Shown: piece after piece, positions 1 to 54,665 of the stretch
Layout: the number at the start of each line of letters is the position of its first letter
Position numbering within the stretch: the first letter of the stretch is position 1
Source of the DNA: Flavobacteriales bacterium
GTDB lineage: Bacteria > Bacteroidota > Bacteroidia > Flavobacteriales_F > PHOS-HE28
DNA: 54,665 nt
NCBI GenBank assembly: GCA_018057455.1
Contig: JAGPDT010000016.1
Location: 4,179 to 58,843 of the forward strand
Direction of reading: 5' to 3'
Notes under the pieces: model-generated
Seen by the model: the letters and a program-made list of their open reading frames with translations, nothing else
Told to the model about the DNA's origin: nothing
Databases searched by the model: none
Translations under genes and position numbers: made by a program

Positions 1-44
1 AGACTCAAAGACTCCAGACACCCGGCTCCAGACTCAAAGACTCA
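1..44. repeat. Short direct repeat at the left edge
   Basis: The 14-nt unit agactcaaagactc occurs at 1-14 and again at 30-43, with related 'ccagac' pieces between. It lies just past the 3' end of the leftward holA gene and may continue beyond the window. It has the look of a low-complexity intergenic repeat rather than a coding or CRISPR repeat. No function can be assigned. Confidence 0.6.
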
Positions 45-70
45 AAAGGCTTCCAACAAAACCTCTCCGG

Positions 71-1084
71 TCAAACCATCACCCTCGCCACCAGTTCCCG
101 CAGCAGATCACCATCGTCCGCGCTGGTATTGTCCACGCCCTTGCTGCGCAGGTCCAGTTCCCTGAGCAGGTGGTGCACCTGTTGCAACTTGGCCGGCGGG
201 TACAGGCGTGCGGCTTGGGCATAGTCCTTCACGAAGAACGGCGGGATCTTCATGGCAGCTGCCAGTTCGGCCTGCGACTTGCCGGCGTTGGCATGCACCA
301 CGCTGAGCTTGGCGAAGTAGGAGCTGAGCAGGCCCACGGTAAGCACCAACGGGGAGTTCTTGTCCGAGGCCAGGAACTGGGCGATACGCTGCGCCTTGGG
401 ATGGTCGCCGTTGCCCATGGCCTTCTGCAGTTCGAATACGTTGAAGTCCTTGCTGATGCCCACGTTGCGCTGGATCAGTTCGGTGGTGATGGCGCCGCCC
501 GGGTCGGTTACGATGCAGAGCTTCTCTACCTCGTTGGTGAGCTTGCCCAGGTCGCTGCCCAGGTGGTCCGCCAGCAGTTTGGATTCCACCGGCCCGATGC
601 GCCGCTTATGGGAGCTTACGTACAGTTGGATCCACTCGGGCAGCTGTTCGTCCTTGAGCTTTTCGCTGGTGAAGACCACCTGTTTCTTGGCGAGGTCCTT
701 CAGCCAGGCCTTCCGCCCGTCGGCCTTTTTATGCTTGAAGCAGATCACCAGCACCGTGGTGGGCGTGGGCTTGTTGAAGTAGGGAATGAGCTTTTCGAAG
801 GCGTCGATCCGCCAGGTTTGCGCCTCGCGCAGCACCACCATCTGCCGTTCGGCCATCATGGGGTAGCGCAGGCAGGCGTCCACCAAGGCCTCGGGTTCGG
901 TATCCTTGCCGTAGACCACGGTGAGGTTGAAGTCGCGCTCGTGTTCCTGCAGGCCGAAGCGCTCGATCTCATCGGCGATGCGGTCGATGAAAAAGGCTTC
1001 TTCACCATGGAGGAAGTAGACCGCCTTGAAGGTGCCGTTGGCCAGGTCGCGCCGGAGCTTCCGGAAGTCGTCCGTGGTGCTCAT
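71..1084 (-). CDS. holA: DNA polymerase III subunit delta
   Basis: A 337-residue protein of the clamp-loader delta family, which opens the beta sliding clamp and loads it on primed DNA. The N-terminal region has the typical 'YFLHGEEAFFIDRI' stretch (about residues 23-36), followed by the AAA+-like fold without Walker ATPase motifs, and the helical C-terminal collar domain with 'LGSDLGKLTNEVEKL' near the middle. Length fits the family. The ATG start overlaps the stop of the upstream AMP nucleosidase gene by 4 nt (ATGA), so the two are probably translated in a coupled fashion from one leftward transcript. The protein is cytoplasmic. Confidence 0.93.
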   Translation of the reverse strand: MSTTDDFRKLRRDLANGTFKAVYFLHGEEAFFIDRIADEIERFGLQEHERDFNLTVVYGKDTEPEALVDACLRYPMMAERQMVVLREAQTWRIDAFEKLIPYFNKPTPTTVLVICFKHKKADGRKAWLKDLAKKQVVFTSEKLKDEQLPEWIQLYVSSHKRRIGPVESKLLADHLGSDLGKLTNEVEKLCIVTDPGGAITTELIQRNVGISKDFNVFELQKAMGNGDHPKAQRIAQFLASDKNSPLVLTVGLLSSYFAKLSVVHANAGKSQAELAAAMKIPPFFVKDYAQAARLYPPAKLQQVHHLLRELDLRSKGVDNTSADDGDLLRELVARVMV

Positions 1085-1854
1085 TCAAAGCGCAGGTGTT
1101 TCACCGAACGCCCCTCGTTGATGATGTCGCGCAGCGAGGCGATGCCCACCTTCACGTGGTTCTCGGCAAAGCGGCCGGTCACTTTCCTGTCGCTCTCGCC
1201 GGTCTTCACGCCTTCGGGGATCATGGGCTGGTCGCTCACCAGCAGCAACGCGCCGGTGGGGATCTCATTGTGGAAACCGGTGATGAAGACGGTGGCCGTT
1301 TCCATGTCCACGGCCATGCACCGGTCGCGGCGCAGCCGGTCCTTGAACTCCTCATCGTGCTCCCACACCCGGCGGTTGGTGGTGTACACCGTGCCGCTCC
1401 AATAGTCCAGCTCCATGTCCCGGATCACGCCGCTTACCGCCCGATGGATCATGAAGCTGGGCAACGCGGGCACTTCCGGCGGAAAGTAGTCGTTGCTGGT
1501 GCCTTCCCCGCGGATGGCCGCAATGGGCAGGATCAGGTCGCCCAGCTGGTTCTTGCGTTTCAACCCCCCGCATTTGCCCAGGAACAATACCGCCTTGGGC
1601 GTAATGGCGCTGAGCAGGTCCATCACCGTGGCGGCCGAGGGGCTGCCCATGCCGAAGTTGATCATCACCATGTCCTCCGCAATGGCCACTTGCATGGGCT
1701 TGCCCTGGCCGTGCAGCGTGGCGCCGGTCTGGGCCGCGAACAGGTCCAGGTAGTTGTCGAAGTTGGTGAGCAGCACGTATGGCTTGAAATCGGCCAAGGC
1801 CACTCCCGTGTAGCGGGGCAGCCAATTCTTCACGATGTCTTCCTTGGTGTGCAC
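1081..1854 (-). CDS. amn: AMP nucleosidase (short Bacteroidota type)
   Basis: A 257-residue nucleoside phosphorylase-superfamily protein. It should hydrolyse AMP to adenine and ribose 5-phosphate and so control the adenylate pool. Visible family signatures are 'FLGKCGG', 'RGEGTSNDYFPPEVPALP', and the ribose-binding 'VDMETATVFITGF' with its conserved Glu. The start is GTG at 1852-1854; an in-frame stop lies only 12 nt upstream, so no earlier start is possible. It is the first gene of a two-gene leftward unit with holA (4-nt overlap). Its start lies 22 nt from the divergent HsdR-N gene. It is shorter than the ~480-residue proteobacterial Amn, as usual for this phylum. Confidence 0.9.
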   Translation of the reverse strand: MHTKEDIVKNWLPRYTGVALADFKPYVLLTNFDNYLDLFAAQTGATLHGQGKPMQVAIAEDMVMINFGMGSPSAATVMDLLSAITPKAVLFLGKCGGLKRKNQLGDLILPIAAIRGEGTSNDYFPPEVPALPSFMIHRAVSGVIRDMELDYWSGTVYTTNRRVWEHDEEFKDRLRRDRCMAVDMETATVFITGFHNEIPTGALLLVSDQPMIPEGVKTGESDRKVTGRFAENHVKVGIASLRDIINEGRSVKHLRFE

Positions 1855-1876
1855 TTTTGTTCGTTCTTAGGGGTGG

Positions 1877-2344
1877 ATGCAAGCGTTGAACCTGCCGGAC
1901 CACGGTGTCAAAACTAAACAAGGCCCCGATGGGGACCGGATCTTTGATCCCGTGCGGCGTACCTGGGTGGCGCTAACCCCGGAGGAATGGGTGCGCCAGC
2001 ATGTGCTCAACTTCCTGGTGCACGACCGCGGCTGCCCCTTGTCCTTGGTGGCCGTTGAGCGCAAGCTGGTGCTCAACCGCATGCCCCGCCGGTTGGACAT
2101 CCTGGTGCATGACCGCAGGGGGCGCCCCCTGCTGCTGGTGGAGTGCAAGGCCCCCGGCGTGAAGGTGGACCAACGCACCTTTGAACAGGCCGCGCGCTAC
2201 AACACCGTTTTCAAAGTGCCTTTCTTACTGGTGACCAATGGCCTGGTGCACTACATCTGCCGGGTGGACCATGGCAACGGCCTCATCGAATTCCTGCCGG
2301 CACTGCCGCACTACCCGCAGTTGTGCGAGGCCCTGCCCGCCTAA
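1877..2344 (+). CDS. Type I restriction HsdR N-terminal-like nuclease-fold protein
   Basis: A 155-residue protein that matches the HsdR N-terminal domain: a PD-(D/E)XK-type core with 'RLDILVHD' (Asp) and 'LLLVECKAP' (Glu-x-Lys) about 16 residues later, and the helix 'QAARYNTVFKVPFLLVTNG'. No helicase/translocase region follows and no HsdM or HsdS genes are nearby, so it is not a restriction system by itself. Homologues of this size are common next to holA in Bacteroidota (family knowledge), which suggests a conserved housekeeping role, perhaps in DNA repair or end processing; that role is inference. It is divergent from amn with only 22 nt between start codons. Confidence 0.8.
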   Translation: MQALNLPDHGVKTKQGPDGDRIFDPVRRTWVALTPEEWVRQHVLNFLVHDRGCPLSLVAVERKLVLNRMPRRLDILVHDRRGRPLLLVECKAPGVKVDQRTFEQAARYNTVFKVPFLLVTNGLVHYICRVDHGNGLIEFLPALPHYPQLCEALPA

Positions 2345-2354
2345 TTTCGCGGAC

Positions 2355-4934
2355 ATGAGACACTTGTTGCCCCTTCTGTTGGCCCTGTCCGCGGCGTGGC
2401 CCGTAACAGCGAAGGCACAGGGACCCTCCAAGATCGGGTTCCAGCTAAGGGCTTGGCTGGATCAGGCCGATGCCGGGGACGAGGTGGATCTGTTCCTGGG
2501 CGGAACGGTGGTGGACCTGGAACGGGCCGTACGTGCCCATGGGGGAAGGGTGCGGATGACCATTCCGGGTTGGGTCCTGGCCTGCGTGCCGGTGGCCCAA
2601 GTGGACAAGCTCGCAGGGGAGTCCTCCGTAGGCTCCATGGTCTTCAACCGGGTGCCGGGCCAGGTCCTGAACGACAGCATGCGCGTAAAGGCCCATGTGG
2701 ACGAAGTGCAGCAAGGGCTTTCGCCCCTGCCCGCGGCCTACCAGGGCGAAGGCGTGCTCCTGGGCATCATCGATACCGGCATTGAATTGAACCACCCCGA
2801 CTTCCAGGACAGCCTGGGCCGCACCCGCGTGTTGCGGTATTGGGACCAGAAATACGCCTACGACCCCGTGCTCACGCCGGCCGGATTCGGATACGGGCAA
2901 GCGTGGGACAGCACCGCCATCAACGCGGGCCAGTGCCCGGCGGTGGACGATCCCGGGCAATGGGGGCACGGCAGCACGGTGGCCGCCACCGCCGCCGCCA
3001 ATGCCAACGGCAACGGGCACTGTGCGGGGGTGGCCCCCCAGGCGGAGCTGATCATCGTGGCCAACGACCTGTACCATCCCAACTGGGGGGCATCGGTGGT
3101 GGATGCCGTGCGGTACATCGTGGAGCAGGCCGCCTTGCTGGACAGGCCCGTGGCCATCAACCTGAGCTTGGGCAGCTACTACGGAAGCCACGATGGACTG
3201 GACCCCTCCGCGCTGATGATCGACCAGCTGCTGGCCGAGGCACCGGGCCGGGTGCTGGTGTGCGCCGCCGGCAACAGCGGCAACCTGCCCGCGTACCATC
3301 TGCGTTCGGAACCCGGGGCCGATACCACCTTCACGTGGTTCGCATACAATGCCAACAGCATCCTGGGTGGGGGAGCCATGTATTTCGACCTCTGGGCCGA
3401 TACGGCCGACTTCAACCCGGTGAACTACAGCGTGGGCGCCGATAAGTTCACCGGCGAGTATGCCTTCCGCGGGCGGATCCCTTTCCGCGCCATCCATGGC
3501 ACCTTGGGCCAAGTGATCACGGACACCCTCTGGTCGGTGGACGGAAACAGGCTGGGCGTGGTCTCCACCTTGGCCCAACTGCGCGGCGGGCAGTACAACA
3601 TGGAGGTCTACATCCCCGCGCCCGATTCCGCCGGGCAGTTCCTGTACCGTTTCATCACCACCGGCAACGGCCGCTTCGATGTGTGGAGCAGCGACTTGTT
3701 CGGCACATCGAAGATGATCACGGCCATACCGGACAGCGCCTTTTTCCCGGACATCGTGCACTACCGTTCTCCGGACCTTGAGCAAAGCATCGTGGACGCC
3801 TGGGCCTGTTCCCCCCAGGTGATCACCGTGGGCAATTTCTACAACCAGCAGGTGTACACCGACGTGGCCGGCAACCTGCAGAACCTGGGGGCCATGCCCG
3901 GCACCATCAGCATCAACAGCAGCCGGGGGCCCACGCGCACGGGCCTGGTGAAACCCGACGTGGCCGCACCGGCCGACGTCACCTTTGGCGCCGGGCCGCT
4001 GGGCGTGCTGCAAACAATGCTGGACCTGGCTCCGGACAAATTGATCGACAGCCTGCACATGCGCAACGGCGGCACCTCCATCGCATCGCCCGTGGTGGCG
4101 GGCACGGCGGCGTTGCTGCTGGAGAAATGCCCGGATGCTTCCCACGCCATGGTGCGCGACGCCATCATCGCCACGGCCATTGCGGACAACGCCACCGGCT
4201 CCGTGCCCAATATCCGCTTCGGCCAGGGCAAGGTGAATGCCTTCGCGGCCCTGGTCTCCACCAACTTCGAAGTGCCGCTGGCGATGGACGGACCGCTTTG
4301 CGAGGGGGATAGCGTGTGGGTGGAAGGACCCGCTTCCATGCTCACCTACCTGTGGAACACCGGACTTTCCCAGGCGGGGGTATGGTCCACCGGGGGCACC
4401 TTGCACCTCACGGTGCGATCACCTGCGGGCTGCATGGGCCGCAGTGATACCCTGGTCCTGGTGCCCAACCCGCTGCCCATGGCCTCCATCACCGTGGACG
4501 GCCTCACCTTGGGCAGCAGCCCGGCCTCATCCTATCAGTGGTACTTCGGGAACGAAGCGGTGCCTGGCGCCGTGGGACCCGTGTTTGAAGTGGAAGAGAA
4601 CGGCCCGTACTTCGTGGTGGTCACGGACAGTGCGGGATGCGCGGCAACTTCGGACACGGTGTACGTGCTGAGCGTGGGCGTGCCGGCCCCGGAAGGTGCC
4701 GGCATGCAGTTGTGGCCGGTGCCTGTGGAGGACCAGCTGCACGTGGACGGCCTGGCTTCCACGGAATGGGGTGCCCGTTACCGGATCATGGATGCGCATG
4801 GACGGGTGGTACAGCACGGCGCGTTGCCCGGGGCCGATGCGAGGATCCCGGTGGCCGACCTGGCCGCAGGCCTCTACGTGCTGCACATGGAGGCTCCAGG
4901 ACGGATCGGGGACCTGCGTTTTGTGAAGAAATGA
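2355..4934 (+). CDS. Secreted S8 (subtilisin-like) peptidase with T9SS sorting domain
   Basis: An 859-residue secreted serine protease. The ATG at 2355 gives a clear signal peptide (MRHLLPLLLALSAAWPVTAKA); the longer in-frame extension upstream overlaps the preceding gene and is not credible. The catalytic triad is visible: Asp140 (GIIDTGI), His205 (GHGSTVA) and Ser575 (GGTSIASPVVAG). An extra ~300-residue segment lies between His and Ser. The C-terminal ~75 residues, starting near 'LWPVPVEDQLHV', look like a T9SS type A sorting domain ending '...LRFVKK', so the protein is expected on the cell surface or released. The stop overlaps the next gene's possible start (ATGA). Substrate unknown. Confidence 0.88.
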   Translation: MRHLLPLLLALSAAWPVTAKAQGPSKIGFQLRAWLDQADAGDEVDLFLGGTVVDLERAVRAHGGRVRMTIPGWVLACVPVAQVDKLAGESSVGSMVFNRVPGQVLNDSMRVKAHVDEVQQGLSPLPAAYQGEGVLLGIIDTGIELNHPDFQDSLGRTRVLRYWDQKYAYDPVLTPAGFGYGQAWDSTAINAGQCPAVDDPGQWGHGSTVAATAAANANGNGHCAGVAPQAELIIVANDLYHPNWGASVVDAVRYIVEQAALLDRPVAINLSLGSYYGSHDGLDPSALMIDQLLAEAPGRVLVCAAGNSGNLPAYHLRSEPGADTTFTWFAYNANSILGGGAMYFDLWADTADFNPVNYSVGADKFTGEYAFRGRIPFRAIHGTLGQVITDTLWSVDGNRLGVVSTLAQLRGGQYNMEVYIPAPDSAGQFLYRFITTGNGRFDVWSSDLFGTSKMITAIPDSAFFPDIVHYRSPDLEQSIVDAWACSPQVITVGNFYNQQVYTDVAGNLQNLGAMPGTISINSSRGPTRTGLVKPDVAAPADVTFGAGPLGVLQTMLDLAPDKLIDSLHMRNGGTSIASPVVAGTAALLLEKCPDASHAMVRDAIIATAIADNATGSVPNIRFGQGKVNAFAALVSTNFEVPLAMDGPLCEGDSVWVEGPASMLTYLWNTGLSQAGVWSTGGTLHLTVRSPAGCMGRSDTLVLVPNPLPMASITVDGLTLGSSPASSYQWYFGNEAVPGAVGPVFEVEENGPYFVVVTDSAGCAATSDTVYVLSVGVPAPEGAGMQLWPVPVEDQLHVDGLASTEWGARYRIMDAHGRVVQHGALPGADARIPVADLAAGLYVLHMEAPGRIGDLRFVKK

Positions 4935-5746
4935 TCGATGCACATTCCGGCACCACGAAGGAAGACCTGATGGAGCAGCGGCCGTTCGTGCTATCAGGCG
5001 GAGGCGCCAGGGGTGCAGCGCATTTGGGCGTGCTGCGCGCTTTCCGTGATGCGGGCATCGTGCCGGCTGCCCTATCGGGCACCAGTGCCGGTGCCCTGGT
5101 GGGCGCGCTGATCGCCGATGGCCGGTCGCCCGAAGCGGTGATGGGCCTGCTGGAGGCCGAGTTCAAGCGCCCTTTTCTGCTGCGCAGGCCGGCATTGATC
5201 GCCAAACGGATCGGGACATTCCTGGGGCGCAATCTGCGGCACCGGCGCTTCGAGGACCTTCCGATCCCGCTCTATGTGAGCGCCACCAACTTGGAGCAGG
5301 GCGGCCAGCGCATTTTCAGCCGGGGCGAACTGATCCCCGCGTTGATGGCCTCCTGTGCCATTCCGCTGGTGTTCCCGCCGGTGCAGGTGGAAGGCACCTG
5401 GTGCGTGGATGGCGGGCTGAGCAACAACCTTCCCGTTGAACCTTTCGCCGACCGCCGGGCCGACGTGGTGGCCGTGCATGTGAACCCCTTGCCACCGTTC
5501 ACACCGGGGCGGCAGGGCATGTTGCGCACCATGGACCGCATCTGGCACCTCAACTTCCGCGAAATGGTGATGCGCTCGGCACAGGGTTGCGGCTTGTTCG
5601 TGGAACCCGGGGAGCTCTCCCGCTTCAACATGTTCGACGTGGGCAAGGTGGCCGAGATGGAGCGCATCGGCTACGACCGGGCGCGCTCCCTTTTGGCCTG
5701 TTACCAAGGCCTCAGCGCGCCGGCCACACCTGTTCACCGTGGATGA
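4931..5746 (+). CDS. Patatin-like phospholipase family protein (cytoplasmic)
   Basis: A patatin-family acyl hydrolase of 271 residues if started at ATG 4931, which overlaps the upstream stop as ATGA. ATG 4970 (258 residues) is also plausible and lies close to the domain start. Motifs: oxyanion loop 'LSGGGARGAAHLGVL' (about 21-35), nucleophile Ser52 in GTSAG, and the partner Asp160 in DGG. No signal peptide, so it probably acts in the cytoplasm or on the inner leaflet. Its 3' end overlaps the convergent amidohydrolase gene by 35 nt. Likely a lysophospholipase or lipid acyl hydrolase; the exact substrate cannot be read from sequence. Confidence 0.88.
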   Translation: MIDAHSGTTKEDLMEQRPFVLSGGGARGAAHLGVLRAFRDAGIVPAALSGTSAGALVGALIADGRSPEAVMGLLEAEFKRPFLLRRPALIAKRIGTFLGRNLRHRRFEDLPIPLYVSATNLEQGGQRIFSRGELIPALMASCAIPLVFPPVQVEGTWCVDGGLSNNLPVEPFADRRADVVAVHVNPLPPFTPGRQGMLRTMDRIWHLNFREMVMRSAQGCGLFVEPGELSRFNMFDVGKVAEMERIGYDRARSLLACYQGLSAPATPVHRG

Positions 5747-7352
5747 AGGTGGCGTGCACCGCGGCCTTGGGCAACTGGTCTTCGCCCACGCCGAGCAGGT
5801 CGCGGCTTACCACCACGAAGTCCGCCTTCTTGCCCACCTCCAGGCTGCCGAGGTCGGCTTCGGTGAACGTGGCCAGCGCATTCCAAACGGTCATCCCGCG
5901 CAGCGCCTCCTCGCGGGTCAGGGCATCTTCCATCTGAAAGCCTTGCGGCGGCAGGCCTTCGCCGTTCTTGCGCACGGTGGCGGCGTAGAAGGTCTTCAGC
6001 GGATCGATCCCCTCCACGGGAAAGTCGGTGCCCAGGGCCACCATGCCGTTCTGCTGCATCAGCCGCCGGAGGGCGTAGGCATTGGCCAAGCGTTGCGGGC
6101 CCAATCGGTCCAGCGCCCAGGACATGTCCGAGGTGGCATGCGTGGGCTGCACGCTGGGGATGATGTTGTACCGGCCGAAGAGGTGGAAGTCCGCCGTGTC
6201 CATGCATTGTGCGTGTTCAATGCGCCAGCGCAGGTCGTTGGTGCCGCCGAGCACTTCGCCGTATACCCCGAGCAGCAGCCTGTCGGCACTGTCGCCGATG
6301 CAATGCGTGGCCATCTGGAATCCCTTGGCCTTGCACCATTGCGCCACCTTCAGGAAATGCGCCCGTGAGGCGAGTTGCAACCCGTGGCCGGCGGAAGGGT
6401 CGTCGCTGTACGGTTCCAGGAGCAAGGCCCCGCGTGAGCCCAAGGCGCCGTCGGCATAGCACTTCACCGCGCGCACCACCAGGCGTTCGCTGATGAACGG
6501 ACCGCTGTTGTAGCGCTCGAAGTTCACGGAGTCATCGGCCAGCATGGCGTACACACGGACCTTCAGCGCTCCTTCGGCCTGCATGCGCTTGAGCAGCTCG
6601 ATGGTGCCCGCGTCCAGCCCGGCATCGCACACCATGGTGAGGCCCGCGGCCATGCAGTCGCGCTGGGCGTCCAGCAGGGCTTTGCGTTTGGTGGCCTCGT
6701 CGGCCTCATTGAAGATCGTTTGGAACACGCCCACGGCATTGTCCAGCAGCAACCCGGTGAGGCGCCCGTTCTTTTTTTCCAGAAGCCCGCCGGCGATGGT
6801 GCTCGTGGCGGTGAGCCCAGCCTGGTCCAAGGCCTGCTGGTTCACCACGGCGGCATGCCCGTCCACGCGCTGCAACAGCACCGGCCGGTCGGGGAAGAGC
6901 CTGTTCAAGGTGTCATTCACGGGGTTGGCCTGCCCCGGCCACAGGTTCTGGTCCCAGCCACGGCCCAGCACCCAGCTTGTACCCGGGTGGGCTTGGGCAT
7001 ATGCCACCACCCGCTGTACCGCTTCCGCCCAGCTCTTGCTGCCGGACAGGTCCACTTTTTGCTTGTTGAGGCCATAGCCCAGGAAGTGGCAATGGCCATC
7101 GATGAACCCCGGATAAATGATGTTCGTTGCGGCGTCGTAGACCGTTGTTGCCCGGTAGCGGTTCAGGATCTGGTATTCGGCCCCCAGTTCAACGATGCGC
7201 CCGTCCTTGATCGCCATGGCGGTCTGCCGGGTGTTCTGCCCGTCCAAGGTGAAGATCTGCGCGTTGTGCACCACCAGGTCCACTTCCTTGTCCTTGTAGG
7301 CGCAAGCAGTGAACAGGGTGGAAGCAAGCAGGAAGAGGGCAGTTTGTTTCAT
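5712..7352 (-). CDS. Amidohydrolase family lipoprotein (YtcJ-like)
   Basis: A 546-residue metal-dependent hydrolase of the amidohydrolase 3 (YtcJ-like) group. The start at 7352 gives a lipoprotein-type signal with Cys17 ('TLFTAC'); the longer reading frame upstream overlaps the preceding gene. The metal-binding HxH is at His87/His89 (GFIDGHCHF). Further TIM-barrel signatures are 'MATHCIGDSADRLLL', 'RIEHAQCM' and 'GTDFPVEGIDPLKTF' with the conserved Asp. It should sit in the periplasm attached to a membrane. Its start overlaps the upstream membrane-protein stop by 4 nt (ATGA), so the pair is probably coupled. Substrate unknown; the family acts on amide, imide or formyl bonds. Confidence 0.87.
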   Translation of the reverse strand: MKQTALFLLASTLFTACAYKDKEVDLVVHNAQIFTLDGQNTRQTAMAIKDGRIVELGAEYQILNRYRATTVYDAATNIIYPGFIDGHCHFLGYGLNKQKVDLSGSKSWAEAVQRVVAYAQAHPGTSWVLGRGWDQNLWPGQANPVNDTLNRLFPDRPVLLQRVDGHAAVVNQQALDQAGLTATSTIAGGLLEKKNGRLTGLLLDNAVGVFQTIFNEADEATKRKALLDAQRDCMAAGLTMVCDAGLDAGTIELLKRMQAEGALKVRVYAMLADDSVNFERYNSGPFISERLVVRAVKCYADGALGSRGALLLEPYSDDPSAGHGLQLASRAHFLKVAQWCKAKGFQMATHCIGDSADRLLLGVYGEVLGGTNDLRWRIEHAQCMDTADFHLFGRYNIIPSVQPTHATSDMSWALDRLGPQRLANAYALRRLMQQNGMVALGTDFPVEGIDPLKTFYAATVRKNGEGLPPQGFQMEDALTREEALRGMTVWNALATFTEADLGSLEVGKKADFVVVSRDLLGVGEDQLPKAAVHATFIHGEQVWPAR

Positions 7353-8659
7353 GGTTTGGGGAGCTTGTGCCAGCGCGCGGTCTTCAGCGGATCGATGAGC
7401 AGCAGGAACGCCAACGACCAGAAGGGAAGCAGCGGTACGCGGTAGCGCAACAGGGCGCCCACCACCGGCGTGGTCCAGCCGATCAGCAGGGCCAGCAACA
7501 GGCAGAACGCGGTGGCGAACAGCACCAATGGAACATCCACCTGCCGCCCAGGCTTGGCCAGCGCCCACGCCAAGGGAACCAACCCAACGAGCACCAGGTT
7601 CTCCAAGGCGGCCATCAGGCCCAGGGCCCCGATGTGCCACGTGGCGAACGGCGCGAGCAGGGTGAGGTAGAAAGCATGCGGCACGTCCATGAGCAACCCG
7701 CCCAAGCCGGGGGCCATGGGTGCGGTGGGCACGAAGCTGCCAGGGTCCATCGCGGCCACCACCCCCAGCAGGTCCCGTTGTTTCTGGTGGACCAAGGCCA
7801 CCACGTCAAGTCCGGGGTCGACCAACGGTGCGGCGAGCACCACCAGCGCGGCCAAGCCATGCACCACGGCGAACTTCAGCACGGGCCGCCGGTCCTGGGT
7901 GCGGCGGCACCACCAGAGCGCGGCCAAGCCGGGCACCATGCAGGCCAGCACGTACGACTTCAGGCTCAGGAGCACCAGCAGGCCCAGGCCCAGCAGCATC
8001 CGGCCGGTCCAAGGCAGGGGGCCGTTCATCCATCTGAGCAGTTGCCAAAGGAACAACCCCAGGCCCATGAACAGCAAGGCCTCTTTGATGGGGGCGCTGC
8101 CCCAAATGAGCGCGCTGGGCCACAGGAACACGCCGGCCGCCCATGCCCGGCCCAGGCCGGGCACCGAGGCGATGAACGTTTTGTACAGGGCCACCAGGCC
8201 AACCAGGGAAAGGAAAGCGGTGAACACCGTGTGCACGTGGTACACGCCAAAGGAGAAGATCCGCACCAAGGCACTGTAGCGGATCATGGTGTGGGCATCG
8301 TTGTAGTAGCCCGTATCGTAGCGGCGGTACCAGTGGTTCATCACCGCGTAGTAGCGCTCGTCGAAGTAGGGCGTATCGTTGCCGATCCCGGTGATCATCC
8401 GCAGGTAATCCAACGGTTTGTTGGCCAAGGCACCGAACAGCACGTTGCCGTCATCGAAGAACTTGAAGATGTCCGCCGTGGAGCGGTCGGTGTAGTGATG
8501 CGTATAGACCCACCAAAGCACGGTGCCGGCCGCCACTTTCAACAGGAACAGCGCACCGATGGCCCGCTTGTCCAGGCCGGGGACCTGGAAGAAGCGCAGC
8601 TGCTGGATCAGCAACAGGAACAGGGCGATGTAACCCCCGGTGAGCAGGAACTCCGCCAT
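7349..8659 (-). CDS. Polytopic membrane protein, function unknown
   Basis: A 436-residue integral membrane protein with about ten hydrophobic segments, starting with 'YIALFLLLIQQLRFF' at the N terminus. A hydrophilic part after the second segment is rich in Tyr, His and Asp (TDRSTADIFKFFDDG, DERYYAVMNHWYRRYDTGYY) and looks like the first extracytoplasmic loop seen in GT-C glycosyltransferases and O-antigen polymerase-like proteins, but no diagnostic motif is present. The start at 8659 was chosen because the hydrophobic region begins there; the upstream extension has no membrane character. Translation is probably coupled to the downstream amidohydrolase (ATGA overlap). I do not recognise a specific family. 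Confidence 0.75.
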   Translation of the reverse strand: MAEFLLTGGYIALFLLLIQQLRFFQVPGLDKRAIGALFLLKVAAGTVLWWVYTHHYTDRSTADIFKFFDDGNVLFGALANKPLDYLRMITGIGNDTPYFDERYYAVMNHWYRRYDTGYYNDAHTMIRYSALVRIFSFGVYHVHTVFTAFLSLVGLVALYKTFIASVPGLGRAWAAGVFLWPSALIWGSAPIKEALLFMGLGLFLWQLLRWMNGPLPWTGRMLLGLGLLVLLSLKSYVLACMVPGLAALWWCRRTQDRRPVLKFAVVHGLAALVVLAAPLVDPGLDVVALVHQKQRDLLGVVAAMDPGSFVPTAPMAPGLGGLLMDVPHAFYLTLLAPFATWHIGALGLMAALENLVLVGLVPLAWALAKPGRQVDVPLVLFATAFCLLLALLIGWTTPVVGALLRYRVPLLPFWSLAFLLLIDPLKTARWHKLPKP

Positions 8660-8772
8660 GGCGGCCAAATGTAGCCGGGGTGGACCCGATGAGCGGAGGA
8701 TCGGCGCACGGGGCGATCGCCGGTTGCCGCCGAATGGCGTCCTTTGCGGTTCCAAAACCGGGGTGAAGGGAC

Positions 8773-9603
8773 ATGACACGTGCGGAGCTGATCGGCATCA
8801 TCAAGCAAAAGCGCAGCCTGCTGTGCGTGGGCCTGGACACGGAGCTGGACTTGCTGCCCCAGCGGTTCCGCACCCTGCACGATCCCGTGCGTGCCTTCAA
8901 CCATGCCATTGTGAAGGCCACCCACGACCTGGCCGTGGCCTACAAGCTCAACTTGGCCTTTTATGAGGCCAACGGTGCCGCCGGCTGGCGCGATCTGGAG
9001 AGCACCGTGGCCTACATCCGCAGCTTGGGCGATTGCCTGATCATCGCCGATGCCAAACGCGGCGACATCGGGAACACCGCACGGAAGTACGCCGAAGCTT
9101 TCTTTGACCACTTGGAGTTCGATGCCGTTACCGTGGCCCCGTACATGGGCGGCGACAGCATCACGCCCTTCCTGGGCCGCCCGGGCAAGTGGGCCATCGT
9201 GCTGGCCGTTACCAGCAATGAAGGCGCATTGGATTTCCAGTTCCTGCCCGTGGAGGACGGCCGCCAGCGCCTGTTCGAGCGGGTGATGCAACGCACGGCA
9301 GAGATCGGCGGGCCGCAAGAGCTCATGTTCGTTACCGGTGCCACCCGGCCGGAACTGCTGGCCCGGGCCCGGGCCATGGCCCCGGACCATTTTTTCCTGG
9401 TTCCCGGTGTGGGCGCCCAAGGCGGCGACTTGGAAAGCGTACTCCGCGCAGGCATGACCAAGGACGGTGGCCTGCTGATCAACTCCTCGCGCGGCATCCT
9501 GTACGCCGGCAAGGAAGAGGAGGCCATCACGCGGGCACGGGCAGCGGCACAGGAACTGCAGCGCGCCATGGAAGTGGCGATGCGCAGGGGCGGCGTGATC
9601 TGA
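8773..9603 (+). CDS. pyrF: Orotidine 5'-phosphate decarboxylase (type 2)
   Basis: A 276-residue enzyme that converts OMP to UMP and CO2, the last step of de novo UMP synthesis. The catalytic cluster DAKRGDIGNT is clear, with Asp93, Lys95 and Asp98. Other family marks are 'LLCVGLDTELDLLP' near the N terminus, 'APYMGGDSITPFL' and the phosphate-binding 'FLVPGVGAQGGD...INSSRGILYA' region. Size and pattern fit the longer (type 2) PyrF found in Bacteroidota, Actinobacteria and myxobacteria. It is divergent from the membrane-protein gene and stands alone, with no other pyrimidine genes in view. Confidence 0.95.
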   Translation: MTRAELIGIIKQKRSLLCVGLDTELDLLPQRFRTLHDPVRAFNHAIVKATHDLAVAYKLNLAFYEANGAAGWRDLESTVAYIRSLGDCLIIADAKRGDIGNTARKYAEAFFDHLEFDAVTVAPYMGGDSITPFLGRPGKWAIVLAVTSNEGALDFQFLPVEDGRQRLFERVMQRTAEIGGPQELMFVTGATRPELLARARAMAPDHFFLVPGVGAQGGDLESVLRAGMTKDGGLLINSSRGILYAGKEEEAITRARAAAQELQRAMEVAMRRGGVI

Positions 9604-9795
9604 TCAGGCGGGTTGTCCTCGGCCCCCGTGCTACGGACCATCGGCCAGCCGGGCAGGAACCCTACCAGCGTCCCTCGCGTCTACACGTCGTTACGAGAGC
9701 CCCGCTTCCCCGTCCCGGTCAACATTCATCGCGCCTTCTCGCGAGACCCCGCCGACGGCCTATCTTGTTTCCGCACCATTGCCGAAAAATCCGTC

Positions 9796-11151
9796 ATGGA
9801 AGCCCGCCATGCTTCGTTCGAGGTGGCCGAAACGGGGCCTTTGGCCACAGACCTGCTGCTCGACCCCGCCTTTCCCTACGGCGAAGACCTGCTGCAATTC
9901 ATCTGGGAGGCCGGCCTGTACGACGGCACCGACCTGCGGACAACCAACGACGAACAACTGGAAGTCCTCCACGCCGGCCGCATCCAGCCCAACGGCGGCC
10001 CCGACCTGAGCGGTGCGCAAGTACGCATCGGCGCGCAACTGTGGGCAGGCAATGTGGAAGTGCACCTGCGCACCAGCGATTGGAACGCCCACGGCCACCA
10101 ACACGATCCGGCCTACAACAATGTGGTGCTGCATACCGTGTACCAGCACGATGCCGAGGTGCGCACCGAGAACGGCACCTGCCCGCCCACCGTGGAGTTG
10201 CGCGGCCGCATCCACCAACGTAATCTGCAGTTGCACCAAGCCCTGATGACGGCCCACCGAACGGTGCCTTGTGCAACGCATTTGGGGCGGGTGGAGCCCG
10301 TGCGCATACGGCTCTGGCTGGAACGCCTGTTGGTGGAACGCCTGGAGCGGAAAGCCTTGGAAGTGGAAACACTGTACCGGAGCCTGGGCAATGACCCGCA
10401 GGAAACGCTGCACCACCTGCTGTTGCGCGGCCTGGGCAAGCCGGTGAACAGCGAACCCTTCGGCATGCTGGCCCATGCGCTGCCTTTGAAGTTGCTGTTG
10501 AAATACCGCGAAGATGGCCTGCGTGTGGAAGCCTTGCTGCTGGGCCAGGCGGGCTTCTTGGATGAAGTCTTCTCCGAGGAACATCCGTTGCGCTTGCAGC
10601 AGGAGTACCGTTGGTTGGCCGGCCTTCATGGCCTGCGGCCCGTACCGGTGGCGGCCTGGAAGCTTGGCCGGCTCCGCCCGCCCAACTTCCCCACGGTGCG
10701 GTTGGCCCAATGGGCCGCGGTGCTCTCGGCTTCGGGCCATGGGGGCTATGATCAGCTCCTGGTCCATGATGACCATCGGCCGATCGGTGCGCTTCTCGAG
10801 GTGGAGCCTTCCGGCTATTGGAGAGATCATTACCGCCCCGGGCACGCGTCCTTGACCAAAGCGAAGCCCATGGGGCAGGACATGGCCCGGAACCTGGTCA
10901 TCAACGCCATCGTGCCCTATCTCTTCGCCATGGGCCGCATCCGGGGCCACCAGCCGTGGGAAGACCGTGCCTTGGCCTTGTTGGAACAACTGCCTGCCGA
11001 ACGCAATGCGATCATCCGGGAGTGGGGCGCGCTGGGCGTGGCGGCCACTTCGGCCGGGCAGGGCCAGGCGTTGATCGAGCTGCGCAACCGCTACTGCATG
11101 GAACGCAAGTGCCTGTCCTGCGCCATCGGGATCCACTTGCACAAGGGATAG
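9796..11151 (+). CDS. DUF2851 family protein
   Basis: A 451-residue protein matching DUF2851. Characteristic stretches are 'ALEVLHAGRIQPNGGPDLS'-like sequence near residue 55-75 (here QLEVLHAGRIQPNGGPDL), 'NVEVHLRTSDWNAHGHQHD' around 90-108, and a C-terminal cluster of Cys residues (CMERKCLSCAIG). The start at 9796 was preferred because the family begins with 'DLLQFIWEAGLYD' shortly after it; the 61 upstream codons look non-coding. The 192-nt stretch before it contains TATCTTG-type sequence at about 9761 that could be a -7 element, weakly. The family is nearly confined to Bacteroidota; some members have been linked to nuclease-like folds, but the function here is unknown. Confidence 0.85.
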   Translation: MEARHASFEVAETGPLATDLLLDPAFPYGEDLLQFIWEAGLYDGTDLRTTNDEQLEVLHAGRIQPNGGPDLSGAQVRIGAQLWAGNVEVHLRTSDWNAHGHQHDPAYNNVVLHTVYQHDAEVRTENGTCPPTVELRGRIHQRNLQLHQALMTAHRTVPCATHLGRVEPVRIRLWLERLLVERLERKALEVETLYRSLGNDPQETLHHLLLRGLGKPVNSEPFGMLAHALPLKLLLKYREDGLRVEALLLGQAGFLDEVFSEEHPLRLQQEYRWLAGLHGLRPVPVAAWKLGRLRPPNFPTVRLAQWAAVLSASGHGGYDQLLVHDDHRPIGALLEVEPSGYWRDHYRPGHASLTKAKPMGQDMARNLVINAIVPYLFAMGRIRGHQPWEDRALALLEQLPAERNAIIREWGALGVAATSAGQGQALIELRNRYCMERKCLSCAIGIHLHKG

Positions 11152-11272
11152 GAAATGAATGGTCCGCAGGTCCTTGGCCAAGCAGACCGAGTGACACGCC
11201 CTTCGAACCACGGCAGCCCTTGGCACGCGGACAATGCAAACGGCACCCTTGCTAACTTGCGCCCCTCTCCAC

Positions 11273-11506
11273 ATGATCGACCGGGTTAAAACATTCTGGG
11301 AACGCCAAGCCTTCGGCGTTTGCGAGTGGTGGGCCCACAAGCTCAACATCAAGACCGAGCAGGTGCGCCTGAGTTTCATCTACCTCAGCTTTGTCACCGT
11401 GGGCCTCAACGTGGTGGTGTACCTGGTCATGGCCTTCATCCTGCAGCACAAGGAGCGCATCAAGCGGCCCTTCGCCCGCCGAAGCACCGTGTGGGAACCG
11501 GAATGA
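11273..11506 (+). CDS. PspC domain small membrane protein
   Basis: A 77-residue protein with a single PspC domain: 'FGVCEWWAHKLNIKTEQVRL' followed by one strongly hydrophobic helix (FIYLSFVTVGLNVVVYLVMAFIL) and a basic tail. Bacterial PspC-type proteins sit in the inner membrane and modulate envelope-stress responses, but no other psp genes are nearby. The ATG at 11273 fits better than the GTG-less extension upstream. A TAACTTGC sequence 14 nt upstream (11253) resembles a shortened -7 element. Its stop overlaps the start of the DUF1456 gene by 4 nt (ATGA), so the two are very likely co-translated. Confidence 0.82.
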   Translation: MIDRVKTFWERQAFGVCEWWAHKLNIKTEQVRLSFIYLSFVTVGLNVVVYLVMAFILQHKERIKRPFARRSTVWEPE

Positions 11507-11727
11507 CCAACAACGACATCCTCAAGAAGCTGCGTGTGGCATTGAAGCTGCACGATACGGACATCGTAAAAATCCTGGCCCTGGTGGATTTCCACATGAC
11601 CACCTCGCAGGTCAACGCCCTGTTCCGCAAAGAAGACCACCCCCAGTACGTGGAAGCCGGCGACCAGGTGCTGCGCAACTTCCTCAATGGCCTGGTGATC
11701 CATTTGCGGGGGCCGAGGCAGGGGTAG
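11503..11727 (+). CDS. Single-repeat DUF1456 protein
   Basis: A 74-residue protein: 'NNDILKKLRVALKLHDTDIV' followed by a helix ending 'NALFRKEDHPQYVEAGDQVL' and 'RNFLNGLVIHLRG'. This is one unit of the DUF1456 (YehS) fold, which normally has two such units in about 150 residues. The gene is not visibly truncated, because the protein ends cleanly at a stop and the next feature is an intergenic hairpin. It may act as a homodimer in place of the two-unit protein (inference). Coupled to the PspC gene by a 4-nt overlap. Function of the family is unknown. Confidence 0.82.
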   Translation: MTNNDILKKLRVALKLHDTDIVKILALVDFHMTTSQVNALFRKEDHPQYVEAGDQVLRNFLNGLVIHLRGPRQG

Positions 11728-11740
11728 CTCGAAGTTGATC

Positions 11741-11783
11741 GTTGTCAGTTGTCAGGAAGCACCGACAACCGACAACTGACAAC
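11741..11783. terminator. Inverted repeat between convergent genes, candidate bidirectional terminator
   Basis: A perfect 13-bp inverted repeat, GTTGTCAGTTGTC at 11741-11753 and its complement at 11771-11783, with a 17-nt loop. It lies between the ends of DUF1456 (+) and the vWA gene (-). The arms are themselves built from a repeating GTTGTC/GACAAC unit that continues to 11790. No T-run follows on either strand, so the terminator role is inferred from position and symmetry. Confidence 0.5.
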
Positions 11784-11796
11784 CGACAACGGACCT

Positions 11797-13659
11797 TCAC
11801 CCACGCTGCAGCACCACTTTGCCGCTGGCCCATGCATCACCCACCGGGTAGCGGATCAAATAGATGCCCGTGGCATAGGCCCCCAGGTCCACTTGCACCG
11901 CGCTGTTGGCGGGAATGTCCTTCAACACCTGAAGCACCTTGCCGCCGAGGTCGGTGATGTAAAGCTCCGGAATGGCCGCATCGGCGGTGATGTGTACGAG
12001 GCCGGAGGTCGGGTTCGGCCAATAGCCGCAATGGACCATTTTGTTGCCGGCGCCTCCTTCGGGAACAGCCCCTGCGCTGTCCAGGGACAGTGGAGCGGTG
12101 ACCGCGGAATCCGGAAAGTCCAGTGCAAGCTCGGGAATCTGCTGTTGGCAATCGGGCATGTAGGTGCAGCTTATCAGGATGCGGACCAGTAAACCGTTCA
12201 GTGATTCCAAGTCGTACTTGTCAGTGCTGGGCGCGCTATGCGGACCGCCCACCCCGCTATGGTCGGTGAGGAAGGTATACGTGCCGTTGGTGGCCAAGGC
12301 CAACGTGCGCATCAGGTATTCGGTGTCCTTTTCAATGCCGCTGGCCGCAACGGGCACAATGCGGATCCCTTTGGCGGCCGCTTCGGCGGCAAGTACCCGC
12401 ATCCGCTGCTTCACCTCCGGGGTGAGGTGCGGCCCGGCATCCAGCACCAGGAAGAGCATTCGTGCACGGGCTTCGGGACTCCATGCCAGGCCGTTGATTG
12501 CGCTGTCCAAAGCGATCTCCACGGCCTCGGGGGTGTCGCCGCCACCATCGGCCTGCTGGGCGGAAATGAAATTCACGGCTGTGGAAAGCACCCGGGTGAA
12601 GTCCATGGTGCGCGTGGTGTATTGCTCGCGCGGACCCACGTCGCGGTAGAACACATTGGCGAAGCGGAAATTGAGCTGGTCACCGATCTGCTTGGACTTG
12701 TAGATGATGTCGTTGATCTCCGCCTTCAGGAAGTCGATCTCGTCCTGCATGGAGCCGGTGGCATCCACCACAAAGGCCACGTCCACCACATCGCTCGGGC
12801 CGCACGGCACTTCCAGCACCACGCGGTTCACAGCCTTGTTGAAAGGTTGGACTTTGTCTACTTGCAACGTGTGCCCGGCGTATACCACCTCCAGCTCCAA
12901 GCGGCTTGCATCCAAGGTATCCATGGCGTCGAGCGAGGCCCAGAGTTCGGCCTTTCCGGTATTGTCCGTGTGGGCTTGGTAGAGCACTTCGCCACCCCGG
13001 CGCTTGAGCCGCACCACGGCATCCGCAAGGGGAAGGCCCTGCGGGGTCTGCAGGCCCAAGGTGTAGCGGCCGTTGGGTGCGATTCCCCAGGCCCGGCGCA
13101 GGCTGGCCAGCGCATCTGCGGACAGGTCGGTCCATTGGGCCCACTTGGCGAAATCATTCACCTCACCGGCGGTGAGCACCCCGCTTTCCGCGTGCGCCGT
13201 GCGCCTGCTGCTGCCGAACGGGGCAGGCAATTCCTGCGCTGGGCGGTGGCCGCTACCGGTTGAACTCCCCGTTGCGCCGCGATCGATTTCCGCATCGGAT
13301 GCGGCATAGCTCATGAGCACCTTGCTCTCTGCGGACCGCGGCCTGCCCTTTGGAGCATCCTTCTCTTCCGCCATCGCCCAGTCCACCTTTTCGTCTGCTT
13401 TCACGCGCACCATGCGCGTAGTGCTCGAATAGCCATCATAGCTCACCACGCAGCGGTAGAGGCCGGTATCCAGGCGAACATTGAAGTTGCCCCGGTCGTC
13501 GGTCAGCACCGAGGCTACCAACTCGTCGCCACGGTAGATGTCCACGTTGCCATAGCCTAATGCAGACTTGGAATCGCCTGTGTTCAAGTTGCCGCTGATC
13601 GATTGCGCGTGAAGGATAGGTGCAAGTAGAAGTGACAGGAGCAGTAGGGGCTGGCGCAT
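11797..13659 (-). CDS. Secreted von Willebrand factor A protein with T9SS sorting domain
   Basis: A 620-residue secreted protein. Start at 13659 gives the signal peptide MRQPLLLLSLLLAPILHAQ. Residues ~20-95 look like a carboxypeptidase-regulatory-like beta-sandwich (ISGNLNTGD...LTDDRGNFNVRL). A vWA domain follows from ~290, with the metal-ion site Asp299-x-Thr301-x-Ser303 in VDATGSM. The C-terminal ~75 residues (YWPNPTSGLVHI...) form a T9SS type A sorting domain ending KVVLQRG. It should be exported across the outer membrane and bind partners through the vWA metal site; the ligand is unknown. It diverges from the RmlD-like gene with a 137-nt intergenic stretch. Confidence 0.85.
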   Translation of the reverse strand: MRQPLLLLSLLLAPILHAQSISGNLNTGDSKSALGYGNVDIYRGDELVASVLTDDRGNFNVRLDTGLYRCVVSYDGYSSTTRMVRVKADEKVDWAMAEEKDAPKGRPRSAESKVLMSYAASDAEIDRGATGSSTGSGHRPAQELPAPFGSSRRTAHAESGVLTAGEVNDFAKWAQWTDLSADALASLRRAWGIAPNGRYTLGLQTPQGLPLADAVVRLKRRGGEVLYQAHTDNTGKAELWASLDAMDTLDASRLELEVVYAGHTLQVDKVQPFNKAVNRVVLEVPCGPSDVVDVAFVVDATGSMQDEIDFLKAEINDIIYKSKQIGDQLNFRFANVFYRDVGPREQYTTRTMDFTRVLSTAVNFISAQQADGGGDTPEAVEIALDSAINGLAWSPEARARMLFLVLDAGPHLTPEVKQRMRVLAAEAAAKGIRIVPVAASGIEKDTEYLMRTLALATNGTYTFLTDHSGVGGPHSAPSTDKYDLESLNGLLVRILISCTYMPDCQQQIPELALDFPDSAVTAPLSLDSAGAVPEGGAGNKMVHCGYWPNPTSGLVHITADAAIPELYITDLGGKVLQVLKDIPANSAVQVDLGAYATGIYLIRYPVGDAWASGKVVLQRG

Positions 13660-13796
13660 GGCGAGGCAGGTGGTTTGAATGCCGACCCGTACACGCGACA
13701 AGGGGGCGGGTTCATTCCTGGGAAATGGCGGTAGCGTCGATCCGTCGGATCCATCCGCTACTGCATGTTCCATTTCCATTGCACATCTTCGCCTCC

Positions 13797-14702
13797 ATGC
13801 GCATCCTCCTTACCGGAAGCAACGGGCTGCTGGGCCAAAAGCTGATCGCGGCCCTGCGGAACGACCCGGAGGTGGATCTGCTCGCCACTTCGCGAGGCGC
13901 GGACCGTACCGCTGCGCCCCTGGGCACACGCTACCGAGGCATGGACATCACGCAAAAGGAAGCCGTGGACGCGGTGATCGATGCCTTCCGACCTGACGTG
14001 ATCATCCACACTGCCGCCATGACCAACGTGGATGCCTGCGAACTCGATCCCGCCGCATGCCAACTGCAGAACGTCACGGCCACGCAGCACCTGGTGGATG
14101 CGGCCAAACGCACCGGCAGCCACTTCATCTTCCTCAGCACCGATTTCATCTTCGACGGAAGGAACGGCCCGTACCGCGAAGAGGACCGGCCCGCCCCGCT
14201 CAGCATCTACGGGCAGAGCAAGCTTGATGGCGAACACATCGTGCAACAAGCAGGCTTGGAACGTTGGGCCATTTCACGCACCATCATCGTGTACGGCACC
14301 GCCAAGGGCCTCAGCCGCAGCAACGTGGTGCTGTGGGCGAAAAGCGCGTTGGAAAAGGAAGAACCCATCAAGGTGGTGGACGACCAATGGCGCATGCCCA
14401 CCCTGGCCGAGGACCTGGCCGATGGCTGCATCCGCATCGCCAAGCAAAGAGCCAACGGCATCTTCCATCTCAGCGGCCCGGACGGCATGAGCATCCTCGA
14501 ATTGGTGCAGCGCGTGGGCACCTACTTCAAGCTGCCCACGGACAAGGTGCAGGCGATCCAGAGCGATAGCTTGGGCCAACCCGCCAAACGGCCACCGGTC
14601 ACCGGCTTTCTGTTGGACAAGGCCCGCCGGGAGTTGGGCTATGCGCCGCACAGCTTCGAAACAGGCCTCGCCATTCTGCAGGCCCAGCTCACCCACAGCT
14701 GA
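13797..14702 (+). CDS. RmlD-like sugar-nucleotide reductase (dTDP-4-dehydrorhamnose reductase family)
   Basis: A 301-residue extended short-chain dehydrogenase. The NAD(P)-binding motif is GSNGLLG (G7, G10, G13), followed by 'DVIIHTAAMTNVDACE', 'STDFIFDG' and the catalytic YGQSK (Tyr-x-x-x-Lys). This pattern is that of RmlD (last step of dTDP-rhamnose synthesis). No other rml genes are adjacent, and Bacteroidota carry several stand-alone members of this family, so a different nucleotide-sugar substrate is possible. ATG 13797 was chosen because the Rossmann strand MRILLTG starts there; the 59 extra upstream codons overlap the region divergent to the vWA gene. Confidence 0.85.
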   Translation: MRILLTGSNGLLGQKLIAALRNDPEVDLLATSRGADRTAAPLGTRYRGMDITQKEAVDAVIDAFRPDVIIHTAAMTNVDACELDPAACQLQNVTATQHLVDAAKRTGSHFIFLSTDFIFDGRNGPYREEDRPAPLSIYGQSKLDGEHIVQQAGLERWAISRTIIVYGTAKGLSRSNVVLWAKSALEKEEPIKVVDDQWRMPTLAEDLADGCIRIAKQRANGIFHLSGPDGMSILELVQRVGTYFKLPTDKVQAIQSDSLGQPAKRPPVTGFLLDKARRELGYAPHSFETGLAILQAQLTHS

Positions 14703-14936
14703 TCCGCTCATCGGGCCCATCGGGGACATCCGGGATCGCCGTGGTTTTCTGCGCCAGCCGGGCATCACTGCGCTGATTCCCGTTTCCGGGGGAGGGGCGG
14801 CCACAGCCGTGCCGGCGGAGGTTCGTTGCGCCTTTCCCGTTTCGCGGCGGGAAATGCCTGATCAGGGATCGCCGAATTCCAAGGGGCAGGTCCACCCCGG
14901 TCCTCCAATCAGGCACCCGGCGTAGTTTCACCGCGC
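14703..14936. other. Intergenic stretch with a small hairpin
   Basis: No gene is seen. A 7-bp hairpin (TTTCCCG at 14833-14839 with CGGGAAA at 14848-14854) is followed by the palindrome CCTGATCAGG near 14857. Neither is followed by a T-run. A TAGTTTC sequence at about 14922 lies close to the next start codon and could be part of a promoter, but it has no matching -33 element. Confidence 0.35.
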
Positions 14937-15896
14937 ATGGCCCGCCGTTACCGACCCCGGAACTGGAAGGAGGAATTGAAGGACCTGTTCGCCATGCACA
15001 AAGGTGAACGGTCGGCCTTCACCGTGTTGATGGGTTTGTGCCTCATCGGTGCAGCCTGGGTCACTTGGGAGCAGTGGATACGCCCGCCCAGGTTGGCGGA
15101 TCAAGAATCCATCAAGGTGATCTGGCAATCCATGCAGGAAAGCAACGCAAGGCACGAACCTCCCGGCAAGGCAAACGAGGAGGACCTGCAGCTCTTCCGG
15201 TTCGATCCCAACGGACTTCCCCTGGAACAATGGGTGCTGTTGGGACTGAGTGAACGGCAGGCAGCTTCCATCCACCGCTATGAGGCCCGCGGTGGAAAAT
15301 TCCGCACCAAGGGAGACCTGGCCCGCATGCGGGTGGTAAGCCCCGAATTGTTCGCCCAATGGCAAGCATACATCGCGCTTCCCGAGGTGATTGAACGGCC
15401 TCATCCGGGCAGGCCGGAGAAGAAGGACCGGTGGCCCGAGGACACCACCGGGCGTTGGCCCAAGCACGATCGGGCAGTGCACGGGTCCGTCCCGCTGGAG
15501 TTGAATGGCGCGGATTCCGCGGCTCTGGTGGCCGTGCGTGGCATCGGGCCGTCCTTTGCGCGCAGTATCCTGCGCTACCGGGAGCGCTTGGGTGGATATG
15601 CCAACATGGAACAGCTCGGCGAGGTACCCATCCTGCGGGACAAACCTGAGGCCGTGGAGCAGATCAAGACCAAGCTCACCGTGGACCCCGGAAAGGTCCG
15701 GGTGTTTGCCTTGAACACCTGCACCGTGGAAGACCTGGGGCGGCATCCCTACATGGGTTGGAAAGTGGCCCGTGCGCTGATCGCCTACCGCGACCAGCAC
15801 GGCCCGTTCTCCAAGGTGGAAGACATCGGGGGCTGCGTGCTGGTCACGGACAGCATCCGCCTGCGCATGGCGCCCTACCTCACCGTTGGCGAGTAA
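14937..15896 (+). CDS. Membrane-anchored helix-hairpin-helix protein
   Basis: A 319-residue protein with one N-terminal membrane segment (FTVLMGLCLIGAAWVTW, about residues 28-44) and three helix-hairpin-helix-like units: around 'EQWVLLGLSERQAASIHRYE' (~98-117), 'LVAVRGIGPSFARSILRYRE' (~198-217), and 'YMGWKVARALIAYRDQHG' (~270-287). The middle one carries the classic GIGP hairpin. This is the ComEA-type DNA-binding arrangement, so a periplasmic DNA-binding role such as DNA uptake is possible. Bacteroidota have several such 'helix-hairpin-helix domain' proteins of unproven function. It stands alone; a weak -7-like TACTTTG lies downstream, for the next gene. Confidence 0.82.
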   Translation: MARRYRPRNWKEELKDLFAMHKGERSAFTVLMGLCLIGAAWVTWEQWIRPPRLADQESIKVIWQSMQESNARHEPPGKANEEDLQLFRFDPNGLPLEQWVLLGLSERQAASIHRYEARGGKFRTKGDLARMRVVSPELFAQWQAYIALPEVIERPHPGRPEKKDRWPEDTTGRWPKHDRAVHGSVPLELNGADSAALVAVRGIGPSFARSILRYRERLGGYANMEQLGEVPILRDKPEAVEQIKTKLTVDPGKVRVFALNTCTVEDLGRHPYMGWKVARALIAYRDQHGPFSKVEDIGGCVLVTDSIRLRMAPYLTVGE

Positions 15897-15995
15897 GGCG
15901 TTCGTGCCTCCGGTGGTCCGGAGGGACGGAACGGGTTTACTTTGCAGCCCCGCGCCAAACGAGACACATACGCGGTAGTCCTATTTATCCTGAAC

Positions 15996-17138
<1,143 letters not shown>

Positions 17139-17172
17139 CCCGCCACCATCTGCACGCTGCCAACGGCCTTCG

Positions 17173-17203
17173 CTTGCACCGATCAAAAGGAACGCTATAT
17201 TTG
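17173..17203 (+). promoter_or_regulatory. Bacteroidota-type promoter of rpsU
   Basis: CTTG at 17173-17176 is followed after 19 nt by TATATTTG at 17196-17203, a full match to the -7 consensus TAnnTTTG, then CGCCCCC. It lies 22 nt before the rpsU start codon, giving a short leader. Confidence 0.65.
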
Positions 17204-17225
17204 CGCCCCCAATCAGAAAAGGAAC

Positions 17226-17417
17226 ATGCTGATCATCCCGGTGAAGGAAGGCGAGCCCATCGACAAGGCGCTGAAGAAATTCAAGAAGAAGTTCGACCGC
17301 ACGGGCAAACTGCGCGAACTGCGCCGCCGCCAGTATTTCACCAAGCCTTCCGTGGAGCGCCGCGTGGAGAAGCTGCGCGCCGTGTACAAGCTGGAGACCT
17401 ACGGGGGCGAGCAGTAA
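17226..17417 (+). CDS. rpsU: 30S ribosomal protein S21
   Basis: A 63-residue basic protein with the S21 pattern: 'MLIIPVKEGEPIDKALKKFK' at the start, then 'KLRELRRRQYFTKPSVERR'. S21 sits near the 3' end of 16S rRNA on the small subunit and affects start-site choice in mRNA. It has its own promoter (17173-17203) and a strong intrinsic terminator (17447-17480), so it is probably a single-gene transcript, although the Xer gene begins 24 nt past the terminator. Confidence 0.95.
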   Translation: MLIIPVKEGEPIDKALKKFKKKFDRTGKLRELRRRQYFTKPSVERRVEKLRAVYKLETYGGEQ

Positions 17418-17446
17418 CAAAGCCTTGTAGAGAACAAGACATCCTT

Positions 17447-17480
17447 GGCGAACGGACCAGCCGGTCCGTTCGCCTTTTTT
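17447..17480 (+). terminator. Intrinsic terminator of rpsU
   Basis: A perfect 12-bp stem (GGCGAACGGACC at 17447-17458, complement at 17463-17474), an AGCC tetraloop and six T residues. This is the most canonical rho-independent terminator in the window. Confidence 0.9.
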
Positions 17481-17504
17481 GCATGCACCCCCATCGGGGC
17501 ATCC

Positions 17505-18407
17505 ATGATCGACCGGTTCCTCGAACACCTGGCCTACGAACAACGCGCGAGCCCGCTCACTGTACAGGCGTATGGGCGCGACCTGGCGCAGTTCACCGGT
17601 TTCCTGCGCGGGGAACTCGGCGTGGACGGCCCCGCGACCGCCACCGGCAAAATGGTGCGGGCCTGGATGATGCACCTGTTGGAAAGCGGGACAGGCGCGC
17701 GATCGGTGAACCGCAAGCTCAGCGCCCTGCGCGCCTACTACCGGTTCGCCCGCACCGTGGGAGCCGCGTGCTCCGACCCCACCGCCCTGGTCAGCGCGCC
17801 CAAAGCACCCCAACGGTTGCCTGAGTTCGTGCCGGAACGCAACATGGCCGAACTCCTGGACCGCATGCCCTGGCCCGATGGCTTCACCGGCCTGCGTGAC
17901 AGGTTGATCCTGGAGCTGCTCTACGGCACGGGCATGCGGCTGGCCGAACTCACCGGGCTGGGACCGGCCAGCGTGGACCTGCGGCGTGGTACCCTGCGGG
18001 TAGTGGGCAAGCGCAACAAGGAGCGGATTCTCCCCTTGGCCGCACCCCTGGTGGACCTACTGCGGTCCTACCTGCCGGAACGGGAAGCTTTGCAACCGGC
18101 AGCCGAGGCCGGCCTGCTCATCAAGCCCGATGGCAACCCCTTGCCTAGGCGCACCGTACAATCCATGGTGAAGCATTACCTTAGTGCGGTCACCACCCAG
18201 GACAAACGAAGCCCCCACGTGTTGCGCCACACCTTCGCCACCCACCTGCTCGACCATGGCGCGGACCTGAACGCCGTCAAGGAGTTGTTGGGCCACGCCA
18301 ACTTGGCCGCCACCCAGGTTTATACGCATAACACCATCGAGAAGCTCAAACAGGCCCACCGCCAGGCCCATCCGCGCGGCGGGCCCGAGGACCACAAGCA
18401 CCATTAA
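17505..18407 (+). CDS. Xer-family tyrosine recombinase
   Basis: A 300-residue XerC/XerD-type site-specific recombinase that resolves chromosome dimers at dif. The N-terminal SAM-like core-binding domain spans about residues 1-85 and the catalytic domain ~110-290. All catalytic residues are present: Arg145, Lys169, His238, Arg241, His264 and the nucleophile Tyr273. ATG 17505 fits the family length; the 20 upstream in-frame codons run through the rpsU terminator. The setting (rpsU before, hpf after) is the conserved chromosomal one, so this is a housekeeping enzyme, not a phage or integron integrase. Whether it is the XerC or XerD partner cannot be told from this sequence alone. Confidence 0.9.
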   Translation: MIDRFLEHLAYEQRASPLTVQAYGRDLAQFTGFLRGELGVDGPATATGKMVRAWMMHLLESGTGARSVNRKLSALRAYYRFARTVGAACSDPTALVSAPKAPQRLPEFVPERNMAELLDRMPWPDGFTGLRDRLILELLYGTGMRLAELTGLGPASVDLRRGTLRVVGKRNKERILPLAAPLVDLLRSYLPEREALQPAAEAGLLIKPDGNPLPRRTVQSMVKHYLSAVTTQDKRSPHVLRHTFATHLLDHGADLNAVKELLGHANLAATQVYTHNTIEKLKQAHRQAHPRGGPEDHKHH

Positions 18408-18419
18408 AACTGCAGTGAA

Positions 18420-18725
18420 ATGAACGTGACCGTGCATTCCCTCCATTTCGACGCCGACATCAAACTGGTGGACTTCATCAAGGAGAAGCTGGCCAAGCTC
18501 ACCCTGTTCCACGACAGCATCCTCTCCGGGGATGTCACCCTGCGCGTGGGCCCCGACGGGGAAAGGCCGGAGAACAAACATGTGGAGATCCGCCTGAACG
18601 TGCCCGGCAACGACCTCTTCGCCAAGCGCCGCGCCACCAGCTTTGAGGAGGCCGCCGTGAACACCATTGAGGCCTTGCGCAACCAGGTGGAGAAGGACAA
18701 GGCAAAATTGCGCGAGGTGCGCTGA
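18420..18725 (+). CDS. hpf: Ribosome hibernation-promoting factor, short form (HPF/RaiA)
   Basis: A 101-residue protein with the beta-alpha-beta-beta-beta-alpha HPF fold: 'MNVTVHSLHFDADIKLVDFI' then 'KLAKLTLFHDSILSGDVTLR' and the basic helix with 'AKRRATSFEEAAVNTIEALR'. It lacks the C-terminal dimerisation domain of long HPF, so it is the short type that binds in the decoding channel of idle ribosomes. It starts 12 nt after the Xer gene, so the two probably form an operon. Two terminator-like hairpins follow. Confidence 0.9.
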   Translation: MNVTVHSLHFDADIKLVDFIKEKLAKLTLFHDSILSGDVTLRVGPDGERPENKHVEIRLNVPGNDLFAKRRATSFEEAAVNTIEALRNQVEKDKAKLREVR

Positions 18726-18734
18726 CCCGCGCCA

Positions 18735-18756
18735 GCCCGCGATCGGCGGGCGTTTT
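18735..18756 (+). terminator. Intrinsic terminator after hpf (first of two)
   Basis: GCCCGC at 18735-18740 pairs with GCGGGC at 18746-18751 around a 5-nt loop, followed by G and four T residues. Confidence 0.7.
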
Positions 18757-18767
18757 CAACCTTTAAC

Positions 18768-18797
18768 GGCGGCCGTGACCAACATCACGGCCGCCTT
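18768..18797 (+). terminator. Second hairpin after hpf
   Basis: A perfect 11-bp stem, GGCGGCCGTGA (18768-18778) with its complement (18785-18795), 6-nt loop, followed by only two T residues. It immediately precedes the promoter of the tRNA-tuf unit and probably insulates that unit from read-through. Confidence 0.6.
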
Positions 18798-18799
18798 CA

Positions 18800-18830
18800 T
18801 TTGGTGGCTTCAGCCTTTTGTATACATTTG
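18800..18830 (+). promoter_or_regulatory. Promoter of the tRNA-tuf operon
   Basis: TTTG at 18800-18803, 19-nt spacer, TACATTTG at 18823-18830: both elements match the Bacteroidota sigma-A-type consensus exactly. The sequence after the -7 element, CAGGCCC, resembles that after the two rRNA promoters. The first tRNA begins 68 nt downstream. Confidence 0.8.
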
Positions 18831-18898
18831 CAGGCCCAATTCCGGGGGTAGTCATGCTCCGGAGGCGGGTCGGAAGTGTTCTTTTCCTTGCTGTACAC

Positions 18899-18971
18899 GC
18901 CAATGTAGCTCAGCTGGTAGAGCAGCTGATTTGTAATCAGCCGGTCGGGGGTTCGAGTCCCTTCATTGGCT
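18899..18971 (+). tRNA. tRNA-Thr (anticodon TGT)
   Basis: A 73-nt cloverleaf: acceptor GCCAATG pairs with CATTGGC, the anticodon loop TTTGTAA has TGT at 18932-18934, and the T-arm contains GGTTCGAGTCC. The 3' CCA is not encoded in full. First gene of a four-tRNA cluster ahead of tuf. Confidence 0.95.
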
Positions 18972-18986
18972 CCGTGAACGGACCAT

Positions 18987-19072
18987 GGGGAGATACCCAA
19001 GCGGCCAACGGGGGCAGACTGTAAATCTGCTGTCTTACGACTTCGTAGGTTCGAATCCTGCTCTCCCCACCA
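18987..19072 (+). tRNA. tRNA-Tyr (anticodon GTA)
   Basis: An 86-nt tRNA including an encoded CCA. Acceptor GGGGAGA pairs with TCTCCCC, the anticodon loop CTGTAAA has GTA at 19021-19023, and there is the long class II variable arm with a TACGA/TCGTA stem, as expected for bacterial tRNA-Tyr. Confidence 0.95.
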
Positions 19073-19180
19073 TTTCTCACGGAGCCATCACCGGGTTCCC
19101 CGGCACCGGAAACCAAACAAGGGCATCTCGGCAGGTGGCCCGCCTTACGGCGGTCCGTGGCTGAACGCACTTGTGACCAA

Positions 19181-19253
19181 GCGGGAGTAGCTCAGTTGGT
19201 AGAGCATCAGCCTTCCAAGCTGAATGTCGCGGGTTCGAATCTCGTCTCCCGCT
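19181..19253 (+). tRNA. tRNA-Gly (anticodon TCC)
   Basis: A 73-nt cloverleaf: acceptor GCGGGAG pairs with CTCCCGC, anticodon loop CTTCCAA has TCC at 19214-19216, T-arm GGGTTCGAATCT. CCA is not encoded. It is 108 nt after tRNA-Tyr; the gap shows no gene. Confidence 0.95.
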
Positions 19254-19302
19254 CTACCGCCACGGCCCTGCTTGCAGGGGCGCGGCACACCAATATACAA
19301 AG

Positions 19303-19377
<75 letters not shown>

Positions 19378-19504
19378 GGCCTGGGTTTCCAGGATCGTGA
19401 AGAGTCAGCAGCGGAAAGCGGCACGTACAGACAGGGAGGGCACCACCCGGACCAAACGTGAACAGAGCAACACCAAACGACCACAATCACCCACAAGGAT
19501 ACCC

Positions 19505-20692
19505 ATGGCAAAGGAAACCTACCAACGCACCAAGCCGCACCTCAACATCGGCACCATCGGCCACGTTGACCACGGCAAGACCACCCTCACCGCCGCCATC
19601 ACCAAGGTGTTGGCCGACAAGGGCTTCTCCGAAGCGCGCAGCTTCGATTCCATCGACAACGCCCCCGAGGAAAAGGAGCGTGGCATCACCATCAACACCT
19701 CCCACGTGGAGTATTCCACCGCAGGCCGCCACTACGCCCACGTGGATTGCCCCGGCCACGCCGACTATGTGAAGAACATGGTGACCGGTGCCGCCCAGAT
19801 GGACGGCGCCATCCTGGTGGTGGCCGCCACCGATGGCCCCATGCCCCAGACCCGCGAACACATCCTGCTGGGCCGCCAGGTGGGCGTGCCCAAGATCGTG
19901 GTGTTCATGAACAAGGTGGACCTTGTGGATGACGCCGAGTTGCTGGACCTCGTGGAAATGGAGATCCGCGAACTGCTGTCCTTCTATGAGTATGACGGGG
20001 ACAACACCCCGGTGATCCGTGGCAGCGCCCTGGGCGCCCTCAACGGCGAAGCCAAGTGGGTGGATACCGTGATGGCCCTGATGGACGCCGTGGACACCTG
20101 GATCCCCATCCCGCCCCGCGACGTGGAGAAGCCCCTGTTGATGAGCGTGGAAGACGTGTTCTCCATCACCGGCCGCGGTACCGTGGCCACCGGCCGCATC
20201 GAGCTCGGCGTGGTGAAGACCGGCGACCCCCTGGAGATCATCGGCATGCAGGAAGAGAAGCTCACCAGCACCTGCACCGGCGTGGAAATGTTCAAGAAGC
20301 TCCTGGACCGTGGTGAGGCCGGTGACAACGTGGGCATGCTCCTGCGCGGCATCGAAAAGGACCAGATCCGCCGCGGCATGGTGATCGCCAAGCCCGGCAG
20401 CATCACCCCGCACACCGAGTTCAAGGGAGAGATCTACGTGTTGAAGAAGGAGGAAGGCGGTCGCCACACCCCGTTCCACAACAAGTACCGCCCGCAGTTC
20501 TACTTCCGCACCACCGACGTGACCGGCGAGATCACCATGGAAGCCGGCCGCGAAATGATCATGCCCGGCGATAACGTGACCATCACCGTGAAGCTGATCG
20601 TGCCGATCGCCATGGACAAGGGCCTGCGCTTCGCCATCCGTGAGGGTGGCCGCACCGTGGGTGCCGGCCAGGTGACCGAAATCATCAAGTAA
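19505..20692 (+). CDS. tuf: Elongation factor Tu
   Basis: A 395-residue EF-Tu, the GTPase that delivers aminoacyl-tRNA to the ribosome. Start ATG 19505 gives '[20 protein letters not shown]'. G-domain motifs: G1 GHVDHGKT (residues 19-26), G2 around [13 protein letters not shown]3 DCPGH and G4 NKVD. Domains II and III follow at full length. Codon use is strongly C-ending, as expected for a very highly expressed gene. It is the last gene of the four-tRNA transcript and is followed by a hairpin terminator; the next gene is tRNA-Trp. Confidence 0.97.
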
Positions 20693-20715
20693 GCAACCTC
20701 AGCCCGAAACGGCAG

Positions 20716-20744
20716 GGCCGTCCGCCAGCAGGCGGACGGCCTTT
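20716..20744 (+). terminator. Hairpin terminator after tuf
   Basis: A perfect 11-bp stem, GGCCGTCCGCC (20716-20726) with complement (20731-20741), AGCA loop, then three T residues. The weak T-tract may allow some read-through into tRNA-Trp and secE, for which I see no clear separate promoter. Confidence 0.7.
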
Positions 20745-20779
20745 GCCGCCGAAGGGAGAAACCAACGGAACAGGAACGA

Positions 20780-20852
20780 ACGGGAGTAGCTCAATTGGTA
20801 GAGCGACGGTCTCCAAAACCGTAGGCTGCGGGTTCGATTCCTGCCTCCCGTG
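20780..20852 (+). tRNA. tRNA-Trp (anticodon CCA)
   Basis: A 73-nt cloverleaf: acceptor ACGGGAG pairs with CTCCCGT, loop CTCCAAA has CCA at 20813-20815, and the T-arm is GGTTCGATTCC. The 3' CCA is not encoded. It ends only 15 nt before the likely secE start, so tRNA processing must release the 5' end of the secE mRNA. Confidence 0.95.
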
Positions 20853-20867
20853 CAAAAGCGATCAACA

Positions 20868-21098
20868 GTGGCAAGCTTCAAGACATACCTGAGCGAAAGC
20901 TATAACGAGCTCGTCAACAAGGTGAGCTGGCCCACGTGGAAGGAGCTGCAAAGCAGTTCGATCCTCGTGCTGGTGTCCACCCTCCTGGTGTCGCTCATCA
21001 TCTTCCTGATGGACTTCATCTTCGGTGTGCACAACATGGGCAACACCAACTTCTGGAAGGGGATCCTCGGCTTCCTGTACAAATTCATGGGGCACTAA
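20868..21098 (+). CDS. secE: Preprotein translocase subunit SecE
   Basis: A 76-residue SecE starting at GTG 20868 ([20 protein letters not shown]). An earlier in-frame GTG at 20850 lies inside tRNA-Trp and is rejected. The amphipathic helix with the conserved [10 protein letters not shown] is followed by the single membrane helix ([20 protein letters not shown]) that clamps SecY. This is the one-helix form typical outside the enterobacteria. nusG follows after 2 nt, the universal order. Confidence 0.92.
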
Positions 21099-21100
21099 GG

Positions 21101-21658
21101 ATGAGCGTGGCCACCAGCAACAAGAAATGGTATGTACTTCGCGCCGTGAGCGGGAAGGAAAAGAAGGTGAAGGAACTCATCGATGCGGAGATCCGGCGTT
21201 CCAACTTGGGCCATTACATCGCCCAGGTGCTGATCCCCATGGAGAAGTTCTACCAGATCCGCGACGGCAAGAAGGTGAGCAAAGAGCGCAACTTCTTTCC
21301 CGGTTATGTGCTGCTGGAAGCCGACCTGAGCGGCGAAACCGCCCATACCTTGAAGCAGATCACCAATGTGATCGGCTTCTTGGGCGCCGAGAAAGGGGGA
21401 GACCCCGTGCCCTTGCGCCAAAGCGAGGTGAACCGCATACTGGGCACCGTGGATGAACTGGCCGATGCCGAAGAATCACCCTTCAACCCCTACCATGTGG
21501 GCGAGGGCGTGAAGGTGATCGATGGACCGTTCAACGGCTTCAACGGCACCATCGAGGAGATCAACGAGGAAAAGAAAAAGCTCAAAGTGATGGTGAAGAT
21601 CTTCGGACGAAGGACGCCGCTGGAACTGAGCTTCATGCAGGTGGAAAAGGAAGTTTGA
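21101..21658 (+). CDS. nusG: Transcription termination/antitermination protein NusG
   Basis: A 185-residue NusG. The N-terminal NGN domain, which binds the RNA polymerase clamp, begins at '[20 protein letters not shown]'. The C-terminal KOW domain contains '[20 protein letters not shown]' and ends '[12 protein letters not shown]'. Length and order are normal. It starts 2 nt after secE and is followed by a 75-nt gap before rplK. Confidence 0.95.
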
Positions 21659-21682
21659 CCGGCTCTGACAAGTAGGATAACC

Positions 21683-21708
21683 CGTCCGAGTCCGCCGCCA
21701 AACGGACG
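21683..21708 (+). promoter_or_regulatory. Small hairpin in the rplK leader
   Basis: CGTCCG (21683-21688) pairs with CGGACG (21703-21708) around a 14-nt loop, 26 nt ahead of rplK. In E. coli, ribosomal protein L1 represses rplK-rplA translation by binding the leader of rplK. This hairpin is at the right place for such a site, but the L1-binding core was not recognised with confidence. Confidence 0.35.
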
Positions 21709-21733
21709 TTAACAAGGACATAAACAACCAACC

Positions 21734-22177
21734 ATGGCAAAGGAGATCACGGGGCTGGTAAAGCTCCAAGTAAAAGGAGGCGCGGCGAACCCCGCCCCCC
21801 CGGTAGGCCCCGCACTGGGCGCCAAAGGGGTGAACATCATGGAGTTCTGCAAGCAGTTCAATGCGCGCACGCAGGACAAGGCCGGCAAGGTGCTGCCCGT
21901 GGTGATCACCGTGTACGCCGACAAGTCCTTCGACTTCATCATCAAAACCCCGCCAGCCGCGGTGCAGCTGCTGGAAATGTCCAAAGCCAAGAAGGGCAGC
22001 GGCGTTCCGCAGACCGACAAGGTGGGCAGCGTGACCTGGGACCAGGTAAAGGCCATCGCCGAGGACAAGATGCCCGACCTGAACTGTTTCACCTTGGAGA
22101 GCGCCATGAGCATGGTGGCCGGCACGGCCCGCTCCATGGGCATCACCGTAACCGGCGAAAGCCCGCTTAGCAAATAA
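21734..22177 (+). CDS. rplK: 50S ribosomal protein L11
   Basis: A 147-residue L11. The N-terminal domain shows the Pro-rich '[20 protein letters not shown]' segment that lies near the GTPase centre and the thiostrepton site. The C-terminal rRNA-binding domain has '[20 protein letters not shown]' and '[20 protein letters not shown]'. Normal length. rplA follows after 8 nt. Confidence 0.97.
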
Positions 22178-22185
22178 CCGGAGCC

Positions 22186-22878
22186 ATGGCACAACTGACC
22201 AAGAAACGCAAGGCTGCCGCAGCCCTGTTCGACGCCAACAAGGCCTACGACCTGCTGGAGGCCACCAACCTGGTGAAGAAGACCAGCACCACCAAGTTCG
22301 ACGCTACCATTGACATCGCCGTGCGCTTGGGCGTGGACCCCAAGAAGAGCACCGAGATGGTGCGCGGCACCGTGAGCCTGCCCCATGGCACCGGCCGCAC
22401 CGTGCGCGTGCTGGTGCTCGCCGACCCCGCCAAGTGCGAAGAGGCCCTGGCCGCCGGCGCCGACATGGCCGGCCTGGACGAGTACGTGGAGAAGATCAAA
22501 GGCGGCTGGACCGGTGTGGACGTGATCATCTGCACGCCCAACGTGATGGCCAAGGTGGGCGCGCTGGGCCGTGTGCTCGGGCCCCGCGGCCTGATGCCCA
22601 ACCCCAAGACGGGCACCGTGACCATGGACGTGGCCAAGGCCACCCAGGAAGTGAAAGCCGGGAAGATCGACTTCAAGGTGGACAAAGCCGGGGTGATCCA
22701 TGCCGTGATCGGCAAAGCCTCCTTTGCCGCCGAGAAGCTCACCGAGAACGCCAACGAACTGCTGCAAACCCTGCTGAAGCTCAAGCCGAGCACCGCCAAG
22801 GGCGCGTACATCCGCAGCATCGCCGTGAGCAGCACCATGGGGCCGGGCATCAAAGTGGATACCCGCGTGGTGGGATAA
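22186..22878 (+). CDS. rplA: 50S ribosomal protein L1
   Basis: A 230-residue L1, the mobile stalk protein that helps release deacylated tRNA. Signatures include '[19 protein letters not shown]', '[18 protein letters not shown]' and '[16 protein letters not shown]'. In many bacteria L1 also represses its own operon. Part of the nusG-rplK-rplA-rplJ-rplL transcript; 51 nt separate it from rplJ. Confidence 0.97.
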
Positions 22879-22929
22879 CAGGGACCGGGCGCCCGCCGTA
22901 CGGTGGAAGCCCCAACAAACGACAGAACA

Positions 22930-23460
22930 ATGGCAACCCGCGCAGAAAAAGACCAAGCCATCACTGAATTGGTGGGTGAGATCGAGAACGCCAACGTGCT
23001 CTACCTCACCGACGCCAGCTCCATGACCGCCGAAAGCACCAGCAACCTCCGCCGCGCCTGCAACAAGGGCGGGGTACGGATGAAGGTGGTGAAGAACACG
23101 TTGCTCCGCAAAGCCATGGAGCGCGTGGAGGGCAAGAACTACAGCGAGCTCTTCCCCACGCTCAAAGGCCAAACGGCCGTGCTCTTCGCCGAGAAGGGCA
23201 ACGTGCCCGCCAAGGTGATCCGCGATTTCCGCAAGAAGGGCGAACGGCCGGTGCTCAAGAGCGCTTGGATCGACGAGGCCGTCTTCATCGGAGACAACCA
23301 ACTGGTGGTGCTCAGCGAGCTCAAGGGCCGCGAGGAACTCATCGGCGATATCATCGGCCTGCTCCAAAGCCCGATCAAGAACGTCATCGGCGCCCTGCAA
23401 GGCGGTGGTGGCCACAAGATCGCCGGCCTGGTGAAGGCCTTGGAGGAACGAGCCGCCTGA
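22930..23460 (+). CDS. rplJ: 50S ribosomal protein L10
   Basis: A 176-residue L10 that anchors L7/L12 dimers at the stalk base. The start at ATG 22930 gives 'MATRAEKDQAITELVGEIEN'. The RNA-binding domain includes 'GVRMKVVKNTLLRKAME', and the C-terminal helix that carries L7/L12 ends 'GLVKALEERAA'. A perfect hairpin follows before rplL. Confidence 0.96.
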   Translation: MATRAEKDQAITELVGEIENANVLYLTDASSMTAESTSNLRRACNKGGVRMKVVKNTLLRKAMERVEGKNYSELFPTLKGQTAVLFAEKGNVPAKVIRDFRKKGERPVLKSAWIDEAVFIGDNQLVVLSELKGREELIGDIIGLLQSPIKNVIGALQGGGGHKIAGLVKALEERAA

Positions 23461-23474
23461 ACAGACAGAATAGG

Positions 23475-23506
23475 CCATGGGCGGCCTTGGAAGTGGCCGC
23501 CCATGG
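23475..23506 (+). promoter_or_regulatory. Perfect hairpin between rplJ and rplL
   Basis: CCATGGGCGGCC at 23475-23486 pairs without mismatch to 23495-23506 around an 8-nt loop. It lies 14 nt after the rplJ stop and 58 nt before rplL. There is no T-run, so it is more likely an RNA processing or stability element than a terminator. It could help raise L7/L12 output over L10 (inference). Confidence 0.55.
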
Positions 23507-23564
23507 ACCTCAACGCGTTACGCACAGTCAGCTTCCCAACAACCGTAAGTAACAAAACCAAAAG

Positions 23565-23945
23565 ATGGCAGACATCAAGAACTTGGGCGATCAGCTCGTA
23601 GGTCTCACCGTGAAAGAGGTGAACGAATTGGCCCAGTACCTCAAGGACGAGTACAAGATCGAACCCGCTGCAGCCGCTGTGGCCGTGGCCGCTGGCCCCG
23701 CTGCCGGTGGTGGTGCCGATGCCGCTGAAGCCAAGACCAGCTTCGACGTGATCCTCAAGGCCAGCGGCGCCAACAAGCTCGCCGTGGTGAAACTGGTGAA
23801 GGAACTCTCCGGCCTGGGCCTGAAAGAGGCCAAGGAACTGGTGGACGGCGCTCCCAAGCCCCTGAAAGAGGGTGTTTCCAAGGAGGAGGCCGAGAGCCTG
23901 AAGCAGCAACTGACCGAAGCCGGAGCAGAAGTTGAGGTCAAGTAA
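23565..23945 (+). CDS. rplL: 50S ribosomal protein L7/L12
   Basis: A 126-residue stalk protein. The N-terminal dimerisation helices ([20 protein letters not shown]) are joined by an Ala/Gly-rich hinge (about residues 36-60) to the globular C-terminal domain with '[20 protein letters not shown]' and '[20 protein letters not shown]', which recruits translation GTPases. Length is normal. 170 nt separate it from rpoB. Confidence 0.97.
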
Positions 23946-24000
23946 TCGCCCCGGTCCGAAGGACATCGAGGGCCGGGTTGTCCGCCAACCGCGCGGATGC

Positions 24001-24039
24001 CCGGCCCCTCGGGGTCCTTTTGCCCGTTAACGGGCGTTT
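24001..24039 (+). terminator. Candidate attenuator between rplL and rpoB
   Basis: Two small hairpins in tandem. A GC-rich one near 24003-24017 is followed by CCTTTT, and GCCCG/CGGGC (24022-24026 with 24031-24035, TTAA loop) is followed by GTTT. Their place in the 170-nt rplL-rpoB gap matches the partial terminator known in E. coli. The stems are short, so only partial termination is expected. Confidence 0.45.
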
Positions 24040-24115
24040 CTCTCCTCCCGCCGTACCGGGGTTCCGTGGTACGCTAGTGTCGTCGGTCGCTCGAAAATTC
24101 CCCAGCATTCCCATC

Positions 24116-27970
<3,855 letters not shown>

Positions 27971-27975
27971 GCGCC

Positions 27976-32277
<4,302 letters not shown>

Positions 32278-32284
32278 TCAACGG

Positions 32285-32340
32285 GGCCCCCTTCCCCCCG
32301 CGGGAAGGGGGCCGCCTTCACCACAGGCAGGCCCTGCCTG
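32285..32340 (+). terminator. Two strong hairpins after rpoC
   Basis: First hairpin: GGCCCCCTTCCC (32285-32296) with a perfect 12-bp complement at 32302-32313, 5-nt loop. Second: CAGGCAG (32324-32330) with CTGCCTG (32334-32340), 3-nt loop. Neither has a T-run. They may cause partial termination or protect the rpoC 3' end, lowering expression of the DUF3467 gene that follows. Confidence 0.5.
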
Positions 32341-32370
32341 CCCGCTGTGTGAGCCAACCAGAACCAATCC

Positions 32371-32691
32371 ATGGCAGACGAAAAGAACCAAGCCCGCCCC
32401 AACCAGCTGAACATCGAGATCAGCGAGGAGGTGGCCGATGGCATCTACAGCAATCTGGCGATCATCACCCACAGCAATTCGGAGTTCGTGCTGGATTTTG
32501 TGCGCGTGATGCCCGGCGTGCCCAAAGCCAAGGTGAAGGCCCGCGTGCTGCTCACCCCGCAGCATGCCAAACGGCTCATGCATGCCCTGGCCGATAACGT
32601 GCATAAGTTCGAGGCCGTGCACGGCGCCATCCGTGAAAGTGAGATGCCCGAGATACCGATGAACTTCGGTGGTCCTCCGGCACAAGCCTGA
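32371..32691 (+). CDS. DUF3467 domain protein
   Basis: A 106-residue protein of the DUF3467 family: 'LNIEISEEVADGIYSNLAII' then 'SEFVLDFVRVMPGVPKAKVK' and 'RVLLTPQHAKRLMHALADNV'. No signal or membrane segment. Genes of this family follow rpoC in many Bacteroidota, so a link to transcription is suspected but unproven. It starts 93 nt after rpoC, beyond two hairpins, and probably shares the rpoBC transcript. A perfect palindrome follows. Confidence 0.87.
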   Translation: MADEKNQARPNQLNIEISEEVADGIYSNLAIITHSNSEFVLDFVRVMPGVPKAKVKARVLLTPQHAKRLMHALADNVHKFEAVHGAIRESEMPEIPMNFGGPPAQA

Positions 32692-32706
32692 GCACCGCGC
32701 AATTGC

Positions 32707-32752
32707 GCCAACACGAACAAGCCCCGGCATGCCGGGGCTTGTTCGTGTTGGC
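32707..32752. terminator. 46-nt perfect palindrome, bidirectional terminator candidate
   Basis: Positions 32707-32729 are the exact reverse complement of 32730-32752, with no unpaired base. The inner part has a GC-rich stem flanked by AACAA on one side and TTGTT on the other, so each strand ends its core stem in a short T-rich stretch. It lies between the convergent DUF3467 and patatin genes, which fits a two-way terminator. Confidence 0.65.
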
Positions 32753-32773
32753 CGCCGCCTCTTCGGCACAGCT

Positions 32774-35059
32774 TCATTCCAGCGCCGATTGTGAGAAGAT
32801 CACGTAGCCGAAGTTCACGCTCCATACCCAAGGCTTGCGCAAGCCGTCGAAATAGCTGGTGTTGAACCACAACGGCCCCAACGGGGTTTGGTAGATCAAC
32901 GATCCGCTGGCCAGGAAGTAGCGCGAACTGATGGCCTCACCTTCGCCGGTGGCATTGCCGGGTTCACGCTCCAGCGTTTTGTACGGTTGGAAAACGTACC
33001 CCTCCAAGCGCAGGTCGAACTTGTTGCGTGCCACCGCGATGATGGTGCGAGCGCCGCCAGCCAAGTATTGCGAGGCGCGGTATTTCTCCAGGAAGTAGGT
33101 CCGGCTTTCCGGTGTGGGCTGGAATACCGGCGTTTGCAACAAGGTGCCCGTGTAGTTCTGGAAAAAGGGCTGGGCGCTGTACACCCCCTCGCCGAAAATG
33201 CCGAACTTGAAGTGGCCGCGGGGCAGGAAGTACTTGTCCAAGGTGGCCTTCAGTACCACCCAGTCGTGGCGTGCGCGATAGTCGCTCCGTTGGGTGGACC
33301 GCGAACCGGGCAGGGTGTTCTCCGCCCCCCCGATGTACCGCGCGCTCACCCGCAGCATTTCCCCGTTGTTGGGCTGCTGCTTGCGGTTGAGGCTGTTGCG
33401 CTCCAAGGCCAACCCAGCCGTGCCAAACTTGAATTCGGTGACGTCCGCCGTGTCCAGTGCGACAAAGTCGCTGGACTGGTAGTAGCTGTCCTTGGTCTGG
33501 GCGTATTTTCCATCGAACCGCAGCAGGCCCTTGTTCCCCAAGGCCATGCCGGCATTCGCGCCGCCCCACAGTTCCCGGCGTACGATGTAGGAGGGGCGCA
33601 CTTCCTGGAAGAAGGAGGTGAACCCGCTGAAGTGGTCCCAGCGGTTCAAGGTGAGCGAAGGCTCCAGGTAAATGGGCATGCGCGAACTGAGGTCGGTGCG
33701 CCAGCGCAACCGCCCCGAAGTGTAGAACTTGCCGAAATAACCCGTGCCTTCCAAGGTGCTGCTGGTACGGCCGAAGATGTTGTAGCGGGCGGAGATCATC
33801 CCCGCGTTCACCGGCCGTGAACTGATGAGCCCGCCGAAGCGGACTTCCAGCGGACGTTCACGCTTCACCCACAGGTCCAGGTCGAAGTTGCCGCGTTCGG
33901 GCACATAGGTGGCCTGCGGAAAGAGGCCGCCCACATTGTTGTCTGCGTACAATCTGAAGTAGCGTGGCTTGAGTTGCTGGTCGGTGATCGGCTCGTTGTG
34001 CTTGTTCAACAGGCGCTCGCAGTACAACGACTGCCCCTTGTTCAAGCCATTGAACCGGATGTCGCCGAATACCACGGCCGGCGACCGGCTTCGGAACTGT
34101 GTCCTGGCCTTGGCCAATACGTCCTTGTCTTGCCGGCGGTGCACCTCGGCAAGGATGGTGGGCATGGCTGCCATCGCCGCGGCGTACCCCTCGGCAATGG
34201 CCTGTTCGGCCTTGTCGAAATCAAAGATGGTGACCGTGGTGTTCGGCTCGATGATCACCCCGGGATCGCACGGCAGCACGTAGTCCGTGGGCTGCGTCAT
34301 CAACGACTTCAACTGGCCCATCAGGTCATCCTCGGTGGGTGGCGGGGCGTTGTAGGCCACGTTGCTGCCGATGATGTAGTCCGGCATGAAGGCTTCGTAC
34401 ATCACGTCCGCCGGGAAGTTGTTGTACATGCCCCCGTCCATCATCAAATGGCCGTTGATCTGGATCGGCTTGAAGTAGAAGGGATAGCTCATGCTGGCAC
34501 GCACCGCCATGGCCAGGTCCCCTTCGCTGAACACCACTTCCTGCCGCGCGGTAACGTCGGAGGCCACGCACCGGTAAGGCACGAACAGGCTGTCCATGTC
34601 ATACTTCGCGGCGGCGGACACACCGGCGAACATCCGCATCTGCTCATGATCGATCAGTACCGGGGAGCGCAGGTTGGTGGGCAGGGACAGCTGCAGGGCC
34701 GTGTCCACGTTCAGGCCCAGGGCGAGCATGGATGCATCGGGCATGTCCTGCTTGAAGTAGTAGGTGTAGGCCGGTTCCACGCCGCCGTAGGCCATCAGCT
34801 GGTACAGCTCGGTCTGGAACAGTGAATCCATTTCCAGGGGTGAGACACCCGAGGCATAGAGCGCGCCCACCAACGCCCCCATGCTGCTGCCGGTGATGTA
34901 GTCGATGGGAACATGGTTCTCCTCCAAGGCCTTGAGCACGCCGATGTGGCTCAGCGCGGAGGCCCCGCCACCGCTCAGTACCACGCCGATGCGTTGCGCG
35001 CTGGCGCCAAGAGCCGTGATCAGGGCGAGCAGGAGGATGGTGGTCCGCATCAAAGGCAT
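32774..35059 (-). CDS. Secreted patatin-like phospholipase with outer-membrane barrel domain
   Basis: A 761-residue protein with a signal peptide (RTTILLLALITALGASAQ), a patatin domain (~23-310) and a C-terminal Omp85/BamA-like beta-barrel. Nucleophile Ser59 (GSSMG) and Asp208 (DGG) are present. The oxyanion loop reads GGGASALSHIGVL, with Ser-Ala where Lys/Arg-Gly is common. This resembles the type Vd autotransporter PlpD: the barrel exports or anchors the lipase. ATG 35050 is an alternative start 9 nt downstream. TATTTTTG at 35070-35077 (minus strand) may be its -7 element. It is 37 nt downstream of the BtuF-like gene. Confidence 0.86.
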   Translation of the reverse strand: MPLMRTTILLLALITALGASAQRIGVVLSGGGASALSHIGVLKALEENHVPIDYITGSSMGALVGALYASGVSPLEMDSLFQTELYQLMAYGGVEPAYTYYFKQDMPDASMLALGLNVDTALQLSLPTNLRSPVLIDHEQMRMFAGVSAAAKYDMDSLFVPYRCVASDVTARQEVVFSEGDLAMAVRASMSYPFYFKPIQINGHLMMDGGMYNNFPADVMYEAFMPDYIIGSNVAYNAPPPTEDDLMGQLKSLMTQPTDYVLPCDPGVIIEPNTTVTIFDFDKAEQAIAEGYAAAMAAMPTILAEVHRRQDKDVLAKARTQFRSRSPAVVFGDIRFNGLNKGQSLYCERLLNKHNEPITDQQLKPRYFRLYADNNVGGLFPQATYVPERGNFDLDLWVKRERPLEVRFGGLISSRPVNAGMISARYNIFGRTSSTLEGTGYFGKFYTSGRLRWRTDLSSRMPIYLEPSLTLNRWDHFSGFTSFFQEVRPSYIVRRELWGGANAGMALGNKGLLRFDGKYAQTKDSYYQSSDFVALDTADVTEFKFGTAGLALERNSLNRKQQPNNGEMLRVSARYIGGAENTLPGSRSTQRSDYRARHDWVVLKATLDKYFLPRGHFKFGIFGEGVYSAQPFFQNYTGTLLQTPVFQPTPESRTYFLEKYRASQYLAGGARTIIAVARNKFDLRLEGYVFQPYKTLEREPGNATGEGEAISSRYFLASGSLIYQTPLGPLWFNTSYFDGLRKPWVWSVNFGYVIFSQSALE

Positions 35060-35069
35060 GGCAGCGGTC

Positions 35070-35077
35070 CAAAAATA
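35070..35077 (-). promoter_or_regulatory. Possible -7 element of the patatin-barrel gene
   Basis: On the minus strand TATTTTTG fits TAnnTTTG and lies about 11 nt upstream of the start codon. No TTTG is found at the expected -33 distance, so this is a weak call. Confidence 0.3.
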
Positions 35078-35096
35078 GTGCGCTGCTTCCGGGGCT

Positions 35097-35900
35097 TCAG
35101 TTGCCCAGCCGACCGAACAGTTCCCTGAAGTAGTGCGGGGAGCGCAGCAGGTGGCTTCCGTACCAGCAGAAGGGCTCGCCGTCCACCAGCAACACCGTGG
35201 CCCCGGGCAGCAGTTGCCGCAGTTCATCGGCATGGGCGGCCTTGAACGGGTAGGGTTCAGAACTGAGCAGCACCAGGTCGGGCCTGGGTTCCTCACCAGA
35301 CCCTTGGCGCAACCGTGCCTCCACCATCGGGTATCGGTCCGTGCCTGAGCCGAACATGTTCTCGAATCCGCAACGCTGAAGCATGTCGTGGATGAATGTG
35401 CCCGCACCGGCGGCCATGTAGGGCTTGCGCCAGATCAGGTAGGCCGCGCGCCGTGGTGAAGGGGAGGGGCGGAGGGCCGTGAATCCGGCCGATATGCGGT
35501 CCGCCAGGTCGGCAGCGGCGGCATCGGTCCCCGTTATTGCGCCGATTTGGCGGATCATTTCCAACGCCCCCGCCAGCTCGTTCACATCGCTCATCCACAC
35601 GGGGAATTCCCGCTCCAGTGCTTCGATGTCCGCGCGTTCGTTCTCCTCCCTGTTGCCGATGATCAGGTCCGGCCCCAGTGCGCGGACTTTCTCCAGGTCC
35701 ACGCTCTTGGTGCCGCCCACCCGGGGCTTGTGGCGGAACCACTGCGGCGGGTGGATGCAGAACTTGGTGATGCCCACCACGCGTTCACCCAAGCCCAGGT
35801 CGTACAGCAGCTCGGTTTGTGAGGGAACCAAGGAGATGATGCGTTGGGGAAGCTCCGGCACAACCACCGTTCGCCCCATCTGATCAAGGGATTGAGGCAT
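35097..35900 (-). CDS. BtuF-like helical-backbone metal-receptor protein without signal peptide
   Basis: A 267-residue protein of the periplasmic-binding-protein family for cobalamin/iron complexes: 'RIISLVPSQTELLYDLGLGE' at the N terminus, 'VRALGPDLIIGNREENERAD', a long linking helix, and 'PDLVLLSSEPYPFK'. No signal peptide is present from either ATG 35900 or GTG 35912, so it is probably cytoplasmic, as in other Bacteroidota members. No ABC permease or ATPase gene is adjacent, so a transport role is doubtful. It follows the cystathionine beta-synthase gene in the same direction after about 20 nt; both may share a transcript. Confidence 0.8.
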   Translation of the reverse strand: MPQSLDQMGRTVVVPELPQRIISLVPSQTELLYDLGLGERVVGITKFCIHPPQWFRHKPRVGGTKSVDLEKVRALGPDLIIGNREENERADIEALEREFPVWMSDVNELAGALEMIRQIGAITGTDAAAADLADRISAGFTALRPSPSPRRAAYLIWRKPYMAAGAGTFIHDMLQRCGFENMFGSGTDRYPMVEARLRQGSGEEPRPDLVLLSSEPYPFKAAHADELRQLLPGATVLLVDGEPFCWYGSHLLRSPHYFRELFGRLGN

Positions 35901-35921
35901 CTCACAACTCACGGCAAAGCG

Positions 35922-37274
35922 TTACTTCAGCTTCCCGATGATATCCTGCTTGGTGATGATGCCGTAGCCGTTCGGCAATTCGACCAGCACGGCCGGACTG
36001 CCGTTGGCAAGTTGCTTCGCGATCTCCTCCAGGCGTGTGTCCGGTTGCATGACCGGCAAGGCTGGGTCCATGAGCACCCTTACGGCCTGCAAGCGTACAT
36101 CGCTGTCCTCCAGGATGGCATCGAACAGGCGGGCGTCGGTGAGCGTGCCCACCGGTTTGCCCTTGTCGAACACGGGCAATTGGTCAATGTTGTGTGCCCG
36201 CATCTTGTCGATTGCGTTGCGCACCGGTTCATCGGCTTCCACGCTCACCAACGCCAGGTCCTTGCCCTTGAGCAAATCGGCCGCCTTGGGCTTTTCGTCC
36301 AGAAAACCGCGCTCGCGCATCCAGTCATCATTGAACATCTTGCCCAAGTAGCGCGTGCCGTGGTCGTGGAAGATCACCACCACCACGTCGCTCGGTTTCA
36401 GTTTGGCCTTCAGCTGCATCAGCCCGGCCATGGCAGCGCCGGCGCTGTTGCCCACGAAGATGCCCTCTTCCCGGGTGATCTTCCGGGTGTAGATCGCCGC
36501 ATCGCGGTCGGTCACTTTCTCAAACAGGTCGATCACGCTGAAGTCCACGTTTTTCGGAAGGAAATCTTCCCCGATGCCTTCGGTGATGTACGGGTAGATC
36601 TCGTTCTGGTCGAATTCTCCCGATTCCTTGTATTTCTTGAACACCGAACCGTAGGTGTCGATGCCCCACACTTGGATGGCCGGGTTCTTTTCCTTGAGGA
36701 AGCGCCCCGTACCGGTGATGGTGCCGCCGGTGCCCACACCCACCAGCAGGTGCGTCACCTTTCCGTCGGTCTGCTCCCAGATCTCCGGGCCGGTAGTTTC
36801 GTAATGCGCCTGGCTGTTGCTCAGGTTGTCGTACTGGTTAGGCTTCCACGCGTTGGGCGTTTCCTTTTCCAAACGCGAGCTCACCGAGTAGTAGGAGCGG
36901 GGATCTTCGGGTTCCACGTTGGTGGGGCATACGATCACCTCCGCCCCGAATGCGCGCAGGGCGTCCACTTTTTCCTTGCTCTGCTTGTCCGTGGTGGTGA
37001 AGATGCACTTGTAGCCCTTGATGATCGCCGCCATCGCGAGGCCCATTCCGGTGTTGCCGCTGGTGCCTTCGATGATGGTGCCGCCGGGCTTCAGCTTGCC
37101 GCTTTTTTCCGCGTCCGCGATCATCTTCAGCGCCATCCGGTCCTTGATGCTGTTCCCGGGGTTGAAGGTTTCCACCTTGGCCAGCACCGTACAGGGCAAT
37201 TCAGCCACCAACCGGTTCAGTTTCACCAAGGGCGTGTTGCCCACCGTGCTCAGGATGTTCTCGTGGATCTTCAT
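35922..37274 (-). CDS. Cystathionine beta-synthase with CBS domain pair
   Basis: A 450-residue PLP enzyme. The fold-type II domain (1-~325) has Lys44 for PLP (NPGNSIKDR), the substrate loop EGTSGNTG and the phosphate-binding GTGGTITGTG. The C-terminal ~110 residues form two CBS motifs ('VRNAIDKMRAHNIDQLPVFD' and the last repeat ending 'GIITKQDIIGKLK'). This is the arrangement of cystathionine beta-synthase rather than simple cysteine synthase. It joins serine and homocysteine, or makes cysteine from related substrates. There is no haem domain. The minus-strand TACCTTCG at 37281-37288 may be a -7 element, very close to the start. Confidence 0.9.
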   Translation of the reverse strand: MKIHENILSTVGNTPLVKLNRLVAELPCTVLAKVETFNPGNSIKDRMALKMIADAEKSGKLKPGGTIIEGTSGNTGMGLAMAAIIKGYKCIFTTTDKQSKEKVDALRAFGAEVIVCPTNVEPEDPRSYYSVSSRLEKETPNAWKPNQYDNLSNSQAHYETTGPEIWEQTDGKVTHLLVGVGTGGTITGTGRFLKEKNPAIQVWGIDTYGSVFKKYKESGEFDQNEIYPYITEGIGEDFLPKNVDFSVIDLFEKVTDRDAAIYTRKITREEGIFVGNSAGAAMAGLMQLKAKLKPSDVVVVIFHDHGTRYLGKMFNDDWMRERGFLDEKPKAADLLKGKDLALVSVEADEPVRNAIDKMRAHNIDQLPVFDKGKPVGTLTDARLFDAILEDSDVRLQAVRVLMDPALPVMQPDTRLEEIAKQLANGSPAVLVELPNGYGIITKQDIIGKLK

Positions 37275-37318
37275 GCGCCGCGAAGGTAGGTTCGGTAGGG
37301 GCGGACCACGGTCGGCCC

Positions 37319-38851
37319 CTACTCAAACCGGATCGCCTTCGCCGGCGCTATCCGCGAAACGTACATGCTGGGCACCACCAAGGCCAATACGCATACTGCC
37401 AGCACCCCGATGTTCAACGCGGCGATGGGCCAGAAGGAGAGGTCCACAGGCACCTGGTCCACGTAGTAGCTTTCAACCGGCAGGCGCACGATGCCCAGGT
37501 GCTGCTGCAACAAGGCCAGGCCGATGCCCAGTACGTCGCCCAGCACGATCCCGATGCCCAGGATGTACGCCGCATCGATCAGGAAGATCCGCCGGATGGC
37601 CCGGTTGCCCGTGCCCAGGGCCTTCAGCACACCGATCATGCGCGTGCGTTCCAGGATGATGATCAGCAGCGCCGAGGTCATGTTGATGATGGCCACGATC
37701 ACCATCAGCAGGATCACTACCACCACGTTGGTGTCCAGTAGTTCCAGCCAGGAGAAGATCTCGGGGAATTTTTCCCGGGCGGTCACCGTGCGTTGGCCCA
37801 CCCCCAGGTATTCGCTGTAGATCAGGTCGTCCATGGCCAGCAGGTCCGCCTTCGGTTGCAGCAGCACCTCGAAGCCCCCGCAGTAGTCCTGGTAGCTGCC
37901 GCCGCTGCCCCGCCGCGAGATTTGTGCCGTGGAAGGGGTGAGGCAGCCGACGTCCGTAACCGATGGATCCCGCTGGATCGTTATCCATGCCGTGTCCGGT
38001 AGAGTGCCGCCATGGTCGTGTACCACCAGCATCAAGGTGGTGTCTTTCCGGGTGCAGATCGCGTGCGGTCCTTTGCCCTGCAACGGGGTGCCCGGCCAGG
38101 AGTAGCTGAAGTCGCCGTCGCCGCCGAAGCCCAGGCCTTCGATGGTGATGCCCTCCTGGCCGGACAACTCGGGGGTGGCGATCTCCGCCTGCAAGCCCCA
38201 CTGCGCGAAGCGTTGGATGTGCCCAAGGTCCACGTACACCACCTTGTGGTCCACTTTCTCAAGGCCGGTCTCGTAGATGCCCGTTACCCGGTATTTGCGC
38301 GGCCGGATGTCCTCCCGGCCTTTGATCAGGTACACGGTGAGCTCATCGCCGGTACCACGCTGCAAGCGCCGCGACAGCCAACTGCTGATGAGCACCTGCG
38401 GCCGCACGCTATCGCCGATGGCCAGCACCGTGCCGGCCACCAGATGCCCTTGCAGGAAGCTCCAATCGTGGTCACCGCCTACACCCTTTACCACCACGCC
38501 TTGGATGTCCCGGTCGGTTTCCACAAGGCCCGGCTGCAGGGCGAACACTTGGATGTGCTCAACGCCCGGCACCGTGTCCAGCCAAGGGTAGAAGGGCTGC
38601 TGGATCCGGATCCGTTCGGAGGCATTGGCATCGGCCTGCGTCAACGGCACAATCTCGATGTGTGCCCCGGCTCCCGTTACTTTGGCCCGGACTTCGCCTT
38701 GGAAGCCCGTGCTGATGCCCACCGTGAGGATCATGACCGCCATGCCGATCACAATGCCGAGTACAGCTATGACCACGATCGGGCGCGAAAGCCGGTCCTG
38801 CCGCTCGCTGTCGCTGAGGATGCGGCGCGCGATGAAATGTGCAAAGCCCAT
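37319..38851 (-). CDS. FtsX-like ABC transporter permease (LolC/LolE type)
   Basis: A 510-residue permease: one N-terminal membrane helix (IVVIAVLGIVIGMAVMILTV), a large periplasmic MacB-type core domain (~55-380) and three C-terminal helices with FtsX sequence (LLMVIVAIINMTSALLIIIL, then RTRMIGVLKALGTGNRAIRR). This matches the LolC/E-type subunits that release lipoproteins or similar substrates from the inner membrane. The ATPase subunit is not in the window. The start codon (CAT on the plus strand at 38849-38851) shares two bases with the start of the divergent NamZ-type gene. Confidence 0.86.
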   Translation of the reverse strand: MGFAHFIARRILSDSERQDRLSRPIVVIAVLGIVIGMAVMILTVGISTGFQGEVRAKVTGAGAHIEIVPLTQADANASERIRIQQPFYPWLDTVPGVEHIQVFALQPGLVETDRDIQGVVVKGVGGDHDWSFLQGHLVAGTVLAIGDSVRPQVLISSWLSRRLQRGTGDELTVYLIKGREDIRPRKYRVTGIYETGLEKVDHKVVYVDLGHIQRFAQWGLQAEIATPELSGQEGITIEGLGFGGDGDFSYSWPGTPLQGKGPHAICTRKDTTLMLVVHDHGGTLPDTAWITIQRDPSVTDVGCLTPSTAQISRRGSGGSYQDYCGGFEVLLQPKADLLAMDDLIYSEYLGVGQRTVTAREKFPEIFSWLELLDTNVVVVILLMVIVAIINMTSALLIIILERTRMIGVLKALGTGNRAIRRIFLIDAAYILGIGIVLGDVLGIGLALLQQHLGIVRLPVESYYVDQVPVDLSFWPIAALNIGVLAVCVLALVVPSMYVSRIAPAKAIRFE

Positions 38852-40088
38852 GGGGATCGCGGCGAAGATAGCCCGTGCCGTACGGCAGGCAGGAGTGCTC
38901 CTCGCCATCGCAGGGTGCCATGGCCCGGCACCCGCACAGGTGCCCGCGGCACACGCCAGCGCCGTGGTGGGCTATGCCAATGCCCGCGTACGTACAGGAG
39001 CCGAGCGCACCGATCGGTATGTCTCCGTGCTTCTGGGCCAACGCGTGGCCGTGGTCACCAACCAGACCGGTATGATCGGTCCGGTACACCTGGTGGATTC
39101 GCTCCTTTCCATCGGGGTGGACATCAAGAAGGTCTTCGCCCCGGAACACGGATTCCGTGGCGACGCCAGCGCCGGTGAACAGGTGGCCGATGAACGCGAC
39201 AAGCGCACCGGCCTGCCACTGGTCTCTCTCTACGGCAAGAACAAAAAGCCCAGCCCCGCCCAGCTTGCCGATGTGGACTTCCTGCTCTTCGACATCCAGG
39301 ACGTGGGCGTGCGCTTCTACACCTACATCAGCACGTTGCACTACGTGATGGAGGCCGCCGCGGAGAACAACAAGCCGCTCTTCGTGCTGGACCGGCCCAA
39401 CCCCAACGGCTTCTATGTGGACGGCCCCGTGCTGGATACCGCCTTCCGGTCCTTTGTGGGCATGCACCCCGTACCGCTGGTCCACGGCATGACCATCGGT
39501 GAGTACGCCCAAATGATCAACGGCCAGCATTGGCTGAAGGACGGCGTGCAGTGCAACCTCACCGTGATCCCCTGCACCGGATACGACCATTCAACCTACT
39601 ATGAACTGCCGGTCAGGCCCTCGCCCAACCTGCCCAACATGGCCGCCGTGTACCTGTACCCCGCACTGGGCCTTTTCGAGGGCACCATCGTCAGCGTGGG
39701 CCGTGGTACGGACAAGCCCTTCCAGTGCATCGGCTTCCCCGGCTGCACCTTGGGCGACTACAGCTTCATCCCGCGCTCCACGCCCGGGGCCGTGGACCCG
39801 CCCCACCAAGGCCAGGTCTGCACCGGTCTGGACCTTTCATCCTTCGGCGAGATCTACTCCCGCGCAGATCCCCGCCTCAGCCTCCAATGGCTCATCGGCA
39901 TGTACCAAGCCTGCCCGGACAGGGCCGTGTTCTTCAACAGCTTCTTCAGCAAGCTCGCGGGCAGTGCCTCACTGCGCCACGCGGTCGAACAGGGAAGTAC
40001 CGAAGACGAGATCCGCGCAAGCTGGCAGCAGGACCTGGAGGCGTTCAAGGAGATGCGCACGCCATACCTCCTCTACCCCGTACCCTGA
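38850..40088 (+). CDS. DUF1343 lipoprotein, NamZ-type exo-beta-N-acetylmuramidase
   Basis: A 412-residue DUF1343 protein. ATG 38850 gives a good lipoprotein signal (basic start, VLLAIAGC with Cys23); ATG 38832 upstream is also in frame. Family sequences include 'RVAVVTNQTGMIGPVHLVDS', 'FAPEHGFRGDASAGE', 'FDIQDVGVRFYTYISTLHYV' and 'DRPNPNGFYVDGPVL'. Members studied in Bacteroidota and Bacillus (NamZ) remove terminal MurNAc from peptidoglycan fragments during cell-wall recycling. It should be periplasmic and membrane-attached. It is divergent from the permease with overlapping start codons. Confidence 0.85.
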   Translation: MGIAAKIARAVRQAGVLLAIAGCHGPAPAQVPAAHASAVVGYANARVRTGAERTDRYVSVLLGQRVAVVTNQTGMIGPVHLVDSLLSIGVDIKKVFAPEHGFRGDASAGEQVADERDKRTGLPLVSLYGKNKKPSPAQLADVDFLLFDIQDVGVRFYTYISTLHYVMEAAAENNKPLFVLDRPNPNGFYVDGPVLDTAFRSFVGMHPVPLVHGMTIGEYAQMINGQHWLKDGVQCNLTVIPCTGYDHSTYYELPVRPSPNLPNMAAVYLYPALGLFEGTIVSVGRGTDKPFQCIGFPGCTLGDYSFIPRSTPGAVDPPHQGQVCTGLDLSSFGEIYSRADPRLSLQWLIGMYQACPDRAVFFNSFFSKLAGSASLRHAVEQGSTEDEIRASWQQDLEAFKEMRTPYLLYPVP

Positions 40089-40268
40089 AGGCTGCAGCCC
40101 GGAGGCGGCCGAAGGGCCTGCCAACTCCCTTTCACCACCATGGCCCCGGGCGCGTCGATGGGGCCCATTCGGGGGGATCATCCTGGCCACTGCCATGGGT
40201 CCTGTGTGCGGCTTCGGAGGCTCCCATCTAGGCTCGGAGTTCGCCTGTACCGAACCGGTACAACAAGC

Positions 40269-40276
40269 TAAATTTG
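40269..40276 (+). promoter_or_regulatory. -7 promoter element upstream of the SprB-repeat gene
   Basis: TAAATTTG matches TAnnTTTG within an unusually A+T-rich stretch (about 40260-40330) in a GC-rich genome. A good TTTG at -33 is missing. A second related sequence, TTTATTTG, lies near 40311. Transcripts from here would start ahead of the ATG at 40325 and the C-run. Confidence 0.5.
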
Positions 40277-40344
40277 TTCTGGAATTTTCTTGCGCAATCA
40301 TTTTTCACCTTTATTTGTATAACCATGAACGAACTATTGCTTAT

Positions 40345-40354
40345 CCCCCCCCCC
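40345..40354 (+). repeat. Homopolymeric run of ten C residues
   Basis: C10 lies seven codons after ATG 40325. Read as given, that ATG frame stops at TGA 40370-40372 after 15 codons. With nine C residues it would run straight into the 527-residue SprB-repeat frame. Such runs are typical sites of slipped-strand mispairing, and also of sequencing error. Confidence 0.8.
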
Positions 40355-40376
40355 ACCGGGACGGCCGGCTGAACCG

Positions 40377-41960
40377 TTGAACGGGCGGATCCATTCCCAT
40401 GCGCCCCGCGGTAAACAAGGGTTACTCGCTGCACTGGCCATGGTCACGTTTTCGGCAACGGCCCAAACCCCGCTAAGCGTTTCATTGCAGTCCGGCAACT
40501 TCAATGGCTACCAGGTCAAGTGCTTCGGCAAGCAGACCGGTGCCATCAATGCCACCGTTGAAGGCGGCACCGCTCCCTATCAATTCAGCTGGTCCAATGC
40601 GGCCACCACTGAGGACCTTACGGCACTGGCGGCAGGCTACTACAAGCTCACCGTCACCGATGCTGATTCCGCCGTGGCCGTAGCCGACATCACCCTCACT
40701 GAGCCTACCCCGCTGATCGTGGTTGCCGAGCCCTTCACCTGGCCCAATGGGTACAACGTAAGCTGCTTTGAGTGCTACAACGGCAGCATCGATGTTACCG
40801 TGGGCCAGGGCGTGCCGCCCTACACTTACCTCTGGAACGATAGCATCACCACCACGCAGGACCGCAGCAGCCTCGGCGCCAAGAAGCATTTTGTGGTGGT
40901 CACGGACGCCAACAACTGCTGGGTGAAATCCGAGAACGTCATCCTTACCCAGCCCGAGCGCCGTGTATGGGATCGTGGAGGTAACGCCGGTACCGATCCA
41001 GCCAACCAATATTTGGGCACGTCGGACAGCTTGGACGTGGTCTTCAAAAGCAACGGCCAGGAACGCCTCCGGCTGAAGGGCAACGGGGCGATCGGGCTCT
41101 GGGGCGCGGATACCACCATCGGGCCCTTGTACCGGGATGCGGACGGCACCTTGAAGATCGGTGGCGGCACCGATTTTTCCAATTTTCCGCCCAACAAGTG
41201 TTTCCTGCTTTCCAGCATGCCCTACTGGCAAACTAAAGGGAACAACTTTGCACAGCTCTGCCCCGATCAGGACCCCGTACTCGGCACCCTGTCCGCTAGT
41301 CCGCTCAAGGTGGTGACCAATGGCCTGGAGCGGCTGCGTTTGACCGCTGACGGCCTGTTGGGCATTGGTACCATAGCACCGGAAGCCAAGTTCCACCTGG
41401 CTGGCGATCTACTGGTGCGCGGTGGAACCGGTGGTGACATAGTGACCTCGTACAGTGCTACCACCGGTCCGGTGCTCTGGGCCCGCAACGCCCAAGCGGC
41501 ATGGGGCCTTTCCATCTCACCCGATGGCAAGGGCCATATCCTCGGCGATTGGAACGACCCCCACCCGGTGATGACCTTCGCGTACAACAAGGTGGGCATC
41601 GGTACCGAGGACATGCCCAACGACGATTACAGCCTGTTCGTAGGCAAGGGGATTCTTACGGAAAGGGTGAAGGTGGCGCTACAAAGCACTTCGGAATGGA
41701 GCGACCATGTGTTCCAACCCAACTATCGTCTTATGCCGCTCCAAGAGGTGGAGGCTTTCATCAAGGAACATGGCCACTTGCCCGGTGTGTCTTCCGCAAT
41801 GCAAATGGTGGAGCAAGGGCTGGACGTGGTGAAGACGGATGCGATGTTGATGGAGAAGATCGAGGAGATCACCTTGCACCTGATCGGCATGGAGAAGCGC
41901 GTAGTGGAGTTGGAAAGAGAGAATGCCACACTTCGCTCACGGATCATCGCTGGACAATGA
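40377..41960 (+). CDS. SprB-repeat surface protein with C-terminal chaperone-like coiled-coil region
   Basis: A 527-residue frame whose only in-frame start near the signal peptide is TTG 40377; ATG 40325 is out of frame by one base because of the C10 run. Signal peptide: residues ~10-30 (GLLAALAMVTFSATAQ). Two SprB-type Ig-like repeats follow (~34-110 and ~112-193, each with a Cys and 'APYQFSW' or 'PPYTYLW'). The C-terminal ~150 residues carry 'YRLMPLQEVEAFIKEHGHLP' and a terminal coiled coil, a tail-fibre-like module common in secreted Bacteroidota proteins. There is no T9SS sorting domain. The stop overlaps the next gene by 4 nt. Confidence 0.78.
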   Translation: MNGRIHSHAPRGKQGLLAALAMVTFSATAQTPLSVSLQSGNFNGYQVKCFGKQTGAINATVEGGTAPYQFSWSNAATTEDLTALAAGYYKLTVTDADSAVAVADITLTEPTPLIVVAEPFTWPNGYNVSCFECYNGSIDVTVGQGVPPYTYLWNDSITTTQDRSSLGAKKHFVVVTDANNCWVKSENVILTQPERRVWDRGGNAGTDPANQYLGTSDSLDVVFKSNGQERLRLKGNGAIGLWGADTTIGPLYRDADGTLKIGGGTDFSNFPPNKCFLLSSMPYWQTKGNNFAQLCPDQDPVLGTLSASPLKVVTNGLERLRLTADGLLGIGTIAPEAKFHLAGDLLVRGGTGGDIVTSYSATTGPVLWARNAQAAWGLSISPDGKGHILGDWNDPHPVMTFAYNKVGIGTEDMPNDDYSLFVGKGILTERVKVALQSTSEWSDHVFQPNYRLMPLQEVEAFIKEHGHLPGVSSAMQMVEQGLDVVKTDAMLMEKIEEITLHLIGMEKRVVELERENATLRSRIIAGQ

Positions 41961-43972
41961 CGTGCCGAATGGCCCATACAAGAGTTCTTCCAAGCTGCCT
42001 GGGAGTAGCATTCGCGTACTTTGCAACAGGCATTGCTAACGCCCAAGTAGTTCCCAATGACCCGTTGTTCTCAACCCAATACGCCCTAAGTAAGATCAAA
42101 GCCCCGGATGCATGGGCCATAACTACGGGGGGCGAAACCGTCCAGGGGGATCCGATTGTAGTGGCGGTACTTGATGATGGCTTCGATTTGTCACATCCTG
42201 ATATCTTGTTTTGGACCAATGCCGGTGAAGTTCCGGACAATGGGATTGACGATGATGGCAATGGATATGCGGATGACTACAATGGTTGGAATGCCGTCAA
42301 TGCCAACGGAACGATCCCGAACCAGAATCACGGCACCCGTGTGGCTGGAATCGTGGGTGCACTTGGGAACAACGGCATTGGTATAGCAGGTATCAATTGG
42401 AATATCCGGATACTTCCAGTTGCAGTTCAGGCTTCGAACCCAACATCGGTCATCGCCGGATACCAGTATATCCGAACCGTCAGGCAACAATACAATTCGA
42501 CGGGCGGCACTAGTGGTGCCTTTGTCGTTGTTACGAACTTATCTCAAAGTCTCGTCAATGCAGTTCCTAGTGACCATCCTGATTGGTGCTCCATTTATGA
42601 TGCGTTGGGGAGCGAAGGGGTCTTGAATGTGAACGGACCGAAGAACTGGCATCGCGAGATCGGGGTTTCTTCCGGATTTCCCCCCTCTCCGTTCAATGAC
42701 TTGCCTGCCCTTTGCAACAGCGAGTACCTGCTCGTGGTTACAAACACGGACTCAGGTGACCAACTCGTGGACCAAGGTGGTGCGGATGGAGCGCCTTGGA
42801 GCCACACGCATGTTGACCTTTCAGCTCCCGGGCATCTTGTGATGTCTACGGAACCTGGAGGCACTTATGACGATGAACAAACCGGCACTTCCTTCGCGGC
42901 ACCTGCCGTGTCCGGAGCTATTGCGTTGATGTTCTCAGCGGCCTGTGACAATTTTATTCAAGAGTATAAAACAAACCCATCCTCTTCAATCTTGTATATC
43001 AAGGAGAAATTATTAGACAATACAGACCCAGTAGGCGGGTTAATATCGCTTATTGGGCATGGGAGGTTGAACATACATCGCGCACTAACTGCAATAACAG
43101 AAGAAAAACACGAATACCTGTCGTTGACCGGAGTGGTTGTGGATTCTGACCGACATGAGGCCATAATTGCGATTGAGACGGAGGACTATGTCCATAATGT
43201 CTCAGAGCAAGTCATATGTAAAGCAGGAGGGTTTGTTGAATTTCTTCCGAATACCAGCTTGATGCCGTCGAGTGATGGGTATTTTGAGGCGATCATTGAC
43301 CCCATCGCATTTGAATGCGCAATTCCAATACAACCTCTTTATGTTTCACTTGTAGCACCTGATGTTGCGTATTGTGATGCTTGGGTCTCATGCAATGCGG
43401 CTGCATATGGAGGACTGCCACCATACACGTACAGGTGGGAAACGAGATTGACATCAAACAGCAATTGGACCGTTCATCCACAGACCAGCTATTTGTTGGT
43501 CCTCAATGGATACTACAATGACGACTTCTATGTGCGCGTGAGAGTAACGGACGATACGGGGAGCGAATCCTGGTCCGAAACCGAGCTTGTCACATGTATG
43601 GAGGGTATGATCCTGGAGGGGGAAGCTAATGACCAGGTGCGTACTTCTGCTTCGTCAGTGGATGTGAAGTCGTTTGATGTTGCGAGCGTGAAGAATGACG
43701 ATTACTTGCGAGTGATTCCCAATCCGTCAGTTCAAGGCGTTTCTCAAATCAGGTACGTATCCATAGAGAATTACGTGATGGGATTCACTATCCACGATAA
43801 TACAGGAAGGATGCTTTTCCCTTTTCAGCCCTGCTCGCGATACGAGGGTGTGGTCGGCATCGATTTTGTTGAAACCGTAGATTTGTCAAGCCTTACAGCC
43901 GGAAGCTACCTGTTGATCGTGTTGTTGGATGATGGATCGGTCCGAAGCGCACAATTCATCATCACGCCATGA
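41957..43972 (+). CDS. Secreted S8 peptidase with T9SS sorting domain
   Basis: A 671-residue subtilase. The start overlaps the previous stop as ATGA (ATG 41957; ATG 41969 also possible) and gives a signal peptide ending near GIANAQ. Triad: Asp73 (VLDDGFD), His125 (NHGTRVAG) and Ser312 (GTSFAAPAVSG). A beta-rich middle region follows, then a T9SS type A sorting domain from 'VIPNPSVQG' with 'DLSSLTAGSYLLIV' near the end. Base composition is clearly more A+T-rich than most of the window. It is co-translated with the SprB-repeat gene before and the gene after, so the three products may act together on the surface. Confidence 0.86.
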   Translation: MTCRMAHTRVLPSCLGVAFAYFATGIANAQVVPNDPLFSTQYALSKIKAPDAWAITTGGETVQGDPIVVAVLDDGFDLSHPDILFWTNAGEVPDNGIDDDGNGYADDYNGWNAVNANGTIPNQNHGTRVAGIVGALGNNGIGIAGINWNIRILPVAVQASNPTSVIAGYQYIRTVRQQYNSTGGTSGAFVVVTNLSQSLVNAVPSDHPDWCSIYDALGSEGVLNVNGPKNWHREIGVSSGFPPSPFNDLPALCNSEYLLVVTNTDSGDQLVDQGGADGAPWSHTHVDLSAPGHLVMSTEPGGTYDDEQTGTSFAAPAVSGAIALMFSAACDNFIQEYKTNPSSSILYIKEKLLDNTDPVGGLISLIGHGRLNIHRALTAITEEKHEYLSLTGVVVDSDRHEAIIAIETEDYVHNVSEQVICKAGGFVEFLPNTSLMPSSDGYFEAIIDPIAFECAIPIQPLYVSLVAPDVAYCDAWVSCNAAAYGGLPPYTYRWETRLTSNSNWTVHPQTSYLLVLNGYYNDDFYVRVRVTDDTGSESWSETELVTCMEGMILEGEANDQVRTSASSVDVKSFDVASVKNDDYLRVIPNPSVQGVSQIRYVSIENYVMGFTIHDNTGRMLFPFQPCSRYEGVVGIDFVETVDLSSLTAGSYLLIVLLDDGSVRSAQFIITP

Positions 43973-44556
43973 ATCGGAAGCTGATATGCCTGATCGCGTG
44001 GTGCCTGTGCGCATCCACGATGGTTGCTGCACAGGACGTATCCATCAGTCCCGTCCTTGAGGTGCTGGAACAGGATCATCAATCCCCTCGGATGATAGGA
44101 GCCTCGTTGTCGTTCAGGTTCCCCCTTGGAGATGAACGTTGTGTGATCGAAGTGAGACCGGATATTTCCCTAAGCCAGTGGATGGCCCTGCCTGATGCTT
44201 ACGAGAGAAGGGATAGGCGCGTAGGCGGATCAATCGCTTTCCTGCGGACGAAGACGGTCAAATCGTTCTCGGTCGACTATGGCCTTGAAGCGGGATGGCA
44301 TCGCAGAACGATATCGCTGCATCACCATTCGTCGTCCGAGGTCCTTGCGTATGGATCTTTGGGGGCCGGGTTGCAAGTGGCTTTGCGTTACTCGAGATTA
44401 CAGGTCGTTCAACCGATCGTATCCCTTTGTCCGTTCTTCGATCTTCCATTGGATACAGCGGATCCCAACCTTACCGACCTTATACCTGCCGAAGGACTCT
44501 GGGGAGTTACTGTGCGGCTGGGTGTAGTATTTGGGCTGCCAGAGACAGCTGATTAA
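43969..44556 (+). CDS. Secreted or outer-membrane protein of unknown function
   Basis: A 195-residue protein with a signal peptide (MNRKLICLIAWCLCASTMVAA). The rest alternates polar and hydrophobic residues in short strands, such as 'MIGASLSFRFPLGDERCVIE' and 'VTVRLGVVFGLPE', as in small outer-membrane barrels. I recognise no family. The start overlaps the S8 peptidase stop by 4 nt, so it belongs to the same three-gene unit. It shares the A+T-rich composition of its neighbour. Confidence 0.7.
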   Translation: MNRKLICLIAWCLCASTMVAAQDVSISPVLEVLEQDHQSPRMIGASLSFRFPLGDERCVIEVRPDISLSQWMALPDAYERRDRRVGGSIAFLRTKTVKSFSVDYGLEAGWHRRTISLHHHSSSEVLAYGSLGAGLQVALRYSRLQVVQPIVSLCPFFDLPLDTADPNLTDLIPAEGLWGVTVRLGVVFGLPETAD

Positions 44557-44633
44557 CGCATTGAGGTGGTCGCGTTGAAACTTTCCTGGTGGGGTTGACC
44601 ACCTCACAGCTTCATCAAGAAATAGAACACTGC

Positions 44634-45605
44634 ATGGATCGCTTGGGCATGATGATCACGGTCATGGGGACGATCGCACCGATGGTTGCCCTGCACGCAC
44701 AACCCGTATTGACGGCAGCCAACGGACCGGCACCGGGCCATACCATCGCGATGGCGGTTGTCATGGACCTTCCCGAACTCAACAGCGGCCCGAACTGCCT
44801 TTGGGATTTCACCTCTACAACCCAGGTGCTTACCACGGAAGTGGAGCTTGTAGCACCGGTCACCGCTTCGGGCGGTACGTCCTTCCCCTCCGCTACCGTA
44901 GCTGCCATGGCCAACGGCAATCCGAACGTGAATTTTCTGAAGTTGGGCCCTAATGGCCTGGAGACCGTGGGCGTGTACAACGGGCAAACGATCACCTATT
45001 CGGATCCGTTGAAAACATTGGTCTACCCCTGCACCTTCCAAACCACTTGGGCCGACACCTACCAGACGAATACGGACCAAGGTTCGCGCTCCTACTTGGC
45101 TGATGCGTACGGCGACCTGGTCTGCGCCGCGGGCACGGTGGAAGGGGTGCTACGGGTGCGTTCCGTCTTCCTTTCATCGGCGACGGTGGTAGGGGGCGTT
45201 CAGCATGTGGACAGCATCATATCGGACACCTATTGGAGCCCTGCTTTCCCATGGCCGGTGGCCACCACCACCAACGTGAGGTCATATGCGAACGGGCAAT
45301 TGACCCAGGAGCAGCATGGTGGCTCGGTGATCGCGGAGTTTCCCTCGGCCGTGCAGGAAACAACAACACGGCATGCCATTATTGTGGCACCCAACCCAGC
45401 CTCGGAGATGGTCAAGTTGACAAGCTCCCACGGCTTGGAGGAAGTGCAGGTATTGGATGCCACCGGCAGGGTGGTGCTCCATGTCCCTGTCGCTGGGCGC
45501 AGCTTGGTCGAATTACCCCTTTTGGGCCTTGGTAGCGGCAGCTACATGATCCGCGCTCGGGACAACCGGGGTTTTTGGCACGTGGAGAAACTCGTTAAGC
45601 GGTAG
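44634..45605 (+). CDS. Secreted protein with T9SS sorting domain, function unknown
   Basis: A 323-residue protein. ATG 44634 gives 'MDRLGMMITVMGTIAPMVAL' as a signal peptide; GTG 44589 and ATG 44649 are other in-frame starts. The middle has no recognised domain; it has the Trp/Thr/Asn-rich beta character of adhesin-like proteins (for example 'PNCLWDFTSTTQVLTTEVEL'). The last ~75 residues, from 'IVAPNPASEMVKL' to 'HVEKLVKR', are a T9SS type A sorting domain. GC content is back to the genomic level, unlike the gene before. It lies 77 nt downstream of that gene and may be in the same transcript. Confidence 0.78.
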   Translation: MDRLGMMITVMGTIAPMVALHAQPVLTAANGPAPGHTIAMAVVMDLPELNSGPNCLWDFTSTTQVLTTEVELVAPVTASGGTSFPSATVAAMANGNPNVNFLKLGPNGLETVGVYNGQTITYSDPLKTLVYPCTFQTTWADTYQTNTDQGSRSYLADAYGDLVCAAGTVEGVLRVRSVFLSSATVVGGVQHVDSIISDTYWSPAFPWPVATTTNVRSYANGQLTQEQHGGSVIAEFPSAVQETTTRHAIIVAPNPASEMVKLTSSHGLEEVQVLDATGRVVLHVPVAGRSLVELPLLGLGSGSYMIRARDNRGFWHVEKLVKR

Positions 45606-45987
45606 TCGTGGAATAGATCTCATCAGCTCCACTTCCGCTGGGCCCTTGTTGGTTTACTACTCGCACAGGGTCTCCGCCTCGGGACCCCTGCGCAACCTGC
45701 TTTCGGCTTCCGCACCTGTTCGTTCGTATTCTTCAACGTGCCGTGGTGCCACTTTCTTTGGCACTTTCCCTATTGGAATTGGTTGAAGATCATGGTGTTC
45801 ACGAAGGCCTGTGATCATGCCCGTTGATGGAAGCAGAGTGCCACGGGGAAGCGAGGACATATATTCGAAGCCGTGTCATGCCCAACTGCGATTGAAGGAT
45901 ATGTCACATTGGAAGGAGCGCAGAGTCCCGAGGCGGAGACCCATTTCAGGACGAGTCATGGCTTCCTACAGAGCTTCAGGCTCGCCT
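45606..45987. other. Intergenic stretch of 382 nt with a candidate terminator
   Basis: No credible gene. A hairpin, GTGCCA (45746-45751) with TGGCAC (45759-45764) and a 7-nt loop, is followed by TTT and may end the upstream transcript. A TATATTCG sequence near 45863 could be a weak -7 element for the next gene. An open frame extends back from the next gene to 45811 but shows no protein-like signal. Confidence 0.4.
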
Positions 45988-46728
45988 ATGAATAAGGTGC
46001 CCTTGCTCAGCCTACTGTTGGCCCTGATCTTGGGGTCGGGTCCGCAGGATGTTCTTGCCAAGGGCCACCACCCCAAGGTGGATCAGCGATGGTTTTTCGG
46101 CACGGCATTGAACTACAACTTGCCTACTGGCCAGTTGTACTTTCCGCCAACATTCAATCCGGTGTTCAGTTCGACAAGGACCATGGTGGGCGGCGGTTTT
46201 TCATACACCCCGAGCTTCTCTTACGCGCTAAGGATCGGCTATGATCGATCTTTCACTAAAAATGGTGTCCATGGGTTCACCGCCGGGCTAGGATTCACTG
46301 ACCGGAAGCGAATATTACAATTCAAAGACTATACTTTATTCTATAACGGTATGCAATACAAACAATACACAGACAGATTTGTCTTTAATGATTTGGATCT
46401 GGAATTGCACTTTGCCTACCGTTTTCGCATGAATCGAACCACAGCTCAACTCGGAGCAATGGGCCTAGTTCGAACCCAATACATCATGCATGACTATCAG
46501 TTGGACGGTGATCACTACGAGGTGAAGAGTAACCATTGGTACAAGCTCAGTAGGTGGTATCCGGCCGTTCAAATAAACTATCATTTCCTAGCCAAGGGTA
46601 AATTCCGAATGGATATGTTCGTTGGTGGTAATCGAAGGATGTTCCCTGACAAATCGGATACGGCATGGTTAGATATTCAAGTCGGAGTGCAAGTCTCTCT
46701 CGTGAAACAGATGAAGCGAAGACGGTAG
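45988..46728 (+). CDS. Outer-membrane beta-barrel-like protein
   Basis: A 246-residue protein. ATG 45988 gives a signal peptide (VPLLSLLLALILGSGPQDVLA). The body has repeated amphipathic strands rich in Tyr, Phe and Gly, such as 'FGTALNYNLPTGQLYF', 'GGGFSYTPSFSYALRIGYDR' and 'DLDLELHFAYRFRMNR', and ends in 'DIQVGVQVSLVKQMKRRR'. This is typical of an 8- to 10-strand outer-membrane barrel. No specific family was recognised. The second half is A+T-rich compared with the surrounding genes. An in-frame ATG at 45958 would add ten residues. Confidence 0.72.
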   Translation: MNKVPLLSLLLALILGSGPQDVLAKGHHPKVDQRWFFGTALNYNLPTGQLYFPPTFNPVFSSTRTMVGGGFSYTPSFSYALRIGYDRSFTKNGVHGFTAGLGFTDRKRILQFKDYTLFYNGMQYKQYTDRFVFNDLDLELHFAYRFRMNRTTAQLGAMGLVRTQYIMHDYQLDGDHYEVKSNHWYKLSRWYPAVQINYHFLAKGKFRMDMFVGGNRRMFPDKSDTAWLDIQVGVQVSLVKQMKRRR

Positions 46729-46877
46729 CTCATCACATGATCAACCCGTCCCAACTCCCGCCGGTGTTCCCGGCCAAAGGGCGGCGGGAACCTCGAAGAA
46801 CCTCGTTCCGGCATCATAGCCGTACTTTCGGCCGGAAGGCCACGTTGTTCGATCACGGCCTTGCAAGCAAGTCCTGG

Positions 46878-47627
46878 ATGCGTCTGCCGATCCTGCTTCC
46901 GCTCCTCTTCCTTACTGCCGTTGCACGCGGCCAGGAAGCGCCCATCCGGCGTTGGACCCTCGGTGCCGGCATAGGTGCTGGCATCAGCTACCGGTCACTC
47001 ACCGCCACTGCACCATCCGCCACCAGCAACGCCATCATCGATCTGCGCAATGACCGGGAGGAACCGCTCCTGGTGCCGGGCGGTCAAGTGGACCTGGGCT
47101 ACCAGCTCACGGGCAAGGTGGCCTTGGAAGCCGGGTTGTACTATGCGCAGTTGGGCTGGCAGCAGCGCATCCGTATGGAAGACTTGACCTTCGGGGATTG
47201 GATCGACCCGCGCCGCGGTTTCATCTACGCCACCGAAGGAGTGATGTTCGACCGGATCAACCTCAGTGACGTATACCACCACCTGGGCCTGCGGTTGGGC
47301 GCCACCTTCACCTGGGGACAAGGACGCTGGCGTTCGGTGACTTCCGCAGGGGTTGCCCCCGCTTTCCTGATCGCCGTACGCCATCGGTCAATGACGGTAT
47401 ACGAAGATGGCCACCGCACCCGTGAAAGACGGGAGCCGAAGGAGACCTTCAACTCGTTCAACATGTTCCCCTACTTCGCCACCGGATTGTCCTTCCACCC
47501 GGGAGGGCGCTGGATATGGCAGCTGCAGCCTGCTGTCAGGTATGGCGTACTGCGCATCATTGATGCACCGATCACCGCCCATTTGTTCAGCGGCACCTTG
47601 GAGTTCGGTGTCCGCTACACGCTGTGA
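46878..47627 (+). CDS. Outer-membrane beta-barrel protein (porin-like)
   Basis: A 249-residue protein with signal peptide MRLPILLPLLFLTAVARGQE. The remainder has barrel-like strands: 'LGAGIGAGISYRSL', 'VDLGYQLTGKVALEAGLYYA', 'LGLRLGATFTWGQGRW' and a final 'GTLEFGVRYTL' ending in an aromatic-x-x-hydrophobic pattern, as outer-membrane proteins do. The 71 upstream in-frame codons overlap the previous gene and are not supported. A TACTTTCG sequence at about 46843 might be its -7 element. It is GC-rich again. Confidence 0.75.
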   Translation: MRLPILLPLLFLTAVARGQEAPIRRWTLGAGIGAGISYRSLTATAPSATSNAIIDLRNDREEPLLVPGGQVDLGYQLTGKVALEAGLYYAQLGWQQRIRMEDLTFGDWIDPRRGFIYATEGVMFDRINLSDVYHHLGLRLGATFTWGQGRWRSVTSAGVAPAFLIAVRHRSMTVYEDGHRTRERREPKETFNSFNMFPYFATGLSFHPGGRWIWQLQPAVRYGVLRIIDAPITAHLFSGTLEFGVRYTL

Positions 47628-47700
47628 GAGGCCCTGCAGCCTCCGCGCGAGCGATGTCATGTAAGCCGGTCGCCCGCTAGGCCGTTTCTTTGTACCCACA

Positions 47701-49974
47701 ATGGCAACAAAGACCGAACACGCGCCTGGTACGGCCACCTTGGAGGAGGGCACCTTGGAAACCGCAAAGAAGCTCGGCCTGCGGGAGGAGGAGTTCGAGC
47801 GCATCCGGGAGATCCTGGGCCGCACCCCCAACTTCACTGAGCTGGGCATCTACAGCGCCATGTGGAGCGAGCATTGCTCCTACAAAAACTCCATCACCCT
47901 GCTGAAGACGCTGCCGCGCAAGGGTCCGCGCATCCTGGCAGAAGCCGGGCAGGAGAACGCCGGCCTCATCGACATCGGCGATGGATGGGCCTGTGCCTTC
48001 AAGATCGAAAGCCACAACCACCCCAGCGCCATTGAACCCTACCAAGGCGCGGCAACCGGCGTGGGCGGCATCAACCGCGACATCTTCACCATGGGCGCAA
48101 GACCCATCGCCCAGCTCAACTCGCTTCGTTTCGGCGACATCGCCAACACCGCCAGCAGCCGCTGGCACATGCGCGGCGTAGTGAAAGGTATCGGCGACTA
48201 TGGCAATGCATTCGGCGTGCCCGTGCTCGGCGGTGAGGTCTTCTTCGACCCCTGCTACACCACCAATCCCCTGGTGAACGCCATGAGCGTGGGCATCGTG
48301 CGCACCGACAAGGTGATCAGCGCCACCAGCCACGGCGTGGGCAACCCCGTGTACATCGTGGGCAGCGCCACTGGCAAGGACGGCATCCACGGCGCTTCCT
48401 TCGCCAGCAAGGACATCACCGGCACCAGCATGGACGACCTGCCCGCCGTGCAGGTGGGCGATCCTTTCATGGAGAAGCTCCTATTGGAAGCCTCCCTGGA
48501 ACTGGCCGATACCGACGCCATCATCGGCATGCAGGACATGGGGGCGGCGGGCATCATCTGCAGCACCAGTGAAATGAGCGCCAAGGGCGGCTGCGGCATG
48601 GACATCAACCTGGACCAGGTACCCCTGCGGCAGGGCGGCATGCAACCCTGGGAGATCCTGCTCAGCGAAAGCCAGGAACGTATGCTGGTGGTGGTGAAGA
48701 AAGGCCGCGACAAGGAGGTACAGGCCATCTTTGAAAAGTGGGACCTCCACTGCGAACAGATCGGAACAGTGACCGAGGGCAACACCCTGCGGTTCCATTG
48801 GCATGGTGGCCTGGTGGCCCAAGTACCGGCTGACAGCCTGGTACTGGGCGGTGGAGCACCGGTGTACCGGCGGGAGCAGCAGGAACCCGCCTCCTTCGCC
48901 GAAAGCAAGAAATTCCGTACGGACATGGTGCCCGTACCGGATGATCTGGAGCAGGTGGGCTATGAGCTGTTGGCCAGCCCCAACATCGCCAGCAAACGCT
49001 GGGTGAGCGAACAGTATGACACCATGGTGCGCACCTTGAACATGAGCACCAATGCCCCCAGCGATGCGGGCCTGGTGCTCCTGCGCGAAACCGGCGGCAA
49101 CAAAGGCTTAGCCGTCACCGTGGACTGCAACGCCCGCTATGTGAACGCCGACCCGTATGTGGGCACCATGATCGCCGTGGGCGAGGCCGCCCGAAACATC
49201 GTGTGCAGCGGGGGGGAACCTGCCGGGGTCACCAACTGCCTCAACTTCGGCAACCCGTACGATCCCGAGGTATACTGGCAGTTCGCGCAGGCCATCAAGG
49301 GCATGGGCGAGGCCTGCACCGAGTTCAAGACCCCCGTCACCGGCGGAAACGTCAGCTTCTACAACCAATCGGTGATCAACGACCACGAGGTGGCCGTGTT
49401 CCCCACACCCACCATCGGCATGGTCGGTATCGTGGACGACGTGCAGAAGCGCATGACCCTCGCCTTCCAGTCCAAGGGCCACTTGATCTTCCTCATCGGC
49501 AAGGTCACCGACGACATCGCCTGCAGCGAATACCTGGTGAAGCATCATAACGTGCACAACTCCCCCGCGCCCTACTTCAACCTGCAGGAGGAGCACGTGA
49601 TGCAGGTGGTGGTCTCCCACCTCATCAAACGTGGCCTCATCACCGCGGCGCATGATGTGAGCGATGGTGGCCTGTGGACCACCTTGGTGGAGATGGGCAT
49701 GCCCAACGACCTCGGCTTCGACATCGTGACCGACAGCGAGGTGCGCCCTGATGCCTTCCTCTTCGGTGAAGGACAGGGCCGCGTGGTGGTCGCCATCACC
49801 GAGGAACAGGAGGAAGGCTTCCTGGACCTGATGCGCCTGAGCAAGGTGCCCTTCATCTTACTGGGCCACGTTACCAAGGGCAAACTCATGGTGGACGACG
49901 AGCCTTTCGGCTTCATCGCCGATGCCCGCACGGCTTTCATGGGGGCCATTCCGGCCATCATGGAGGAGAAGTGA
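47701..49974 (+). CDS. purL: Phosphoribosylformylglycinamidine synthase PurL (short form)
   Basis: A 757-residue ATP-dependent enzyme for the fourth step of purine synthesis, FGAR + Gln + ATP to FGAM. Signatures: '[13 protein letters not shown]', '[20 protein letters not shown]', '[17 protein letters not shown]' and '[12 protein letters not shown]'. Length and pattern are those of the short PurL, which lacks the glutaminase domain and needs separate PurS and PurQ. Many Bacteroidota use the ~1200-residue fused enzyme. purS and purQ are not in the window. A TTTCTTTG element ends 7 nt before the start and may act as -7, implying an almost leaderless mRNA. Confidence 0.94.
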
Positions 49975-50082
49975 GCATGCAGGTGCAGGGGGCGTGGTCC
50001 CGCCGTGGCAAGGAACGTGGCCACGGTCCGTTGCGGTCCGGCCACCACGACTTCGATCAACGAACCGTTCATATGTCATCCA

Positions 50083-50583
50083 ATGACCACTAAACACAAG
50101 GGAAACGAAGTTCATCTCGGCGGAAACCTGCCCAGGGTCGGTGAGGCCATGCCCAACATCCGGTTCCTCAATGCGGACCTCACAGAGGGCGATCTGGCCG
50201 GCTTGCACGGCAAAGTGGTGGTGTTGTTCAGCATGCTGAGCGTGGATACGGGGGTGTGTGCCGCTGAAAGCCGCACCTTCAACCAACGGCTGTCCGCTAT
50301 TGGTGCCGTAGGCTTGGCCATCTCAGCCGACCTGCCCTTTGCCCTGAAACGGTTCTGTGCCGCCGAGGACCTCCCCAACGTCACCATCGCCTCCGATGTC
50401 CGCTACCGCGACATGGACAAGCTGGGCGTGCGCATGGTCGATGGTCTCTTGGCCGGCATGCTGGCCCGGGTGGTCTTCCTCGTGGATCCCCAAGGCGTGC
50501 TGCGGTACACGCAGGTAGTGCCCGAAGTGTCCACCGAGCCTGACTATGAAGCCGTGCTCGCCGAGGTGAACAAGCTGCTCTGA
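50083..50583 (+). CDS. tpx: Thiol peroxidase (Tpx-type peroxiredoxin)
   Basis: A 166-residue atypical 2-Cys peroxiredoxin that reduces hydroperoxides with thioredoxin. The peroxidatic Cys59 lies in SVDTGVC and the resolving Cys92 in KRFCAAED, at the usual Tpx spacing; 'EVSTEPDYEAVLAEV' is the typical end. One odd point: the Pro of the universal PxxxTxxC peroxiredoxin motif is Leu52 here. ATG 50083 begins the conserved 'KHKGNEVHLGGNLPRVGE'. The gene ends 2 nt from the end of the convergent membrane-protein gene. Confidence 0.9.
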   Translation: MTTKHKGNEVHLGGNLPRVGEAMPNIRFLNADLTEGDLAGLHGKVVVLFSMLSVDTGVCAAESRTFNQRLSAIGAVGLAISADLPFALKRFCAAEDLPNVTIASDVRYRDMDKLGVRMVDGLLAGMLARVVFLVDPQGVLRYTQVVPEVSTEPDYEAVLAEVNKLL

Positions 50584-50585
50584 GA

Positions 50586-50969
50586 TCAACGGTGTACCAC
50601 AGGGTGCGCGTGCGTCCGCGCCAACCAGTTGTCCATCCAGGTGAAGGCGAAGGCGGTGGTCAGTAGCAGGGCCAGCCACACAGGAGGCACCATCCGGTGG
50701 AGCTCCGCCAACAGGTCGGTGAGGCGACCGTCCGGCACCGGTGAATGTTGCAGCTTGGCACCGGTGGCATAGAAGGCCAGTGCGACAATGCCCGTCAACA
50801 CCGCCGCGGCCAGCAGCCATTGGCGCTTACTGATCAACGGATGGACCGCGGGGTGCAGGCGGATCACGGAGATGCGGTCCAGCACCGTTGTCCGCAGACT
50901 CTCCGGGGCCATGGTGTGGCCCGCTGCACAGAACAGGTTCCGCAACTCGTCGTCCTTCAGTTCAGCCAT
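50586..50969 (-). CDS. Small two-helix membrane protein downstream of an ECF sigma factor
   Basis: A 127-residue protein: a cytoplasmic N-terminal part (MAELKDDELRNLFCAAGHTM, ~45 residues) and two membrane helices (WLLAAAVLTGIVALAFYATG and VWLALLLTTAFAFTWMD). It overlaps the sigma-factor gene by 8 nt, the usual arrangement for a sigma/anti-sigma pair. However, the N terminus lacks the HxxxCxxC zinc-anti-sigma motif and I do not recognise a known anti-sigma fold. A role in holding or sensing for the sigma factor is an inference from position. Confidence 0.7.
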   Translation of the reverse strand: MAELKDDELRNLFCAAGHTMAPESLRTTVLDRISVIRLHPAVHPLISKRQWLLAAAVLTGIVALAFYATGAKLQHSPVPDGRLTDLLAELHRMVPPVWLALLLTTAFAFTWMDNWLARTHAHPVVHR

Positions 50970-51528
50970 TGCTCAAAAGTAGTTCCCGGGCGTTTCCATT
51001 CAGTTCCTTGTTCAAGGCTTCCTCCAAGTGCCTCCTCGCACGGAACAGCCGCACCTTCACATTGGACGCGCCCAAGCCCGTGATGGTGACGATCTCCTCC
51101 ACATTGAGTTCCTCCAAGTAGTAGAAGGTCAGTACCGCGGCATCCTCCCCGGACAACGCTCCCAAGGCCTTCTCCAGGTGCCGTTTCACATCGCTCGTGT
51201 GCAACGGGTCCCTGCCATCGGCCGTTGGTGCCGCAAAGGGAATCTCGTCCACCGAGACCAATTCCGGACGGCGCTTGCGCTTTCTGGAAACGGCACAGCG
51301 GTATGCTATGGTGTAGAGCCAGGTGGAAAATTTGGAGGTCCCCCCGAAGCTGCACAGGTGCTCATAGGCGTTCACGAAACAGTCTTGGGCAGCCTCCTGT
51401 GCATCCTCCTTGTTGCGCAGGATCCGCAGGCAGATCGTGTACACCATGTGCTCGTAGCATTGCACAAGTTCCCCGTAGGCGCGGCCATCCCCACGGAGGA
51501 ACCGGTTGATCAAGGGGGCATGTTCCAT
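50962..51528 (-). CDS. ECF-type RNA polymerase sigma factor
   Basis: A 188-residue sigma-70 family protein with the two ECF regions. Region 2 runs from 'AYGELVQCYEHMVYTICLRI' through 'QDCFVNAYEHLCSF' and 'KFSTWLYTIAYRCAVSRKRK'. Region 4 has 'LTFYYLEELNVEEIVTITGL' and 'SNVKVRLFRARRHLEEAL' (helix-turn-helix). The start at ATG 51528 (MEHAPLINRFLRGD) fits the family; the long upstream frame does not. It is followed by an overlapping membrane-protein gene (8 nt). The regulon and signal are not visible. Confidence 0.9.
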   Translation of the reverse strand: MEHAPLINRFLRGDGRAYGELVQCYEHMVYTICLRILRNKEDAQEAAQDCFVNAYEHLCSFGGTSKFSTWLYTIAYRCAVSRKRKRRPELVSVDEIPFAAPTADGRDPLHTSDVKRHLEKALGALSGEDAAVLTFYYLEELNVEEIVTITGLGASNVKVRLFRARRHLEEALNKELNGNARELLLSNG

Positions 51529-51741
51529 GGCTTGGCTGCATAGGACGGCACTGGGCCGGGGCCGGTTACAAAGCTGTGGCGTTCCCACGTGTGGGAGGGC
51601 GGATTGGTTCGGGCGGACCACGCGTTCCATGGACGGATGCACGGCTCCTGCGTCGATCGTAACCGGCACTCTCCGCGGTGCGTCATATCCCCACGTATCC
51701 TTGCGATACCCTGCATCAATCCAACCCCAACCCCCCGCCAA

Positions 51742-52077
51742 ATGGATTTCACCGCTGTCATCGCGATCATCGCCACCTTCGGTACCGGTTTCGGAATCGT
51801 TTACATCGTTATGACCACCCGCCACCGGGAACGGATGTCCATGATCGAGCGGGGCATGGATCCGGGCACCACGCCGCGCACCCCCGAACCGCAAAAGGCA
51901 TTGAAGGAAGGGGTCCAGCTCATTGCGGGGGCCATCGGATTGGGCTGTGGGTATTTGCTCGACGCGTACACGGACGCCAAGTCACCATGGGTCTACCTCG
52001 CCCCGTTGCTCTTCTTCATCGGCATCGCCATGGTGGTCTACTATGCCAAGTTCAACCGGGGGAAGGTGGGCGGGTAG
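51742..52077 (+). CDS. DUF6249 small membrane protein
   Basis: A 111-residue protein with an N-terminal helix (VIAIIATFGTGFGIVYIVMT), a charged loop with the conserved 'RHRERMSMIERGMD', and two C-terminal hydrophobic helices (VQLIAGAIGLGCGYLLDAY and WVYLAPLLFFIGIAMVVYY). This is the DUF6249 pattern, common in Bacteroidota and often found next to ECF sigma factor genes. It is divergent from the sigma-factor gene here (213 nt between starts), so it may belong to the same regulatory unit (inference). Function unknown. Confidence 0.82.
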   Translation: MDFTAVIAIIATFGTGFGIVYIVMTTRHRERMSMIERGMDPGTTPRTPEPQKALKEGVQLIAGAIGLGCGYLLDAYTDAKSPWVYLAPLLFFIGIAMVVYYAKFNRGKVGG

Positions 52078-52168
52078 CCGCTCCACAAAGGCAATTTCCT
52101 TCTGGCAGATCACCGGATCGGCGAACGGCGCTCCCACCAATGCATGGATCGCTTTGTTTTGGGCACCA

Positions 52169-52882
52169 ATGAAGCGTCACCTCATCAGCGTCATCCGCAC
52201 CCTGTCTGCCGTGCTCGGTTGGGCGCTCCTCATCAGCATCCTCTGGGTGCTCCTCCTGCGTGTGGTGCCCCCGCCTGTAACGTGGGTAATGGCCGAACAA
52301 GTGGGCGAACAAGGTGGGGTACAACGCACCTGGAAGTCGTGGCGGGCATTCCCCGAAGCGATGCCCATGGCGGTGATCGCCGCGGAGGACCAGCTCTTCT
52401 TCCAGCACAACGGTTTTGATATCGAGGCCATGCAGAAGGCGCTGGCGCACAACCAGCGCAGCAAACGCGTTCGCGGGGCCAGCACCATCAGCCAGCAGAC
52501 CGCCAAGAATGTGTTCCTCTGGCCCGGCCGGACTTTCCTGCGCAAGGGCCTCGAAGCCTGGTTTACCTTGCTGGTGGAAGGGTTGTGGGGCAAACAACGG
52601 ATCCTGGAAGTGTACCTCAACATAGCGGAGACCGGCAAAGGGCGTTTCGGCGTGGAAGCAACGGCCCAAGCCTGCTTGAAACGCAGCGCGGCCAAGCTCA
52701 CCCCTTCCCAATGCGCACTCATCGCCGCCGTGCTCCCTGCTCCGCGCCGCTACAACGCATGTAGGCCGTCGCCCTACGTGAAGCGCCGCCAAGCATGGAT
52801 CCAACGCCAAATGCGCCAGCTGGGCAACCAACTCGATCCGCTGGAACGGGAACGGATGCAGCAATTGAAGGCAAGGCCATGA
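52169..52882 (+). CDS. mtgA: Monofunctional biosynthetic peptidoglycan transglycosylase
   Basis: A 237-residue GT51 enzyme that polymerises lipid II into glycan strands. One N-terminal membrane helix (VLGWALLISILWVLLLRVV) anchors it. Glu73 in AAEDQLFFQHNGFD is the main catalytic residue. The following 'RGASTISQQTAKNVFLWPGR' and 'LNIAETGKGRFGVEATAQ' blocks are diagnostic. There is no penicillin-binding transpeptidase domain, as expected for MtgA. The start at ATG 52169 gives the usual short cytoplasmic tail. It follows DUF6249 by 91 nt. Confidence 0.92.
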   Translation: MKRHLISVIRTLSAVLGWALLISILWVLLLRVVPPPVTWVMAEQVGEQGGVQRTWKSWRAFPEAMPMAVIAAEDQLFFQHNGFDIEAMQKALAHNQRSKRVRGASTISQQTAKNVFLWPGRTFLRKGLEAWFTLLVEGLWGKQRILEVYLNIAETGKGRFGVEATAQACLKRSAAKLTPSQCALIAAVLPAPRRYNACRPSPYVKRRQAWIQRQMRQLGNQLDPLERERMQQLKARP

Positions 52883-53029
52883 CCGCACCCGCGATGGCGG
52901 TCGGCACGCTCCTCCATGGCCCCGCTTCCTTCCTTTGCCTCCCTTACCGCGGATCAGTCTGAGGGCCCGCCCGGCGTAGCACGCCGTACTTTGCTCCTCG
53001 TTCGGCACAAGCCAACGCTTCATAGTGGA

Positions 53030-53758
53030 ATGCGAACAGGATCGGCAAAGGAGGCGGAGCGCCTGGTGGTTGTCACAGGGGCCAGTACCGGTGTGGGGCG
53101 GGCCACGGCCAAAGCCCTGGCAATGGAACACGGCTGCACAGTGGTGGCCGTGGCCCGCAACAGGGGACAATTGGATGAACTGGCCAAGGAATGCTCGGCA
53201 GGTAGTGGGCGGTTGCACCCCCTGGTGGTGGACCTTGAACAAGCGGACGCCGTGGCCAAGGTGGAGCAGGCGCTGGCCGGCCGACGCTTGCATGGGTTGG
53301 TGAACAATGCCGGGCTGCTCATCAAGCAGCCGTTCGGAGCATGGTCTGCCGGGGATACGGCACGGCTGTTCCACCTCCATGCCACGGTACCGCTGTTGCT
53401 TACGCAAACCTTGGCACCCCAACTGGCGGGCGAACCCAAGGGCCATGTGGTCAATATCGGCAGCATGGGTGGTTTCCAAGGCAGCGTGAAGTTCCCGGGT
53501 CTGGCGGCCTACAGCGCCAGCAAAGCCGCAGTGGCCAACCTCACCGAGTGCATGGCCGAGGAATTGAAGGACAGGCAAGTGTGCTGCAACTGCATCTGCC
53601 TGGGAGCCGTGGACACGGCCATGGTGCGGGCGGCCTTCCCCGGCTACAGTGCGCCTGTTGGCCCTGTGGAAGTGGGGGGCTACTTGGCCCGATTTGTTTT
53701 GGAGGGGCACAAGTTCTTCAATGGCAAGGTGTTGCCCCTCGCAGTGAGCACGCCATAG
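53030..53758 (+). CDS. Short-chain dehydrogenase/reductase family oxidoreductase
   Basis: A 242-residue classical SDR. Cofactor motif TGASTGVG (16-23), NNAG (92-95), catalytic Ser135, and Tyr151/Lys155 in YSASK. The start at ATG 53030 places the Rossmann strand (RLVVVTGAST) near the N terminus; 38 upstream in-frame codons are not supported. A TACTTTG sequence at 52987-52993 may be a -7 element. Substrate unknown; FabG-like reductases and sugar or alcohol dehydrogenases share these motifs. The gene is the last before the rRNA leader. Confidence 0.87.
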   Translation: MRTGSAKEAERLVVVTGASTGVGRATAKALAMEHGCTVVAVARNRGQLDELAKECSAGSGRLHPLVVDLEQADAVAKVEQALAGRRLHGLVNNAGLLIKQPFGAWSAGDTARLFHLHATVPLLLTQTLAPQLAGEPKGHVVNIGSMGGFQGSVKFPGLAAYSASKAAVANLTECMAEELKDRQVCCNCICLGAVDTAMVRAAFPGYSAPVGPVEVGGYLARFVLEGHKFFNGKVLPLAVSTP

Positions 53759-53788
53759 GGGAAATGGTCAAGTTTTTTTCCATCAGGA

Positions 53789-53819
53789 TTTGGAAGGAGA
53801 GAAAAGGCGCTTACCTTTG
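53789..53819 (+). promoter_or_regulatory. rRNA promoter P1
   Basis: TTTG at 53789-53792, 19-nt spacer, TACCTTTG at 53812-53819, followed by CGGCCGC. Both elements match the Bacteroidota consensus exactly. It lies about 305 nt before the 16S gene. Confidence 0.8.
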
Positions 53820-53915
53820 CGGCCGCTTTCGGAAAAACGTTCTTTGAGCGCCCCGGTCCGGGGGAGTTGATGTAAGCCGCTCCAAGCGGGAGTCGAAGAA
53901 AAAAATTCGACAACG

Positions 53916-53946
53916 TTTGGTAGATCAAAAGATCGGCATACATTTG
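53916..53946 (+). promoter_or_regulatory. rRNA promoter P2
   Basis: TTTG at 53916-53919, again exactly 19 nt, then TACATTTG at 53939-53946, followed by CAGCCCC. It is 127 nt downstream of P1 and so similar to the tRNA-tuf promoter that both probably answer to the same controls. An A-run at 53899-53905 precedes it and may work as an UP-like or DNA-bending element. Confidence 0.82.
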
Positions 53947-53951
53947 CAGCC

Positions 53952-54126
53952 CCTTCCGAGACACGTTCCTTGAACGGAAGGCGTAAACAAGATTACCAAG
54001 CCCGGGTTGACCCCCGGGAACCTGGATCGTTCTTTGACCTATTGTCCATTCTGAGAAAAGTGAGTGTCCTTGTGTGCTGTAAGGTGCACATGGGAGACAC
54101 TGAAAGGGGCCAGATCAAACCCACTT
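53952..54126 (+). promoter_or_regulatory. 16S rRNA leader with hairpins and boxA-like sequence
   Basis: The transcribed leader holds a 7-bp hairpin (CCTTCCG 53952-53958 with CGGAAGG 53975-53981), a 6-bp one (CCCGGG at 54001 and 54013), a boxA-like GTTCTTTGACC (54029-54039), as used for rRNA antitermination, and a longer imperfect hairpin (about 54063-54101, AGTGTC with GACACT). The last may be part of the processing signals before mature 16S. No gene is present from the end of the SDR gene (53758) to 54126. Confidence 0.6.

Positions 54127-54665
<539 letters not shown>

Follow-up and report, generated by a model that had tools for sequence, protein, structure and literature searches.

This locus raises a simple question: does a run of ten Cs (C10), placed between an ATG and the long reading frame of a SprB-repeat protein, act as a switch for that protein? 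The window, by which we mean the whole stretch of 54.7 kb that was analysed, is part of contig C122 in a genome of 3.3 Mb and 130 contigs, and the C10 tract is its sole homopolymer of at least 8. As assembled, the frame of ATG 40325 opens with the peptide MNELLLI, enters the tract and is closed by TGA 40370, and the SprB-repeat frame is open from just 5' of the tract through its stop at 41958-41960. Varying the number of Cs alone in silico, we found that C9 and C12 join the ATG to the SprB-repeat frame, giving proteins of 544 and 545 aa, respectively, and that C7, C8, C10, C11 and C13 give 14-18 aa only. An earlier note on this DNA had predicted exactly this fusion to the 527-codon frame by one C fewer or two more, and a sequence check returned the ATG, the tract, the TGA and TTG 40377 at the coordinates it had given. 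Its statement that the long frame has no in-frame ATG near the signal peptide was nearly exact: the possible starts there are TTG 40377, which it had named, and an ATG at 40440 within the hydrophobic core, which it had overlooked. Translation from the fused start would be marked by peptides from MNELLLIPPPPGRPAEPLNGR.

Table 1. Features of the locus and of the related tracts discussed in the text, with the basis of each assignment.
Feature	Position	Strand	Basis
Promoter element TAAATTTG, Bacteroidota -7-like, candidate only	40269-40276	+	matches TANNTTTG
ATG, proposed as the genuine start of the switchable gene	40325-40327	+	reading frames; layout in closest paralogues and G002:C1
C10 tract, proposed slipped-strand switch (C9/C12 ON, C10 OFF)	40345-40354	+	reading frames; family-wide enrichment
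TGA closing the frame of ATG 40325 at C10 (15 codons)	40370-40372	+	frame reading
TTG, possible leaky start	40377-40379	+	between tract and hydrophobic core, the long frame has no other start-like codon; not conserved
Signal-peptide region, hydrophobic core LLAALAMVTFSA, cleavage near ATAQ	40377-40463	+	by eye
527-codon SprB-repeat protein, tail-fibre-like C-terminal helix	40377-41960	+	PF13573, E 5.7e-20, two repeats
Subtilase-family protease (S8), possible coupled gene	41957-43972	+	PF00082, E 8.5e-23
195-aa protein with signal peptide, outer-membrane protein according to the earlier note	43969-44556	+	no Pfam family
C tracts of a second paralogous family (loci L089, L091, L097)	G000:C88:19309-19319 (C11); C94:4784-4795 (C12); C104:1495-1503 (C9)		

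The same arrangement recurs in the genome itself. A paralogue on contig C22, ~73% identical over the compared region, begins with ATG-TTT-ATA-C10 and another on C120 with ATG-TAT-ATA-C7; both tracts stand shortly before the signal peptide and are out of frame with the nearest ATG, and a fourth paralogue, on C73, is cut by the contig end. The layout of ATG, short leader and C-tract is common to these closest paralogues and to a homologue from another species (G002:C1, 66% identical), which reads in frame from its ATG through its own C10. This in-frame copy argues that, in this clade, ATG plus tract make up the actual start. The alignment shows a tract of variable length, and TTG 40377 is not conserved throughout, being absent as such in G002:C1 and in the C120 paralogue; the earlier note had held that a fixed run length together with a conserved TTG in relatives would speak against a switch. 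A start at ATG 40399, combined with one extra C in CCCC 40403-40406, would yield a neat signal peptide; it was rejected because G002:C1 is in frame via the upstream ATG and the tract, and because relatives vary at the long tract.

We then surveyed 45 genomes of the genus, one per species, with the region behind the SprB repeats as query. The homologous loci come mostly from metagenome-assembled genomes of uncultured Flavobacteriales or Bacteroidetes, several of which presumably originate from wastewater or anammox reactors. The 5' region was readable in 53 members, in which G/C runs were counted in the 250 nt before the mature domain; genome tract counts were taken from pattern searches. Runs of G or C of at least 9 were present in 28 of the 53 members, where 0.05 would be expected, and runs of at least 7 in 34. 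The genus carries 624 runs of at least 9 in 161 Mb, or about 7-30 per genome, and the flanks of the same loci contain one in 192 kb. The excess is thus several hundred-fold, with the caveat that the binomial value ignores the relatedness of the members. Judged from these sequences, a lone C10 is unremarkable, as each genome has about 7-30 such runs, and what is remarkable is its location before the SprB-repeat family. Counting any exact simple repeat with a unit that is not a multiple of three raises the share to 37/53 members, compared to three such repeats in 178 kb of flank. The repeats comprise poly-C, poly-G, (GCACGCC)3-5, (GCACACG)4 and (AC)10, and the more distant relative L203 has (CTCTT)7 in its signal peptide; no homopolymer of at least 7 was seen in 19 of the 53, some of which are cut by a contig end or carry other repeats. 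Among other gene starts, used as control, 7 of 142 matched: five turned out to be family members that had escaped the filter (L189, L192, L196, L202 and L135), one (L186) lies antisense to a family tract, and L157 remains. In three members (L115, G9; L135, C10; L140, C13) the tract is upstream of the probable start codon and might act on the promoter. Two members from genomes counted as different species (L145 in G050, L146 in G006) have an identical stretch of family protein and identical upstream DNA, which suggests recent transfer or mixing of bins.

Do these tracts change in length? In the family, they range from C7 to C16 and from G8 to G19, and differences are also seen between close copies, although most of the genomes were assembled from metagenomes, where the lengths of single-base tracts can be erroneous. 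One poly-G tract, its flanks near-identical, occurs as G8 (G056), G9 (G043, G008) and G10 (G042, G008). The two G008 copies encode a protein that is identical over the stretch compared, in frame with G9 (L120) and out of frame with G10 (L119). Four close paralogues in G059 have C9, C10, C12 and C16, and those in the genome of the window differ as C10 and C7. In 30 members the tract separates the main frame from the nearest ATG; of these, nine are in frame and 21 out, which corresponds to the one third expected under free length drift. On a tree of the mature region, the type of tract changes at least 16 times; the tracts have therefore been repeatedly gained, lost or exchanged. Three G008 copies (L119, L120 and L152) share, as assembled, a TAA stop 51 codons into the mature region and may be decayed or further variable copies.

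Tracts in this family hence exceed chance, are placed where a change of length would shift the frame, and differ in length among near-identical copies, as contingency loci do. The phase variation proposed in the earlier note is strongly supported by the homologues, given the enrichment (28/53 and 37/53), the length differences and the share of about one third in frame. On this evidence, the C10 tract is very probably a slipped-strand contingency locus, with phase variation at the level of translation. Replication slippage would add or remove Cs between ATG 40325 and the SprB-repeat frame with its signal peptide. At C9 and C12, lengths divisible by three, the secreted protein of 544 or 545 residues would be made (ON), and at other lengths translation would stop within 14-18 codons (OFF), as predicted for the assembled copy. 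TTG 40377 could perhaps permit leaky initiation and thereby keep some expression in the OFF state. Like switches, built from different repeats, would precede most readable members of the family in the genus, and a population would therefore display changing subsets of these proteins. We infer that switching is reversible within one population, that translation begins at ATG 40325 and that the product is exposed at the surface; the benefit might be evasion of phages or grazers, or a change in adhesion.

Could the tenth C be an error of assembly or base calling instead? The true run would then be C9 and the gene permanently in frame from ATG 40325, with no switch. A change of one base does restore the frame, and homopolymer length is a common error; nevertheless, such an error leaves unexplained why 37/53 homologues, from many assemblies, have repeats at the same place, and even at C9 the tract would still be a slippage site, with the gene simply ON. 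We thus give this explanation little credence. Still less falls to translation from TTG 40377, which would put the tract in an untranslated leader and make expression independent of its length: a usable signal peptide does follow from this codon, but it is missing in the two relatives named above, an ATG upstream of the tract reads in frame in nine members, G002:C1 among them, and a neutral leader would not gather repeats at several hundred times the background. Slippage during transcription or on the ribosome, giving every cell a fixed in-frame fraction from unswitching DNA, merits hardly any belief: ten identical bases are a possible slippage site and most assembled copies are out of frame, yet C7-C16, G8-G19, 7-mers, AC and, in the distant relative, CTCTT are ill-suited to a fixed site, and the in-frame share is the random one third.

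The element TAAATTTG, which the earlier note had taken for a promoter element, is indeed present 48 nt 5' of ATG 40325. It is no better than chance, however, and not clearly conserved; since the motif TANNTTTG is at chance frequency in the window (10 occurrences, 7.8 expected), we regard it as promoter-like only.

The product is probably secreted and attached to the cell surface, as its signal peptide and SprB repeats suggest. Pfam and NCBIfam named nothing besides SprB in the 527-aa protein, and no type IX secretion sorting domain was found in it with the same two collections. An AlphaFold model of the mature protein (mean pLDDT 53.5, pTM 0.30) was too poor for a fold search; it contains confident beta domains in the SprB part only and a long C-terminal helix. 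PF13573 is common to this protein and to SprB, the gliding adhesin of Flavobacterium johnsoniae. The latter is a very large adhesin, whereas the window protein has two SprB repeats in 527 codons.

Downstream, both ATGA overlaps described in the earlier note are real: the SprB-repeat gene and the protease gene overlap at 41957-41960, and the protease gene and that of the 195-aa protein at 43969-43972. Translational coupling of the C10 switch to the protease is possible from this arrangement. The wider suggestion of coupling to both neighbours has to be confined to the window, as these neighbours are peculiar to its locus: no homologue of the protease or of the 195-aa protein was found beside any other family member fetched, and a conserved operon with a protease and an outer-membrane protein was rejected for this reason. 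The gene upstream (window 38625-40088) encodes an exo-beta-N-acetylmuramidase NamZ-type protein (PF07075, PF20732).

Slipped-strand contingency loci are a known kind of mechanism. Poly-G and poly-C contingency genes have been described in Campylobacter jejuni, Neisseria meningitidis (nalP, mspA) and Helicobacter pylori (sabA) (PMC4965091, PMC3723659, PMC2715451). As in these genes, a long G/C homopolymer lies in the 5' coding region, its length decides in which frame a surface or secreted protein is read, and there are several such genes per genome. Unlike there, one family here uses many repeat types; moreover, the pathogen genes belong to host-adapted bacteria in which switching was measured, whereas here it is deduced for uncultured Flavobacteriales. 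In Bacteroides fragilis, from the same phylum, SusC/SusD and capsule genes undergo phase variation driven by an invertase (PMC11868660, a 2025 review of phase variation, and its reference list). Both systems would amount to stochastic display of surface components, but the B. fragilis switch is a DNA inversion between inverted repeats. We found no inverted repeats at least 10 in length in 39900-40700, and phase variation by an invertible promoter, which would need such repeats as flanks, was rejected. The same review cites Bacteroides for inversion and finds repeat-mediated switching chiefly in pathogens (PMC11868660).

We searched the open-licence literature for SprB repeats together with phase variation, for switching by homopolymers in flavobacteria and for Bacteroidota with phase-variable genes, and found no report of this family. 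The systematic and repeatedly recruited use of such loci in SprB-repeat proteins of uncultured Flavobacteriales thus appears to be new. But what would a genus gain from so many tracts? We consider it rather probable that it runs a combinatorial surface display, in which each genome independently switches several fibre genes with SprB repeats, and one or more further families of secreted proteins, by repeatedly recruited simple repeats (poly-C, poly-G, 7-mer, AC). If true, such a display would mirror, in environmental bacteria, the contingency-gene sets of pathogens. Phase variation by repeat slippage is known mainly in pathogens adapted to a host, and most of the switches described in Bacteroidota are inversions; here, about two thirds of the readable members have a frame-shifting repeat at their start, and the bacteria are not known to be host-associated. 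What selects for switching, be it phages, predators or aggregation, can be tested with metagenome reads that already exist. Annotation will overlook such genes or give them a wrong start, because among assembled copies whose tract is coding, about two thirds are out of frame.

Further tracts were seen elsewhere. In the genome of the window (G000), a second paralogous family has a C tract of differing length inside its signal peptide, with the layout ATGAGAACAAAAGACCTTCTGAAACCC...GCAG-Cn-GCTGAACCCC in the member on C88; these tracts are likely further contingency loci. The one member checked had no Pfam or NCBIfam match, and neither collection named two other tract-bearing genes of the genome. 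At G000:C42:82-111 (L080, L081), near a contig end, C9 ATGGGCG C14 forms the start of a long open frame and is preceded by the element AAAATTTG; it is either another switch or an artefact of assembly. Runs of C19 and C23 at G000:C130:8466-8700 (L103, L104) stand beside a stretch of Ns and resemble scaffolding artefacts. Finally, a relative assembled in a single contig (G010:C1) has tracts of C11, C11 and C10 near 2658807, 3053466 and 3598864 (L231, L232 and L233), each at the start of a secreted-looking protein that does not belong to the SprB-repeat family.
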